Below, piece by piece: positions 1 through 48,170 of a DNA stretch of 48,170 nt (position 1 is its first letter; each line of letters opens with the position of its first letter). The position numbers and the translations under genes are program-made. The DNA comes from Roseospira visakhapatnamensis (GTDB lineage: Bacteria; Pseudomonadota; Alphaproteobacteria; Rhodospirillales; Rhodospirillaceae), in assembly GCF_014197915.1 (NCBI RefSeq), contig NZ_JACIGK010000032.1:1-48170 (forward strand), written 5' to 3'. Under the pieces are notes generated by a model, which saw only the letters and a list, made by a program, of their open reading frames with translations, made no database searches and was not told where the DNA came from.

Positions 1-311
1 TCGATGATCACGATCGGTTGAACGCCCCCCGCGCTCGACCGCTCCAGAACCTCGCGGGCATACGGCGCCATGACCTCGGCGGGATCGATCAGGCCATTGG
101 CCAGAACCCGCTTGATCCATTGAAACCGGCTGGCCCGGTTCTCCGTCTCCAGCGGAAGGCCGCAGCCAAGGGCCATCAGGTTGACGTGTTGCTCCTGCAG
201 GAGTGTCGCCACCAGTGTCGAGAGCTTGCGCCTTTGCGTGACCCTTTGCCGGGGAAGCCGACGGCGCATGTCCTCTTCCACAGCCTCTTTCAGCCCATCT
301 ATGTCAACCAT
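1..311 (-). CDS. IS4-family-like transposase, N-terminal part (cut by window edge)
   Basis: The reading frame starts with ATG at 311 and stays open to the window edge, giving 103 residues and no stop. The translation contains segments such as LPRQRVTQRRKLSTLVATL, NLMALGCGLP and SRFQWIKRVLANGLIDP. This is the usual N-terminal pattern of IS4-type DDE transposases: a short helical region, then a 'QWIERxL' segment before the catalytic core. The catalytic residues would lie beyond the window. It sits just downstream of purF and reads in the same direction. I could not find the inverted repeat of the IS end in 312-451. Function is inferred from the N-terminal pattern only. Confidence 0.6.
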   Translation of the reverse strand, partial: MVDIDGLKEAVEEDMRRRLPRQRVTQRRKLSTLVATLLQEQHVNLMALGCGLPLETENRASRFQWIKRVLANGLIDPAEVMAPYAREVLERSSAGGVQPIVII

Positions 312-451
312 CAAAACCTCGGGGTTCGGTTCCCCTCGGTCGAATCACGCCACGACGCCCGCGTCAAGTCTCTCCCTCGGAAAAACTGACCCGTGGCAAG
401 AGGCACCGAACCAAAAAACGAAAGACCTTCGTCCAGGGCCGCGCCTCGTCC

Positions 452-2035
452 TTACACCGCCTCGCGCAGCAACGTGAGCTGGCGCGAGCGGCTGCCCCCC
501 TCCTCGTCCACCAGCGGAATCGGGTAGTCCCCGGTGAAATAGTGGTCCAGGAAGGCCGGGGCCATCGGATCGCGGCCGGGCTCGCCCATCGCCCGGTACA
601 GCCCGTCCAGGGTCACGAAGGCCAGGCTGTCCACGTCGATGTAGCCGGCCATGCCCTCGATACTCATGTGGCTGGCCACCAGATCCGCCTTTTCCGGCGT
701 GTCGATGCCGTAGAAACACGGGAAGCGGATGGGCGGGCTGGCCACCCGCATGTGCACCTCGGCGGCCCCGGCCTCGCGCACCATGCGCACGATCTTCACC
801 GAGGTGGTTCCGCGCACGATGGAATCGTCGATCAGCACCACCCGCTTGCCCTTCAACACCGCCATGTTGGCGTTGTGCTTCAGGCGCACCCCCAGGTGAC
901 GGATCTCATTGGTGGGCTCGATGAACGTCCGGCCCACATAGTGATTGCGGATGATGCCCAGTTCGAAGGGCAGTCCCGCGCCCTCGGCGAAGCCCATGGC
1001 CGCCGGCACCCCGGAATCGGGCACCGGCACCACCACGTCCGCGTCCACCGGCGCCTCCCGGGCCAGTTCGGCGCCGATCGCCTTGCGCACCTGATAGACG
1101 CTCCGGCCCCCCACCACACTGTCCGGGCGGGCGAAATAGACGTACTCGAACAGGCAGGGCCGGGGCCGTTCCCGGCGGAACGGCCGCACGCTCTCCAGGC
1201 CCTCCTCGGTGATGACCACCACCTCGCCCGGCTCCACGTCGCGCACCAGTTCGGCGCCGATGATGTCAAAGGCGCAGGACTCGGACGCCAGGATGTAACT
1301 GTCGCCCAGCCGCCCCAGCACCAGCGGCCGCACGCCGAAGGGATCGCGCACCCCGATCAGCTTGCGCTGAGTCAACAGCACCAGGGAGTAGGCGCCCTCG
1401 ACCTGCAACAGCGCCTCCACCAGCCGGTCCACCACGCGGCCCTTCGCGCGGGCCATCAGGTGGAGGATGACCTCGGTATCCGTGGTGGACTGGAAAATAC
1501 TCCCCTGGCCGATCAACTCCCGGCGCAAGGTCATGGCATTGGTCAGGTTGCCGTTGTGGGCGACGGCGACCCCCCCCAAGTCCAGTTCCGCGAACAAGGG
1601 CTGGATGTTGCGCGGGTTGGGCGCGCCCGTGGTGGAATAGCGGTTGTGGCCGATGGCCGCGTTGCCCACCAGCCCGTCCATGACCCGCCGTTTGGCGAAC
1701 ACGTCGGCCACCTGGCCCAGCCCCCGGTGCACGTTGAAGCGCTCGCCGTCGTGGGCGACGAGGCCGGTGGCCTCCTGGCCGCGATGCTGGAGGGCATGAA
1801 GACCGAGCGCGGTGTGCGCGGCGGCATCGGACGTGCCGAGGATGCCGAAGACCGCGCATTCTTCTCGCAGGCGGTCCGAGCCCGGGTCGAGGGCATAAAC
1901 AGGCGCGGGCACAGGCGCGGACGCCGGCGACGGGGCCCCCTGCCCGCGCCTCCCCCTGACTGGAGGCCGATGGGAGACCGCGGGGGTCGGCGCGACGGGA
2001 CCCGCGACGGGATCCGGGCCTGTGTCTGGACTCAT
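452..2035 (-). CDS. purF: Amidophosphoribosyltransferase (purine synthesis step 1)
   Basis: PurF makes 5-phosphoribosylamine from PRPP and glutamine, the committed step of de novo purine synthesis, in the cytoplasm. The 527-residue product has the Ntn glutaminase motif EECAVFGI with the nucleophilic Cys at residue 60, then the ALGLHALQHRGQEATG block. Near the C-terminus is the PRPP loop VVLIDDSIVRGTTS. The ATG at 2035 was chosen because it overlaps the cvpA stop (ATGA), as is usual in this operon. This leaves about 59 residues before the catalytic Cys, rich in Pro and Ala, which is longer than the short propeptide typical of PurF. There is no other Met before the Cys. The rest is a normal PurF. 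Confidence 0.97.
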   Translation of the reverse strand: MSPDTGPDPVAGPVAPTPAVSHRPPVRGRRGQGAPSPASAPVPAPVYALDPGSDRLREECAVFGILGTSDAAAHTALGLHALQHRGQEATGLVAHDGERFNVHRGLGQVADVFAKRRVMDGLVGNAAIGHNRYSTTGAPNPRNIQPLFAELDLGGVAVAHNGNLTNAMTLRRELIGQGSIFQSTTDTEVILHLMARAKGRVVDRLVEALLQVEGAYSLVLLTQRKLIGVRDPFGVRPLVLGRLGDSYILASESCAFDIIGAELVRDVEPGEVVVITEEGLESVRPFRRERPRPCLFEYVYFARPDSVVGGRSVYQVRKAIGAELAREAPVDADVVVPVPDSGVPAAMGFAEGAGLPFELGIIRNHYVGRTFIEPTNEIRHLGVRLKHNANMAVLKGKRVVLIDDSIVRGTTSVKIVRMVREAGAAEVHMRVASPPIRFPCFYGIDTPEKADLVASHMSIEGMAGYIDVDSLAFVTLDGLYRAMGEPGRDPMAPAFLDHYFTGDYPIPLVDEEGGSRSRQLTLLREAV

Positions 2036-2718
2036 TGAGTGCTCTCGATCAGTCGGTTCATCTCCTGGCGCTCGTCGCGCTGGTAGCCCTCGACCCCCGG
2101 ACGCGGTGGTGCCTGGGGGCGCGGCTGGCGCAGGTCCTCGAACGCCCGCTGGGCATCCAGGGCATTGTTGACCCCGGCGGCGGCCTCGCCTGCCTGCCGG
2201 CGCAGGCGCTCCTGCTCGGCCAGCAACGCGGGGGGCAGCATGGCGTACAAGGCCTCCTGGCCATCCCGGATCATGGGCATGCTGCGCGCCTCCCGCACCC
2301 AACGCGGCTGGGTCTCGGGCGGTACCAGCCAGGAGGCGGACACATAGATCACGATCACCACCAGGGCGCCCCGGGCCAGGCCGAACAGGAACCCAAGCGA
2401 GCGATCCAGGCTGTTGAGCGCACTGTCCTGCACCCGGCGGGCGATCAGGGTGGTGATGATCGAGAACACCACCAGCGCCACCAGGAACAGCGCCACGGCG
2501 GCCGTCAGGTCGGCCGCCCACTCTATGGGAATGTAGGGCCGCACGTAGGGCTGCACGAGGGGCAGGCCGTAGACGGCCACCAGGATGGCGCCGATCCAGG
2601 CGCCAATGCCCATGACCTCGTGCACGAACCCGCGAAAGAACGCCAGGATCGCCGAGATCAGCAGGATCAGCAGCACGCCCATGTCCACGGGGTTGATCGG
2701 CCAGCTATCCATGCTCAT
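2032..2718 (-). CDS. cvpA: CvpA family inner-membrane protein
   Basis: This 228-residue protein begins MSMDSWPINPVDMGVLLIL and has four hydrophobic helices in its first 130 residues, the CvpA topology. The C-terminal third is soluble, charged and Gln/Arg-rich, ending with STQ. CvpA was named for colicin V production; later work links the family to envelope stress and bile resistance. Its pairing with purF is widely conserved. A good ribosome site (GAGAGGA) precedes the ATG at 2718, which overlaps the end of radA. A second ATG two codons later is possible. The stop overlaps the purF start, so radA, cvpA and purF look co-transcribed. Confidence 0.9.
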   Translation of the reverse strand: MSMDSWPINPVDMGVLLILLISAILAFFRGFVHEVMGIGAWIGAILVAVYGLPLVQPYVRPYIPIEWAADLTAAVALFLVALVVFSIITTLIARRVQDSALNSLDRSLGFLFGLARGALVVIVIYVSASWLVPPETQPRWVREARSMPMIRDGQEALYAMLPPALLAEQERLRRQAGEAAAGVNNALDAQRAFEDLRQPRPQAPPRPGVEGYQRDERQEMNRLIESTQ

Positions 2719-4228
2719 CCGTCGTTTCCTCTCGCGCCCCCGTGCCGGCGTCGGCATCCGCCCGCGCGTCCGGCCCCAGCAGGCCGACCAAATCCTGCAG
2801 GTGACCGATCGCCCGCACCGCCGGCCCCGGCGTGGCCCGGGCCTCCGAGGTTCGGGACGAACCGGCCGAGGGTCCCCCGTCTCCGGTGCCTTGCCCGGGC
2901 CGGGCCTTCCCTCCGGGACGGCGACCGCCCCCCCGCTCCGGCGTGGTGGGCATCAACACCGACGAGAACCCCAGCTTGGCCGCCTCGCGAACACGCCCAC
3001 CGGCCTGGGTCACGGGCCGCACCTCGCCAGACAGGCCGATCTCGCCAAACACCACCATGTCGGCGGGCACCGGGGTCCCGCTGGCCGCCGAGACCAGCGC
3101 GGCGGCGACGGCGAGGTCGGCGGCCGGCTCCTGAATCCGCAAACCACCTGCCACGTTGAGATAAACGTCATTGCCGCCCAAGGCAAGGCCACACCGGGCC
3201 TCCAGCACCGCCAGCACCATCGCCAGCCGGCTCCCGTCCCAACCGACCACGGCGCGACGCGGCGAGCCCCCGCCCGAGGGCGCCACCAGGGCCTGGATCT
3301 CCACCAGCAGCGGCCGGCTCCCCTCGATGCCGGCGAACACGCAAGCGCCGGAGACGTTGCCCCGCCGCTCGGCCAGGAACAGGGCCGAGGGATTGTCCAC
3401 CTCCAGCAGGCCCCGGTCGCTCATCTCGAAAACGCCGATCTCGTCGGTGGCGCCGAAGCGGTTCTTGACCGCCCGCAGGATGCGGTACGGGTGGCCGCGC
3501 TCACCCTCGAAGTAGAGCACGGTATCCACCATGTGCTCCAGCACCCGGGGGCCGGCGAGCGTGCCCTCCTTGGTGACATGACCGACCAGGAACAGCGTGA
3601 AGCCGCGCCGCTTGGCCAGACGGATCAACTCGTGGGCGCAGGTGCGCACCTGGGCCACCGTGCCCGGCGCCGAATCGAGGGTATCGGCGTGCACCGTCTG
3701 GATCGAGTCGACGACCACCGCGGCCGGGGCCTCGGTTCCGTCCAGGCTGGCGGCGATGTCGCGCAGGCTGGTGGCGCTGGCCAGCAGCACCGGCGCCGCC
3801 TCAAGCCCCAAACGGGCCGCGCGCAACCGCACCTGATCAATGGCCTCCTCGCCGGAGATGTACAACACCGGCGGCGCCTCCTGCGTCGCCAGCGCGGCGG
3901 TCGCCTGCAACAGCAGGGTGGATTTGCCGATGCCCGGGTCTCCTCCCACCAGCAGCACCGATCCCGGTACCAGGCCGCCACCGCACACCCGATCCAGTTC
4001 ACCGATCCCCGTGGAGCGCCGGGGCGGCGTCGCGCCCTCGCCCTTCAGGCCGACAAAGCCGATGCGCCGGCCGCCCTTGCCGGCCGTCACCCCCTTGGGC
4101 ACGGCCTCCGGAGGGGCCTCCTCGACCAGGGTGTTCCACTCGCCGCACCCATCGCAGCGTCCGGCCCACTTGCGATGGACGGCGCCGCAGGACTGACACA
4201 CAAAACGACTGCTGGGGGGTTTGGCCAT
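2705..4228 (-). CDS. radA: DNA repair protein RadA (Sms)
   Basis: RadA is a RecA-like ATPase and branch-migration helicase that acts on recombination intermediates. The 507-residue product starts MAKPPSSRFVCQSCGAVH and carries the N-terminal C4 zinc finger (CQSC, then CDGC). The Walker A is GGDPGIGKSTLL, and the RadA signature KNRFG lies in VKNRFGATDEIGVFEM. The C-terminal Lon-like domain follows, with RRAVVGWDGSRLAMVLAVLE and VFGEIGLSGEVRPV. The ATG at 4228 was chosen because zinc-finger spacing from MAKxxxxFVCQxCG is conserved, although the frame stays open 16 codons upstream. It is the first gene of the radA-cvpA-purF operon. The stop overlaps the cvpA start. Confidence 0.96.
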   Translation of the reverse strand: MAKPPSSRFVCQSCGAVHRKWAGRCDGCGEWNTLVEEAPPEAVPKGVTAGKGGRRIGFVGLKGEGATPPRRSTGIGELDRVCGGGLVPGSVLLVGGDPGIGKSTLLLQATAALATQEAPPVLYISGEEAIDQVRLRAARLGLEAAPVLLASATSLRDIAASLDGTEAPAAVVVDSIQTVHADTLDSAPGTVAQVRTCAHELIRLAKRRGFTLFLVGHVTKEGTLAGPRVLEHMVDTVLYFEGERGHPYRILRAVKNRFGATDEIGVFEMSDRGLLEVDNPSALFLAERRGNVSGACVFAGIEGSRPLLVEIQALVAPSGGGSPRRAVVGWDGSRLAMVLAVLEARCGLALGGNDVYLNVAGGLRIQEPAADLAVAAALVSAASGTPVPADMVVFGEIGLSGEVRPVTQAGGRVREAAKLGFSSVLMPTTPERGGGRRPGGKARPGQGTGDGGPSAGSSRTSEARATPGPAVRAIGHLQDLVGLLGPDARADADAGTGAREETTDEHG

Positions 4229-4500
4229 GGGGGAGCCATACCGCGCCCGGGCCGCCCGCCGCAACCGCCCGATCATCCCGCTTGCGGCACCGGGTTCGGA
4301 GTCACAGGTCGCGGGTTGCCTCGGGATGGAAATCCTTCAGGTGCCTCGCACCTCCAGGATGAAGAGCATATCGGTGCGCCCCAGAAGCGGTACCGGCCCA
4401 TCCGGAGACCGTCTGGCCGATCACGTTACCTCTTGCGCCGACCCCAGGTTTTCAGTATTACACGCCCCTCGCCGGACGACACACCGGTCCTGATCGCTGT

Positions 4501-4528
4501 TTGGCGTGACACCCGGTGTCGTTATTCT
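4501..4528 (+). promoter_or_regulatory. Candidate sigma-70 promoter of the tRNA-Arg gene
   Basis: A -35-like TTGGCG (4501-4506) and a -10-like TATTCT (4523-4528) are separated by 16 bp and end 15 bp before the tRNA. A near-palindrome, GACACCCGGTGTC (4508-4520), fills the spacer. The rest of the roughly 315 bp between radA and the tRNA (4229-4543) holds no gene that I can see; it should also contain the radA promoter, but I could not point to one. Confidence 0.5.
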
Positions 4529-4543
4529 GGCAGGTAATGCAAG

Positions 4544-4620
4544 GCGCCCGTAGCTCAACTGGATAGAGCATCTGACTACGGATCAGAAGGTTAGGAGTTC
4601 GAATCTTCTCGGGCGCGCCA
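4544..4620 (+). tRNA. tRNA-Arg(ACG)
   Basis: This 77-nt cloverleaf has acceptor arms GCGCCCG (4544-4550) and CGGGCGC (4610-4616), a G discriminator and an encoded CCA (4618-4620). The anticodon stem TCTGA/TCAGA encloses the loop CTACGGA, which gives anticodon ACG at 4578-4580. The T loop is TTCGAAT. It is the prophage insertion target: the 3' 49 nt are repeated at the other end of the element, so the gene stays intact after integration. Confidence 0.97.
4572..4620. other. attL core (49-bp direct repeat with attR)
   Basis: The 49 bases from the anticodon stem to the terminal CCA of tRNA-Arg are identical to 47896-47944. Sequences diverge immediately outside on both sides: T versus G at the left edge and G versus T at the right. 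Identity blocks in a tRNA 3' end flanking an integrase are the normal mark of tyrosine-integrase insertion. Confidence 0.95.
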
Positions 4621-4653
4621 GTTTTCAAGGGGTTATGGGCCGGCGAACAGGAT

Positions 4654-4685
4654 GTTAGACAGTCCCAAAAAGGGCGTTAGACACT
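4654..4685. repeat. Left integrase arm-type sites (two direct copies)
   Basis: GTTAGACAGT (4654-4663) and GTTAGACACT (4676-4685) are near-identical direct repeats 22 bp apart, next to attL. The second overlaps the integrase stop codon. The same 10-mer recurs at the right end of the prophage (47804-47813 as a variant, 47860-47869 inverted). Position and recurrence at both ends fit binding sites for the N-terminal domain of the integrase. Confidence 0.65.
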
Positions 4686-5774
4686 CGCTGGTCCGTTCCC
4701 GTTTTTTTCGTTCCGCACATTTTGTTCCGACGTCGCCGCGTCAAGGCAGTCAATAGCCAGCCGTGCCGCACGACGCTGGGCACTATATTTCATCGCCATC
4801 TGCATGGTGGCATGTCCGGTGATTGCGGCGACCCCTTCCCAGTCCCCCAGTAGCTCGTACACCCTCGTAGCGGCCGTGTAGCGCAACCCGTGTGTCGTGA
4901 CGTCGCTCACTTTGGCTGCCTTGTACGAGGCCGCCATGCGGTGCCGGAAGCGATCCACGGTAATGGTCCCGAGAATCCGGGACTCCCGGTCCGGCTCGCC
5001 ACCGCTCCGCGTTTGGCGCCAAGCGTCCAGGGCCGCGGCCAAGTCGCGGCTCACCGGCAAGCCGAGATGAGCTCCGGTCTTCTGCTGGTGCACTCGCACG
5101 GCGCCCCCCTCGACATGCCCCCAGGTCGTGGCCAGCACATCGCCGCCCCGCTGCGCGGTGTTCAACGCCAGTTCGAACGCGATCCGCTCCCAGGACCCGA
5201 GCGGCCAGCGCGCTCGGAAAAGAGCCACTTCACTTTCTTCCCAGGGCCGATGGCCGTCACCGCTCTTGAACCGTCTCGGGCGCGCGGCCGGATTAACGGT
5301 CACTCCGAAGGTGCTGGACCGATCGACGGCGTAGCTGAACAACAGCCTCAGGATCTGCAGGATGTAGTTCGCCTTTCGGGGGGTATTTGCATACTTGTCG
5401 CGCAAGGCTAACACGAACTCGCGCGGCATGGTCTTGATCGGCAAGTGGCCGTGGTTCTGCTTCAACAGGTCCAGGTAGCCGGTGTAGTCCTTCCGCGTCT
5501 TCGGGGCTTTTGATTTGAAATCGGCCGACTCCCGGTAGTGATCGATCAGGTGGGCCAGGGTGCCGACGGCGGCCGGCCGGCGCTCGGTTCGGCCCTGATC
5601 CTCGAAGGTCTGGTGGATGCGCTGGTAAGCCGCGACAAACGCCGCGTCGCCCGGCACCACGGGCTTGCCGTCGACATCCGTGATCCGCACTCGCCGTTTG
5701 CCGCGCCGGTAGTAGGCGTAGACCTTCCCGCGCGAAGTGTAGACCTGGAGGTATGCGAGGGGGACAGGAGTCAT
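4677..5774 (-). CDS. int: Tyrosine-type phage integrase
   Basis: This 365-residue integrase catalyses recombination between phage and bacterial att sites. The catalytic set is readable: R209 (NTAQRGGDV), K232 (VHQQKTGAH), H295-x-x-R298 (TTHGLRYTAA), H321 (ITGHATMQM) and the nucleophile Y330 (MKYSAQR). The first 60 residues (YAYYRRGKRRVRITD) look like an arm-binding domain, followed by a SAM-like core-binding domain at about 70-165. It ends 57 bp from the tRNA, the usual arrangement. The ATG at 5774 overlaps the stop of the upstream HTH gene (ATGA), so it is the last gene of the leftward early operon. Confidence 0.96.
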   Translation of the reverse strand: MTPVPLAYLQVYTSRGKVYAYYRRGKRRVRITDVDGKPVVPGDAAFVAAYQRIHQTFEDQGRTERRPAAVGTLAHLIDHYRESADFKSKAPKTRKDYTGYLDLLKQNHGHLPIKTMPREFVLALRDKYANTPRKANYILQILRLLFSYAVDRSSTFGVTVNPAARPRRFKSGDGHRPWEESEVALFRARWPLGSWERIAFELALNTAQRGGDVLATTWGHVEGGAVRVHQQKTGAHLGLPVSRDLAAALDAWRQTRSGGEPDRESRILGTITVDRFRHRMAASYKAAKVSDVTTHGLRYTAATRVYELLGDWEGVAAITGHATMQMAMKYSAQRRAARLAIDCLDAATSEQNVRNEKNGNGPASV

Positions 5775-6049
5775 GCTGCGCCCGCCTTCAAAGAATTCAG
5801 CCAGGCGTTACCGGTGGCCTCGTCGTGCACCCGACCGGCGGCGCGGTCCAGCCAGGCGTCCAGATCTTCCTTCAGCCAGACGCGCCGGCCGGCGGTCAGA
5901 GCGATGGGCTGGGGTGCGGTACTGCCCTGCTTGTTGACCTCTCCCCAGAACTTGCTGGGCGACAGCCCGACGTAGGCCGCGGCCAGTTCCAGCCCCATCG
6001 ATCGGGGCCAGTCCGGCAGTTCGTGCGGAGCGAGGCGGCGGGCGGTCAT
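5771..6049 (-). CDS. HTH excisionase-like protein (AlpA/Xis type)
   Basis: The 92-residue protein has a winged-helix DNA-binding pattern: MGLELAAAYVGLSPSKFWG is the helix-turn-helix, and GRRVWLKEDLDAWLDR is the typical wing and following helix of MerR/AlpA-like excisionases. It overlaps the integrase start by 4 bp and the upstream PP-loop gene by 4 bp. In this position it probably acts as recombination directionality factor, bending att DNA to favour excision. Assignment as Xis rests on fold and position; a regulatory role for int is also possible. Confidence 0.75.
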   Translation of the reverse strand: MTARRLAPHELPDWPRSMGLELAAAYVGLSPSKFWGEVNKQGSTAPQPIALTAGRRVWLKEDLDAWLDRAAGRVHDEATGNAWLNSLKAGAA

Positions 6050-7527
6050 GACCCCATCCCCTCCAACAGCGGCTGCACGGTGCCGTCCTGGTAAACGGTG
6101 TCCATCCAGGTGTCGGCGCGCGGTTCGTCGCCCGCCCACCCATTCGGCCATGTGCCTGCGTCGATCAGCGCGCGGATGCGGGCCGTTTCCTCCGTGTTCA
6201 GGATGTCGATTTCCGGACGGCCCCGGGGCCGCGCAAGGGTGTTCACGTCGCCCTGGATGTCCAGCACCATGTCCAGCGCCGCCCGGCGGGCCTCCAGGGT
6301 CAGCGGCCCCATGCGCTGGGGGTTCTTGGCGAGGGCGCCGGACTTCAGGCGCTCGGCGCCGGGCTTGCGCAGCCGCTGCCGCGGCTCGCGCAACCAGCGC
6401 CACAGGGGCCGCAGGCCCTTCAACGGCTTGAGATAGGCCCATTGCGGCTGGGCCAGGATGGCGTCGAGGGCCGTGTCCCGCTGCGCCAGCGGGCAGCCGA
6501 CACAGCCGGTGCGGGCATTGATCTCCTCGGCCTCGTCGCCGCCGTAGGCGTCGGCCAGAGCCGCCGTCTCCCACCCGCCGTATTCCGGCATGGGCGCGTA
6601 GATGCGCAGCCAGTCCCACACCAGGCACACCCGCCAGTGCAGCAGCGGCGCCAGGGTGGCCACGCGCCCCCGGATGCCCCTGGCGTGGGGCAGGACCTGC
6701 TGATACCAACCCTGCCCGCATTCGGCGCCGTCGCGGCTGCACGACATTTCGATGCGCCGGTCGCGGATGGCGGACTCGCCCTGCCGCACGCCGGTGATCA
6801 TCAGCACGGACCCGTCGAGGCCGGCCAGACGTTCGGCGATGGCCGCCGCCATCGGGTCCACCTTGATCTGGCGCGTGCACCAGCGCAGCGTGTTGTTGTT
6901 CGGCGGCGGCACGCCCCGCCCGAGCATGTACACGAGAAACCGCCGGTCGAGCGGCGCCCGCACCACCTGGACATCAATGCCGCGCGCGCGCAGCCGCGCC
7001 ATGATCCCCTGGGCCGCGATGGCCAGCGGCGGCAGTTCCATGCGCGTGTCGGCGTAGAACACGGTCAGCGACCGGGGACGATCCAGCGTGCCGCTCTCCA
7101 GCAGGCTGACCAGCAGGCTCAGGGCGGCCGTTGAATCCTTGCCGCCCGACCATGCGACGCACCAGTGATCGTGCGCCGGACCGTAGGCCTGGAGCGACTG
7201 GACGGTCAGGTCCATGGCCTCGCCCACCGCCATGCGTGGCGAGGTGCTGAACAGGTCGGGGTGGCGGCGAGCAGCGGTCATGACGCCCTCCGCCTCTCCA
7301 TCAATGCAGGGTTGGCCCCTCTTGGCCATGTCGAGAGACATGGACAGCGCCTCTGGATCGCCCATCACGTCCATGAAGTCCTCAAGCACGTTGTCGGCCG
7401 CATCCAAAAGTTCCGCCAACACGTCGTCGGCGATGTAGGTGCGGGCCTCCGGGAGCGGCTCGGCGTGCCACAGATAGCTGTGCGGGTGAATCCACACCCG
7501 ATCCGGCAGGGTCTGGTTCGGCGTCAT
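6046..7527 (-). CDS. DndC/PAPS-reductase-like PP-loop protein
   Basis: The 493-residue protein has the PP-loop ATP pyrophosphatase motif AWSGGKDSTAAL (SGGKDS at 127-132), which adenylates substrates in PAPS reductases and in DndC of DNA phosphorothioation. Candidate Fe-S cysteines are C217 (RWCTRQIK), C263, C270 and the C342-x-x-C345 pair (TGCVGCPLAQ). TGVRQGESAIR (about 245-255) matches the conserved 'GxRxxES' block of the DndC-like family. Residues 1-100 and 380-493 are extra regions of unknown role. No dndB, dndD or dndE partner is present in the window. It overlaps the Xis-like gene by 4 bp. The substrate is unknown: sulfur modification of DNA or tRNA is possible but unproven. Confidence 0.75.
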   Translation of the reverse strand: MTPNQTLPDRVWIHPHSYLWHAEPLPEARTYIADDVLAELLDAADNVLEDFMDVMGDPEALSMSLDMAKRGQPCIDGEAEGVMTAARRHPDLFSTSPRMAVGEAMDLTVQSLQAYGPAHDHWCVAWSGGKDSTAALSLLVSLLESGTLDRPRSLTVFYADTRMELPPLAIAAQGIMARLRARGIDVQVVRAPLDRRFLVYMLGRGVPPPNNNTLRWCTRQIKVDPMAAAIAERLAGLDGSVLMITGVRQGESAIRDRRIEMSCSRDGAECGQGWYQQVLPHARGIRGRVATLAPLLHWRVCLVWDWLRIYAPMPEYGGWETAALADAYGGDEAEEINARTGCVGCPLAQRDTALDAILAQPQWAYLKPLKGLRPLWRWLREPRQRLRKPGAERLKSGALAKNPQRMGPLTLEARRAALDMVLDIQGDVNTLARPRGRPEIDILNTEETARIRALIDAGTWPNGWAGDEPRADTWMDTVYQDGTVQPLLEGMGS

Positions 7528-7545
7528 GGTCCCGATCCTCCGTCA

Positions 7546-8157
7546 TCAGGCGGGTACCGGCGCATCGGCCGGCAACAGGCTCCGCAGCATGGTCAGCCAG
7601 TGATCGGCGGCCTGGTACCAGGGCTCGGGCCGCAGGATGGTGGTGTCCGGTGGCGGCAGTTCCTGGACCCAGTCCACCCCGCAGGGGACCAGCAGGTCGC
7701 GGCGCTCGGTGGCCAGCGCCACCATGTCCGCCTGATGCACGGCGCGCAGGGTCTCCGCCGAGGGCATCGGCACGCCGGCTGCGATCCACAACACCGCGTC
7801 CGTCGTGTCGGCGATCCGGTTCAGCCACGCCTGCACGTCGGCCGGGGCGCTGCGCTTCATGGGCGCGGGCCAATCCACGCCCATGAGTGCCTCGTGTGCA
7901 TCGTGCAACAGGCCATACAGCCGCAGGTCCGGGGGCAGCAGGGCCGCCACATGGCAACAGTGCTGCGCCACGCTATAGGGTGCGGCCTGGGTGGCGCCGC
8001 CGAACCGGGCGATCTTGCCCAGGCCGTCGGCGATATCGCGCCAACACACGTCCTCGACGCGCGGCGCCAACGGCCACCAGCGCCGCCCGCTGGCCAGTTG
8101 CAACCACTCGCCAGCGCGGCGGGACGCAGAAAAAGACGAGAGGGCGAGGCAGGTCAT
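7546..8157 (-). CDS. HD-superfamily phosphohydrolase (YfdR-like)
   Basis: The 203-residue protein shows the phage YfdR/YfbR-type HD fold: DIADGLGKIARFGG, then YSVAQHCCHVAALLP (H66), LLHDAHEALMG (H85-D86) and HQADMVALATERRD (D144). These are the metal-binding H...HD...D residues. E. coli YfdR and relatives are nucleotide phosphohydrolases, so it may trim dNMP/dNTP pools during infection. The ATG at 8157 was chosen because conservation begins soon after. It lies next to a DUF2303 (YfdQ-like) gene, as in many prophages. Confidence 0.85.
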   Translation of the reverse strand: MTCLALSSFSASRRAGEWLQLASGRRWWPLAPRVEDVCWRDIADGLGKIARFGGATQAAPYSVAQHCCHVAALLPPDLRLYGLLHDAHEALMGVDWPAPMKRSAPADVQAWLNRIADTTDAVLWIAAGVPMPSAETLRAVHQADMVALATERRDLLVPCGVDWVQELPPPDTTILRPEPWYQAADHWLTMLRSLLPADAPVPA

Positions 8158-8219
8158 ACGGGCGCTCCGGAGGCGGTGCCGTCGCGGCTCAGATGGCGGA
8201 ACCGCGACGGCAAGAGGGG

Positions 8220-9161
8220 CTAAAGGGACTCGGGTTCCTCGGGCATGCCGGCGTAGACGGGCACGCCGGTGTCCCCGGCGATGCGGGTGGCGGCGTCCTG
8301 GAAGGCGTCGTCGAACACCTCCTTCACCCGCTGCAGGTCGAACCACCAGCTCAGGCCCTCGCGGCTCTTGCGGTAGCGCAGGCGGGCGACCATCCGGTAG
8401 CGCGTGCCCTGGTCGAACACCGGGATGGCGAGGCAGAACAGCGAGGGGATGGTCAGCTTCTGGCCGGCGCCGTCGGTGTGCTCCTCTTCGAAGACGATGG
8501 AGCCCTCGCCGCTGTTGGTGTTGATGACCGCGCCGACCCGACTGGTCTCGTGAACCACCAGCCCCCGGGCCAGTTCCATCATGCGTTCCGGCCCGGCGAA
8601 GGTGCCGTCCAGCAGTCGCGCCAGCTCGTGTAAGCGCTTGTCGCTCTCGGTCTCCGGGACGGCGGTCAGATCGGGCGCCGGCAGGACGTCGAGGATGCGA
8701 TCCTCGACAAAGGCCGCGAAAGAGCCCTGGCCCATCTTCTCGCCACTGGCCCGGCTCCACAGCTTCCACTCGCGCGACAGCGGGAACTCGTGAGTCGCAC
8801 GCCACCCGCGCCAGTTCGGCGTGGCATCCATGCCGGTCGCGGTGCCGGTGCCGCTCATGTAGTCGTAGACCGCCACGGCGCGGGCCGGATCGCGGGAGAT
8901 GAACACCGCCGTCTCGGTGGTGTCGTGAGCCTTGATGTGCTCGATCAGGCTGTCGAGGGTGATGTGCTCGCTGCGCCCGCTGATCCGCTCCGGCCGGGCG
9001 CGGTATTCGTCCAGCAACGGCTTCAAGCTCTCCAGGCGCTTGCCCTGGGGAACGACGGCGATCGGCTTGTCGGTGAGGTCCTCGGCCAGGATCTCCAGGC
9101 CGACATGGTTGACCATGAAATCGGCAAGGGCGGCGGTTTCAGTCTGGGTTTCGGTGGACAT
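8220..9161 (-). CDS. DUF2303 family phage protein (YfdQ-like)
   Basis: The 313-residue protein matches the DUF2303 pattern: VPQGKRLESLKPLLDEYRA near the N-terminus, SLIEHIKAHDTTETAVFIS, then WRATHEFPLSREWKLW and GQGSFAAFVEDRI. The C-terminal half is beta-rich (VGAVINTNSGEGSIVFEEEH). The family occurs in the early operons of temperate phages beside YfdR-type HD proteins; its biochemical role is not established. It follows a 120-residue gene by 12 bp and belongs to the leftward early operon. Confidence 0.85.
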   Translation of the reverse strand: MSTETQTETAALADFMVNHVGLEILAEDLTDKPIAVVPQGKRLESLKPLLDEYRARPERISGRSEHITLDSLIEHIKAHDTTETAVFISRDPARAVAVYDYMSGTGTATGMDATPNWRGWRATHEFPLSREWKLWSRASGEKMGQGSFAAFVEDRILDVLPAPDLTAVPETESDKRLHELARLLDGTFAGPERMMELARGLVVHETSRVGAVINTNSGEGSIVFEEEHTDGAGQKLTIPSLFCLAIPVFDQGTRYRMVARLRYRKSREGLSWWFDLQRVKEVFDDAFQDAATRIAGDTGVPVYAGMPEEPESL

Positions 9162-9173
9162 GAACAGGGCTCC

Positions 9174-9536
9174 TTAGACGGCCTTGGTTTCGGGCGGGGC
9201 GGTTTCCACGGTCTTGAACGGCAGAGCCTGCTGGCGCGGGTCGTTACGGGTCAGGCGGTTGTCCTCGGTGGCGAAGAAGGTGGTGCGACGGCGCGGCATC
9301 TTCGGCTTCTTGGTGGCGATGTCGGCCACCACATCGATGCCGCGCCCATCCAGCTTCAGCTTGAGCTTGATGGACATTTCCCCGGCGGCCTTGCCCCCGG
9401 TCTCCATGCCAACGTTGTGCAGCGTAGCAACCAGCTCGCGCAGGTCGTCGGTAAGCTCGTTGTGGATCTGCCCGTCCTCGACGTCGGCGAGGAACGTGTT
9501 GAAGGTGCGGTGGGCGGTGGTGGTGGGATCGCTCAT
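9174..9536 (-). CDS. Conserved phage early protein, function unknown
   Basis: This is a 120-residue protein starting MSDPTTTAHRTFNTFLADVE. It has an acidic helical N-terminal half, a beta-rich middle (EMSIKLKLKLDGRGIDVVAD) and a basic stretch KKPKMPRRRTTFFATEDNRL. It sits directly upstream of the DUF2303 gene, a place where similar small proteins usually occur in prophages. No catalytic motif is visible. It may act with the DUF2303 protein, inferred from position only. Confidence 0.8.
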   Translation of the reverse strand: MSDPTTTAHRTFNTFLADVEDGQIHNELTDDLRELVATLHNVGMETGGKAAGEMSIKLKLKLDGRGIDVVADIATKKPKMPRRRTTFFATEDNRLTRNDPRQQALPFKTVETAPPETKAV

Positions 9537-9566
9537 GGCAGCTCTCCGGAGTGGTGGGGGTAGGGA

Positions 9567-9869
9567 TCAGGCGGCCTCGGCGACCGCGTCGGCGAGCAAC
9601 GCCCGCACGTCCTGGGCGGCACGGCGTAGCCAGTCGCGGCCCTCGGCGGTGGGCACCACCAGCACCGACCGGCGATCGGTGGGATCGGGCTGGCGCATCA
9701 ACAGCCCCTGGTGACCCAGCCGGTCCAGCGCTCGGCACGTGGCTGGCTTGGACATGCCGAGGTCCCGCGCCAGGCTCCGCACCGTGTGGGGATGCCCTTG
9801 AGTGGTGATGGCGACCATCACCGCCAGGTGGCGCAGGCTGGCATCGGGGACCATGGTCCGTGTGGTCAT
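9567..9869 (-). CDS. MarR-family winged-helix regulator
   Basis: The 100-residue protein has a MarR-type DNA-binding domain: TVRSLARDLGMSKPATCRALDRLGHQGLL is helix 2 to the recognition helix, and MRQPDPTDRRSVLVVPT is the wing carrying the conserved DxRS/R residues. It lacks most of the N-terminal dimerisation helix of full MarR proteins (normally about 140 residues), so it is a compact form. Lying inside the leftward early operon, it may regulate that operon or host genes; the target is unknown. Confidence 0.85.
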   Translation of the reverse strand: MTTRTMVPDASLRHLAVMVAITTQGHPHTVRSLARDLGMSKPATCRALDRLGHQGLLMRQPDPTDRRSVLVVPTAEGRDWLRRAAQDVRALLADAVAEAA

Positions 9870-9881
9870 GGGGCGGGCTCC

Positions 9882-10169
9882 TCAGTGCTTGGTGATCGGG
9901 GCGCCCTGCGGCTCGGACGCGGCGGCCCGGAGAGCACGGCCGATGACGCCCAGGTCGGGGGCTAGTTCCTCGGCCCACTCTGCGGCACAGGCGACAAGCT
10001 GCACCGCGTGGGGTGCGCAGCAGCAACGCCCTAGGGACTCGATGTGGCTTGCGTCCGGATCATCGATCACGAGCACGTAGCACGTGATCTCGCCGCGTGC
10101 GATCCGGTCTGCGAGCGCTTGCAGGCGCTGGGCTATCTCGTCCGGCGAAGAGGTCTCGGCGCGGCTCAT
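9882..10169 (-). CDS. Small phage protein, function unknown
   Basis: This is a 95-residue protein starting MSRAETSSPDEIAQRLQALADRI. It contains a predicted sheet segment ITCYVLVIDD and the unusual cluster LGRCCCAPHAVQLV. The ATG at 10169 overlaps the stop of the upstream membrane-protein gene (ATGA), which supports the start. I do not recognise the family. It is part of the leftward early operon. Confidence 0.7.
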   Translation of the reverse strand: MSRAETSSPDEIAQRLQALADRIARGEITCYVLVIDDPDASHIESLGRCCCAPHAVQLVACAAEWAEELAPDLGVIGRALRAAASEPQGAPITKH

Positions 10170-10324
10170 GATCCCGGCTCCAGCGCCGGGACGATCCCGT
10201 AGGGCACGGGCAGGCCGGCGACATCGGGACCCAGGACCGCGTGCCCGAGGATCGCCCAAAGCCCGAGCACCAGGAACAGGGCGGCAAGAGCCGTGCCCTC
10301 GGCGACGATCACGCGCGCGGTCAT
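10166..10324 (-). CDS. Single-helix membrane protein, 52 residues
   Basis: The product is one strong transmembrane segment (about 10-32, ending LFLVLGLWAILGHAVLG) with a short polar tail. Its ATG overlaps the stop of the upstream gene and its stop overlaps the start of the next (both ATGA), so translational coupling supports a real gene. Function is unknown; small membrane proteins in early phage operons can act on host division or superinfection, but nothing here shows which. Confidence 0.6.
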   Translation of the reverse strand: MTARVIVAEGTALAALFLVLGLWAILGHAVLGPDVAGLPVPYGIVPALEPGS

Positions 10325-10671
10325 CGGCCGGCCCTCTCGGCGGCGATTCCCAGTTCGTCGCGGTACATCGCCAACAGCGTGTCGTGCTCGGCGCGGGCGC
10401 AAGCGGTCATGCGCCGCAGGCGCAGGACGTCCCGAAACGTGTAGAGGTTGAATCCATCCTCGACGACGGCGGCCTCGGCCGCCGCCAGATCGGCGCGCAC
10501 ATGGGCGATCTCGACGTTCAGCCGGGCGATCCGCTCGGCGCCGTCGGCCTCGGCGATATCTCCGGCGCGGATGTCGCTCCGCAGGGCGCGGACCGCCGCC
10601 TGCAGGCCACTGCGCTCCCGGTGCAAGTGCTCGATGCGCTCCGCGTGATACGGGAGGGACGTGACGGTCAT
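10321..10671 (-). CDS. Coiled-coil phage protein, function unknown
   Basis: The 116-residue protein is almost wholly helical, with a heptad-like region at about 9-65 (IEHLHRERSGLQAAVRALRS, then IAEADGAERIARLNVEIAHV). A conserved-looking tail YTFRDVLRLRRMTA follows. It starts 3 bp after the stop of the zinc-ribbon gene and overlaps the next gene by 4 bp. No enzyme motif is visible. Confidence 0.65.
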   Translation of the reverse strand: MTVTSLPYHAERIEHLHRERSGLQAAVRALRSDIRAGDIAEADGAERIARLNVEIAHVRADLAAAEAAVVEDGFNLYTFRDVLRLRRMTACARAEHDTLLAMYRDELGIAAERAGR

Positions 10672-10674
10672 GGG

Positions 10675-11430
10675 TCAACCCTCCCCCTGCGGATCGGCGG
10701 CCTGGCAAAGGCGCACCGTGGTCTGGATCAACTCGAGGAACTGGCGGCGGTGGTCTGGCCCCAGGTCCTGCCATGCGCCCAAAAGGGCCAGGGCGTCGTC
10801 ACTGGTGACGACGGCGCGGTCCCAAGTCCGGCAAAGGCTGGTCATCGGCGCGCCTGCCCCCGGCTCGGCGGTGGGGACCAGGGTGCAGCCGGGGATGCAG
10901 ACGGCATCCGGGGCGGGTGCTTCGTCGGGCGGTTCGTCCACCGGCTCGGCATGAAGAGGCGGTCCCAAGCCATCACAGCGGGGGCAGTGACAGGGGCACG
11001 CGTCCGGCTCGTCGTCACAGACCTCGGACCACGTGTGGCCGCAGTCGGGGCAGGCGTATTCGACGCGCCACCAGCACGGCGGCGTCTCGACGATCACGTG
11101 CGCTCGCCGCGGCAGGCCCAAGACCTCATTGGCCGCATTGAAAGCCGCGCCGATCAGGGCGGCCCGGTGGCCGGAAAAGGTCGGCCAGTAAGAGGGCGCC
11201 GTCTCGATCAAATGGTTCAGCGCCCAATCCGGCGCGCAGATTTCCATGACGATGGCGTCGATGACTGCCTTCGTGCAGCCGGTCGCCCGGCGCGCGGCGT
11301 CGTAAGCGGCGTCGTAGCCGGCCTCGGTCAGACGGACGCCCTCACCCGGGATGAGGGCGAAAAGGGCCGGGGCGGACGCGGCAGGATCAGGCAGGGCACT
11401 AGCGGCGCCGGAGGAACGGCAAGCGGACAT
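10675..11430 (-). CDS. Zinc-ribbon phage protein, first gene of the leftward operon
   Basis: The 251-residue protein has a helical N-terminal half (RLTEAGYDAAYDAARRA; NAANEVLGLPRRA) and a zinc ribbon: YACPDCGHTWSEVCDDEP followed by CPCHCPRCDG, two Cys pairs about 20 residues apart. The frame stays open upstream to within the operator palindrome, but ATG at 11430 is preferred because GGGAG lies 8 bp before it. It is the first gene after the leftward promoter block (11465-11505), the position of early regulators in lambda-like phages, but no function is recognised. Confidence 0.7.
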   Translation of the reverse strand: MSACRSSGAASALPDPAASAPALFALIPGEGVRLTEAGYDAAYDAARRATGCTKAVIDAIVMEICAPDWALNHLIETAPSYWPTFSGHRAALIGAAFNAANEVLGLPRRAHVIVETPPCWWRVEYACPDCGHTWSEVCDDEPDACPCHCPRCDGLGPPLHAEPVDEPPDEAPAPDAVCIPGCTLVPTAEPGAGAPMTSLCRTWDRAVVTSDDALALLGAWQDLGPDHRRQFLELIQTTVRLCQAADPQGEG

Positions 11431-11464
11431 GGCGGGGACTCCCATCGGGGGCCTGGGTGATGGA

Positions 11465-11521
11465 GAGATTTTGCACATATCGGTAAATTTTGGCAAGCAA
11501 AAATTTACCGATATGTGCAAA
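11465..11521 (-). promoter_or_regulatory. Leftward early promoter-operator (PL/OL)
   Basis: A perfect 22-bp inverted repeat (11470-11491 and 11500-11521, 8-bp loop GGCAAGCA) has half-site core GCACATATCGGTAAATTT. The 41 bp at 11465-11505 recur identically, inverted, at 12392-12432. Read leftward, TTGCCA and CAAAAT sit 17 bp apart, a good sigma-70 -35/-10 pair overlapping the operator. The two copies point outward from the repressor gene. This is what is expected of a repressor-controlled divergent early promoter. Confidence 0.75.
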
Positions 11522-11900
11522 TATTGCTGCCGAGGAGGGATGCCCGCTCACCTGTAGGGGTTGACCTAGCTCGATCTGGATGAATAGTATGAAGCGCCTG
11601 CTACCCGTAGTAATAGGGCAGGCCGTGGGGTTCCCGCCCCACGACCCGCGATGCACCCACATCGCACAGCGCTGGATCGTCATCCTTTGCCGCACCCCAT
11701 GCCCGTACAGGCATGCATGGGGTAGCAAGTTGTGTACCGTGGGGGCACCAATGAAAGCCGAAGTGCGGCTGAATCGCGGACGTGAGACTCAAGTCATATA
11801 TCCTGCGCAAGGCACACACATCGTAGGGCAGCATTGTTTGTCCTGGGCCTGAGACGTTCAACGTCCCATGTTCACCTTGTGTTCTTTTGCGGAGGAAAGA
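11522..11900. other. Immunity-region gap with several hairpins
   Basis: About 380 bp without a convincing gene. It contains hairpins at 11625-11642 (GTGGGG/CCCCAC around TTCCCG) and about 11693-11723 (ACCCCATGC/GCATGGGGT with an inner ATGCC/GGCAT). Open frames on both strands (11580-11852 plus, 11601-11861 minus) lack ribosome sites and familiar protein features. A regulatory RNA or the upstream region of the 11901 gene would fit. Confidence 0.35.
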
Positions 11901-12080
11901 ATGGCCCTGTCTTCAGACGAAGAACGTCGAGTTAGGGATATCATTTCTCGCCTTCCCAAGTCTCGTCGGGCGGAGGCAGTTGCTGCGGCGGAGGCTCTAG
12001 CAGAGCGGTTATGTGCGCCTCAAGGCCATCCAGGAACGCCGCGCGGCGTGACGGAGGCACAGACTCCAAGATCCGCATGA
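11901..12080 (+). CDS. Small repressor-C-terminus-like protein (possible antirepressor)
   Basis: The 59-residue frame starts MALSSDEERRVRDIISRLPK and has an excellent ribosome site, GGAGGAAAGA, directly before the ATG. Residues 9-40 align without gaps to the C-terminal part (residues 89-120) of the convergent repressor, with about 12 of 32 identical (RR..I....P.SRRA......EA....L..P). The last 140 bp are antisense to the repressor 3' end. The shared segment could be a dimerisation helix pair, which would let this protein form mixed dimers with the repressor. That role is inference; the strong ribosome site argues that it is translated. Confidence 0.45.
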   Translation: MALSSDEERRVRDIISRLPKSRRAEAVAAAEALAERLCAPQGHPGTPRGVTEAQTPRSA

Positions 12081-12342
12081 GTCGCCTAGCGTCATCTCTC
12101 TCACTTTGACTGTCATTAACGAGATCCACGAGGGGAAGGCCGGCCTTGTGGCTGATTTCCCTGAGTTTATCGATGCCCAGATTGCGGCTCATCGGGTCCC
12201 GGAAAAATTGGTAAAGCCCGGAGGGAGATATCCCGTATGCCTTGCACCACGCGTGCAGTGACTTGTAGGGCGACTCATCAATCGCCCGCCGTATTCTGTC
12301 GCGCAGCCTGAAGCGACGCGCTTTTTCATCTCCGTTGACCAT
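11941..12342 (-). CDS. Prophage repressor, HTH without protease domain (CI-like)
   Basis: The 133-residue protein has an HTH at about 28-65: LHAWCKAYGISPSGLYQFFR, then NLGIDKLREISHKAGLPLVDLV, the usual Cro/CI pattern. The C-terminal part has a helical segment RRLMRILESVPPSRRAAFLD and a Pro-rich tail. There is no S24/LexA-type autoprotease domain. The gene lies between the two inverted operator blocks and is transcribed away from PR, so it is the best candidate for the lysogeny repressor. The ATG at 12342 is preferred, although its ribosome site is weak; a GTG two codons earlier is an alternative. Confidence 0.75.
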   Translation of the reverse strand: MVNGDEKARRFRLRDRIRRAIDESPYKSLHAWCKAYGISPSGLYQFFRDPMSRNLGIDKLREISHKAGLPLVDLVNDSQSERDDARRLMRILESVPPSRRAAFLDGLEAHITALLEPPPQQLPPPDETWEGEK

Positions 12343-12391
12343 AACCACATCATGCGCCGACTTGTGCAAATCGCACCTGTCGAGTTGCGCT

Positions 12392-12432
12392 AATTTTTGC
12401 TTGCCAAAATTTACCGATATGTGCAAAATCTC
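12392..12432 (+). promoter_or_regulatory. Rightward early promoter-operator (PR/OR)
   Basis: These 41 bp are an exact inverted copy of 11465-11505. Read rightward they supply TTGCCA (12401-12406) and CAAAAT (12424-12429) with 17 bp spacing. The Cro-like gene starts 21 bp downstream with the ribosome site AAAGGAGG. Unlike OL, only one half of the palindrome is kept here; the other arm diverges after AAAAATT. The two operators may therefore bind repressor with different strength. Confidence 0.75.
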
Positions 12433-12452
12433 GGTCAAAGGAGGCGCCCACC

Positions 12453-12695
12453 ATGAGCGACGATGATGACTTGTTGCGTGAATTCCGCTCCATCATGGAT
12501 GCCCACGGCCTTTCGCGCCGTCGCGTGGCGCTGGTCTGTGGCCTCAAATATAGCGCCCTTCGGTTCATCCACGACCGGTCGTGGCGCCCACAGAACAAGA
12601 CCCGTATCGCATTGGCGACTGCGTTGCCGTGCCTCCGAAGACACGTCGATCGCGCCGATTCCCATCTTACCCCTTCGGAGCCGGAGACCGCGTAG
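12453..12695 (+). CDS. Cro-like HTH regulator
   Basis: The 80-residue protein has an HTH at about 19-45 (LSRRRVALVCGLKYSALRFI) in an all-helical fold. It is the first gene after PR and has a strong ribosome site (AAAGGAGG, 8 bp before the ATG). Size, place and fold match Cro-type repressors, which shut off the lysogeny repressor and commit to lytic growth. The C-terminal 20 residues are polar and probably disordered. Confidence 0.75.
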   Translation: MSDDDDLLREFRSIMDAHGLSRRRVALVCGLKYSALRFIHDRSWRPQNKTRIALATALPCLRRHVDRADSHLTPSEPETA

Positions 12696-12697
12696 AC

Positions 12698-13192
12698 ATG
12701 GCCAATATGAACCTGACCCTTCGGGCCATGACTGCTCGCTTGGCCGACGCCGAGGCGACGGCCAACGTGGTGTTCCCGCGTCCGGATCCGAAGGTCCAGC
12801 GCGAGGCAACGGTGTGCCCCATCACGGGGTTCGCGATCCCCGTGGACCCACTGCGCTATCGCCGACGGGCCACGCCGCTGCTGGACGTGCTGGGTCGGTG
12901 GGAGTGGTGCGCCCGCGCACTGATCGGCCTTGCCGCCATGCGGGCGTTGAGACGCGCTGGTCTGGTGGTCGTGCCTCGGGCGTTGTTGGTGGCTTGCCTG
13001 CGCGAGATGGACCCGGAAACGGCTGCGTTGATGGCAGCCGATGACCGGGACACGGCCTTTTCCGATCAACCAGAGGACCAATCCGAAAGCGAGTCTGGTT
13101 CCTGCCCCTGCCAAACGGCGGAGTCGTCCCAGGGCGAGTGCGTTGTGCAGCGCGACGCCACGGCGTCGGCCGCCGCCTCGGGCGATGGATAG
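12698..13192 (+). CDS. Phage early protein, function unknown
   Basis: The 164-residue protein starts MANMNLTLRAMTARLADAEA directly after the Cro-like gene. The middle has VCPITGFAIPVDPLRYRRRA and an amphipathic region up to residue 120. The last 40 residues (Ser/Glu/Asp-rich, then SASAAASGDG) lie antisense to the minus-strand gene at 13066-13284 and may be simple run-on. I do not recognise the family. Confidence 0.6.
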   Translation: MANMNLTLRAMTARLADAEATANVVFPRPDPKVQREATVCPITGFAIPVDPLRYRRRATPLLDVLGRWEWCARALIGLAAMRALRRAGLVVVPRALLVACLREMDPETAALMAADDRDTAFSDQPEDQSESESGSCPCQTAESSQGECVVQRDATASAAASGDG

Positions 13193-13284
13193 GTGCCCAG
13201 GTCCTCGTTGCCGACGCCAAGAACGAACACCCGTCCTCGGCGCCGGATCCAGAAGGTCCCGACCGGGGTTCGGAACGTCCACAT
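13066..13284 (-). CDS. Small conserved phage protein (LGxYxSPxxAA type)
   Basis: The 72-residue protein starts MWTFRTPVGTFWIRRRGRVF and contains LGTYPSPEAAADAVASR followed by a short acidic tail. This pattern, a small beta sheet of the form 'TPVGxFxIxxxxxxxLxxxxxxLGxYxSPxxAADD', is common in hypothetical phage proteins. AAAGGG precedes the ATG at 13284. It is transcribed against the rightward early operon and overlaps the 3' end of the 164-residue gene by 127 bp. It may be expressed in the lysogen; no function is known. Confidence 0.6.
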   Translation of the reverse strand: MWTFRTPVGTFWIRRRGRVFVLGVGNEDLGTYPSPEAAADAVASRCTTHSPWDDSAVWQGQEPDSLSDWSSG

Positions 13285-13337
13285 GACACAGCCCTTTCAG
13301 TGCGGATCGCGGGATGCACCAGTTTAGGAGTCGATCC

Positions 13338-13373
13338 ATGTCCGTCCACCCTTTGCACCATGAGGCCGCCTGA
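13338..13373 (+). CDS. Possible 11-residue leader peptide
   Basis: ATG at 13338 follows a ribosome-site-like TAGGAG and encodes MSVHPLHHEAA, then TGA. The stop lies one base before the ATG of the next gene (TGACATG), so it could couple translation. It is too short to judge by composition. Confidence 0.2.
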   Translation: MSVHPLHHEAA

Positions 13374-13374
13374 C

Positions 13375-13581
13375 ATGCCCCCGATGATCTTGCTGGTCCC
13401 CGACATCCCGGTTCTCTCCGTCCCGCACGCCCTCCGTCGCCTTGTCCACACCCTGGCGCTGCGCTGGTACGACGGGCGCGGCCAACGCTTGGAACGCCGT
13501 GCCGAGGCCCTGCAACGACGGGCGGACGCCGTCTACGCGCGAGGCGGTCGCCACTGGCAGGCCCTAAACCCTGATACCTGA
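13375..13581 (+). CDS. Small basic helical protein, function unknown
   Basis: The 68-residue protein starts MPPMILLVPDIPVLSVPHAL, a short hydrophobic N-terminus, followed by an Arg-rich helix (RGQRLERRAEALQRRADAVY). GAGG precedes the ATG at 13375; an in-frame ATG at 13360 is an alternative. No family recognised. It belongs to the rightward early operon. Confidence 0.5.
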   Translation: MPPMILLVPDIPVLSVPHALRRLVHTLALRWYDGRGQRLERRAEALQRRADAVYARGGRHWQALNPDT

Positions 13582-13632
13582 CACCCGCACTGTGCCCGGT
13601 CCAGGCACGCCACGACAGGGGGAGGATCGCCC

Positions 13633-14232
13633 ATGCATGGGATGACGTTGGCACCGTCAGGCGGTTCGCCGCTCTCCGGAGGTGACGTGACCGAGGCCAT
13701 CGACGCCGTCCGCGCGCGCTTCCTGAACTGGGTCCGTCGCTGTCCAGCAAAGGCCCTGGCGCGGATCCTCGGGGTCCCGGTCAAGACCGTCGACCGCTGG
13801 CGCGAAGGCGTCATGCCGTCGCCCGACAGCCTGGCGCTAATTGCCGCGCACATGGGCGAGAACTGGCTGACCTGGTTGTTTGGCCCGGTGCTCGACGAAG
13901 GCACGCTGGACGCGCAACTCGCCGTCGTGGCGCTGCGCATCGAGGAAATCCGCAGGGACATCAGGGAGAGCGATCATGTGCGGAGCGCTGGCGCTGCTGG
14001 CCAACCGGATCTGGGCGCCGCTGGGCCGGGCGCTAGCGCGGCGGATGGCCGCCCGGCACCTGCGGGCGGCAGAACGGCACGTAGACCAGGCCACCTGGTG
14101 GCGGGGTCGATGTTGATCGGCCTGGTCGTCGGCATGGGGGCGATGCAGGTCGTCGGCGATGCCGACGACGTCCTGCTGCGTGCCGGGAGCCAACCCAAGG
14201 TCATGCGGACCATGGGGGTGCGTGATGTGTGA
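13633..14232 (+). CDS. HTH DNA-binding protein, possibly fused to a membrane tail
   Basis: The frame encodes 199 residues. Residues 20-115 are convincing: an HTH (AKALARILGVPVKTVDRWRE) followed by LALIAAHMGENWLTWLFGPV and a helix ending EEIRRDIRESD. Residues 116-158 are Ala/Gly/Pro-rich and look like an out-of-frame reading. A membrane-like segment then begins MLIGLVVGMGAMQVVGDADD. In the middle stretch codon periodicity favours the next frame (gene at 13976). So this may be two genes, HTH and a 40-residue membrane protein starting at 14110, joined because no stop is present, or a true fusion. Confidence 0.55.
   Translation: MHGMTLAPSGGSPLSGGDVTEAIDAVRARFLNWVRRCPAKALARILGVPVKTVDRWREGVMPSPDSLALIAAHMGENWLTWLFGPVLDEGTLDAQLAVVALRIEEIRRDIRESDHVRSAGAAGQPDLGAAGPGASAADGRPAPAGGRTARRPGHLVAGSMLIGLVVGMGAMQVVGDADDVLLRAGSQPKVMRTMGVRDV
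13976..14116 (+). CDS. Nested small basic protein, 46 residues
   Basis: ATG at 13976 follows GGAGAG and opens a +2 frame: MCGALALLANRIWAPLGRAL, then an Arg-rich helix ending QATWWRGRC. Its TGA overlaps the in-frame ATG at 14110 of the surrounding frame (ATGTTGA). Third-position G/C is about 82 percent in this frame versus about 64 percent in the surrounding one by hand count, so this looks like the coding frame here. No family recognised. Confidence 0.45.
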   Translation: MCGALALLANRIWAPLGRALARRMAARHLRAAERHVDQATWWRGRC

Positions 14233-14329
14233 CTACCTCTTTCTGATCCGAAAAGGTCTGATCATCCCCGTTGGAGATGGACTTTTCAGTGCCACCCAAA
14301 CTTACACGCTCGGAGACCAAGAAGCCTGA
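14225..14329 (+). CDS. Possible 34-residue small protein
   Basis: ATG at 14225 overlaps the stop of the preceding gene and encodes MCDYLFLIRKGLIIPVGDGL followed by 14 residues to TGA. Composition is protein-like and the overlap suggests coupling, but there is no other support. The remaining 120 bp before the next gene hold no further signal that I can see. Confidence 0.3.
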   Translation: MCDYLFLIRKGLIIPVGDGLFSATQTYTLGDQEA

Positions 14330-14449
14330 TCACTTGAGGCCGGCGGCGCGGGCCGCCCGTTCCGCAAGGGCGGGCAGGCTCCCCCGGCGCCCGGCACCGC
14401 CCGCGCCGCCGCCCCACCCCACACTCCCAGGCCCAGGAGCCCGACGGAC

Positions 14450-15328
14450 ATGCCCGTCTCCCTCGTCACCGCCGACCAGCGCGCCTCCAGCGCCTACGAC
14501 ACCACATCGCTGGCCATCTTCGGCCCCGCCGGGGTGGGCAAGACCACCCTGGCCAGCACGCTGCCGGGCGAACGGTCCCTGGTGATCGACCTGGAGGCCG
14601 GCATGAAGCCGCTGCGCCACTGGTCCGGCGTCAGCCTGCCGGTGCGCGCCTACACCGACTTCCGGGACCTCGCCATCCTGATCGGCGGAGCCGATCCGGC
14701 CAAGCCGGACACCGAGGCCTATTCCGCCGGACATCACGCCCACATCGTGCAGACCTACCGCGATGCGGGCCTTAACGACGTGCTGGCCGCGCTGGCAGAA
14801 CGTTCAATCATCTTCGTGGATTCCATCACCGACCTGACGCGACAGGCCATGGTCTGGGCCAAGCAGCAGCCGGAGGCCTTTTCCGCGCGCACCGGACAGC
14901 CGGACGTGCGCGGCGCCTACGGTCTGCTGGGCCGCGAGGTCATCACCGCCCTGAAGCACCTGCAGCACGCCCGGGGCCGCACGGTCATCTTCGTCGGCGT
15001 GCTGGAGAAGGTGACCGACGACTACGGCACGGTGCACTGGCAACCACAGACCGAGGGCTCGAAGGTCATGCGCGAACTGCCGGGCATCGTCGACCAGGTC
15101 ATCAGCATGCACCACTTCCGGCCGGACACCGACGGCACCGGCTGGGTGCTGGACGAACAGGCGGACGGCCGCCGGCTCGTCTGCCGCGCGGGCAACCGCT
15201 ACGGCCTGCCGGCCAAGGACCGTTCCGGTCAGCTGGACGAGACCGAGGCGCCAGACCTTGGCGCGCTGCTGACCCGCATCAATCAGGACGGCCCGTCGCC
15301 GTCTTCCACCACGTCCTGGAGCGCCTGA
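14450..15328 (+). CDS. Sak4-like recombinase / phage AAA ATPase
   Basis: The 292-residue protein is a RecA-fold ATPase: Walker A FGPAGVGKTTLA (about 24-35), LVIDLEAGMKPL and the Walker B-like IIFVDSITDLTRQAM. GREVITALKHLQHARGRTVI and HWQPQTEGSKVMRELPGIVD are typical of the Sak4 family, phage single-strand-annealing or strand-exchange proteins. It is followed at once by an SSB-like gene and, further on, an exonuclease, the usual partners. AGGAG precedes the ATG. A plain phage ATP-binding protein is the fallback name. Confidence 0.8.
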   Translation: MPVSLVTADQRASSAYDTTSLAIFGPAGVGKTTLASTLPGERSLVIDLEAGMKPLRHWSGVSLPVRAYTDFRDLAILIGGADPAKPDTEAYSAGHHAHIVQTYRDAGLNDVLAALAERSIIFVDSITDLTRQAMVWAKQQPEAFSARTGQPDVRGAYGLLGREVITALKHLQHARGRTVIFVGVLEKVTDDYGTVHWQPQTEGSKVMRELPGIVDQVISMHHFRPDTDGTGWVLDEQADGRRLVCRAGNRYGLPAKDRSGQLDETEAPDLGALLTRINQDGPSPSSTTSWSA

Positions 15329-15329
15329 C

Positions 15330-16046
15330 ATGCTCGATCTCAACGACGCCGGCCCGCAGATGGCGCCGGCCAGTGACCTGATCCCCGATGGCACCTTCGC
15401 CAAGGTGAAGCTGACCCTGCGCCCGGGGGGTGTGGACGGCCCAACGCCCGATGACCGGGGTCTGCTGAAACCGTCGCAGAACAGCGACGTGAAGATGCTG
15501 GACTGCGAGTTCACCGTAGTCGGGGGCCGTTTCGACCGGCGCAAGTTCTGGCAGCTGCTGACCGTGGCCGGCGGCAAGGCCGATGCGAACGGCCAGTCGA
15601 TCGGCTGGAACATCACCAAGTCCACCATCCGGGCCATGGTGGAGTCCGCCCTGGGGATCAACCCCAAGGACGACGGTGCCGAAGCCAAGCAGAAGCGCAC
15701 CCTGCCCAGCCTGAAGGCGTTGGACGGAATCGCGTTCTACGCCTGGATCATGGTCGAGCCGGCCTCCAGCGCCCAGTACAAGGACCAGAATAAACTGGCC
15801 AACGTGGTTGTGCCCGGCGATCCCGAGTACGACCCGTTGACGCGCGGGGAAGAGGTGGAACCGCGCCCCGTGGACGCCAAGCCGCGCACGCCGAAGGGCG
15901 GGACCCAGCCGCAGGGCGGAGCGTGGGGCAACACCGCCGTCCCCAGCGCTCACAACTCCGCGCCTCCCGCTTGGCAGCAGACCGGGGGGCAAACAAGCGG
16001 TCAGCAGGCCGCCCAGGGTGGCGGCGCCAAGCCGAATTGGTTGTGA
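15330..16046 (+). CDS. SSB-like phage DNA-binding protein
   Basis: The 238-residue protein starts one base after the Sak4-like gene. Residues 20-160 are beta-rich (FAKVKLTLRPGG; VKMLDCEFTVVGGRFDRRKF), consistent with an OB fold. The last 60 residues are disordered and Gln/Gly/Pro-rich, ending in a hydrophobic tip (KPNWL), as single-strand-binding proteins have. Linkage to a Sak4-like recombinase supports a role as its ssDNA-binding partner. Family assignment rests on layout and position, not on a specific motif. Confidence 0.6.
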   Translation: MLDLNDAGPQMAPASDLIPDGTFAKVKLTLRPGGVDGPTPDDRGLLKPSQNSDVKMLDCEFTVVGGRFDRRKFWQLLTVAGGKADANGQSIGWNITKSTIRAMVESALGINPKDDGAEAKQKRTLPSLKALDGIAFYAWIMVEPASSAQYKDQNKLANVVVPGDPEYDPLTRGEEVEPRPVDAKPRTPKGGTQPQGGAWGNTAVPSAHNSAPPAWQQTGGQTSGQQAAQGGGAKPNWL

Positions 16047-16267
16047 CCGAGGACGAGAAACAGGCCGCCATCACCCGGGCCGGGGCATACGCCATCGCCG
16101 ACTGGCTGGAGACGCGGGGTGCCCTGGGACGTCCCATCCGCTCCCTCACCATGGGCGAATTGGAGCGCATGGCCGGAGCCGCCATCTCCGCCGGCATCCT
16201 GGCCCGGGCCGAGGTGGCCTGGCGGATCGGCGACGACGCCGAGATGGCCCGCCTGCTGGTGGGATGA
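16043..16267 (+). CDS. Small helical phage protein, function unknown
   Basis: The 74-residue protein uses a GTG start at 16043 that overlaps the preceding stop (GTGA), and its own stop overlaps the next ATG. It is mostly helical: AAITRAGAYAIADWLETRGA, then LTMGELERMAGAAISAGILA. No family is recognised. The tight coupling on both sides supports a real gene. Confidence 0.65.
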   Translation: MTEDEKQAAITRAGAYAIADWLETRGALGRPIRSLTMGELERMAGAAISAGILARAEVAWRIGDDAEMARLLVG

Positions 16268-16608
16268 CGCGGGCGCCCTGTGCCGTGTGCGGTCGTCAGA
16301 CCCGCGGCTTCGGGCTCCGGCCGCTCCGGCCGGCGGCGCCATGGCATCACTTCTGTTCGATGCGCTGCCTGGATCGGGGTAGCGCCATGGCGACGAAAGG
16401 GCTCGGCATGATCGACAAGTCCAAAATGGAAGCCCAGGCGATCAAGGATGCCCGCCGCCCCTTCGCCGAGGTGCTGACCGAGCTCAACCTGATGGCGCCG
16501 TTCGCCGACCGCACTCCGGCGGAGATCGACCACCTGATCGAGGCCTGCGTCACCGGCTTTCAGGAGTCCATGCAGCGGCAGTCCCTCGAGGACGAAATCC
16601 CGTTCTGA
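16264..16608 (+). CDS. DUF6511-like zinc-finger phage protein
   Basis: The 114-residue protein starts with a treble-clef-like zinc motif: CAVCGRQTRGFG (C6, C9), then HHFCSMRCLDR (second Cys pair). The C-terminal half ends RTPAEIDHLIEACVTGFQES, the 'TPEE...VVTGY' pattern I associate with DUF6511 proteins of alphaproteobacterial prophages. It probably binds DNA or a protein partner. It is coupled to the previous gene by ATGA and lies in the recombination/replication operon. Confidence 0.65.
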   Translation: MTRAPCAVCGRQTRGFGLRPLRPAAPWHHFCSMRCLDRGSAMATKGLGMIDKSKMEAQAIKDARRPFAEVLTELNLMAPFADRTPAEIDHLIEACVTGFQESMQRQSLEDEIPF

Positions 16609-16618
16609 GGCGCCCGGC

Positions 16619-17419
16619 ATGATCGACCTCAACCATGGCTCCGGTGCCACCTGCGACACCGACCCGCGCCGCTTCAACATCGTGAGCGACCAGGTCAACG
16701 GTGCCGTCGACCTCATGCTGACACAGCGCCAGCGCGCCCAGGTGCCGCGCACGTACATCGGCGCGTCGAGTATCGGACGGACCTGTCTGCGCCAGATCCA
16801 GTACGACTACATGGCCGTGCCGAAGGACGAGGGCCGTGACTTCGAGCCGCGCACGCTCCGCATCTTCGAGGCCGGACACAAGGGCGAGGACATCGTCGCC
16901 GCGTGGCTGAAGGACGCGGGCTTCGACCTGCGCACCCACGGCGCCGACGGCCGGCAGTACGGCTACGTCCAGTTGGGCGGCCGCTTCAAGGGTCACATCG
17001 ACGGCGTGGTCCTGCGCGCGCCCATCTCCATGGCCGTGCCCGCCCTGTGGGAAAACAAGGTACTGGGAAGCGCGTCCTGGCAGGCGACGGTGAAGAAAGG
17101 CGTGGTGCGCAGCAAGCCGATCTATGCCGCCCAGATGGCGATCTATCAGGCGTACATGGACCTGCCCAATCCGGCCCTGTTCACCGCCCTGAACCGAGAC
17201 ACCTGGGAGTTGTACGCCGAACTGGTGCCGGCCGACCCGCCCCTGGCGCAGCAGATGAGCGACCGCGCCGTCCACATCGTGCGCGCCTGCGATCACCAGG
17301 AGGTCCTGCCCCGAGCCGCCGGTGATCGCCGCGCCAAGGTGTGCGCCGGCGGTCACGACGACGACCACTGGCATCCGCCGTGCGCCTGGCAGGACCGCTG
17401 CTGGAGCCGCCCGTCATGA
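16619..17419 (+). CDS. PD-(D/E)XK phage exonuclease (RecB/Cas4-like)
   Basis: The 266-residue protein has the nuclease core: FEAGHKGEDIVAAWLKDAGF (motif with E), GRFKGHIDGVVLRA (the D of the PD motif) and ALWENKVLGSASWQ (the ExK motif), then YAAQMAIYQAYMDL (Q motif). These mark RecB/YqaJ-type nucleases. The C-terminal HDDDHWHPPCAWQDRCW is His/Cys-rich and could carry a metal or Fe-S site. It is likely the 5'-3' exonuclease partner of the Sak4-like recombinase. The stop overlaps the methyltransferase start. Confidence 0.8.
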   Translation: MIDLNHGSGATCDTDPRRFNIVSDQVNGAVDLMLTQRQRAQVPRTYIGASSIGRTCLRQIQYDYMAVPKDEGRDFEPRTLRIFEAGHKGEDIVAAWLKDAGFDLRTHGADGRQYGYVQLGGRFKGHIDGVVLRAPISMAVPALWENKVLGSASWQATVKKGVVRSKPIYAAQMAIYQAYMDLPNPALFTALNRDTWELYAELVPADPPLAQQMSDRAVHIVRACDHQEVLPRAAGDRRAKVCAGGHDDDHWHPPCAWQDRCWSRPS

Positions 17420-17997
17420 GCACCTGGCCATTCGATCCCCTGCGCCCACTGACCTACCGCTGCATCGTCGCCGATCCGCCGTGGCGTTTCGCCCTCTACA
17501 GCGAGCGCACGGGAGCGGCAAGGAGCCCGCAGGCGCACTACACCTGCATGGACCTGAACGCCATCAAGGCCCTGCCCGTGGGCCAGCTGGCGGCCGGGGA
17601 CTGCCTGCTGTGCCTGTGGGCGACGGCGCCGATGCTGCCGCAGGCGCTCGAGGTCATGGCCGCCTGGGGGTTCACGTTCAAGACGATGGGGGTGTGGGCC
17701 AAGCAGTCGAAGCGGGGCGACAAGCAGGCTTTCGGCACCGGTTACATCCTGCGCAGCGCGGCCGAGCCGTACCTGATCGGCACCGTGGGGCGCGTCCGCG
17801 TCCTGTCACACAGCGTGCGCAACTGCATCCAGGCGCCGATCCGGGAACACTCCCGCAAGCCGGCGGAAATCTACCGGGACCTGGAGGCCCTGACCGATGG
17901 CACCCGCGCCGACCTGTTCAGCCGCGAAAGCCGGCCGGGCTGGGACAGCTGGGGGCAGCAGGCCGGCTTGTTCGATGCGATCGGGGGCGTGGCATGA
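17416..17997 (+). CDS. MT-A70 family adenine methyltransferase
   Basis: The 193-residue protein has the catalytic DPPW (20-23, IVADPPWRF), HYTCMDLNAIKALPV and CLLCLWATAPMLPQAL, with the C-terminal half KTMGVWAKQSK and EHSRKPAEIYRDLE. These are the hallmarks of MT-A70 N6-adenine methyltransferases, which in phages usually modify DNA, often to resist restriction. ATG at 17416 overlaps the previous stop (ATGA). No cognate endonuclease is seen, so it is an orphan enzyme. Its target sequence is unknown. Confidence 0.9.
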   Translation: MSTWPFDPLRPLTYRCIVADPPWRFALYSERTGAARSPQAHYTCMDLNAIKALPVGQLAAGDCLLCLWATAPMLPQALEVMAAWGFTFKTMGVWAKQSKRGDKQAFGTGYILRSAAEPYLIGTVGRVRVLSHSVRNCIQAPIREHSRKPAEIYRDLEALTDGTRADLFSRESRPGWDSWGQQAGLFDAIGGVA

Positions 17998-19286
17998 CAA
18001 TCACCCCCAGCGACAGCCAAGCAGCCGCGATCCGCCAGATCAAGGCGTGGTTCGAACACCGCACCGACGAACAGCAGGTGTTCCGCCTGTTCGGCTACGC
18101 CGGCACCGGCAAGTCGACGGTGTTGAAGTTCGCGCTCGATGACCTGGGGCTTGATGCCGACGACGCCGAGGACGTCGTCACGGCCACCTTCACCGGCAAG
18201 GCCGCCATGGTGCTGCGCCGGAAGGGCACGCCGGCACAAACCATCCACAGCCTGATCTACTCCGTTCAGGAAGCGCCGGAAGAAGAGATCGCCGAGGCCG
18301 AGAAGGAGCTGGCGCAGATGGAGCGGGAGGTCCTGGCGCTGGTTGGCTGGGCGCGCACGGAGGCGCAGTCGCAGTGCGAGGCCCGCCGGCAGGCCATCAA
18401 GGAATTGCGCCGCCCGCAGTTTCGGCTGAACCCAGACTCCGCCGCCGCGCACGCCAAGCTGATCGTGCTCGACGAAGTCTCCATGGTGGGCGGGGACATG
18501 GCCAAGGACCTGCTGTCCTACGAACGGCCCATCCTGGTGCTGGGCGATCCCGGTCAGCTTCCGCCGATCAAGGGCGAAGGCGCGTTCGTCGACGCCACGC
18601 CCGACGTCATGCTGACCGAGGTGCACCGGCAGGCGGCCGAAAGCGCGGTGATCCGGCTCGCCACTTGGGCCCGCCAGGGCCGGCCGATTCCCATGGGCCT
18701 GCACGATCCCTTGGTCGCCAAGATGCGTTTCGGCGACCTGTCGCCGGAGATGTGCCTGAATGCGGACCAAGTCATCTGCGGCCGCAACGACACCCGCATC
18801 ATGCTGAACAACGGCATCCGCCGGGTCGCGGGTCACACCAGCCTGCTGCCGGACCCGGGCGAGAAGATCATCTGCCTGAAGAACAGCAAGGACATGGGCG
18901 TGGTCAACGGCATGTTCCTCGAGCTGGACGAAGCGATCGACGACGCCGAGCTGATCTTCAAGGCCCGCCTGATCACCGAGGACGGCGCCGTCGTCGGCAC
19001 GCCCAACAGGGACGGCGAGGCATGGGTGCCCGTCTACAAGGGCCCGTTCCTCGACCACGTCCAGATGGACAAGGACCGCAACGGCCGCGACTGGAAGCTG
19101 CTGCGCAAGGTCAAGCCGCTGGAGATGGTCTTCGGCTACGCCATCACCTGCCATAAGGCGCAGGGCTCCGGCTGGCGCAACGTCATCGTCTGGGATGACG
19201 GCCTTGGCCGGTCCGACGCCGACCGCCGGCGCTGGCTGTACACCGCCATCACGCGCGCCGAGGAAGGGCTGGTGCTGCTGTCATGA
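17994..19286 (+). CDS. RecD/Dda-like SF1B DNA helicase
   Basis: The 430-residue protein has Walker A LFGYAGTGKSTVL (about 32-44), motif Ia-like TATFTGKAAMVLRRKG, motif II LIVLDEVSMVG, motif III LVLGDPGQLPP and the C-terminal motifs VFGYAITCHKAQGSGW and LYTAITRAEEGL. This is the standard order for RecD2/Dda helicases (5'-3'). A charged coiled-coil insert (EIAEAEKELAQMEREV) follows motif Ia. It is coupled to the methyltransferase gene by ATGA and precedes the primase, so it probably serves phage replication. Confidence 0.93.
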   Translation: MTITPSDSQAAAIRQIKAWFEHRTDEQQVFRLFGYAGTGKSTVLKFALDDLGLDADDAEDVVTATFTGKAAMVLRRKGTPAQTIHSLIYSVQEAPEEEIAEAEKELAQMEREVLALVGWARTEAQSQCEARRQAIKELRRPQFRLNPDSAAAHAKLIVLDEVSMVGGDMAKDLLSYERPILVLGDPGQLPPIKGEGAFVDATPDVMLTEVHRQAAESAVIRLATWARQGRPIPMGLHDPLVAKMRFGDLSPEMCLNADQVICGRNDTRIMLNNGIRRVAGHTSLLPDPGEKIICLKNSKDMGVVNGMFLELDEAIDDAELIFKARLITEDGAVVGTPNRDGEAWVPVYKGPFLDHVQMDKDRNGRDWKLLRKVKPLEMVFGYAITCHKAQGSGWRNVIVWDDGLGRSDADRRRWLYTAITRAEEGLVLLS

Positions 19287-21826
19287 CCATCGACCTGAAT
19301 GACACGGCACCGCCCCCGCCTGCCCGCGTCAACCTGCGTGAGGTGAAGGACCGCTTGCAGGCGTCGGCCCACGACTGGGTGCCGATGCTGTTCCCGGCTG
19401 GCCGGTTGACCCCGGACCGGCGCGCCCTGCGGCTTGCCAACCTGGGCGGCGATGCACCGCGCGGTCACGGGTCGGCGGAAATCGGGCTGGCCGGGCGCTG
19501 GGCCGGGTACGGCCGCGATTGGGCCACAGACGATCGTGCTGACCCTATCGAGCTCATCGGCTGGGCGACGGGCCTTTGCAACGGTGACCTGTACACCGAA
19601 GCCGCGCGGGTGGCCGGGCTGACGCCGGACGCGCCCAAACCACGCAAGGCCGCGCCACCGCCGCCACCGGCCCGCGACAAGACGGCCGACGCCCGGCGCG
19701 TAGTCGAGAGCTGCCAGCCGCTCGGCGGCACCTTGGCCGAGGCCTACCTGAAGGCACGCGGGCTGACTGATCCCGGGGCGCCCGACCTGCTGTTCACGCC
19801 CGACATGACCGACATGGCCAGCCGCACCGGCTGGCCGGGCATGGTCGGCGTGATCCGCGATGGCGACGGACAGCCGACCGGCGGCATCCATCGGACCTTC
19901 CTGCGGCCCGACGGTGCCGGCAAGGCGTCGCCGGGAAAGAAGATGCTGGGCCCGGCCGGCGGCGGGCACGTCCGCCTGTTTCCGGTTCCCGAGGATGGCC
20001 ACCTTGGCATCGCCGAAGGCATCGAGACCGCCCTGTCCGCGCACCGGCTGTTCGGCCTCCCCACCTGGGCGGGCCTGTCGGCGGAGGGTGTGCGGCGGTT
20101 CCAGTGGCCCGGCGGGGTGACGCGCCTCACCATCTTTGCCGACGCCGGTGAGGCAGGACAGAAGGCGGCGGCCGACCTTGCCGCGCGGCTGAACGATGCC
20201 GGGATCGGCCACACCATCGTCTCGCCGCTGCACGGCGACGACTTCAACGACGATCTGCGCCACGGTGCCACGGCGGACGACTACGCACCGAAGACGTCCG
20301 ATGCGGCCGGACCGTCGGTGCAGGTGGACGACGGCACCACCCTGACCGCCGAGGCGGCGGCCCTGACCAAGGGCGATTTCCCCGGCGCCATCTCCATCGT
20401 CGACCGCATGGTGCGCGCCCGGCTGGAAGGCCTGGAAGAGGAAGGCATCCTGACCGCGCTCAAGGGCGCGACGGGCCTGTCCATGGGCGGGTTGCGCCGG
20501 CAGGTCACCACCATGCGCCGTCGGTTCAACGCCTCCGCCGGCGAGACCACGGCGCGCATCAACAGCACCTGGGCGCATCGCCTCCGCGTCGACGCCACCG
20601 GCCTGCCTGAGCGCAACGAGGCCAACGTCATGGTCGCGCTGGAGCACGATCCTGCGTTCGGCGGGGCCCTGTTCTTCGATGCCTTCGCCGAGAAGATCCT
20701 GGTCCACAGGTCGCTGCCGTGGTCCGGGCATGACGAAGAGTTCCCCCGGCAGTGGGCCGACGCCGACGACATCCACATGGCCGTCTGGCTGCAGCGGCGG
20801 GATATCAACGTGACGCCGATCGTCACCGCCCGCGCTGTCAACGCTTACGCTCGCGGCCGCGCCGTGCACCCCGTGCGCGACTACCTCGACAGCCTGGCCT
20901 GGGACGGCACGCCGCGCCTGGACAACTGGCTGTCCACCTATGTCGGAGCCCAGGATACCCGCCTGACCCGCGCGTTCGCCGCACGCTGGATGATCTCCGC
21001 CGTGGCCCGCATTCGGCGGCCCGGCTGCAAGGCCGACCACATGTTGGTGCTGGAGGGCCCGCAGGGCCTGAAGAAGTCGACCGCCTTCAAGACGCTGTGC
21101 GGCGCTGCGTGGTTCACCGACGAACTGGCCGAGGTAGGGTCGAAGGACGCCGCGATCCAGATGCAGGGCGCGTGGGTGGTCGAGATGGCCGAACTGGACG
21201 CCATGTCCAAGGCCGAGACCGGCCGCATCAAGGCGTTCCTGACCCGCACCACCGACCGCTACCGACCGCCCTACGGACGGCACACCGTCGAGGTCCCCCG
21301 CCAGGCGGTCCTGTGCGGCACCGTGAACCACGAGACGTGGTTGAAAGACGAGACCGGCGGCCGGCGCTTCTGGCCAGTCAAAGCCGGCGTGACCGGCCCG
21401 ATCGACCTCGACAGCCTCGCGCAGGACCGCGACCAGCTGTGGGCCGAGGCCGCCGCCCGCTTCGCCGCCGGCGAACCCTGGTGGCTGGACGAGCAGGACC
21501 TGGTCACCGATGCCTGCGCCGCCCAGGAAGCGAAGCGCGTCACGGACGCCTGGGAAGAGAAGATCGACCGCTGGCTGACCCATAAAGTTGAACGGGTCCA
21601 GGTCGCCTACGAGCAGTGGGAGACCCAGGAAGTGCCGCGTGCCCAGCCGCTGACGGACGTGTCCGTAGGCGAAATCTTACAAGGAGCGCTGGGCATCGAG
21701 CCGGGTCGGTGGGGCAAACCCGAACAGATGCGCGTGGGGTCTTACTTCACGGCGCGGGGCTGGACTCGGTATCAGCAGCGGGTTCTTGGGGGGCCGCGCG
21801 AGTGGCGGTACCGGCACCCGGGATAA
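19283..21826 (+). CDS. Primase-VapE (SF3-like) helicase fusion
   Basis: The 847-residue protein joins two parts. The N-terminal 360 residues are a DUF7146/Toprim-type primase: YLKARGLTDPG, GGIHRTFLRPDG and the Toprim motif LGIAEGIETALSA (about 241-253), then FADAGEAGQKAA. The C-terminal part is a VapE-like helicase: DYLDSLAWDGTPRLDNW, Walker A LEGPQGLKKSTAF (about 589-601), WVVEMAELDAM (Walker B), FLTRTTDRYRPPYGR and NHETWLKDETGGRRFW. It should prime and unwind at the phage origin. The iteron-like array lies 0.7 kb downstream. Confidence 0.9.
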   Translation: MTIDLNDTAPPPPARVNLREVKDRLQASAHDWVPMLFPAGRLTPDRRALRLANLGGDAPRGHGSAEIGLAGRWAGYGRDWATDDRADPIELIGWATGLCNGDLYTEAARVAGLTPDAPKPRKAAPPPPPARDKTADARRVVESCQPLGGTLAEAYLKARGLTDPGAPDLLFTPDMTDMASRTGWPGMVGVIRDGDGQPTGGIHRTFLRPDGAGKASPGKKMLGPAGGGHVRLFPVPEDGHLGIAEGIETALSAHRLFGLPTWAGLSAEGVRRFQWPGGVTRLTIFADAGEAGQKAAADLAARLNDAGIGHTIVSPLHGDDFNDDLRHGATADDYAPKTSDAAGPSVQVDDGTTLTAEAAALTKGDFPGAISIVDRMVRARLEGLEEEGILTALKGATGLSMGGLRRQVTTMRRRFNASAGETTARINSTWAHRLRVDATGLPERNEANVMVALEHDPAFGGALFFDAFAEKILVHRSLPWSGHDEEFPRQWADADDIHMAVWLQRRDINVTPIVTARAVNAYARGRAVHPVRDYLDSLAWDGTPRLDNWLSTYVGAQDTRLTRAFAARWMISAVARIRRPGCKADHMLVLEGPQGLKKSTAFKTLCGAAWFTDELAEVGSKDAAIQMQGAWVVEMAELDAMSKAETGRIKAFLTRTTDRYRPPYGRHTVEVPRQAVLCGTVNHETWLKDETGGRRFWPVKAGVTGPIDLDSLAQDRDQLWAEAAARFAAGEPWWLDEQDLVTDACAAQEAKRVTDAWEEKIDRWLTHKVERVQVAYEQWETQEVPRAQPLTDVSVGEILQGALGIEPGRWGKPEQMRVGSYFTARGWTRYQQRVLGGPREWRYRHPG

Positions 21827-21851
21827 CCAAACAGCCACTCAAGCCAGCCGC

Positions 21852-22418
21852 TCATTTCTTTCGCGGAAATATAGGATTCGACATAGCGAAATCCGTCATA
21901 ATAGGTGGAAGACTGGCCCTTTGCGTTTCTATTAATTTTTCTTCCCACCTCCGACGCAATGTCATAAGATAACAATATATTCTTGGGTTTTTTTCTCTCC
22001 TTTGTTCTATAAAATTTCTAAATATCTTAACGTGTTGAATCAACGTGCTTGCCACCATATCAAAGCAAACTTCATCGCTTGCGACATCGGATTCTATTGC
22101 TAGAGCCATGCTCTCCCAATGAGCCAGCAATGTAAGAATTGAGACGTGTAGTTTTGGGTGACTTTCCATCTTCTTTTCAATCTCACCCATTGGAATAGCT
22201 TCTTTAATAGAAAACATTGAACCAAACACTTCCTCTACCTGCATTCTAGCATCACGTAGATGTTCGTTAGAGTAAAGGGAGTAGTTCAAGGCTTTATTTC
22301 TAATAGTCAAGTTATAATTCGCGCGCATTTGCTGCCTGATCATGCGAGCAGACACTAATACGCTCGTTAGAATTGCGATCGGGCCAAGAAGTCGCAAGAT
22401 CAGGTCAAGAAAGTCCAC
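21852..22418 (-). CDS. DUF4760-like membrane-anchored protein (moron candidate)
   Basis: This 188-residue protein starts with GTG at 22418, 6 bases after the strong ribosome site AAAGGAGG. Residues 1-26 are a transmembrane helix (LILRLLGPIAILTSVLVSAR), followed by a long helical cytoplasmic domain with NLTIRNKALNYSLYSNEHL. The layout and 'RNKAL' region resemble DUF4760 proteins. It is far richer in A/T than its neighbours and is transcribed against the early operon, both typical of cargo expressed in the lysogen. The role is unknown; superinfection exclusion or defence is the usual guess for such genes. Confidence 0.7.
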   Translation of the reverse strand: MDFLDLILRLLGPIAILTSVLVSARMIRQQMRANYNLTIRNKALNYSLYSNEHLRDARMQVEEVFGSMFSIKEAIPMGEIEKKMESHPKLHVSILTLLAHWESMALAIESDVASDEVCFDMVASTLIQHVKIFRNFIEQRREKNPRIYCYLMTLRRRWEEKLIETQRASLPPIMTDFAMSNPIFPRKK

Positions 22419-22549
22419 AGGGGCCTCCTTTCCTCGTGTGAGAGCAGTATGCTGCCAAGGATCACCATGTTCCGCACCTTAAAGTGAGTGGGCATGATAG
22501 GCGCTTCCTTGCGCGTGCCTCAACCTGCCTGTCCTCAAAGGGCTGGTAT

Positions 22550-22899
22550 TGTCACCACCACCGTTTTTGAAGTGATGACAGCCTAGCAGACAGCTGCATA
22601 TGACGATGAGGTGGTGACAACCACAGCTGGATCACCGCGGCCGAGGCGCGTTTGTCACCACCTGTCACCACTTCGCGCACGAGGTGGTGACAGAAGTGAT
22701 GACAGAATTTCTTTTGCAATATCAAGGCTGTCACCACTGTCACCACTGTCACCACTGAAATGGTGAAAACTGGTGGGCGATGAAAAAATACGGCGGATCG
22801 GTAGAGCTTTCATGGGCGTCGATTACCTGAAGTAGGCGTGTGTTTTTCCATCCACAAATGATGGGGACCAAGTGGTGACAGTGGTGACAGTGGTGACAG
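22550..22899. repeat. Iteron-like array, candidate replication origin
   Basis: The 9-mer TGTCACCAC or its complement GTGGTGACA occurs 11 times, plus two GTGATGACA variants (22572-22580, 22696-22704). Forward copies start at 22550, 22653, 22663, 22729, 22738 and 22747; complement copies at 22611, 22684, 22872, 22881 and 22890. The two tandem triplets (22728-22756 and 22871-22899) form a perfect 29-bp inverted repeat with 114 bp between. An AT-rich stretch (22701-22725) lies inside. It fills most of the 579-bp gene-free gap between the DUF4760-like and RuvC-like genes, near the primase-helicase. Confidence 0.7.
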
Positions 22900-22997
22900 G
22901 CCGTTCCGGCACGACTCGCGCTTGACCCGCGACTCGGGTGACGGCACACTCGTTCCCGCCAAAGCCAGGGGCCCGTCTCACAGCAGCGAGCCCCGAT

Positions 22998-23471
22998 ATG
23001 TCCGACACCTTTCTGGCCCTCGACCTGGGCACCAAGACCGGCTGGGCTGTTTCCGCCCATGGCCGTGTCGCCGCTAGCGGCACCCAACCGTTCAACACCG
23101 GCCGCTTCGACGGTGGCGGCATGCGTTATCTGCGTTTCCGTCACTGGCTGGACGAGGTGCTCGTCCGCGTCGGTGGAGAACTGGCGGCTGTCCACTTCGA
23201 GGAAGTCCGGCGCCACGCCGCGACCGACGCCGCCCATGTCTATGGTGGCCTGCTGGCCACCCTGACCGCTTGGTGCGAGGAACGGCGCATCCCTTATCAG
23301 GGTGTGCCTGTGGGCACCTGGAAGCGCCATATCGTCGGCAAGGGCAACGCCTCCAAGGATAAAGTAAAGGCCGAGGTTGACCGGCGCGGGTTTGCCCCCT
23401 CGGACGACAACGAGGCCGATGCCATCGCCATTGCCCTCTGGGTCGCCGAGACCGACGGGGGTGCGCGATGA
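22998..23471 (+). CDS. RuvC-like Holliday-junction resolvase
   Basis: The 157-residue protein has the RNase H-fold resolvase pattern: FLALDLGTKTGWAVSA (D9), VHFEEVRRH (E68/E69), KGNASKDKVKAEVDRRG and the C-terminal acidic site SDDNEADAIAIALW (D137/D141). These match phage RuvC-type resolvases, which cut four-way junctions before packaging. ATG at 22998 was chosen since the catalytic D lies nine residues in. The stop overlaps the start of the DUF6362 gene. Confidence 0.85.
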   Translation: MSDTFLALDLGTKTGWAVSAHGRVAASGTQPFNTGRFDGGGMRYLRFRHWLDEVLVRVGGELAAVHFEEVRRHAATDAAHVYGGLLATLTAWCEERRIPYQGVPVGTWKRHIVGKGNASKDKVKAEVDRRGFAPSDDNEADAIAIALWVAETDGGAR

Positions 23472-23977
23472 GCCGTGAGATCACGTCCCAGGATGTCACC
23501 GCCATGATGGCCGCCGGGGCATCGCTGGCCCGCGATCATGGGATGTCTGATCCATGCCCAGAGACAATCGCCTGGGAACTGTTGATCGAGGCGGCCGACA
23601 CGCTTAAGTGTCTGCCGGATCGGGAACGGGGCTGGTTGGCGTCTTGTGACCGGTCGGCATGGCCGCCGGTGCTGATCGAACAGGCAGAGCGATGGGCTGC
23701 GGCTGTGGCGCGGGGTGGGTGGGATGCCATGACCGTGCGACCCGGCCCCCCGTCGGCGGCAGCGATCGAACGCATGGACACCCTGTTTCGCCTGACCGTC
23801 GGCTTTCCGCGTCCGCTCGATCTGCGTCGGGCTTTCTTGTTGGCATCGGGTGTGCCCGCGCATCTGATTGCCCGCCACACAAAGTGCAGCCGGCGCACCG
23901 TTTTCAACGCTCGGGATCGCTCCGTTGCTGTGTTGGCCGAGCGATTGGACAACATGTCGAAAAATTTAGCCGCTTGA
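23468..23977 (+). CDS. DUF6362 family HTH-like protein
   Basis: The 169-residue protein matches the DUF6362 pattern: ELLIEAADTLKCLPD, then SAWPPVLIEQAERW, AAAIERMDTLFRLTVGF and a C-terminal HTH-like segment GVPAHLIARHTKCSRRTVFN. Such proteins are found just before terminase genes in many alphaproteobacterial prophages, the position of late-gene activators. A role in late transcription is inferred from HTH and place. ATGA coupling links it to the RuvC-like gene, and it is the last gene before a terminator. Confidence 0.75.
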   Translation: MSREITSQDVTAMMAAGASLARDHGMSDPCPETIAWELLIEAADTLKCLPDRERGWLASCDRSAWPPVLIEQAERWAAAVARGGWDAMTVRPGPPSAAAIERMDTLFRLTVGFPRPLDLRRAFLLASGVPAHLIARHTKCSRRTVFNARDRSVAVLAERLDNMSKNLAA

Positions 23978-24056
23978 CACAAAATAGCTTGCACTCCTTG
24001 CACTCGATAAGGCATGGTTTCTTACTAGAATAGCAGCAGTGTGCGACCCCGCCGGC

Positions 24057-24076
24057 CCCCGCCGTGCGGGGTTTTT
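24057..24076 (+). terminator. Rho-independent terminator after the early operon
   Basis: CCCCGC (24057-24062), loop CGT, GCGGGG (24066-24071), then TTTTT (24072-24076). It ends the early rightward transcription unit and separates it from the packaging genes. A TTGACA at 23974-23979 has no convincing -10 at the right distance. Confidence 0.75.
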
Positions 24077-24099
24077 CACGTCCGGATCAGGAGAGCACT

Positions 24100-24306
24100 A
24101 TGACCGTCCCTGCGAGGGAAGCCACCAGGCAAGCGATCGCAGCGCAAGCGTTGCTAACCGCCGAGATGGAGAGGTTCAACGCTCATGCCGCTGTCGGGGA
24201 TGGTGAGGGCGCCGACAGTGCCCGGCAGGCCGCCCACGAGCATCTCGACCGCCTGCTGGATGTCCGGGCCGGGATCATCGTCCACGTGCTCGCGGGTGGG
24301 TGGTAG
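24100..24306 (+). CDS. Small helical protein before terminase, function unknown
   Basis: The 68-residue protein starts MTVPAREATRQAIAAQALLT after GGAGAG and is almost entirely helical and acidic, ending VHVLAGGW. It lies between the terminator and the terminase genes. No family is recognised. Confidence 0.6.
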   Translation: MTVPAREATRQAIAAQALLTAEMERFNAHAAVGDGEGADSARQAAHEHLDRLLDVRAGIIVHVLAGGW

Positions 24307-24410
24307 AGACCTAGCAAGCAGCGTGCCAGACGGGGCCCCTGAGGGGGCATACGTCGCGGGTCGGCACATCCAGTCGCGTTGTGTCCGCAGCTATAGGGTC
24401 CGAAATCCAG

Positions 24411-24431
24411 TTAACTGCGGCTTAACTGCGG
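24411..24431. repeat. Direct repeat upstream of terS, possible cos region
   Basis: TTAACTGCGG occurs at 24411-24420 and 24422-24431, 14 bp before the small terminase gene, and CCGCAG at 24385-24390 is the inverse of its CTGCGG half. GpA-type terminases cut at cos, usually just upstream of terS, where repeated sites bind the small subunit. Identity as cosB is inference. The GGGGCCCC palindrome at 24335-24342 lies in the same 138-bp gap. Confidence 0.35.
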
Positions 24432-24444
24432 CAAGGGCGCCACG

Positions 24445-25023
24445 ATGGATCTGGTGACCAAGGCCGAATTTGCCCGCCGACACGGGGTGTCCAAGCCCGC
24501 CGTTCAGAAGTGGCAGGCCCAAGGCTACCTCATCATGAGCGACGGAAAAGTCGACGTCGCGGCGACTGACGCCAAACTGCGGGACGCTCGTAAGGGGCGC
24601 TTCAGGAGCGCGGCCTCCCAAGTAAATCCGGGTGTGAACAGGGCCGTTGACGCCTCGACGCCGAGTGTCGAGGACGCAGCCGCCACGATCGCGGCCTTCC
24701 TGCAGCGGCTCCTGGATGGGGAGTACGAGACCGAGGCGGAGGCTGATCGGGTCAAGGCGAACGCTCTGGCGGGCCTGCGAGCCTTGGAGTTTCAGGAAAA
24801 GGCGGGGTCGCTGGTGAACCTGGAGATGGCCGAGCGGACCCTGATCGACACATCGCGGGCCGCGCGGGACGCCTGGCTCAACTGGCCGTCGCGGGTAGGG
24901 CCCTTGGCCGCGGCTGAATTGGGGGTTGAGGCCGATAAGGCAACCGAGGTCCTGACGGCCCATGTCCACAAGCACCTCGAAGACCTGGCAAAAACAGGGG
25001 CAGACGCAGAAGGCCAAAGCTGA
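24445..25023 (+). CDS. Terminase small subunit (Nu1-like)
   Basis: The 192-residue protein starts with a winged-HTH of the Nu1 type, TKAEFARRHGVSKPAVQKWQ, that would recognise packaging-site DNA. A helical region with SLVNLEMAERTLIDTSRAAR follows, where residues contact the large subunit. The gene overlaps the large terminase start by 62 bp. Its partner is a GpA-type large subunit, so packaging is lambda-like. Confidence 0.88.
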   Translation: MDLVTKAEFARRHGVSKPAVQKWQAQGYLIMSDGKVDVAATDAKLRDARKGRFRSAASQVNPGVNRAVDASTPSVEDAAATIAAFLQRLLDGEYETEAEADRVKANALAGLRALEFQEKAGSLVNLEMAERTLIDTSRAARDAWLNWPSRVGPLAAAELGVEADKATEVLTAHVHKHLEDLAKTGADAEGQS

Positions 25024-27094
25024 ACGACTGCGCCAAGCGGCGTGGCGCGGCTGGGCCCCGCCGGCTCGGATCAGCGTGCCGACCTGGGCGGACGAATACC
25101 GACGACTGGCGAAGGAAGCCGGCAACCTGTCGGGCCGCTGGCACACCGACACGGTGGAGGTCGCACGCGGGCCGATGCTGGCCGTGACGGAACCTGGGGT
25201 GCATGTCATCACGACGATGTGCTGCACCCAGCTCATGAAGACGGCGCTGATCGAGAACATCTTCGGCTTCTTCGCGCACCTGGACCCGGCGCCGATGCTG
25301 CTGGTCCAGCCCAAGGAGGATGCGGCCCAAGCGTTCAGCAAGGAACGCATCGACAAGATGGTGAAGGCGACGCCGGCCCTGAGCGGGCTGGTGGGGACGG
25401 GCAAGAGCCGATCTTCGGACGACACGCTGCTGTACAAGGCATTCCCGGGCGGTTTCCTGTCCCTGGTCGGCGCGGGGAGCCCGGACAACCTCGCCCGGCG
25501 GCCGGTGCGGATCACGCTGTTCGACGAGGTGGACAAGTACCCCGTCACCAAGGAGGGGGACCCGATCGCGCTCGGGGAAGAGCGCACCGCGACATTCGGC
25601 GCCAACTGGCTGTCGGTCCGGGCCTGCTCGCCGACGGTCGAGGACGAGAGCCGTATTGCCCGGAGCTACGCCGCCAGCGACCAACGCCGGGCCTCGGTGG
25701 CTTGCCCACACTGCGGGCACAGGCAGTTCCTGGACTTCTTCAAGCACGTCGAGTGGGAGAAGGACGAGTCTGGGAACCATCAGCCGAAGACGGCGCGGAT
25801 CTACTGCGAGTCCTGCGGCTGCGAGTGGTCGGAAGGCGACCGCCTGCACGCTCTGCAAACGACGCGCTGGCACCAGACGCGGCCGTTCGAGTGTTGTGGT
25901 CGACGGCACAGCCCATTGGACGATTACGCCCGGGCATGGCGCGACGGTGCTGCCGACCCGGTTGGCGCGGTCTGGGCCTGGTGGGAAGGCGACCGGTGGG
26001 CCGTCCATCGGGCGCGGTGTCCAGACTGTGGCGCTTGGACCGTAGACAACGAGCACGCCGGGTTCCAGGCCAGCAAGTTGTATTCGCCATGGTCAAAGGA
26101 CCGGCCGCAGGACATTGCCAAGAAGTGGCTCGACGCCCAGGGCGACGACGACGCCAAGCAGACGTGGTGGAACACGCAGCTCGGGCTGCCCTACCGGCCC
26201 CGGGTCGGGCGCGACATCAAACCTCATGCGCTGATGGAGCGACGCGAGGTCTGGCCCGGCGAGGTGCCAGCCGGGGTGGCGCTGCTGACGTCAGGTGTGG
26301 ACACGCAGCCCGACCGGCTGGAGGTGGAAACGGTCGGCTGGGGGCGCAGCGAGGAATCGTGGTCGGTCGAGTTCCACGTCATTGAGGGCGACCCGAACCA
26401 GCCGGAGGTGTGGCAGCGGCTCGACGAGTATCTGCTACGCCCACGGCTCCGGGCCGATGGCCGCCCGTTCACGATTGCGGCGTGCTGCATCGACACGGGC
26501 GGCTGGAACACCCAGGCCGTCTACAATTTCTGCCGCGGGAAGCTGCCCCGTCGAATTTGGGCGATCAAGGGCGCCTCGGAGACCAGCGGCCAGCGGGCCC
26601 CGGTGTGGCCGACGGCGCGGACGTCGAAGAAGCGCAGCAAGGATTACCGGCCCGTCATCATCGGGACGAACGCCGCCAAGGACCGGATCTCGGACTGCCT
26701 GGCGATCGAGACGCCCGGACCTGGATACATGCACTTCCCGGCCGAAAGGGACGCTGGCTACTTCACGCAGCTGACCAGCGAGCGGCTGGCACTGCGGAAG
26801 CGCAACGGCCGGACGTACCGGATCTGGGAGCCGAAAAAGGGCATGGCGCACGAGGCGCTGGATTGCCGGGTGTACGCCTATGCCGCGCTCTGGGGGTTGA
26901 TTGTGACCGACCGGAAGGACCTGGACCGCGAGGCGCTGAAGGTCGGCGCGATTGACGATGTGCAGGTGGTGCGCATCGGCACGCCGGAAGCCCAACGCCT
27001 GGAGGCTGAGAAAGAACCGGTGATCGAGGCCAAGCCGGTTGAGAAGCCGAAGCGCAAGCCGCGTCGCGTGGCGCGCTCGAACTGGATGGGGTGA
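24962..27094 (+). CDS. Terminase large subunit (GpA family)
   Basis: This 710-residue motor-nuclease translocates DNA into the prohead. The N-terminal ATPase has PARISVPTWADEYRRLAKEA, a Walker A-like TMCCTQLMKTALIENI (about 81-96), DNLARRPVRITLFDEVDKYP (Walker B) and a Cys-rich insert (CPHCGHRQ ... CESCGCEW). The C-terminal nuclease includes LLTSGVDTQPDRLEVETVGW. All are typical of lambda GpA. The ATG at 24962 lies within terS; conserved sequence begins about 20 residues in, which supports this start. The C-terminal tail is Lys/Arg-rich. Confidence 0.95.
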   Translation: MSTSTSKTWQKQGQTQKAKAERLRQAAWRGWAPPARISVPTWADEYRRLAKEAGNLSGRWHTDTVEVARGPMLAVTEPGVHVITTMCCTQLMKTALIENIFGFFAHLDPAPMLLVQPKEDAAQAFSKERIDKMVKATPALSGLVGTGKSRSSDDTLLYKAFPGGFLSLVGAGSPDNLARRPVRITLFDEVDKYPVTKEGDPIALGEERTATFGANWLSVRACSPTVEDESRIARSYAASDQRRASVACPHCGHRQFLDFFKHVEWEKDESGNHQPKTARIYCESCGCEWSEGDRLHALQTTRWHQTRPFECCGRRHSPLDDYARAWRDGAADPVGAVWAWWEGDRWAVHRARCPDCGAWTVDNEHAGFQASKLYSPWSKDRPQDIAKKWLDAQGDDDAKQTWWNTQLGLPYRPRVGRDIKPHALMERREVWPGEVPAGVALLTSGVDTQPDRLEVETVGWGRSEESWSVEFHVIEGDPNQPEVWQRLDEYLLRPRLRADGRPFTIAACCIDTGGWNTQAVYNFCRGKLPRRIWAIKGASETSGQRAPVWPTARTSKKRSKDYRPVIIGTNAAKDRISDCLAIETPGPGYMHFPAERDAGYFTQLTSERLALRKRNGRTYRIWEPKKGMAHEALDCRVYAYAALWGLIVTDRKDLDREALKVGAIDDVQVVRIGTPEAQRLEAEKEPVIEAKPVEKPKRKPRRVARSNWMG

Positions 27095-27098
27095 GCCG

Positions 27099-27314
27099 AT
27101 GGCCACGCTGGAAGAATTGCAGGCGCAGCTTGCCGAGGCGCGGACCATCCGGAGGTCCCTGGTCTCGCAGATGAGTTACGCCGACGGATCGTCGGTGTCG
27201 TACCGAATCAGCGGGCAGGACGCGATCATCCGAGAGATTGAGGCCGAGATCGGTCGCCTCCAGTCGGTGAAACGGGTGCGCACGGTGCGCCTGTACGGAG
27301 GGTCCGGGCTTTGA
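27099..27314 (+). CDS. gpW-like head-tail joining protein
   Basis: The 71-residue protein starts MATLEELQAQLAEARTIRRS and has SVSYRISGQDAIIREIEAEI, the usual gpW-type pattern: two helices around a short turn with a 'Y(R)' segment. In lambda, gpW enters the head after packaging and readies it for the tail. Position between terminase and portal agrees. The stop overlaps the TTG start of the portal gene. Confidence 0.8.
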   Translation: MATLEELQAQLAEARTIRRSLVSQMSYADGSSVSYRISGQDAIIREIEAEIGRLQSVKRVRTVRLYGGSGL

Positions 27315-28786
27315 GCTTCATCCGCCGCGCGAGGGCCGCAGTCCGCGCCTTCACCGCTCGCTACGACGCCGCCTCAACCGGGCGGCGTTCTCGTGTCTGG
27401 GGGGCGGTGAACGGCGGCCCGAACATCCCGGCGGCCAACTTGCCGACGCTGCGCAACCGGGCGCGCGATGCGGTCCGCAACGACGCCCTGGCCGATTCCG
27501 CCGTCGATACCGCTGTGACCAACATCATCGGAACCGGCATCAAGCCGCAGTTCGCCACGCCGGACGCCGGTCTGAACGCCGAACTGGCCACAATGTGGCT
27601 GGACTGGACGGACGAAGCCGACCCGGCCGGGCAATTGGACTTCTACGGCCTTCAGGCTTTGGCCGTGCGGTCGATGATCGAGGGGGGCGATAGCTTCGGC
27701 CGGTTCCGCCTGCGTCGGGCCGAGGACAGCCTGACGGTACCGCTACAAATCCAGGTGCTGGAAGGCGAGTTCTGTCCGGCTGAGAAATCGGAGATGAACG
27801 GCGGCAACAGCATCGTCTCAGGTGTCGAGTTTACGCCGTTCGGCCAGCGCGCGGCCTACTGGATGTACCGCGAGCATCCCTATGACGGCACGAACCCGCG
27901 CATTCAAGCCGGCCTGCCGGCGCGCGTTCCGGCGAGCGAGGTGTTCCACCTGATGGCCGTCCGCCGTCCCGGGCAGGTGCGGGGCGAGCCGTGGCTGACC
28001 CGCGCCCTGGTGAAGCTGAACGAGTTGGCGCAGTACGACGACGCCGAACTGATGCGCAAGAAGATTGCGGCGATGTTCGTCGGCTTCCGGCGCCGGCCGG
28101 TCCCCGAGGGCATGTCGGCGGACGAACTGGCGGAAGCCTGGGGCACGGCGGACGCCGAAGTTGATGATGGCGTCGGGCACGTCTCAATGGAGCCCGGCAC
28201 CATGCAGGAGCTGGATCCGGGCGAAGACGTCGAGTTCACCAATCCGGTGGACGTGGGCGGCAACTACGAGGCTTTTTTGCGCGCTCAAAAACGCCTTGTC
28301 GCCTCGGCGGCGGGCGCCCTGTACGAGCAAGTGACCGGTGATTACAGCCAGGTCAACGACCGCACATTCCGGGCGGCGGTCAACGAGTTTCGCCGCCGCT
28401 GCCAGATGTGGCAGCACCACAACGCGGTCTATCAGATGTGCCGCCCGACACATCGCCGCTGGATGGCGGCGGGCGTGTTGTCCGGTGTCATCCGCCCGCC
28501 GCGCCGCATGGCCGAGCGCGACCTTTTGCGCGTCAAGTGGGTGCCGCAGGGGTGGAGCTACATCCACCCGGTGCAGGACGTGCAGTCCCAGCAAATGGCG
28601 GTGCGCAGCGGCTTCAAGAGCCGCGCGGAAGTGGTCTCCGAACAGGGGTACGACGCCGAGCAGATCGACGCCGAGCAGGCGGCCGACAACGCCCGCGCGG
28701 ACGCGGCGGGCCTGTCCTACGACAGCGACGGGCGCCGCGCCCTGACCGATCCGACCAAGACGACTGAGCAGACGGAGAACGCCTGA
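27311..28786 (+). CDS. Portal protein (lambda gpB family)
   Basis: The 491-residue protein forms the dodecameric portal at the head vertex. It shows GPNIPAANLPTLRNRARDAV, NIIGTGIKPQF, FGRFRLRRA, QVLEGEFCP and the C-terminal YEQVTGDYSQVNDRTFRAA, all standard in lambda-type portals. It uses TTG at 27311, overlapping the gpW stop (TTGA). The stop overlaps the protease gene by one base. Confidence 0.95.
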   Translation: MSFIRRARAAVRAFTARYDAASTGRRSRVWGAVNGGPNIPAANLPTLRNRARDAVRNDALADSAVDTAVTNIIGTGIKPQFATPDAGLNAELATMWLDWTDEADPAGQLDFYGLQALAVRSMIEGGDSFGRFRLRRAEDSLTVPLQIQVLEGEFCPAEKSEMNGGNSIVSGVEFTPFGQRAAYWMYREHPYDGTNPRIQAGLPARVPASEVFHLMAVRRPGQVRGEPWLTRALVKLNELAQYDDAELMRKKIAAMFVGFRRRPVPEGMSADELAEAWGTADAEVDDGVGHVSMEPGTMQELDPGEDVEFTNPVDVGGNYEAFLRAQKRLVASAAGALYEQVTGDYSQVNDRTFRAAVNEFRRRCQMWQHHNAVYQMCRPTHRRWMAAGVLSGVIRPPRRMAERDLLRVKWVPQGWSYIHPVQDVQSQQMAVRSGFKSRAEVVSEQGYDAEQIDAEQAADNARADAAGLSYDSDGRRALTDPTKTTEQTENA

Positions 28787-29982
28787 TGGCCTGCACCGTG
28801 AACGGCAACGAGATCGTGCTGACCGGGACGGTCGGCATGATCTGGTGGGACGAGGATTGCTTCACCTTCGGCGACGTCTTGGCAGCCCTGGCGCGGGTGG
28901 GGCGCGAGACGGATGTGCGCGTGCGGCTGAACAGCGGCGGCGGCCTCGCGACCGAGGGCGCCGCCATCCATTCCGCCCTCGCCACTCATCACGGCACTGT
29001 CGAGGTCATCATCGAGGGATGGGCCGCGTCGGCTGCGTCCCTGCTGGCCATGGCCGGCGACACGGTGGTGATGCGGCCCGGCGCGATCTTGATGATCCAT
29101 GACCCCAGTGGGTTTACCTGGGGCACGGCGGACGAGCATCGGCAGACGGCCGAGGCCCTGGACGCTCTGGGCGATGCCTATGCCCAGATCTACGCCAACA
29201 AGACCGGCAAGACCGTGACCGAGATGCGCGCGCTGATGAAGCGCGAGGTCTGGCTCGGGCCCGATGAGGCCGTGGCGCAGGGTTTCGCCGACCGCGCCGA
29301 CGGCGCCACCAACGACAACAACGAAGCATCTGAGCCGGTCGCGTTCGGCGGCTGGCATCGGTACGCCCGGGCCCCCGAGCGTATTACCGCGATGGCCTCG
29401 GCCAGCCGCTGGCCGTCGCGTGACCCCCTGGCGGCGCAGCCCGCCGCCCCTTCCAAACCCGACACGAAAGGAAAAGCCATGTCGGAGAAGGACAAGCAGC
29501 CGGCGGGCACGACCGACGCCGGCACGACCAACCCCACCAATACCGGTCCGGATCCCCTCGCCGCTGAGCGCGAGCGGTGCTCCGCCATCGCCAAGATGTG
29601 CGCCGAGTCCGGTGCGCCGTCCCTGGCCGATGGGTTCATCGCGGCCGGCCTAACCACGGACGACGTTAAGGCGAAGCTCGACGCGACCGGCGAGATCAAG
29701 ACGATCTGCGCCACGGCCAAGCGCCTGAACCCGTCGCTGGATGCCCAGGCGCTGGAGCGCGAGTTCCTGGCCGCCGGCACCTCGCCCGAGGCCGCGCGCA
29801 AGGCGCTGTGGAACCGCCTCGCCGCTGATAGCGAGGCCACGGCCATCGTCAACACGCTGACGCCGGAAGCGGCTGCCGGGAAGGCTGCACAGTCCGCTGG
29901 TGGCGCCGCGCCCGGCCAGGCGCACGCCGATGCCATCGCCCGGGCCAACAAGCTCGCCGGCTTCGCCGGCACCGCCGCGTAA
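28786..29982 (+). CDS. ClpP-like head maturation protease with scaffold domain
   Basis: The 398-residue protein has a ClpP/S49-type protease in residues 1-190: VRVRLNSGGGLATEGAAIHS, the nucleophile in EGWAASAASLLAMAGD (S82), and His in ILMIHDPSGF (H105). Residues 230-398 are helical and Ala-rich (ERCSAIAKMCAESGAPSLAD), a scaffold. As in lambda gpC, the protease probably shapes the prohead and is then removed. A separate scaffold can start inside this gene at 29479. Confidence 0.93.
   Translation: MACTVNGNEIVLTGTVGMIWWDEDCFTFGDVLAALARVGRETDVRVRLNSGGGLATEGAAIHSALATHHGTVEVIIEGWAASAASLLAMAGDTVVMRPGAILMIHDPSGFTWGTADEHRQTAEALDALGDAYAQIYANKTGKTVTEMRALMKREVWLGPDEAVAQGFADRADGATNDNNEASEPVAFGGWHRYARAPERITAMASASRWPSRDPLAAQPAAPSKPDTKGKAMSEKDKQPAGTTDAGTTNPTNTGPDPLAAERERCSAIAKMCAESGAPSLADGFIAAGLTTDDVKAKLDATGEIKTICATAKRLNPSLDAQALEREFLAAGTSPEAARKALWNRLAADSEATAIVNTLTPEAAAGKAAQSAGGAAPGQAHADAIARANKLAGFAGTAA
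29479..29982 (+). CDS. Nested scaffold protein (Nu3-like internal start)
   Basis: In-frame ATG at 29479 is preceded by AAAGGA at good spacing and would yield the 167-residue C-terminal scaffold part alone, starting MSEKDKQPAGTTDAG. Lambda makes Nu3 this way from within gene C. The internal start is seen; its use is inferred. Confidence 0.55.
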   Translation: MSEKDKQPAGTTDAGTTNPTNTGPDPLAAERERCSAIAKMCAESGAPSLADGFIAAGLTTDDVKAKLDATGEIKTICATAKRLNPSLDAQALEREFLAAGTSPEAARKALWNRLAADSEATAIVNTLTPEAAAGKAAQSAGGAAPGQAHADAIARANKLAGFAGTAA

Positions 29983-29994
29983 GGAGCCGCGACC

Positions 29995-30360
29995 ATGACC
30001 ACGCTTACCGAAGACCTGCACGACGGCGGGTTCGTCGCGTCGGAAGGCAACGGCCACATCAGCCGCGAGGCCGTCACCATTGTGTCGGGCCAGACCCTGA
30101 AGGCCGGGGCCGTGATCGGCAAGATCACCGCGTCCGGCAAGTACGCTGCGTATGACAACGCCGCGACGGACGGCACGCAGATGGCGGCCGGTGTGCTGTA
30201 CGGCGCCGTCGACGCGTCCGGCGCCGATGCGACGGGTGTTGCCATTGTCCGCATGGCCGAAGTCGCGACCGACGGCCTTGTCTGGGGCGCCTCTCAGGAT
30301 GCTGCGGCCAAAACGGCCGGGCTCGCCGATCTGGCGGCTCTCACCATCATCGCCCGCTGA
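29995..30360 (+). CDS. Head decoration protein (gpD family)
   Basis: The 121-residue protein has the gpD pattern: FVASEGNGHISREAVTIVSG near the N-terminus, LKAGAVIGKITASGKYAAYD, AAGVLYGAVDASGAD and VWGASQDAAAKTAGLADLAA. It trims and stabilises the expanded capsid at threefold sites. It lies between the scaffold/protease and major capsid genes, as in lambda. Confidence 0.93.
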   Translation: MTTLTEDLHDGGFVASEGNGHISREAVTIVSGQTLKAGAVIGKITASGKYAAYDNAATDGTQMAAGVLYGAVDASGADATGVAIVRMAEVATDGLVWGASQDAAAKTAGLADLAALTIIAR

Positions 30361-30389
30361 TCGCCGGGCCACTCAGGAGGACATGAGCC

Positions 30390-31412
30390 ATGGCGACCAT
30401 GGACATTTTCGCCAGCGACGCGTTCAAGATGACGTCGCTGTCCGGATCCCTGGACAAACTGGGCTACGTGCCCGGCTTCCTGCGCAATATGCCCGGGCTC
30501 TACGTGCCGGCCCCGGTTCGGACGGAAGCCATCTTCATCGAGGAGCGCGAAAACGCTCCCGCGCTGATCCAGACCAGCGAACGCGGTGAGGCCCCGTCCC
30601 GTAAGGTCGGCGAAAAGCGCAAGGCGCGCGGGTTCGAGACGGTGCGGCTGGCGCAGGCGTCCCGCATCCACGCCCGTGAGATCCAGGGCATTCGGGCCTT
30701 CGGCTCCGAAACGGAACTGGCGCAGGTTCAGGTCGAGGTTGCGCGTCGTCAGTTGCTGATCCGGCGCGACTTCGAACTTACCTTCGAGAACATGCTGCTC
30801 GGGCTGGTGCAGGGGCTCGCGGTCGATGCGGACGGGTCGACCCTGTACGATTGGGCGACGGAGTTCGACCAGACCATCCCGACGGAAGTTGATTTCGACC
30901 TGGACAACGCATCGCCTGCCAGCGGGGCCGTTCGCAAGAAGTGCAACGCCGTGGTGCGGTCGATCCTCCAGGGCCTGTGGGGCCTGGGCGGCAACGGCGT
31001 TCGGATCGCCGCCATCTGCGGTGACGCCTTCTGGGACGATCTGACCGGGCACAAGGAGGTGCGCGAGACGTACCTGAACACCCAGATGGCCGCCGATCTT
31101 CGCCAGGGGAACGCCTACGAGAGCTTTTCCTACGGCGGGATCACCTGGGTGAACTACCGGGGCACCGACGACGGCACCACCGTCGCCGTCAACACCGACA
31201 AGGCGAAGTTCTTCCCGGTCGGCTCCGGCATCTTTCAGTGGGCGCTGTCTCCGGGCGAGTCCTTCGACTTCGTGAACCAGCTCGGGCAGGAACTGTATTC
31301 CGCCGTCGTCCAGGACCGCGACCGCAACGCCTGGGTGGATGTGGAGATGTACAGCTACCCGCTGCCGGTCTGCACCATGCCGCAGGCCCTGCATCGGGCG
31401 CGACGCACCTAA
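30390..31412 (+). CDS. Major capsid protein (gpE family)
   Basis: The 340-residue protein matches the lambda gpE family: FASDAFKMTSLSGSLDKLGY, APVRTEAIFIEERENAPALI and SRIHAREIQGIRAFGSETEL, then GDAFWDDLTGHKEVRETYLN and FEWNYRG-like TWVNYRGTDDGTTV, ending in the VEMYSYPLPVCTMPQAL region. It forms the capsid shell. A ribosome site (AGGAGG) precedes the ATG. About the usual length for the family. Confidence 0.95.
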   Translation: MATMDIFASDAFKMTSLSGSLDKLGYVPGFLRNMPGLYVPAPVRTEAIFIEERENAPALIQTSERGEAPSRKVGEKRKARGFETVRLAQASRIHAREIQGIRAFGSETELAQVQVEVARRQLLIRRDFELTFENMLLGLVQGLAVDADGSTLYDWATEFDQTIPTEVDFDLDNASPASGAVRKKCNAVVRSILQGLWGLGGNGVRIAAICGDAFWDDLTGHKEVRETYLNTQMAADLRQGNAYESFSYGGITWVNYRGTDDGTTVAVNTDKAKFFPVGSGIFQWALSPGESFDFVNQLGQELYSAVVQDRDRNAWVDVEMYSYPLPVCTMPQALHRARRT

Positions 31413-31470
31413 GGCTGAGACAAGCGGGCGGCTTTCGGGCCGCCCGCCCGTGCGCACGCAGGAGGCCGCC

Positions 31471-32400
31471 ATGCTGCCGTCGTTTCCAATGGCCGCCCTG
31501 ATGCGCCAGATGGGCGAGCCTGCGACCCTGACGACGGCGGGTGGTGACGCCCTGGCGACAGAGGATGGCTTTATCCTCCTGACCGAGGACGGCGCCGCGC
31601 TGATCACGGAATCCGGCGGCGAACCGATCAGCCTCTACGCAAAGCGCGTCGGAGGCGGTCGGGAAGTGACCGTCGGCGATGTCCGGCTGGTGGTCGAGGA
31701 CCTGTCGGTGCACATCCTGCGGGCCGACGCGACGCCGGTCGCCGGACAGACGATCACGATCGGGGCGGAGACCTGGACGATCCAGGCCGTCGAGCCGCTG
31801 CCCAATGATCCGCAGGCGACGCGCTGGTCGCTACGCCTGACGTGGGGCGTGACGCTGACCCTGCGCACGCCGGGGGCTGGGGGAGGCGGCAGCCCGTATG
31901 ACCCGGTCCCTGACACGATCACGCTGACCGCGCGGGCAGCGGGCGCGGGCGCATTGGCGATCACCCTGGTTGCCAGCGGGTGGACGTCGGGCCGGATCCG
32001 GGCCGGTGACGTGCTGATCATCGGCGGCGCGAGCTACACGGCGACGGCGGACGTGGCGCTGATCCTGGCCGGGCAGTCCTGGGTGTTCGCCGCGGTGCCG
32101 ATCACCCCGCCCCTGGCCGCTCCGGTGGCCGAGGGTGCGGCGGTGACCGTGACGGCGCCGGCGGTCGAGACCCGGACGGCCTACGCGGCGCCAGCCGAAT
32201 GGACGGCGGAGGAAATCGCCGGGGGCATCGCGACGTCCGATCAGCGGTTTGTGATCCGCGCGACGCCGGGCGCCGTGCCACCGACCACCAGCGATCTGGT
32301 GCGGGTCGGAGCGGAAACCCGTGACCGGCAGGTGACCGGCGTGCGGACGATCTACGCGGGCGCCAGCGTGGCGGCGTGGGTGATCGGAGTGGCGAGTTGA
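31471..32400 (+). CDS. Head-tail connector-like protein, large form
   Basis: The 309-residue protein starts at ATG 31471 after CAGGAGG. Residues 1-60 contain three repeat-like strands (LTTAGGDALATEDGFILLTE, then DGAALITESGG). Residues 80-140 (GQTITIGAETWTIQAVEPLP) look like a head-completion/connector beta domain, and the C-terminal half repeats the idea (RIRAGDVLIIGGASYTATAD). This suggests a duplicated connector fold. Position after the capsid gene supports a head-closure role; no exact family is recognised. Confidence 0.6.
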   Translation: MLPSFPMAALMRQMGEPATLTTAGGDALATEDGFILLTEDGAALITESGGEPISLYAKRVGGGREVTVGDVRLVVEDLSVHILRADATPVAGQTITIGAETWTIQAVEPLPNDPQATRWSLRLTWGVTLTLRTPGAGGGGSPYDPVPDTITLTARAAGAGALAITLVASGWTSGRIRAGDVLIIGGASYTATADVALILAGQSWVFAAVPITPPLAAPVAEGAAVTVTAPAVETRTAYAAPAEWTAEEIAGGIATSDQRFVIRATPGAVPPTTSDLVRVGAETRDRQVTGVRTIYAGASVAAWVIGVAS

Positions 32401-32597
32401 TCACTCTCGGCCCCACGACAACCGCGACCCTGGACATCGATGCGTTTTGCGTGGACCTGAAAGCGAACCCGTGTTGGCGTGTCCCGCATCCGGGGCACGG
32501 CGGGGACTTGCGGCCGGTCAAGGCGATGGAGTTCGCCGACGGGAGCCGGGTCGAGTTGACCGACACCGGGTTCGAGGTCAAGCCGGTGGCGTCGTGA
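32397..32597 (+). CDS. Small phage protein in connector region
   Basis: The 66-residue product uses TTG at 32397, overlapping the previous stop (TTGA). It reads ITLGPTTTATLDIDAFCVDL and ends with a beta hairpin (FADGSRVELTDTGFEVKP). Its stop overlaps the next GTG start. No family recognised; head-tail interface location suggests a structural or assembly role. Confidence 0.6.
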   Translation: MITLGPTTTATLDIDAFCVDLKANPCWRVPHPGHGGDLRPVKAMEFADGSRVELTDTGFEVKPVAS

Positions 32598-33160
32598 GCA
32601 TCGCGGCAAGCATCCGGGCGGCGGGGCAGCGTGCTGTTGGCGGCCATGCCGGTCGCGCGCGAGACTACGCCACCGGGCGGTTTGCCGCCGCCGACCAGCA
32701 GATGGGCCAGGGCGAGACTGAGGGTGAAATCCGCCAGACCGGCGACGTCATCGAGCGCGTCTATGCCAGCCATGCCGAGGCGGTGACGTTCGCGCTGGAA
32801 ACCCTGCGGGAGCTGTCCCCGGTGCGATCCGGGGCCTACAGGGAGAGCCACGTGGTGCTCGTCAATGGCGCGGCTGCGTCCTGGCCGGTGGCACTGAAGC
32901 CGGCCGACGTGGTGGTGCTCACCAACACGCAGCCTTACGCGCGGTTGATCGAGGGGCCGCACGGGGCGTCCGGCCTGTCGGATCAGGCCCCGAACGGCGT
33001 CTACGAGGCTGCACAGGCCATCGTCCAGGCCCGGACCACGGCGGACGTGGAGTTCAACTATCAAGGCGTGGTGGATGGCGCGGCGGCCCCGGGACACCTG
33101 GCCACGCAATCCGACTATCGGTACCCGGCTTTGATCATTCGGCGGAGGCAAAAGCGATGA
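32594..33160 (+). CDS. Neck/minor tail protein (gpZ or HK97 gp10-like)
   Basis: The 188-residue protein starts with GTG at 32594 (GTGA overlap). It has the pattern of tail-completion proteins: a basic helical N-terminus, VYASHAEAVTFALETLRELS, PVRSGAYRESHVVLVNG and VVVLTNTQPYARLIEGPHG. 'SPVRSGxYRxSH' followed by 'NTQPYARxIE' is typical of gp10/gpZ neck proteins that close the tail. Its stop overlaps the tail terminator gene. Confidence 0.75.
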   Translation: MSIAASIRAAGQRAVGGHAGRARDYATGRFAAADQQMGQGETEGEIRQTGDVIERVYASHAEAVTFALETLRELSPVRSGAYRESHVVLVNGAAASWPVALKPADVVVLTNTQPYARLIEGPHGASGLSDQAPNGVYEAAQAIVQARTTADVEFNYQGVVDGAAAPGHLATQSDYRYPALIIRRRQKR

Positions 33161-33567
33161 GCAGCGCGGCGGTCTCCGCCCTGGTTCTGGCCCAGCTTGA
33201 TGCGGCCTGGACCCTGACGCCGGTTCGCCGGCCCAACGCCGATTTCGACCCGGGCGGGCGACCGTTCGTCGAGGTCGCGTTCCCGGGCGCCGACGTGCAG
33301 CGCGGCGCCATCGGCGACGCGAGCAACCCGCTCTGGGATGAGGCCGGGGCGTTCATGTGCCACGTCTTCGTGCCGGCGAACACTGGGGACGCAGTGGCCC
33401 GGCAACTGGCCGACGCCCTGGGGGATCTGTTCCTGCGCTGGGACGCGCCGCTTGGGCTGACGATCTGGCGGAGGCTCGCCAGCCAGGAGGGCGCGCGCAC
33501 GGTTCAAGGACGCCCGTGGTACGGCGTTTCGTTTGGACTCACCTACCAGTTCCACACCATCGGCTGA
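33157..33567 (+). CDS. Tail terminator-like protein (gpU/DUF4128-like)
   Basis: The 136-residue protein reads ALVLAQLDAAWTLTPVRRPN, RPFVEVAFPGADVQRGAIGD and FMCHVFVPANTGDAVARQLA, ending VQGRPWYGVSFGLTYQFHT. This is the alpha/beta layout of tail terminators that cap the finished tail tube. It lies directly before a terminator and the tail tube gene. Confidence 0.75.
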   Translation: MSSAAVSALVLAQLDAAWTLTPVRRPNADFDPGGRPFVEVAFPGADVQRGAIGDASNPLWDEAGAFMCHVFVPANTGDAVARQLADALGDLFLRWDAPLGLTIWRRLASQEGARTVQGRPWYGVSFGLTYQFHTIG

Positions 33568-33595
33568 TCTGATCGGCCACAGACGGACCACAATA

Positions 33596-33619
33596 GGCTC
33601 GCCAGCGGTGGGCCTTTTT
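33596..33619 (+). terminator. Rho-independent terminator before the tail tube gene
   Basis: GGCTCGCC (33596-33603), loop AGC, GGTGGGCC (33607-33614, two G-T pairs), then TTTTT (33615-33619). It may be a partial stop that adjusts tail gene expression, since no separate strong promoter is seen downstream. Confidence 0.6.
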
Positions 33620-33641
33620 CTTTGGAAGGAGGCCAAGGGCC

Positions 33642-34814
33642 ATGGCGACCAGCGCCTACTTTGCCGGTGCGCAGACCAACGACCTGCAGATCGGAATCCA
33701 GCGGGAAACGACGTGGGGCACCGCCCCGACCAGCGGCACCTACAACGGGATGCGGGTGCAGTCCATCGGCCTGGGGGAGCGCGCGAACCGGACCCGCCCC
33801 GGCGAGATCCGCAACGACATGCAGGTGTCGGCGAGCGTGCTGCAGGACATCGCCGCGTCGGGCGGCATTCAGTTCGGCGTCAGCTACGGCAACCAGGATC
33901 TGGTCTGGCCGACGCTGTTCACGGGCGATTGGAGCACGGCGGTTGCGGTCAGCGCCACCGACATCGCGGCCGATGACAGCGGCAGCCAGTTCACCAGCAC
34001 GACCACCGACTTCACCGGCGAGAACATCAGCGTCGGGCAGTGGATCAAGGTCGCCGGCTTCACGACGACCACGAACAACGGGTTCTTCCGGGTTACCAGC
34101 GTGGCCGCCAATGCCCTGGGTGTGAGTCCGGCACCGGGCGCCGCCGAGGCTGCCGGGGACACTGTGACGATGGTCGGCTCGCGCCTGGTCAACGGCACGA
34201 CAGTCAACTCCCTGGCCATCCAGGAACGGTATTCGTCCAGCCTGGGCTTCATGTACACGGGCTGCATCGCCACCGGCGGGCAGATCAACGCGCAGCGCGG
34301 ACAGTTCTTCAGCGGCACCGTCGATTTCGCGGCCAAGGCGGAGGACAAAGCCGCTTCCGTGGTCGCCACCATGGGCGCCGCGCCGACTGCTCGTGTGATG
34401 AACACGGTCGGGCACATGCAGGCCATCGCCCTGGGCTCGCTGACGAGCGCCAAGGTCAACAGCGTGACGACCACGATCACACGTGAGGGTGCCGGCGCCG
34501 ACTACGCCCTCGGCGGTGCGAGCGCGGTGGGCGTCCGCCCCGGGTCGTTCAGCGCGTCCGGCCAGATCGAGATCTACTTCGCCGATTTCGACGCCTACGA
34601 CCTGTACAAGGCCGAAACGCAGATCATGGCCTACTACCGGGTCACCGACAGCGAGGGGAACACGTACATCGTCCATCTGCCCAAGGTGGTTCTGGGGGCT
34701 GTGACGAAGCAGCGCGGCGGCCCCAACCAGCCCGTCATGGCGACGTTCGAGTTCATGGCCGAGCCCGACCCCGATCTCGGCCACACGATGGCTATCGACC
34801 GCTTCGCGGCCTGA
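33642..34814 (+). CDS. Major tail tube protein
   Basis: The 390-residue protein starts after AAGGAGG and reads LQIGIQRETTWGTAPTSGTY, NRTRPGEIRNDMQVSASVLQ and GGIQFGVSYGNQDLVWPTLF. These are typical of siphovirus tail tube proteins that assemble as stacked hexamer rings. The middle (about 110-190) has Thr/Ser/Ala-rich beta repeats like an added Ig-type domain. The C-terminal part ends PVMATFEFMAEPDPDLGHTM. It is followed by the G/T chaperone pair. Confidence 0.88.
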   Translation: MATSAYFAGAQTNDLQIGIQRETTWGTAPTSGTYNGMRVQSIGLGERANRTRPGEIRNDMQVSASVLQDIAASGGIQFGVSYGNQDLVWPTLFTGDWSTAVAVSATDIAADDSGSQFTSTTTDFTGENISVGQWIKVAGFTTTTNNGFFRVTSVAANALGVSPAPGAAEAAGDTVTMVGSRLVNGTTVNSLAIQERYSSSLGFMYTGCIATGGQINAQRGQFFSGTVDFAAKAEDKAASVVATMGAAPTARVMNTVGHMQAIALGSLTSAKVNSVTTTITREGAGADYALGGASAVGVRPGSFSASGQIEIYFADFDAYDLYKAETQIMAYYRVTDSEGNTYIVHLPKVVLGAVTKQRGGPNQPVMATFEFMAEPDPDLGHTMAIDRFAA

Positions 34815-34920
34815 CGGCTGCAGTGAACGCCCGCGCGCGGGCCGGGGCGGTGTGCGTGTCAGGGCGCCGCCGCCCCACTCCCTGACGATCTCTGGCACCC
34901 CCTGACGAAAGGACCTGAGC

Positions 34921-35310
34921 ATGGATTTGAACGACTTCGCCGTCGGCGCGGCCTACGAGGACGGTTTCACCCTCATGCTGTCCGAGGACTGCGGCGTGAA
35001 GCTGCGGGCCGCAGGCAGCGACAAGGCCCAGAAGGTGCGGGAGCGGCTGTGGGAGCCGTACAGCAGCTTCCGCGAGATCCCGGACGGCATCCGGGCCAAG
35101 CTGAACGCGCGCTGGATCGCCGAAGGCTTGGTGGTTGAGTGGGTGGGACCCTGGAAGGTCGACGGCAAGCCGCTGCCGACCGACGTCGCCGAGGTGGCGA
35201 AGATCCTGGCCCGCCCGGCGCTCAAGCCGCTGGCCACGCGCCTGCTTCAGGCCAGTCTGAACGACGAAAATTTCCGCGCCGGCAAGGAAGCGGCAGCGGA
35301 AAAAAACTGA
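34921..35310 (+). CDS. Tail assembly chaperone G
   Basis: The 129-residue protein reads FTLMLSEDCGVKLRAAGSDK, ERLWEPYSSFREIPDGIRAK and LKPLATRLLQASLNDENFRA. It sits in the classical place between tail tube and tape measure. The end of the frame, GAA AAA AAC TGA, carries a -1 slippery site, as in lambda gpG/gpGT. The short form coats the tape measure and directs tube assembly. Confidence 0.85.
   Translation: MDLNDFAVGAAYEDGFTLMLSEDCGVKLRAAGSDKAQKVRERLWEPYSSFREIPDGIRAKLNARWIAEGLVVEWVGPWKVDGKPLPTDVAEVAKILARPALKPLATRLLQASLNDENFRAGKEAAAEKN
35301..35307 (+). other. Programmed -1 ribosomal frameshift site (A AAA AAC)
   Basis: The heptamer A AAA AAC is in the correct phase of the G frame and ends one base before its TGA stop. 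Slipping back one base continues into the frame CTG AGG GCC TGG, which is open to 35651. This matches lambda-type G to G-T frameshifting in both position and sequence class. Confidence 0.85.
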
Positions 35311-35651
35311 GGGCCTGGGCTACGTGGCAGTTCGGCTGGGGGAAGGACGCCGAGAGCATCGGCATGATGCACATCGAGGACGGGGAGGACCCGCCGCCGA
35401 TCTGCATCCCACCCCCCGTCAGCCCTGCCCTGGCCCGGTATGTCGTGTGTTTCCGGCTGGTAACCCGGGATAGGCCCGTCGGCATGGCGCCAGGGCCGAT
35501 CCCGACCAGCGCCATCATCACCTATGCCCGCGATGTCGACGGCGTGACGGATCGGGCGGAGCTGCGCCGGTACCTGCGGTTCGTCGGCACCATCGATGAG
35601 GAATACCTGAGGGCCGGGCACACCGAGCGGCGGGAAAAGGGCGCGGACTAG
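35307..35651 (+). CDS. Tail assembly chaperone T extension (made by -1 frameshift)
   Basis: This 114-residue extension has no good start of its own. It is reached by the -1 slip at 35301-35307 and gives a G-T product of about 243 residues. It reads LRAWATWQFGWGKDAESIG, then RYVVCFRLVTRDRPV and TDRAELRRYLRFVGTIDEEY. The T part recruits tail tube subunits to the tape measure. Its stop shares the CTAG with the convergent moron gene. Confidence 0.85.
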   Translation: MRAWATWQFGWGKDAESIGMMHIEDGEDPPPICIPPPVSPALARYVVCFRLVTRDRPVGMAPGPIPTSAIITYARDVDGVTDRAELRRYLRFVGTIDEEYLRAGHTERREKGAD

Positions 35652-35965
35652 TCTTTCCGCGTTACACCCATGGCGTTCACAGGCGGGCGGGGCCTCCCGG
35701 GCGAGGCCGGAGTGCCTTGCCCGGCGGCGTCCTGGCTTTGGTCCAGGGGTAGCGGGTCGACGTCTCGGGCGCATCGCGGGCACACGGTAGCCTCGCGGTC
35801 AATGAGTGATTTGCAGTGCGGGCATTGTCGGCGGGTAACCGCCCACCCAACCGCAGCGGTAACCGCAACGTCAGATATTTTGTTGGCAAACCATTGCTGC
35901 ACAAGCCACTGAGTGGCGCCGACGACAAGTAGCAGCAGAAACGCTCCGATCAGCACGTACTCCAT
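35648..35965 (-). CDS. Membrane/zinc-ribbon protein inserted in tail operon (moron)
   Basis: The 105-residue protein starts MEYVLIGAFLLLLVVGATQW, a single membrane helix, and has a zinc ribbon at about 47-66: CPHCKSLIDREATVCPRC (CxxC, then CxxC). The tail is disordered and Pro-rich. The start follows a near-perfect ribosome site (AAGGAGG). It runs against all surrounding late genes and meets the T frame tail-to-tail. Such reverse genes in tail operons are usually expressed by the lysogen. The partner and role are unknown; envelope-level exclusion is a guess. Confidence 0.7.
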   Translation of the reverse strand: MEYVLIGAFLLLLVVGATQWLVQQWFANKISDVAVTAAVGWAVTRRQCPHCKSLIDREATVCPRCARDVDPLPLDQSQDAAGQGTPASPGRPRPPVNAMGVTRKD

Positions 35966-35973
35966 TTCTGGCC

Positions 35974-35987
35974 TCCTTCGCGAAGGA
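35974..35987. promoter_or_regulatory. 14-bp perfect palindrome at the moron start
   Basis: TCCTTCGCGAAGGA reads the same on both strands. On the minus strand its AAGGA part overlaps the moron ribosome site. It could be an operator or a hairpin hiding the ribosome site. The flanking 60 bp to the tape-measure start should hold the moron promoter, but no clear -35/-10 was found. Confidence 0.35.
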
Positions 35988-36047
35988 AGCCGGAATCATG
36001 ACGTATGCCGCGCGGTGAGTCCATCGCGCGCACCATGAGGCGCGCCT

Positions 36048-39000
36048 ATGGCCGAGATCAACGTCATCATCGACAAGATCGTCATCGACGACAGCGGCGC
36101 CGTGTCCGGCGCCGCCAAGGTCGAGACAGCCTATGAGCGGTTGGCGCGCGCGGCTGGCGAAGGTGCGACGGCGGCGGACAAGACGTCGATGGCTTTGGCG
36201 CGGCTCGGCGCGGCGGCTGGGGAGTTCGCGGCGGCCGGCGGGCGGTTCGTGGCCGGCGCGACGCAGATCACGACGTCCATGGGCGTCATGGTAGCCCAAG
36301 TGACGACGGCGGAGCGCGCGTGGACGGCGCTGGAACTGACCATGGCCACGGCGGCCGGCGGTATGTGGGGCCTCAAGAAGGAGATCGCGGAGACCGTCGT
36401 CGAGGCGCATCTGTTCGGTGGCGCCGCCGACAGGGCTGCGTCCGCGTGGTCCCGGCTGGAGATGGCGGCCGGGACGATCGGCGTGGGTCTGTCCCTCAAC
36501 AGTCTCATGCAGCAGGCGCAGGAGTACCATCAGGCCGTCAGCTTGATCGAGCGCGCGGCCGGCGATCAGGCGGGCGCGGTGGAACGCGACCTGTACCGGA
36601 TCAGTCAGGCGGCCGGGGCCTCCTTCACGGACCTCGCGCGCCTGACCAAATCGCTGGACGACCTGCCGGGCGGGATGCGCGAGGCCCTGGACGTGACGGA
36701 GGCCGTGGCCCTGTCCATGGCCTCCATGCCGGGGTCCGCGCAATCGGCGGCGGCGGCCGTGACTCAGTTCACGCAGGCCATGCAGGGCGGGAAACTGCGT
36801 GGCGACGAGTTCAACAGCATCATGGAACAGGCACCGGCCCTCGCGGATGCCCTCGCCGAGGGGCTGGACGTCTCCGCCGGCAGCATGCGCGCCATGGCGG
36901 AAGCCGGCGAACTGTCGGCCGATCGGGTCTCCGCCGCGTTGCGCTCCGTGCTGCCCGGCCTGCGCGAGTTGCGCGAGGAGATGGACCTCACGCTGAATCA
37001 GCAGACGCAAATGGTGCAGAACGCGCTGACGCGGTTCTCGGGTCAGGTGGACGAGCGCGCCGGCGCGTCGGGTGTCATCGGCGGAACGCTGATGGACGTC
37101 ACCGAGCGCCTGGAAAGCCTGGAGGCGCAGAACGCGGCCGTGGCCGTCATGGAGAAGTTCGCAGTGGCCGGCGGCATGGCCAGCGATGCCGCCATGTTGC
37201 TGGCGAACAACCTGGATCTGGTCATCGGCGCCTGGATGGTCTGGCAGGGCCTGAAGGCCGGGGCCGGCGTGGTGTTTTTCGCCGGGGCTATGAACACGGC
37301 CGAGGCAGCCATGGCGCGGCTGGGCATCGCCACGAACACCACGACCGCCGCCGTCACGAAGTTCGGCGTCGCCGCGACGCTGGGCGTGTCGCCGCTGTCG
37401 ATCATTGCCACCCTGTTGTCGGCCGGCGCCGCCGGGTGGCTGCTGTGGGAAAGCCGGGTGACGGACGCACAGGTTGCCACGCAGGCGCTGATCGATGTGC
37501 AGCAGCACCTGAACAAGGTGACGGCGGATCACAACATCCTGGTTGGGGAAACGACGGAATCTATCGCAGCCATGACGGCCGCCCAGCGCGAGGCGGCGCT
37601 GTTCGATATGGCCGAGGCAGTTGAGGATCAGGCTGAGGCGGTCAGCAAGGCGGTGTCGTCCCTGCGGGATGCGTTCGACCTTAACGCCATGGACTTCACG
37701 GGCCAGGGCGAGTCCGCGCTGCGGCTTTTCAATGAATTCGATCGGCTGGTGGCAAAACTGGGAACCGGGTCGCAGGATCTGGAAGCCTGGCTAGCGAACA
37801 TGCGGACCTTTGCTGACAGTCTGGGGGGCGATGTTCGCGCATCGATTCTCAAAACTATCGACGCACAACAGGCGCTAATCGCGTCTACCGCCGATGTGGG
37901 AGAGAGCAATCAGCACGTCACCATGACGGCGCGGTTGTTAAGGGATCCCACGGAGGAAGCGGCCCTGGCGTTCTTTGAGCTTGCGGACGGCCAATCTGCG
38001 GCGGCCCGTGCCGCCGCGCAGATGTCCCGGGAGATGGATCGTGCGCGGAACACAGTGGACGATCTTCAAACCCGCGTAATCCGGTTGCAAGCGGCGTACA
38101 CACTGTTTCAACGACAGGGTGCGGAGGCCGCGCAAGAACTCCAGCGCCGCTTCGAGGCTAGCGACCTCGCGCGTGCGGCACAATACTCCGTGCAGCAAAT
38201 CGAAGAACTGATGGTCGCCGAAGACCGGCTTACTGCGGCGCTGAATGAAGGATATCGGGCGGCGGAGAATGCTGCGCGCGAGGCCACCTCGGTCTCCCGC
38301 AACCACAACACCGCCCTGGAGGCGGCGAATCGTCTGCTGGAGCAGTACAGCCAGCGGGATATGCCCGAGGCGATGCGCGTGGAGCGCGAGTACACGGACG
38401 TCATCGAAGAGGCGATCACCAGCGGCAAGGTACAGATCGACACCATCCACGCCCTGATCGCGGCGCGGGACGAGCATGTGGCCTCGATCCAGGCCGAGGC
38501 CCAGGCCGAGCTGGGCCGCCTGACCGACGCGCCGCGCCTGCTGGACGAGGAAACCGCCGCGATCCTGGCCGGCGGCGACGCCCTGGAGCGGCTGACCCGC
38601 GAGCGCGAGATCGCCTCGGCGACGGCGGACCAGTACACGGCGGTGCTGGAACAGGCCCGCGAGGCCGGCCTGTCCGAGGCCGAGGCGCTGGAGACCGCGC
38701 GCATGTCCGCCGCCGCGCTGGGCCGGGCCATGGGCGACCTGGACGCGGCGGCGGACATGCGCGCCTACTGGGACGCGATCGAGGGGGAATCCTATGCCGT
38801 CTCGAAAGATGTCGCCGATGCCCTGGTGACCGGGATCCACGACGGGTGGGACGAGGGCCTGGACGACCTCGGCGACCTGCTGAACACCATGCTCCGGGAC
38901 TGGCAGGCGCGTCTGCTGGCGGAGCCACTGACCATCGTCATGGACTACGCCGTCGCCTCGGCGCCGTCGGTGTTCGGTGTACCCCAGGCGACAGCCGGGA

Positions 39001-41783
39001 ACGTCCCGGCCGGCTACCAGCCCGCCGTGGGTCCGGATGGCAAAACCGTGCTGGTGCCCTCGGGCCAGCAGGCACCGTCCGGCTTCGACCTGTCGTCGAT
39101 CTCGCTGCCGATGACGGGCGATACCTTCGGGATGTTGCCCTCGTGGGTGAACAAACCGCTGTTCACCATCGGGGGCGATGGCGGGTTCGTGTGGGGTTCG
39201 TCGTCCTCAATGTACACGCCGGGGGTGACCGGCGCGCCGTCGCCCGGCCCGGCCAGCCTCGGCGGCGTCAGCACGTCCGGCGGGGGTGTACCGATCTCCG
39301 GCGGTCAACTTTTCGGCGCCGGCATGTACGGTATCTCTGGCGGCCTGGGCATCGCCAACGGCCAGTACTTCAGCGGTGCCGCAAACCTGGCGGCCGGGGC
39401 CATGATGCTGATTCCCGGGGCCCAGCCTTTCGCGCCGTTCGTGGCGCTGGGCGGAAGCATCCTGGAGGGTGTCTTCGGGAGCATCTTTGCCCCCACCCGC
39501 CCGCATCCGGCCGGCGGCGGGCACATCACCGTCAATCCCGACGGCACGGTCAGCACCGGCGCCTACTTCGGCAAGCACACCGACCTGGCGGCGCAGCAGG
39601 CGGCGGTGGACCCGTTCGGGGCCTTCGTCCAGCAGATCATGGACCTGACCGACGCCCGCCTGTCGGGCGCCCTGGACATGGCGATCAGCGCCGACGACGG
39701 CGAGTTCCGCCTGACCACATCGCACACGGGGGTGCCGGAGGATCTGCGGCCCTACGTGTCGAGCGTCAAGGACGGTCAGTTCATCGACTTCACGACCATG
39801 GAGGCGGCGCAGTCGGCCTACCTGCGTCACCTGGGCGGTGCCCTCGAGGACATGCCCGACGCCTCGCGGGTCCTGCAGGACGTGACGCCGGACAACATCG
39901 AAACGGTGCTGCCGGACCTGTCCTTTGTGATGGAGTTCGACCAGGCCATCGAGGCCATGACCGCCGGCGTGGTGTCCTTCAGCGAGACCGCGCGCGGCCA
40001 GATGGTGGCCGGCCTGAAGCAGTCGCAAGAGGCCATCGAAGAGTTCCTGGACTCCACCACGCGGCTGATGCCCGACCGCATGGCCGAGGCCGACGCGGCG
40101 GTCAAGGCGGCCGCCCTGTCGATGTTCGGCCTGACCGAGCAGAGCCGCATCCTGGCCCCCGAGATCCAGGCGTTCATCGGCCAGACCGAGGGGCTGCGGG
40201 ACCAGTTCTCCGCCGTCATGGGGGCCGCCGGCTGGACCGACGAGACCATCGGCGCGGCCGGCTTCGCCAGCCTGGCGGAGGCGGAGACCGAAGCCGTGCG
40301 GCGGTCCCTGGAAGGCTGGCTGGAGACCGTCGCCCTGACCCACGACGGCGCCGACGCGCTGGCCGAGGCCTTCGGCGACATCCCGGACATCCTCAAGATG
40401 CTGGCCGACGAGGTGGAACAGAGCCGCGCCGACCTGGAGCGGACCTACGAGCAGCGCTACGCCCAGGCCACCGGCACGCCCTACCTGAACCTGTCCGGGG
40501 TGGCCGATCAGTACGCGGCGGCCCTGGAGGAGGCGGCCGGCGTCGGCCTGGACGCCGCCGTGGTGACGCGCACCTACACGGCCGAGATCGCCGCCCTGGT
40601 GGACGAGATGTCCGCCGCCGACATCACCGCCCTGATCGACCAGTACCAGGGCGTCGACGTCGTGGTGGATGGCCTGCATCAGGCGCTGTTGGCCGCCGAA
40701 GAGGCGGCACAGGTGACGACGGCGCACGAGACCCTGCTGGCGGCCTACGAGGCGGAACGGTCCGCGCTGGCGGACCTGTTGACGACGCAACGGGACGTCG
40801 TCTCGGGCTGGCGGGCCGTGGCCGAGGCGGCGTCCGATGCGTTGTTGGGGCTGCGCACGGGCGCGGACACCCTCCTCAGCCCCATGGATCGCTTCAACAC
40901 GCTGGAGGCGGCGGTCCGGGACGCCTATGCCGGTGCCATGATGGGAGATGCCGACGCGGCGGCCACCCTGGCGGCGCTCGCGCCTGATCTGAACCAACTG
41001 GCGCGCGAGAACTGGGGCACGGGTGGTCAGACCCCCGAGACCTACCGCATGTTGGACGACATGCTGTCGGCGGTGGAGGCCCAGGGCCTGCGACAGGTCG
41101 GCGTCGAGCAACGGTCGCTAGACGCCCTGGAAAGCCAGATCGACAGCCTGACGGCGGTCGAGGCCGCCATCAAGGAGGGGGATGTCGCGACCCTGGCGTC
41201 GCTGGACGGGCTGAGCGTCAATCTCCTGGCGGCCGTCCAGGCGCTGGCGGCGGCCAACGATATCGCGCCGCCGCCCTGGAACGAGGCCGCCTATCTGGCG
41301 GCGAACCCGGATGTGGCGGCGGCGGTGGCCGGCGGCGCCTTCACATCGGGGCGCGCGCACTGGGACCGGCACGGTCAGTACGAGGCCGGGCGCCCCATGG
41401 GTTTCCGCCTGGGGGGTGCGATCCCCGGATACGCCGGCGGCGGCGTCGTCGGCAACGGCGTCTGGGACGTGGACAGCGTCATGGCCCGGTACGCGGGCGG
41501 CGGTGCGATCGCCCTGGCCGGCGGCGAGTTCGTGGTGCGGGCGCCGAGCGTGACCGACGCCACGCTGCCGGCCCTCGGCGCCATCAACCAGACGGGACGC
41601 CTGCCGGGGTTCGATGTCGGCCCGCTGGTCGCGGAAATCCGCGAGTTGCGGCAAGAGGTGGCCCAGCTGAAAGCCGAGGCCCGCCGCAACACGGACGTGG
41701 CCTATGCCGGGCACAACACCGTGGCCGAGGCGGTGCGCGACCAGGGCCGGACCATCCACACGGTGCGCCGCCATGTCGCGTAG
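36048..41783 (+). CDS. Tail tape measure protein
   Basis: This 1911-residue protein sets tail length and spans the tube. Residues 80-310 carry the tape-measure N-terminal domain: LPGGMREALDVTEAVALSMA, then GGKLRGDEFNSIMEQAPALA and AGELSADRVSAALRSVLP. Hydrophobic segments at about 385-465 (LDLVIGAWMVWQGLKAG; SIIATLLSAGAAGWLLW) and 1115-1145 may breach the host membrane. Long coiled coils follow. At about 1743-1785 is a 'YLAANPDVAAAV...HWDRHGQYEAGR' module, and then a Gly-rich stretch (GYAGGGVV). At the family's usual length-to-tail relation (about 1.5 angstrom per residue), the tail would be long, near 280 nm; that is an estimate. Confidence 0.95.
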   Translation: MAEINVIIDKIVIDDSGAVSGAAKVETAYERLARAAGEGATAADKTSMALARLGAAAGEFAAAGGRFVAGATQITTSMGVMVAQVTTAERAWTALELTMATAAGGMWGLKKEIAETVVEAHLFGGAADRAASAWSRLEMAAGTIGVGLSLNSLMQQAQEYHQAVSLIERAAGDQAGAVERDLYRISQAAGASFTDLARLTKSLDDLPGGMREALDVTEAVALSMASMPGSAQSAAAAVTQFTQAMQGGKLRGDEFNSIMEQAPALADALAEGLDVSAGSMRAMAEAGELSADRVSAALRSVLPGLRELREEMDLTLNQQTQMVQNALTRFSGQVDERAGASGVIGGTLMDVTERLESLEAQNAAVAVMEKFAVAGGMASDAAMLLANNLDLVIGAWMVWQGLKAGAGVVFFAGAMNTAEAAMARLGIATNTTTAAVTKFGVAATLGVSPLSIIATLLSAGAAGWLLWESRVTDAQVATQALIDVQQHLNKVTADHNILVGETTESIAAMTAAQREAALFDMAEAVEDQAEAVSKAVSSLRDAFDLNAMDFTGQGESALRLFNEFDRLVAKLGTGSQDLEAWLANMRTFADSLGGDVRASILKTIDAQQALIASTADVGESNQHVTMTARLLRDPTEEAALAFFELADGQSAAARAAAQMSREMDRARNTVDDLQTRVIRLQAAYTLFQRQGAEAAQELQRRFEASDLARAAQYSVQQIEELMVAEDRLTAALNEGYRAAENAAREATSVSRNHNTALEAANRLLEQYSQRDMPEAMRVEREYTDVIEEAITSGKVQIDTIHALIAARDEHVASIQAEAQAELGRLTDAPRLLDEETAAILAGGDALERLTREREIASATADQYTAVLEQAREAGLSEAEALETARMSAAALGRAMGDLDAAADMRAYWDAIEGESYAVSKDVADALVTGIHDGWDEGLDDLGDLLNTMLRDWQARLLAEPLTIVMDYAVASAPSVFGVPQATAGNVPAGYQPAVGPDGKTVLVPSGQQAPSGFDLSSISLPMTGDTFGMLPSWVNKPLFTIGGDGGFVWGSSSSMYTPGVTGAPSPGPASLGGVSTSGGGVPISGGQLFGAGMYGISGGLGIANGQYFSGAANLAAGAMMLIPGAQPFAPFVALGGSILEGVFGSIFAPTRPHPAGGGHITVNPDGTVSTGAYFGKHTDLAAQQAAVDPFGAFVQQIMDLTDARLSGALDMAISADDGEFRLTTSHTGVPEDLRPYVSSVKDGQFIDFTTMEAAQSAYLRHLGGALEDMPDASRVLQDVTPDNIETVLPDLSFVMEFDQAIEAMTAGVVSFSETARGQMVAGLKQSQEAIEEFLDSTTRLMPDRMAEADAAVKAAALSMFGLTEQSRILAPEIQAFIGQTEGLRDQFSAVMGAAGWTDETIGAAGFASLAEAETEAVRRSLEGWLETVALTHDGADALAEAFGDIPDILKMLADEVEQSRADLERTYEQRYAQATGTPYLNLSGVADQYAAALEEAAGVGLDAAVVTRTYTAEIAALVDEMSAADITALIDQYQGVDVVVDGLHQALLAAEEAAQVTTAHETLLAAYEAERSALADLLTTQRDVVSGWRAVAEAASDALLGLRTGADTLLSPMDRFNTLEAAVRDAYAGAMMGDADAAATLAALAPDLNQLARENWGTGGQTPETYRMLDDMLSAVEAQGLRQVGVEQRSLDALESQIDSLTAVEAAIKEGDVATLASLDGLSVNLLAAVQALAAANDIAPPPWNEAAYLAANPDVAAAVAGGAFTSGRAHWDRHGQYEAGRPMGFRLGGAIPGYAGGGVVGNGVWDVDSVMARYAGGGAIALAGGEFVVRAPSVTDATLPALGAINQTGRLPGFDVGPLVAEIRELRQEVAQLKAEARRNTDVAYAGHNTVAEAVRDQGRTIHTVRRHVA

Positions 41784-43314
41784 CATCGCCCTGGTGGAGC
41801 CGACGGTGGTGGACCGGGCCACGACGACGCTGGTCGTGCTGCGGTATGCCGTCGGCCCCTTCGTCACCGCGCCCACGGACACACCCGCCAGCACGCCGTA
41901 CCTGCCGCAGGTCCAGGCCCTCGGCGGCATCACCCAGGCCATCGGCACGGACGAGAGCCCGCTGGGGGCCTTGGACGTGTCCGGCCTCGTGCTGGGCAAC
42001 GCGCCCGATGACATCGGCCGCCCCCGCCCCCTGGACGCCCGCCTGTGCGCCGGAGACGGCGCGGGCTGGCCGGTGACGATCCGCCGTGTTCCGGCCGGGG
42101 GATCGCTGGCGAGCGCGACCGCCATTGCCACCCTGGTGCAGGAGATGCCACGCCTGACCCGGTCCACGGTGACCCTGACGGTGCGCGACCGCATGGGTGA
42201 CCTGGACACGCCAATGCTGACCACGCGCTACGCCGGCACGGGCGGCCTGGAGGGCGGCGCCGACCTGGAGGGCGTGGAGAAGGAGCGCACCTGGGGCCGC
42301 TGCCGGAACGTGCAGCCGACATACCTGGGCCTCAGCGCCGCAAACTACCCCCTGTGGTCACTCAACGGCGGCCAGCCGATCCAGGCCATCACGGCGGTGC
42401 GGGACGGCGGTGTGGACCGCGGGGCGGCCACCCCCGGCACGCTGGGCGCGGCGGACGGGTCCTGGTGGCGGGTCAATCTGGCGACGGGGACCCTCGAGAC
42501 GTACTCCAAGGGTGAATTCGATCTCACCGTGGACGTCGAGGGCGACGCGCGCGGCGGCGCGTTCCGCGATACGCCCGCCAGCCTGATCCCGGACATCCTG
42601 GTCCATCACCTGGGGCTGGCCCTGGAGTCCGACCTGGACGGCACATGGGCCACCCGGGCGGCGGAGCGGCCCTGGGCGGTCGGGTTGCACGTGCCGGCCG
42701 GGGACGGCATGACGGCACGGGAGGCCGTCGAGGCCCTGTGCCGGTCGGACCGGTTCTGGATGGCCTGGACACCGGCCGGACGGCTGACCACCGGCCCTCT
42801 GGGCGCGCCCTCGGGGCCGCCGTCCTTCGTCTGGCGCCCGGACCTGCACCACGGCGGCGTCGAGCCCGGCGACGACCAGGGCCTGCCGGTGCACGAGGTT
42901 TCCATCGGTCACACACGCAACTGGACCCCGGGCCAGCGCACGGCGGCTCTGGCGCCGACGGCGTCCGTGACCTTCGCGGAGACCGAATACCGCCGCGCGG
43001 TGAGCGAAGGCGCGTGGTCGGGCGCGGTCAAGGCACGGTGCCCCCTCGCGGGCACCCTCAGCCTTGATACGCTGCTGGCCGATGCGGCCGACGCGGCGCT
43101 ACTGCGGGGGGCCCTCGAAGCGGATCGGGCCGAGGCGCGCCGGGAGTACACCCTGGATCTGTTCCTGGACGCGGCCGAGGTGCCCGCGCTCGGCGCGGTG
43201 GGCACGGTCTACGACGACGTCGCGGGCTTCGAGGCCGGCCGGCGGGTCCGTGTCGTCGCCCTATCGCTGGCCGGTCTGCTGAACGGCCGGATCTCCGTGA
43301 CGGTGAGGGATTGA
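41773..43314 (+). CDS. Tail tip / baseplate protein, type unknown
   Basis: The 513-residue protein starts at ATG 41773, overlapping the tape-measure end by 11 bp. It has SRSIALVEPTVVDRATTTLV, GLVLGNAPDDIGRPRPLDAR and a C-terminal domain SVTFAETEYRRAVSEGAWSG. Following the tape measure, this place holds the distal tail or hub protein. The sequence is not close to lambda gpM/gpL, so a different hub type is likely. Confidence 0.65.
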   Translation: MSRSIALVEPTVVDRATTTLVVLRYAVGPFVTAPTDTPASTPYLPQVQALGGITQAIGTDESPLGALDVSGLVLGNAPDDIGRPRPLDARLCAGDGAGWPVTIRRVPAGGSLASATAIATLVQEMPRLTRSTVTLTVRDRMGDLDTPMLTTRYAGTGGLEGGADLEGVEKERTWGRCRNVQPTYLGLSAANYPLWSLNGGQPIQAITAVRDGGVDRGAATPGTLGAADGSWWRVNLATGTLETYSKGEFDLTVDVEGDARGGAFRDTPASLIPDILVHHLGLALESDLDGTWATRAAERPWAVGLHVPAGDGMTAREAVEALCRSDRFWMAWTPAGRLTTGPLGAPSGPPSFVWRPDLHHGGVEPGDDQGLPVHEVSIGHTRNWTPGQRTAALAPTASVTFAETEYRRAVSEGAWSGAVKARCPLAGTLSLDTLLADAADAALLRGALEADRAEARREYTLDLFLDAAEVPALGAVGTVYDDVAGFEAGRRVRVVALSLAGLLNGRISVTVRD

Positions 43315-43318
43315 TGAC

Positions 43319-44158
43319 ATGGCGAACGGACTCTTGAGCCGCACCAACCATGCGACAGAGGCCACGATCAGTGGCCTCGGCTGGGCGGGCCTGGACACGC
43401 TGCCCACCCTGCCGCTGGGCGTGCCGGCGCGATCCGCCGATCCCGCGCCCGGCCCGATCCGGCTGCGATGGGCGGCCCCGAAGCCGACCCAGGCCCTGTT
43501 TTTGGGCAGTACCAACCTGCAGCAGGCGGCCGAACTGACGGTCACGCGGTTCTCGGATACGGCGGCGTCGATCGAGATCGATCGCCAGACCAAGCCGGTC
43601 GTGCCCCGGCTGTACACCTGGGACCAGATGTACTGGGGCCACCCCGGCCTGTTCCGGGGCAACCTGGAAACGGCGGTCTACACAGCCTATCCCCGGATCG
43701 CCTGGATGACGTTCGATCGCGCGCTCTGCGGCGGCATGGACATCCAGGTCGACGACGCGGCCAACCCGGACGGCTACCTCCAGATCGGCTTTCTGTTCAC
43801 CGGCACGGCCCAGCGGTTCCGGATCAACTACGCGACCGGCCAGCGGGACATCGTGGTCCCGAACGGCTCTGTCGCGCGCACGGCCGGCGGGCATGCGTTC
43901 GTCGAGCCCGGCCAACCCACCCGGCGTGTGGAAATCCCCTGGGACTACATGGCGGACGGTGACCAGGAGGTGCTGGCGGACACCGTGTGGTCCCAGCAGC
44001 AGCATGGCCCGGTGGTCTGGCTGCCGGATACCGATCAGCCCGCGCTCTGCTTCCGCCACGGCGGCGTGTTCCAGATCCGGGGCGAGACCGCCCTGGATCG
44101 CGCCTACTGGGACCGCAGCAGCACGACGACCCTGACCCTGGAGGGGGTGACCCGATGA
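43319..44158 (+). CDS. Tail tip protein, function unknown
   Basis: The 279-residue protein starts MANGLLSRTNHATEATISGL and is beta-rich with many Trp (LYTWDQMYWGHPGLFRGNLE; RVEIPWDYMADGDQEVLADT), as in tail-tip or carbohydrate-binding subunits. Its stop overlaps the fibre gene start (ATGA), suggesting joint assembly. No family is recognised. Confidence 0.6.
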   Translation: MANGLLSRTNHATEATISGLGWAGLDTLPTLPLGVPARSADPAPGPIRLRWAAPKPTQALFLGSTNLQQAAELTVTRFSDTAASIEIDRQTKPVVPRLYTWDQMYWGHPGLFRGNLETAVYTAYPRIAWMTFDRALCGGMDIQVDDAANPDGYLQIGFLFTGTAQRFRINYATGQRDIVVPNGSVARTAGGHAFVEPGQPTRRVEIPWDYMADGDQEVLADTVWSQQQHGPVVWLPDTDQPALCFRHGGVFQIRGETALDRAYWDRSSTTTLTLEGVTR

Positions 44159-45732
44159 GCAGCAATCCGACCTTCCCGACCATTCAGGCGGCGATCGACT
44201 ACGCCGAGGGCCTGAACACCAACGTCTATTCCGCCGACGCCAACCCCGGCGGGCTGGATGGCAACGACGGGATGGTGGCGAACTTCGTGCCGGCGATCCA
44301 CGCCGTGGCGCGCATCGGCGAGGGGGTAGGCACCTACGACCCGGTGCTGCTCCAGACGCTGGTGCCGCATCTGGGCGACCTGGCCGCGCTGGCGGCGGCG
44401 GCGCAACTGGCGCCGGTGGCGGACGGGGAGTTCCTGCGCTACCAGACCGGCGCCGGCTACGTCGGCGCCGGTCTGGTAGCGCCCCCCACGATCGTGACAC
44501 CCTCGCCCGGCGAGGTGCTCACTAAGGACAGCCCGACGCTGGCGTCATCGGCCTATGGGTCCATCTACGGCGTCTCTCACGCGGCGAGCCGATGGATCGT
44601 GTATGCAGGGGGCACGGACACCATCGTTTACGATAGCGGCTGGACCGCCGACCTGACCAGCCACGACATCCCGTCCGGACACCTGCAGCCGGGGTCGGTG
44701 GCCTATGGCCTCGCCGTCCAGCACCGCGACGCGGCCGGGGTCGAGAGCGCCGAGAGCCCCCGCGTCGGTGTGGTGACGTCGGCGGGTTTCTCGGACCTGC
44801 TGCCGGTGCCGCCCTCCGTTCCCGCCATCGGCAGCGCGCATGCCGGAGGTTTTTATTGCGGCGCCATCTGGGACGAGGTCACGACCTCCAGTGATAGCCT
44901 GACCATCGCCACCGGCCAGATCACCGTCACGGTGACTGATCAGGCGCCCTTGTTCTACGCGGGCCAGTCGGTGCGGCTGGTGTCGCGTGGTGACGCCGGC
45001 AACCGGCGCATGGAGGGGACGGTCACCAGTGGTTGGGGGACCGCGCTGGTGGTCAACGTCACAAGCATTACGGGCGCGGGCACATACACCGATTGGTCGG
45101 TGACCGCCCGGTATCGGCTTGTAGTGGCGCCCAAATCAGCCGGGGAATCATCGGCGTACGCGATGGCGGCGTCTGAGGGCGCGTGGCCGCCCGCCACGGC
45201 CACACTGACGAATGGTCAGGCGGCCACGGCAGCGCTGCTGGCGGCCGGCACCGCGAGTGTGTACCCGGCGCCACATTGGGCGGCCGGCCTGACTATCGGC
45301 GGGCGTGCGGACTGGTATGTGCCAGCCCGAGACGAGATCGAGGTGGCATGGAGGAACTTAAAACCCGACGCGGCTAACAACAATACCGGAAATCGCATTA
45401 AAACGGACACAAACTATGAGAGCGGTGGTAACGAAGACGATGTGGACTCGGATACAATGGGTGTAAACAGGCACTCAAGCCCGGAGGGGGGCGCATACAC
45501 TACCACAGTACCAGGTCAGACAGCGGTCACGGCGTTTATGCTTGGGAACGAGGAGGCTTTTAAGTGGGGATCAGGTGTTTACGTGTATTACGTAACGTCT
45601 AGTGAAATTAACGAACAGCAGGTCTGGGCTCAAGGCTTCAATTCGAATGACGCCGGCGGGCAATCAATATCAATTAAAACGTCCGTCACCAGCACCCTCT
45701 TTATTCGCGCCATGCGTCGCGAGATTTATTAG
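44155..45732 (+). CDS. Tail fibre / receptor-binding protein with DUF1566-like tip
   Basis: The 525-residue protein has a helical N-terminus (FPTIQAAIDYAEGLNTNVYS), an Ig-like section at about 105-220 (PPTIVTPSPGEVLTKDSPTL; a 'SxxxSxxWxIYxxGxxTxVYDS' pattern used by phage tail proteins), and a C-terminal DUF1566-like tip (about 386-525: WYVPARDEIEVAWRNLKPDA, SSEINEQQVWAQGFNSND, FIRAMRREIY). The tip is AT-richer and has codon use unlike the rest. DUF1566 domains are C-type-lectin-like folds seen at phage tips, so this part probably sets host range. A fibre-assembly gene follows. Confidence 0.75.
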   Translation: MSSNPTFPTIQAAIDYAEGLNTNVYSADANPGGLDGNDGMVANFVPAIHAVARIGEGVGTYDPVLLQTLVPHLGDLAALAAAAQLAPVADGEFLRYQTGAGYVGAGLVAPPTIVTPSPGEVLTKDSPTLASSAYGSIYGVSHAASRWIVYAGGTDTIVYDSGWTADLTSHDIPSGHLQPGSVAYGLAVQHRDAAGVESAESPRVGVVTSAGFSDLLPVPPSVPAIGSAHAGGFYCGAIWDEVTTSSDSLTIATGQITVTVTDQAPLFYAGQSVRLVSRGDAGNRRMEGTVTSGWGTALVVNVTSITGAGTYTDWSVTARYRLVVAPKSAGESSAYAMAASEGAWPPATATLTNGQAATAALLAAGTASVYPAPHWAAGLTIGGRADWYVPARDEIEVAWRNLKPDAANNNTGNRIKTDTNYESGGNEDDVDSDTMGVNRHSSPEGGAYTTTVPGQTAVTAFMLGNEEAFKWGSGVYVYYVTSSEINEQQVWAQGFNSNDAGGQSISIKTSVTSTLFIRAMRREIY

Positions 45733-45744
45733 GAGGGAAGTAGC

Positions 45745-46332
45745 ATGAGATACCTGCGCTATACTTACGTCGACGCCGTGACGGGCATCTCCGCGACGGC
45801 AGGCACTCCGCGCGACGCCCCCCGACCGCCGGACGTAGCCGGGTTGATGTATCTGTGGGCACTGGAGACGGAGTATCCGACGGAGGCGCCCACGTTCTAC
45901 GGCCGCGCGCCGGACGATACCGACCTGACCGTCCCTGGTGTCCTCGCCGAGGTGACGGTGGCGGAATGCCTCGCCGCCGGCCAGCGGGAGTGGCGTGCCC
46001 GCGCGACGGAGGCGTTTCGTCGCTCCCGCGACGCCGGACTGGATGTGGAGACCGGCGGCGGCCCCCTGCATGTGGAGACCGATGACCCGGCGCTGGGACA
46101 GATCCGCGCCCTGCGGGACCTGCTGGTCGACACAGGCGGGACGCAGGCGTTCGTCACCCGTGCCGGGGCGCGGGTTGTCGCCGATGCGGCGATGATGACC
46201 ACCATCCACGGCGCCGTGGCGGCCCGCTGGCAAGCCCTCCTGGCGCGCGAAGCCGCTTTGTATGACGCCATCGACGCCTGTACGGCCCCGGCCGATTTGC
46301 GGGCCATCGACACGGCGGCCGGCTGGCCCTGA
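45745..46332 (+). CDS. DUF4376-like tail fibre assembly protein
   Basis: The 195-residue protein has an N-terminal part with MYLWALETEYPTEAPTFYG and a C-terminal DUF4376-like domain: GLDVETGGGPLHVETDDPAL, then VTRAGARVVADAAMMTTIHG and ACTAPADLRAIDTAAGWP. The family follows tail fibre genes and is taken to assist fibre assembly or to cap it. A ribosome site (GGAGGGA) precedes the ATG. A terminator lies 28 bp after the stop. Confidence 0.75.
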   Translation: MRYLRYTYVDAVTGISATAGTPRDAPRPPDVAGLMYLWALETEYPTEAPTFYGRAPDDTDLTVPGVLAEVTVAECLAAGQREWRARATEAFRRSRDAGLDVETGGGPLHVETDDPALGQIRALRDLLVDTGGTQAFVTRAGARVVADAAMMTTIHGAVAARWQALLAREAALYDAIDACTAPADLRAIDTAAGWP

Positions 46333-46360
46333 GCCACCGTGCCGCCGCCCACCCCATCCG

Positions 46361-46384
46361 CCCCGCCCTCGCGCGGGGTTTTTT
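46361..46384 (+). terminator. Rho-independent terminator after tail genes
   Basis: CCCCGC (46361-46366), loop CCTCGC, GCGGGG (46373-46378), then TTTTTT (46379-46384). It separates tail genes from the lysis module. Confidence 0.8.
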
Positions 46385-46408
46385 GTGTCCCGAGACAGAG
46401 GAGGCCCC

Positions 46409-46738
46409 ATGGCCGATCCGATCACCTGGGAGGCCCTCGGCGCCGGCCTGGCCCTGCTGGGGGGTGGTGGCGCCGCGACCGCCTGGATCGTGGCCGAGAT
46501 CAACCGGGCGCGCCGCGAGTCGTCCGAGGGCCGGGACCGGCTGCACCGGCGGCTGGACGCCCTGACCACGGAGATCGGCCAGACCTACGTGCGGCGCGAT
46601 CTGCACGCCGCCGATCTGCGCACGGTGCACCACGCCCTGGAAGAGACGAACCGCATGCTGACGTCCCTTGCCGGCCGCGTCTGCCCCTATGACGCGGGCG
46701 ATGGACGCCCGCGATCGAGAGAGGAGGATCGCCCGTGA
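46409..46738 (+). CDS. Membrane-anchored coiled-coil protein in lysis module
   Basis: The 109-residue protein has one N-terminal membrane helix (LGAGLALLGGGGAATAWIVA) and then a charged coiled coil (EGRDRLHRRLDALTTEIGQT). This layout resembles i-spanins (Rz) and some lysis accessory proteins. Its stop overlaps the GTG start of the endolysin. A small lipoprotein-like frame at 47687 could be the outer partner, but that is weak. Confidence 0.55.
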   Translation: MADPITWEALGAGLALLGGGGAATAWIVAEINRARRESSEGRDRLHRRLDALTTEIGQTYVRRDLHAADLRTVHHALEETNRMLTSLAGRVCPYDAGDGRPRSREEDRP

Positions 46739-47445
46739 CCCCCGTCCCACCCCCCGTCCTGCCGACCGAGGCCGTGCTGGCCGCCACCGCCGGCGGGCGG
46801 CTGTCCGAACGCCAGGCCGCCCTCATCGCCGCCGTGGCCGCCGAGGCGCCGGCCGCGCTGCCCCCCGCCGGCATCGACACGGCCCCGCGCGTCGCCCATC
46901 TGCTGGCGCAACTGGCCCATGAGTCCGACCGCTTCCGCACGACGGAGGAATACGCGTCCGGTGCCGCCTACGAGGGCCGCCGCGACCTGGGCAACACCCG
47001 GCCCGGCGACGGGCGGCGCTACAAGGGCCGGGGGCTGATCCAGTTGACCGGCCGCGCCAACTACCGCCGCTTCGGCCGTTTGGTGGGCGAGGACCTGGAG
47101 GCCCGCCCCGAGCGCGCCGCCGAGCCGGCGCTGTCGCTGCGCATCGCCGCCGCCTACTGGACGGACCGGGGCCTGAACCCGCTGGCCGACGCCGACGACA
47201 TCCGCGCCATCACCCAGAGAATCAACGGCGGCACCAACGGCCTGCCCGACCGGGTGCGCTGCCTGGAGCGGGCGCGCACCGCCCTGGCCCAGCAGCGGCT
47301 GGCCGACCTGGGCCACGACCCCGGCCCCATCGACGGCCGGTGGGGGCCGCGCACCGGCCGCGCCCTGCGGGCCGCCACGGGCGCCGCCGACCTGGCCGCG
47401 CTGTGGGCGGAGGCTGTCGAGCCCCCGCCGAACCCTGACCCCTGA
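46735..47445 (+). CDS. GH19-type endolysin with peptidoglycan-binding tail
   Basis: The 236-residue enzyme uses GTG at 46735 and has the GH19 (chitinase-like lysozyme) site: LLAQLAHESDRFRTTEEYAS, with E63 as acid and E71/E72 as base, then RRYKGRGLIQLTGRANYRRF and ITQRINGGTNGLPDRV. A short peptidoglycan-binding repeat (LGHDPGPIDGRWGPRTGRAL) ends the protein. It cleaves the glycan strands of peptidoglycan at lysis. It has no signal peptide, so it needs a holin. Confidence 0.92.
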   Translation: MTPVPPPVLPTEAVLAATAGGRLSERQAALIAAVAAEAPAALPPAGIDTAPRVAHLLAQLAHESDRFRTTEEYASGAAYEGRRDLGNTRPGDGRRYKGRGLIQLTGRANYRRFGRLVGEDLEARPERAAEPALSLRIAAAYWTDRGLNPLADADDIRAITQRINGGTNGLPDRVRCLERARTALAQQRLADLGHDPGPIDGRWGPRTGRALRAATGAADLAALWAEAVEPPPNPDP

Positions 47446-47457
47446 AGGAGACAGACC

Positions 47458-47667
47458 ATGGACTGGATCGTCACCCATTGGGACGAACTGCTGCTGATCG
47501 TCACCGGACTGATCAGCGTGGCCTCGGCCATCGCCGCCTTGACGCCCACCCCCACCGACGACCGGCTGGTCGGCGCGCTGCGCCGGATCGTGGAGGCCCT
47601 GGCCCTCAACGTCGGCCATGCCCGCCCGGCGCCGCCGCCACCCCCGCCCTCGGCCCCGCCGGAGTGA
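47458..47667 (+). CDS. Holin-like small membrane protein
   Basis: The 69-residue protein starts MDWIVTHWDELLLIVTGLIS after AAGGAGA. A single membrane helix (about 10-27) is followed by a helical stretch and a Pro-rich tail. It follows the endolysin at once, the place of a holin. One helix only would make it a pinholin-like or class III type; function is inferred from place and size. Confidence 0.6.
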   Translation: MDWIVTHWDELLLIVTGLISVASAIAALTPTPTDDRLVGALRRIVEALALNVGHARPAPPPPPPSAPPE

Positions 47668-47686
47668 GGGGACGCCGGGGGCGGCG

Positions 47687-47791
47687 ATGATCGGCGCCGT
47701 CCTGCGCCTGGGACCCGTCCTGGCCGTCGGCGCCGTGCTGCTGGCGGCGGCCGGTGGCGGGGGGCCAGGATGCGGAAGGTACGGGGGTTGA
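47687..47791 (+). CDS. Possible lipoprotein-like peptide, 34 residues
   Basis: MIGAVLRLGPVLAVGAVLLA is a signal-like segment, then a Gly-rich stretch with one Cys at residue 29. A lipid-anchored o-spanin (Rz1-like) would look like this, but the lipobox is poor (GPGC). No clear ribosome site. This is the last possible gene before attR. Confidence 0.3.
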   Translation: MIGAVLRLGPVLAVGAVLLAAAGGGGPGCGRYGG

Positions 47792-47803
47792 TGGCAGGAA
47801 ACC

Positions 47804-47869
47804 GCTAGACACTCCCCATACAAGCCTTTGATTTTCAAAGAGTGAAACAAATCATGAAAACTGTCTAAC
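47804..47869. repeat. Right arm-type sites and IHF-like site
   Basis: GCTAGACACT (47804-47813) and, inverted, GTTAGACAGT (47860-47869) repeat the left-arm 10-mers. Between them, CAAGCCTTTGATT (47821-47833) fits the IHF consensus (reverse reading of WATCAANNNNTTR) exactly. This arm-IHF-arm-core order is the normal layout of an attP arm. Confidence 0.65.
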
Positions 47870-47895
47870 CTATACTGGAATCACACATTTCTAAG

Positions 47896-47944
47896 CTGAC
47901 TACGGATCAGAAGGTTAGGAGTTCGAATCTTCTCGGGCGCGCCA
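47896..47944. other. attR core (49-bp direct repeat with attL)
   Basis: Identical to the tRNA-Arg 3' part at 4572-4620. It lacks the 5' half of the tRNA, so it is a remnant and not a second tRNA gene. Confidence 0.95.
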
Positions 47945-47969
47945 TATTTTTCAGACACTTATGTCTCGC

Positions 47970-47993
47970 AACGGCGGCCTTCAGGCCGCCGTT
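47970..47993 (+). terminator. Host terminator, originally of tRNA-Arg
   Basis: AACGGCGGCC (47970-47979), loop TTCA, GGCCGCCGTT (47984-47993), followed by TTGCG. The stem is perfect over 10 bp. It lies 26 bp outside attR, so before integration it probably ended the tRNA transcript; the tRNA now lacks it and relies on prophage DNA. No gene is seen from 47994 to 48170. Confidence 0.65.
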
Positions 47994-48170
47994 TTGCGTT
48001 TGAGGTACCATCCGACAGGCGATATCTTGTGGGTGCCAGGGTCCGCGACAGCGGCGCGAGCACGCATGACGTTTGTGTAGCGCGGCGGTCGATTTGGCAC
48101 AAATCGGCAGGGATTTGGCACACCGGACATTGGTCCGGGGTGGCGTGATTTGGCGGCTGGCGAAAGGCAT

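Follow-up and report, generated by a model that had tools for sequence, protein, structure and literature searches.

PICIs are satellites without capsid and tail genes of their own. In classical iteron plasmids the direct repeats adjoin the initiator gene, all point the same way and are spaced by a helical turn. Phage P4 has two separate sites, ori and crr, and the type I iteron GGTGAACA; its alpha protein fuses a Toprim primase to a helicase and ends in an origin-binding domain. PICI origins lie just 3' of rep and have an A+T-rich region with a set of iterons on either side, and rep together with ori supports plasmid maintenance (PMC6092414, in excerpt). The SaPI Rep protein recognizes a downstream iteron origin via its C-terminal domain, and the isolated C terminus of Cch2 binds repeats at the putative origin (PMC7581432, in excerpt). 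In PLE, the RepA_N initiator covaries with its origin (excerpts of PMC8263062 and PMC7145576).

The gene content of the DNA analyzed here, a stretch of 48,170 bases (the window), is that of a temperate phage. The window encodes an integrase, a Sak4-like annealing protein, a Cas4-like nuclease, a Dda-like helicase, a VapE primase-helicase, a RuvC and a terminase, together with portal, head protease, major head protein, tape measure, tail and endolysin/lysis genes. We considered whether the window might be a PICI and rejected this, because of the terminase, structural and lysis genes just listed. Among the matches listed in the literature, mostly non-subscription papers represented by titles and abstract openings, no description of VapE-linked iteron origins in such phages was found.

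Comparison of the locus with the described systems reveals likenesses and differences to each. As in SCCmec, where the C-terminal domain of Cch2 on its own binds short repeats located just 3' of the gene, a repeat array lies downstream of the putative initiator gene, but Cch2 has three 5-nt iterons, in contrast to 13 boxes on both strands here (PMC7581432, in excerpt). In PLE the DNA-binding domain of the initiator likewise changes in step with the origin, and elements exchange it; however, RepA is not a predicted helicase or primase, the iterons are ~30 bp, and whole domains swap there, whereas here single residues track single base features (excerpts of PMC8263062 and PMC7145576). With SaPIs and PICIs the locus shares an A+T-rich stretch bordered by two sets of short iterons, 3' of an initiator-helicase gene (PMC6092414, in excerpt), and an initiator with a C-terminal DNA-binding domain, reported there and predicted here (PMC7581432, in excerpt). 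The position immediately 3' of the putative initiator gene recurs, though in the window the distance is 0.7 kb, after the DUF4760 gene; two iteron sets flanking an A+T-rich region are seen across loci and more weakly in the window (rank 0.058, see below); and the relationship of the initiator to SaPI Rep/Pri-Rep is seen in matches to 7pds and 7ola. Indeed, the nearest solved structure to the window VapE is PriRep1 (7pds). In contrast to the SaPI/PICI systems, the element is a phage and carries genes for integrase, terminase, capsid, tail and lysis, and its N-terminal primase is Toprim/DUF7146, while the primases of SaPIbov1 and SaPI5 belong to the AEP family (PMC7581432, in excerpt). In addition, the array here is tied to ruvC, and a residue-to-base rule is seen. 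The array adjoins its putative initiator gene as in classical iteron plasmids, but we rejected such an origin, as the boxes lie on both strands, the commonest same-strand step is 9 bp and the putative initiator is itself a helicase. The P4 iteron resembles GGTGACA, and P4 may be a further parallel.

The box array and the genes around it

The 9-mer TGTCACCAC forms one array in the window, with 11 exact copies, all within 22550-22898 (349 bp), and 0 elsewhere, compared with a chance expectation for the whole window of 0.38 on average and 3 at most (100 dinucleotide shuffles). Two near-exact boxes, TGTCATCAC, lie on the minus strand at 22572-22580 and 22696-22704, with 1 mismatch each (Table 1). 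The original prediction had reported 11 exact and two near-exact boxes within 350 bp and a 29-bp perfect inverted repeat formed by two triplets. Both are confirmed, the boxes far above chance and the repeat at 22728-22756 and 22871-22899 (arms of 29 nt, 100% complementary, 114 nt between them). The array had also been placed 0.7 kb after the primase-helicase and directly before RuvC, which holds with the refinement that the gap is occupied by the minus-strand DUF4760 gene, so that the array lies between this gene and the RuvC-like gene. The 9-bp spacing and two directions that had been called unusual are likewise both present, yet 9 bp is the commonest spacing of neighboring same-strand boxes in the whole family.

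Table 1. Coordinates of the array, its boxes and neighboring genes in the window
Feature	Position	Strand	Remarks
Integrase	4677-5774	-	
VapE-type primase-helicase (DUF7146 + Toprim + VapE-like helicase + C-terminal winged helix)	19283..21826	+	Putative origin-binding self-loading initiator helicase
Predicted C-terminal winged helix-turn-helix of VapE, ~aa 794-847	21662..21823	+	Proposed box reader
Codon of K812, predicted start of recognition helix	21716..21718	+	K with G/A, R with T; 140/144
Codon of G819, predicted within recognition helix	21737..21739	+	Candidate secondary specificity position; 134/144
Codon of Q831, predicted first wing strand	21773..21775	+	Q with TGACA, R/K with GACA/ACA; 144/144
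DUF4760 gene	21852..22418	-	Pfam PF15956, 1.6e-21; G+C 0.404
Array, left part	22550..22704	both	7 boxes, strand given for TGTCACCAC: 22550+, 22572- (1 mismatch), 22611-, 22653+, 22663+, 22684-, 22696- (1 mismatch)
Left inner cluster	22729..22755	+	3 tandem TGTCACCAC boxes, 9-bp step
Centre between inner clusters	22757..22870	.	Possible melting (unwinding) region; G+C 0.482
Right inner cluster	22872..22898	-	3 tandem boxes
RuvC-like resolvase gene	22938..23471	+	PHROG 159, 6.9e-30; directly 3' of array
Terminase genes	24445-27094		

The G+C content of the array center compares with 0.68 for the whole window and 0.567 for the neighboring array DNA, and its lowest 30-bp G+C ranks at 0.058 among stretches of the window, so that the center is mildly A+T-rich. 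Two open reading frames of at least 80 aa enter the array (22749-23330 and 22823-23122), both on the minus strand and antisense to ruvC. GC skew does not turn at the array, and a simple scan of 22400-23050 for sigma-70 promoters, the one promoter type covered, found no promoter-like site towards ruvC and one on the opposite strand. The true start of ruvC may be the in-frame ATG at 22998 rather than the GTG at 22938.

The VapE protein matches Pfam PF05272 (4.3e-83), Toprim_3 and DUF7146, and the PHROG helicase/primase family. The DUF4760 gene that follows it is probably recent cargo between VapE and the array, since its G+C is 0.40 in a window of 0.68 and tblastn found it in 0 of the 159 other VapE loci. 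With DUF4760 confined to the window's own locus (1 of 160), the suggestion that the array binds a regulator of both DUF4760 and RuvC is unsupported. Other phages likewise have room at this spot, between vapE and the array. Two further genes were observed toward the integrase end, namely a glutamine amidotransferase-phosphoribosyltransferase fusion (phrog_26846, GATase + PRTase) at 452-2518 (-), left of the integrase, and a protein at 7549-8805 (-), one domain of which resembles deoxynucleoside monophosphate phosphatases of phages (phrog_318).

Recurrence and layout of arrays in related loci

Related loci were taken from viral contigs (the best 80 of 195, among which L130 is the window) and from genomes (the best 80 of 104), two partly overlapping sets. 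Their VapE proteins are 51-57% identical to that of the window, the exceptions being L131 (84%), L210 (78%) and the window's own copy. With an array defined as any 8-mer present in at least 5 copies within 450 bp, after vapE, 134 of the 160 VapE loci passed, window included, compared with 2 of 160 Markov surrogates (one per locus). Two of the 134, L235 and L261, were judged by eye to hold other repeats and were left out of the box classes, and in L167 the true array was the second-best match and was reassigned by hand. Exact TGTCACCAC occurs in the 1.5 kb after vapE in 11 of the 154 loci that have at least 300 bp there; the related box families are GTGGTGACA (that of the window), GTTGGTGAC, GTGGGACA, GTTGGGAC and GTTGGAC, plus rarer ones. 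The array often starts 30-100 bp from the vapE stop codon and otherwise lies up to 5.5 kb away. It is tied more tightly to ruvC. Of the 127 array loci with a RuvC match on the plus strand, 121 have the array no more than 600 bp ahead of that match (the other 7 of the 134 had no such match).

A scan of viral contigs for two boxes no more than 12 nt apart gave at least 120 stretches, with unrelated repeats mixed in; one, L041, has the same box positions as the window. In tblastn searches with the window proteins, 11 of 19 picked scan loci had VapE/RuvC matches beside the array (L018, L020, L026, L030, L038, L043 (weak), L051, L074, L084, L110 and L121 (weak, three boxes)), and the remaining 8, some of them short, had no such match. 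A DNA similarity search of phage and plasmid records with the array itself gave nothing useful (best E 0.4), because the boxes diverge. The window's own type looks rare, as the exact box pair was found in 0 of 59 other genomes searched and a profile of the VapE tail matched its own genome only among 385 genomes of the class (no more than 12 candidates scored per genome). Within the genus, 2 of 6 genomes carry VapE, that of the window and G005, whose two copies (L300, the same DNA as L210, and L301) had no convincing array in the short stretch examined.

The VapE of L131, though 84% identical to that of the window, is accompanied by a quite different box, ACCCGGACCA; the differences between the two proteins are concentrated around aa 350-400 and over the final 70 residues. 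Several phages also contain a second, different array (5-6 copies of an 8-mer) ~2.1-4.1 kb after vapE, with GGTTCGCA in L132, L179 and L195, and GGTTTCCA in L246, L249, L261 and L286.

The arrays have a recurring layout. Of 46 dereplicated loci, 37 have an opposed pair of inner boxes separated by 70-140 bp; the separation measures 82-99 bp in 32 of them and 106-134 bp in the other 5. An inner gap of at least 70 bp is present in 41 dereplicated loci and absent from 5, and in 29 of the 41 the boxes on either side of the largest gap follow the strand order --|++. A reference layout derived from the GTGGGACA class scored above the 99% limit of the null in 26 of 45 loci. The window's own layout is an atypical variant, scoring 5 (null mean 5.0) and below that limit; if one weak extra site is disregarded, the strands of its last ten boxes run --++---|+++, an order shared with L131. 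As mirror symmetry was not significant (median 0.6 versus 0.5 for shuffled strands, 95% limit 0.73), we describe two opposed clusters and not a perfect dyad. In the 38 loci with a center, the mean G+C difference from the locus is -0.17 and the median rank 0.0175, a comparison with random stretches that are mostly coding. A fairer comparison is with the rest of the non-box DNA in each array, against which the center has a median G+C of 0.474 versus 0.539 and is lower in 27 of 38 loci (p 0.01).

Arrays also accompany more distant VapE proteins, which are 32-43% identical over part of the protein. From the 25 of 1037 phage records and 25 of 1603 plasmid records with a match, nine distant records were picked by hand, and 7 of the 9 pass the array threshold after vapE. 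These include one Komagataeibacter and two Roseomonas plasmids. Pseudomonas phages vB_Pae_U5 and LPPA36 carry the box GTGGGACA with residues K and R, as predicted by the rules set out below. Marinobacter phage PS3 (box GGGGTGAC, R at 831) misfits the rule for residue 831, and the Microcystis plasmid p2-NIES88 (L297; 3117 bp, two annotated genes; box AGGTAGGG, R812) misfits that for residue 812, with uncertain alignment in both cases. Gluconobacter pGO128 (L296) has a weak array of 4 copies, and Acidovorax phage Aval has no array after vapE. L297 and L296 are very small plasmids in which VapE is the sole obvious replication gene among those annotated and is followed by the array (weak in L296). 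Because both have VapE and an array with no other obvious replication gene annotated, this suggests that VapE may act as a plasmid initiator.

Covariation of the box with the VapE C terminus

To relate boxes to proteins, we used 106 loci with a box class and with VapE, RuvC, Dda helicase and Cas4, reduced to 46 by dereplication at 10% VapE distance, of which 37 fall in box classes with at least 2 members; VapE proteins below 700 aa were left out (156 of 160 kept). The nearest neighbor in VapE aa 800-847 had the right box class in 32 of these 37 loci, compared with 13 for VapE 1-720, 19 or 20 for whole VapE, 12 for the Dda helicase, 11 for the Cas4 nuclease and 5 for RuvC. VapE 770-847 gave 30 correct, whereas labels shuffled 2000 times gave a mean of 6.2 and a maximum of 17. 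The Spearman rank correlation of distances fails to single out the tail (0.27 for aa 781-840, 0.34, the highest, for aa 331-390, and 0.23 for both RuvC and the Dda helicase).

A search over the columns of seven proteins with no more than 30% gaps located the match at single residues. The best column for the base before TGG is VapE 812, with R/T in 26 loci, K/G or A in 16 and 2 exceptions (n = 44). For the bases after TGG it is VapE 831, with Q/TGACA in 16, R or K with GACA or ACA in 27 and 0 exceptions (n = 43). Among all classified loci, close relatives included, both rules recur at the frequencies listed in Table 1. In the first set they hold in 120 of 123 (rule 812) and 124 of 124 loci (rule 831), and the three exceptions to rule 812 follow residue 819 instead. 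Odd boxes were left out of one or both rules (L131, L246, classes GTGGGGCC and GTTGGGCA, and, for rule 812, xTGGTGACA). On a FastTree tree of VapE 1-780, the box feature linked to 831 changed at least 11 times and that linked to 812 at least 23 times. Independent pairs on supported branches changed in the same direction in 10 cases for 831 (0 other, 0 without difference) and, of 18 for 812, usually in ~15 (0 other, 3 without difference); the 46-row tree gives the wing rule only 4 pairs, all 4 the same (p 0.125). Collectively, these data suggest that a few residues in the VapE tail may determine which repeat sequence is used.

The AlphaFold2 model (mean pLDDT 80 for aa 430-847 and 85 for the tail) predicts helices and a two-stranded wing for the tail, a winged helix-turn-helix, in which 812 would be the first residue of the recognition helix, 819 would lie inside it and 831 would belong to the first of the two wing strands. 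Among solved structures, the one closest to aa 430-847 is PriRep1 with dsDNA (7pds; 2.1e-63 by sequence, 4.9e-28 by fold), which we take to be a staphylococcal island protein, and 7ola, titled as a primase-helicase in SaPI5, gave a fold match of 7.5e-5. The tail alone had no fold match at E 0.001 and weak matches only, several of which we presume to be winged-helix proteins. It had no Pfam match at 0.001 either, and its sequence makes the box type predictable.

Later loci gave similar results. Of 92 further loci, 91 have VapE and 28 are new in the last 300 bp of vapE; they are mostly near relatives of the first set (nearest VapE 1-780 distance 0.03-0.29), and their box-class patterns were slightly looser. 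Rule 812 was right in 21 of 22 (the miss being L322) and rule 831 in 21 of 21. Three of the 22 (L321, L333 and L392) lie on contigs already in the earlier box scan, there without VapE tails. The nearest-neighbor class was right in 15 of 22 with VapE 1-780 and in 19 of 22 with VapE 790-847. Four later loci had no array at the 5-copy threshold and 2 had an unrelated repeat. L347 and L367 had no array of the expected box, and L367 contains five one-mismatch GTTGGGAC sites, contrary to rule 812. We also predicted the class from the tail for L261 and for the 26 loci of the first set that lacked an array; 21 of these 27 were usable (6 were not). The predicted class was best or tied best in 11 of the 21 (L133, L145, L146, L147, L174, L205, L213, L216, L253, L263 and L272), wrong in L259 and L283 and equivocal in L261; 7 of the 21 stretches have no RuvC match.

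A candidate replication origin and its alternatives

We consider it likely that the array is a SaPI/PICI-like replication origin of a temperate phage, which the phage's own VapE primase-helicase reads through its winged-helix tail. The sequence evidence for this is the recurrence of the arrays, their position, the covariation of box and tail and the predicted fold. The original prediction had linked an origin to the primase-helicase, and this is supported because arrays recur in relatives and the box tracks the C terminus of that protein. It had also made itself dependent on prophages with the same replication genes carrying the array; arrays do recur there, mostly with other boxes. Its further suggestion of a new origin type is too strong, because PICIs are described with a like layout, in which an AT-rich stretch just downstream of rep has an iteron set on each side (PMC6092414, in excerpt).

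According to the mechanism we propose, VapE subunits would physically bind the 9-bp-spaced boxes via their C-terminal winged helix, and the opposed inner clusters would position two helicase assemblies, presumably hexamers, flanking the A+T-richer center. These would melt the center and self-load in both directions for a bidirectional start, with priming by VapE's own Toprim domain. Residues 812 and 819 of the recognition helix and 831 of the wing would set which box is read; if so, boxes and tail would therefore change together between lineages.

Other readings account for parts of this evidence. The array could be an operator through which VapE or another phage protein controls a promoter of ruvC and the following genes, with the origin elsewhere, as its place close before RuvC, kept even with vapE kilobases away, would suggest. 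However, the boxes track the VapE tail and not RuvC, every exact box of the window lies within one array, the scan for sigma-70 promoters found no site facing ruvC, and the two small plasmids carry vapE and an array (one weak) with no ruvC in their annotation, an incomplete gene table. We regard this reading as unlikely. A packaging (pac/cos) or partition site bound by the terminase small subunit or a partition protein would fit with the terminase genes downstream, but the box type follows VapE, and the window TerS has a match in 5 of 160 loci, a count limited by locus length, versus arrays in 134; such a site seems scarcely credible.

The closeness of array and vapE stop codon in many loci raises the question of linkage, in which VapE tail and array would be exchanged together by recombination as neighbors, with no contact. 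Yet RuvC, about equally close on the other side, predicts the box in few loci, and the match lies at single residues of helix and wing, across independent pairs on supported branches. In addition, all 49 loci with an array 1-5.5 kb from vapE obey each rule, close relatives included, and simple hitch-hiking is thereby weakened. We therefore hold linkage alone to be very improbable.

If the array is an origin read by VapE, as we favor, origins of SaPI/PICI-like kind would extend to a temperate phage that has its full set of genes, to isolated phages and to plasmids. The relatives provide a natural series in which initiator and origin would have changed together many times, so that a change in specificity of a multi-box origin is directly testable. 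The broader proposal, to which we give even weight for and against, is a widespread and rapidly switching origin-recognition code, in which three winged-helix residues of self-loading VapE helicases would set a dozen boxes at once. It would have been re-tuned at least 11 times (wing) and at least 23 times (helix) among related phages with mostly alphaproteobacterial hosts, perhaps in escape from incompatibility with co-resident prophages, satellites or origin-directed nucleases, and the same kind of origin, with other boxes, would occur in gammaproteobacterial phages and small plasmids.

Two 6-mers recur in the array centers, GGAAAA in 20 of 37 and CCTATA in 16 of 37, compared with no more than 12 for any 6-mer in 50 surrogate sets. 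A melting or priming element is possible for either.
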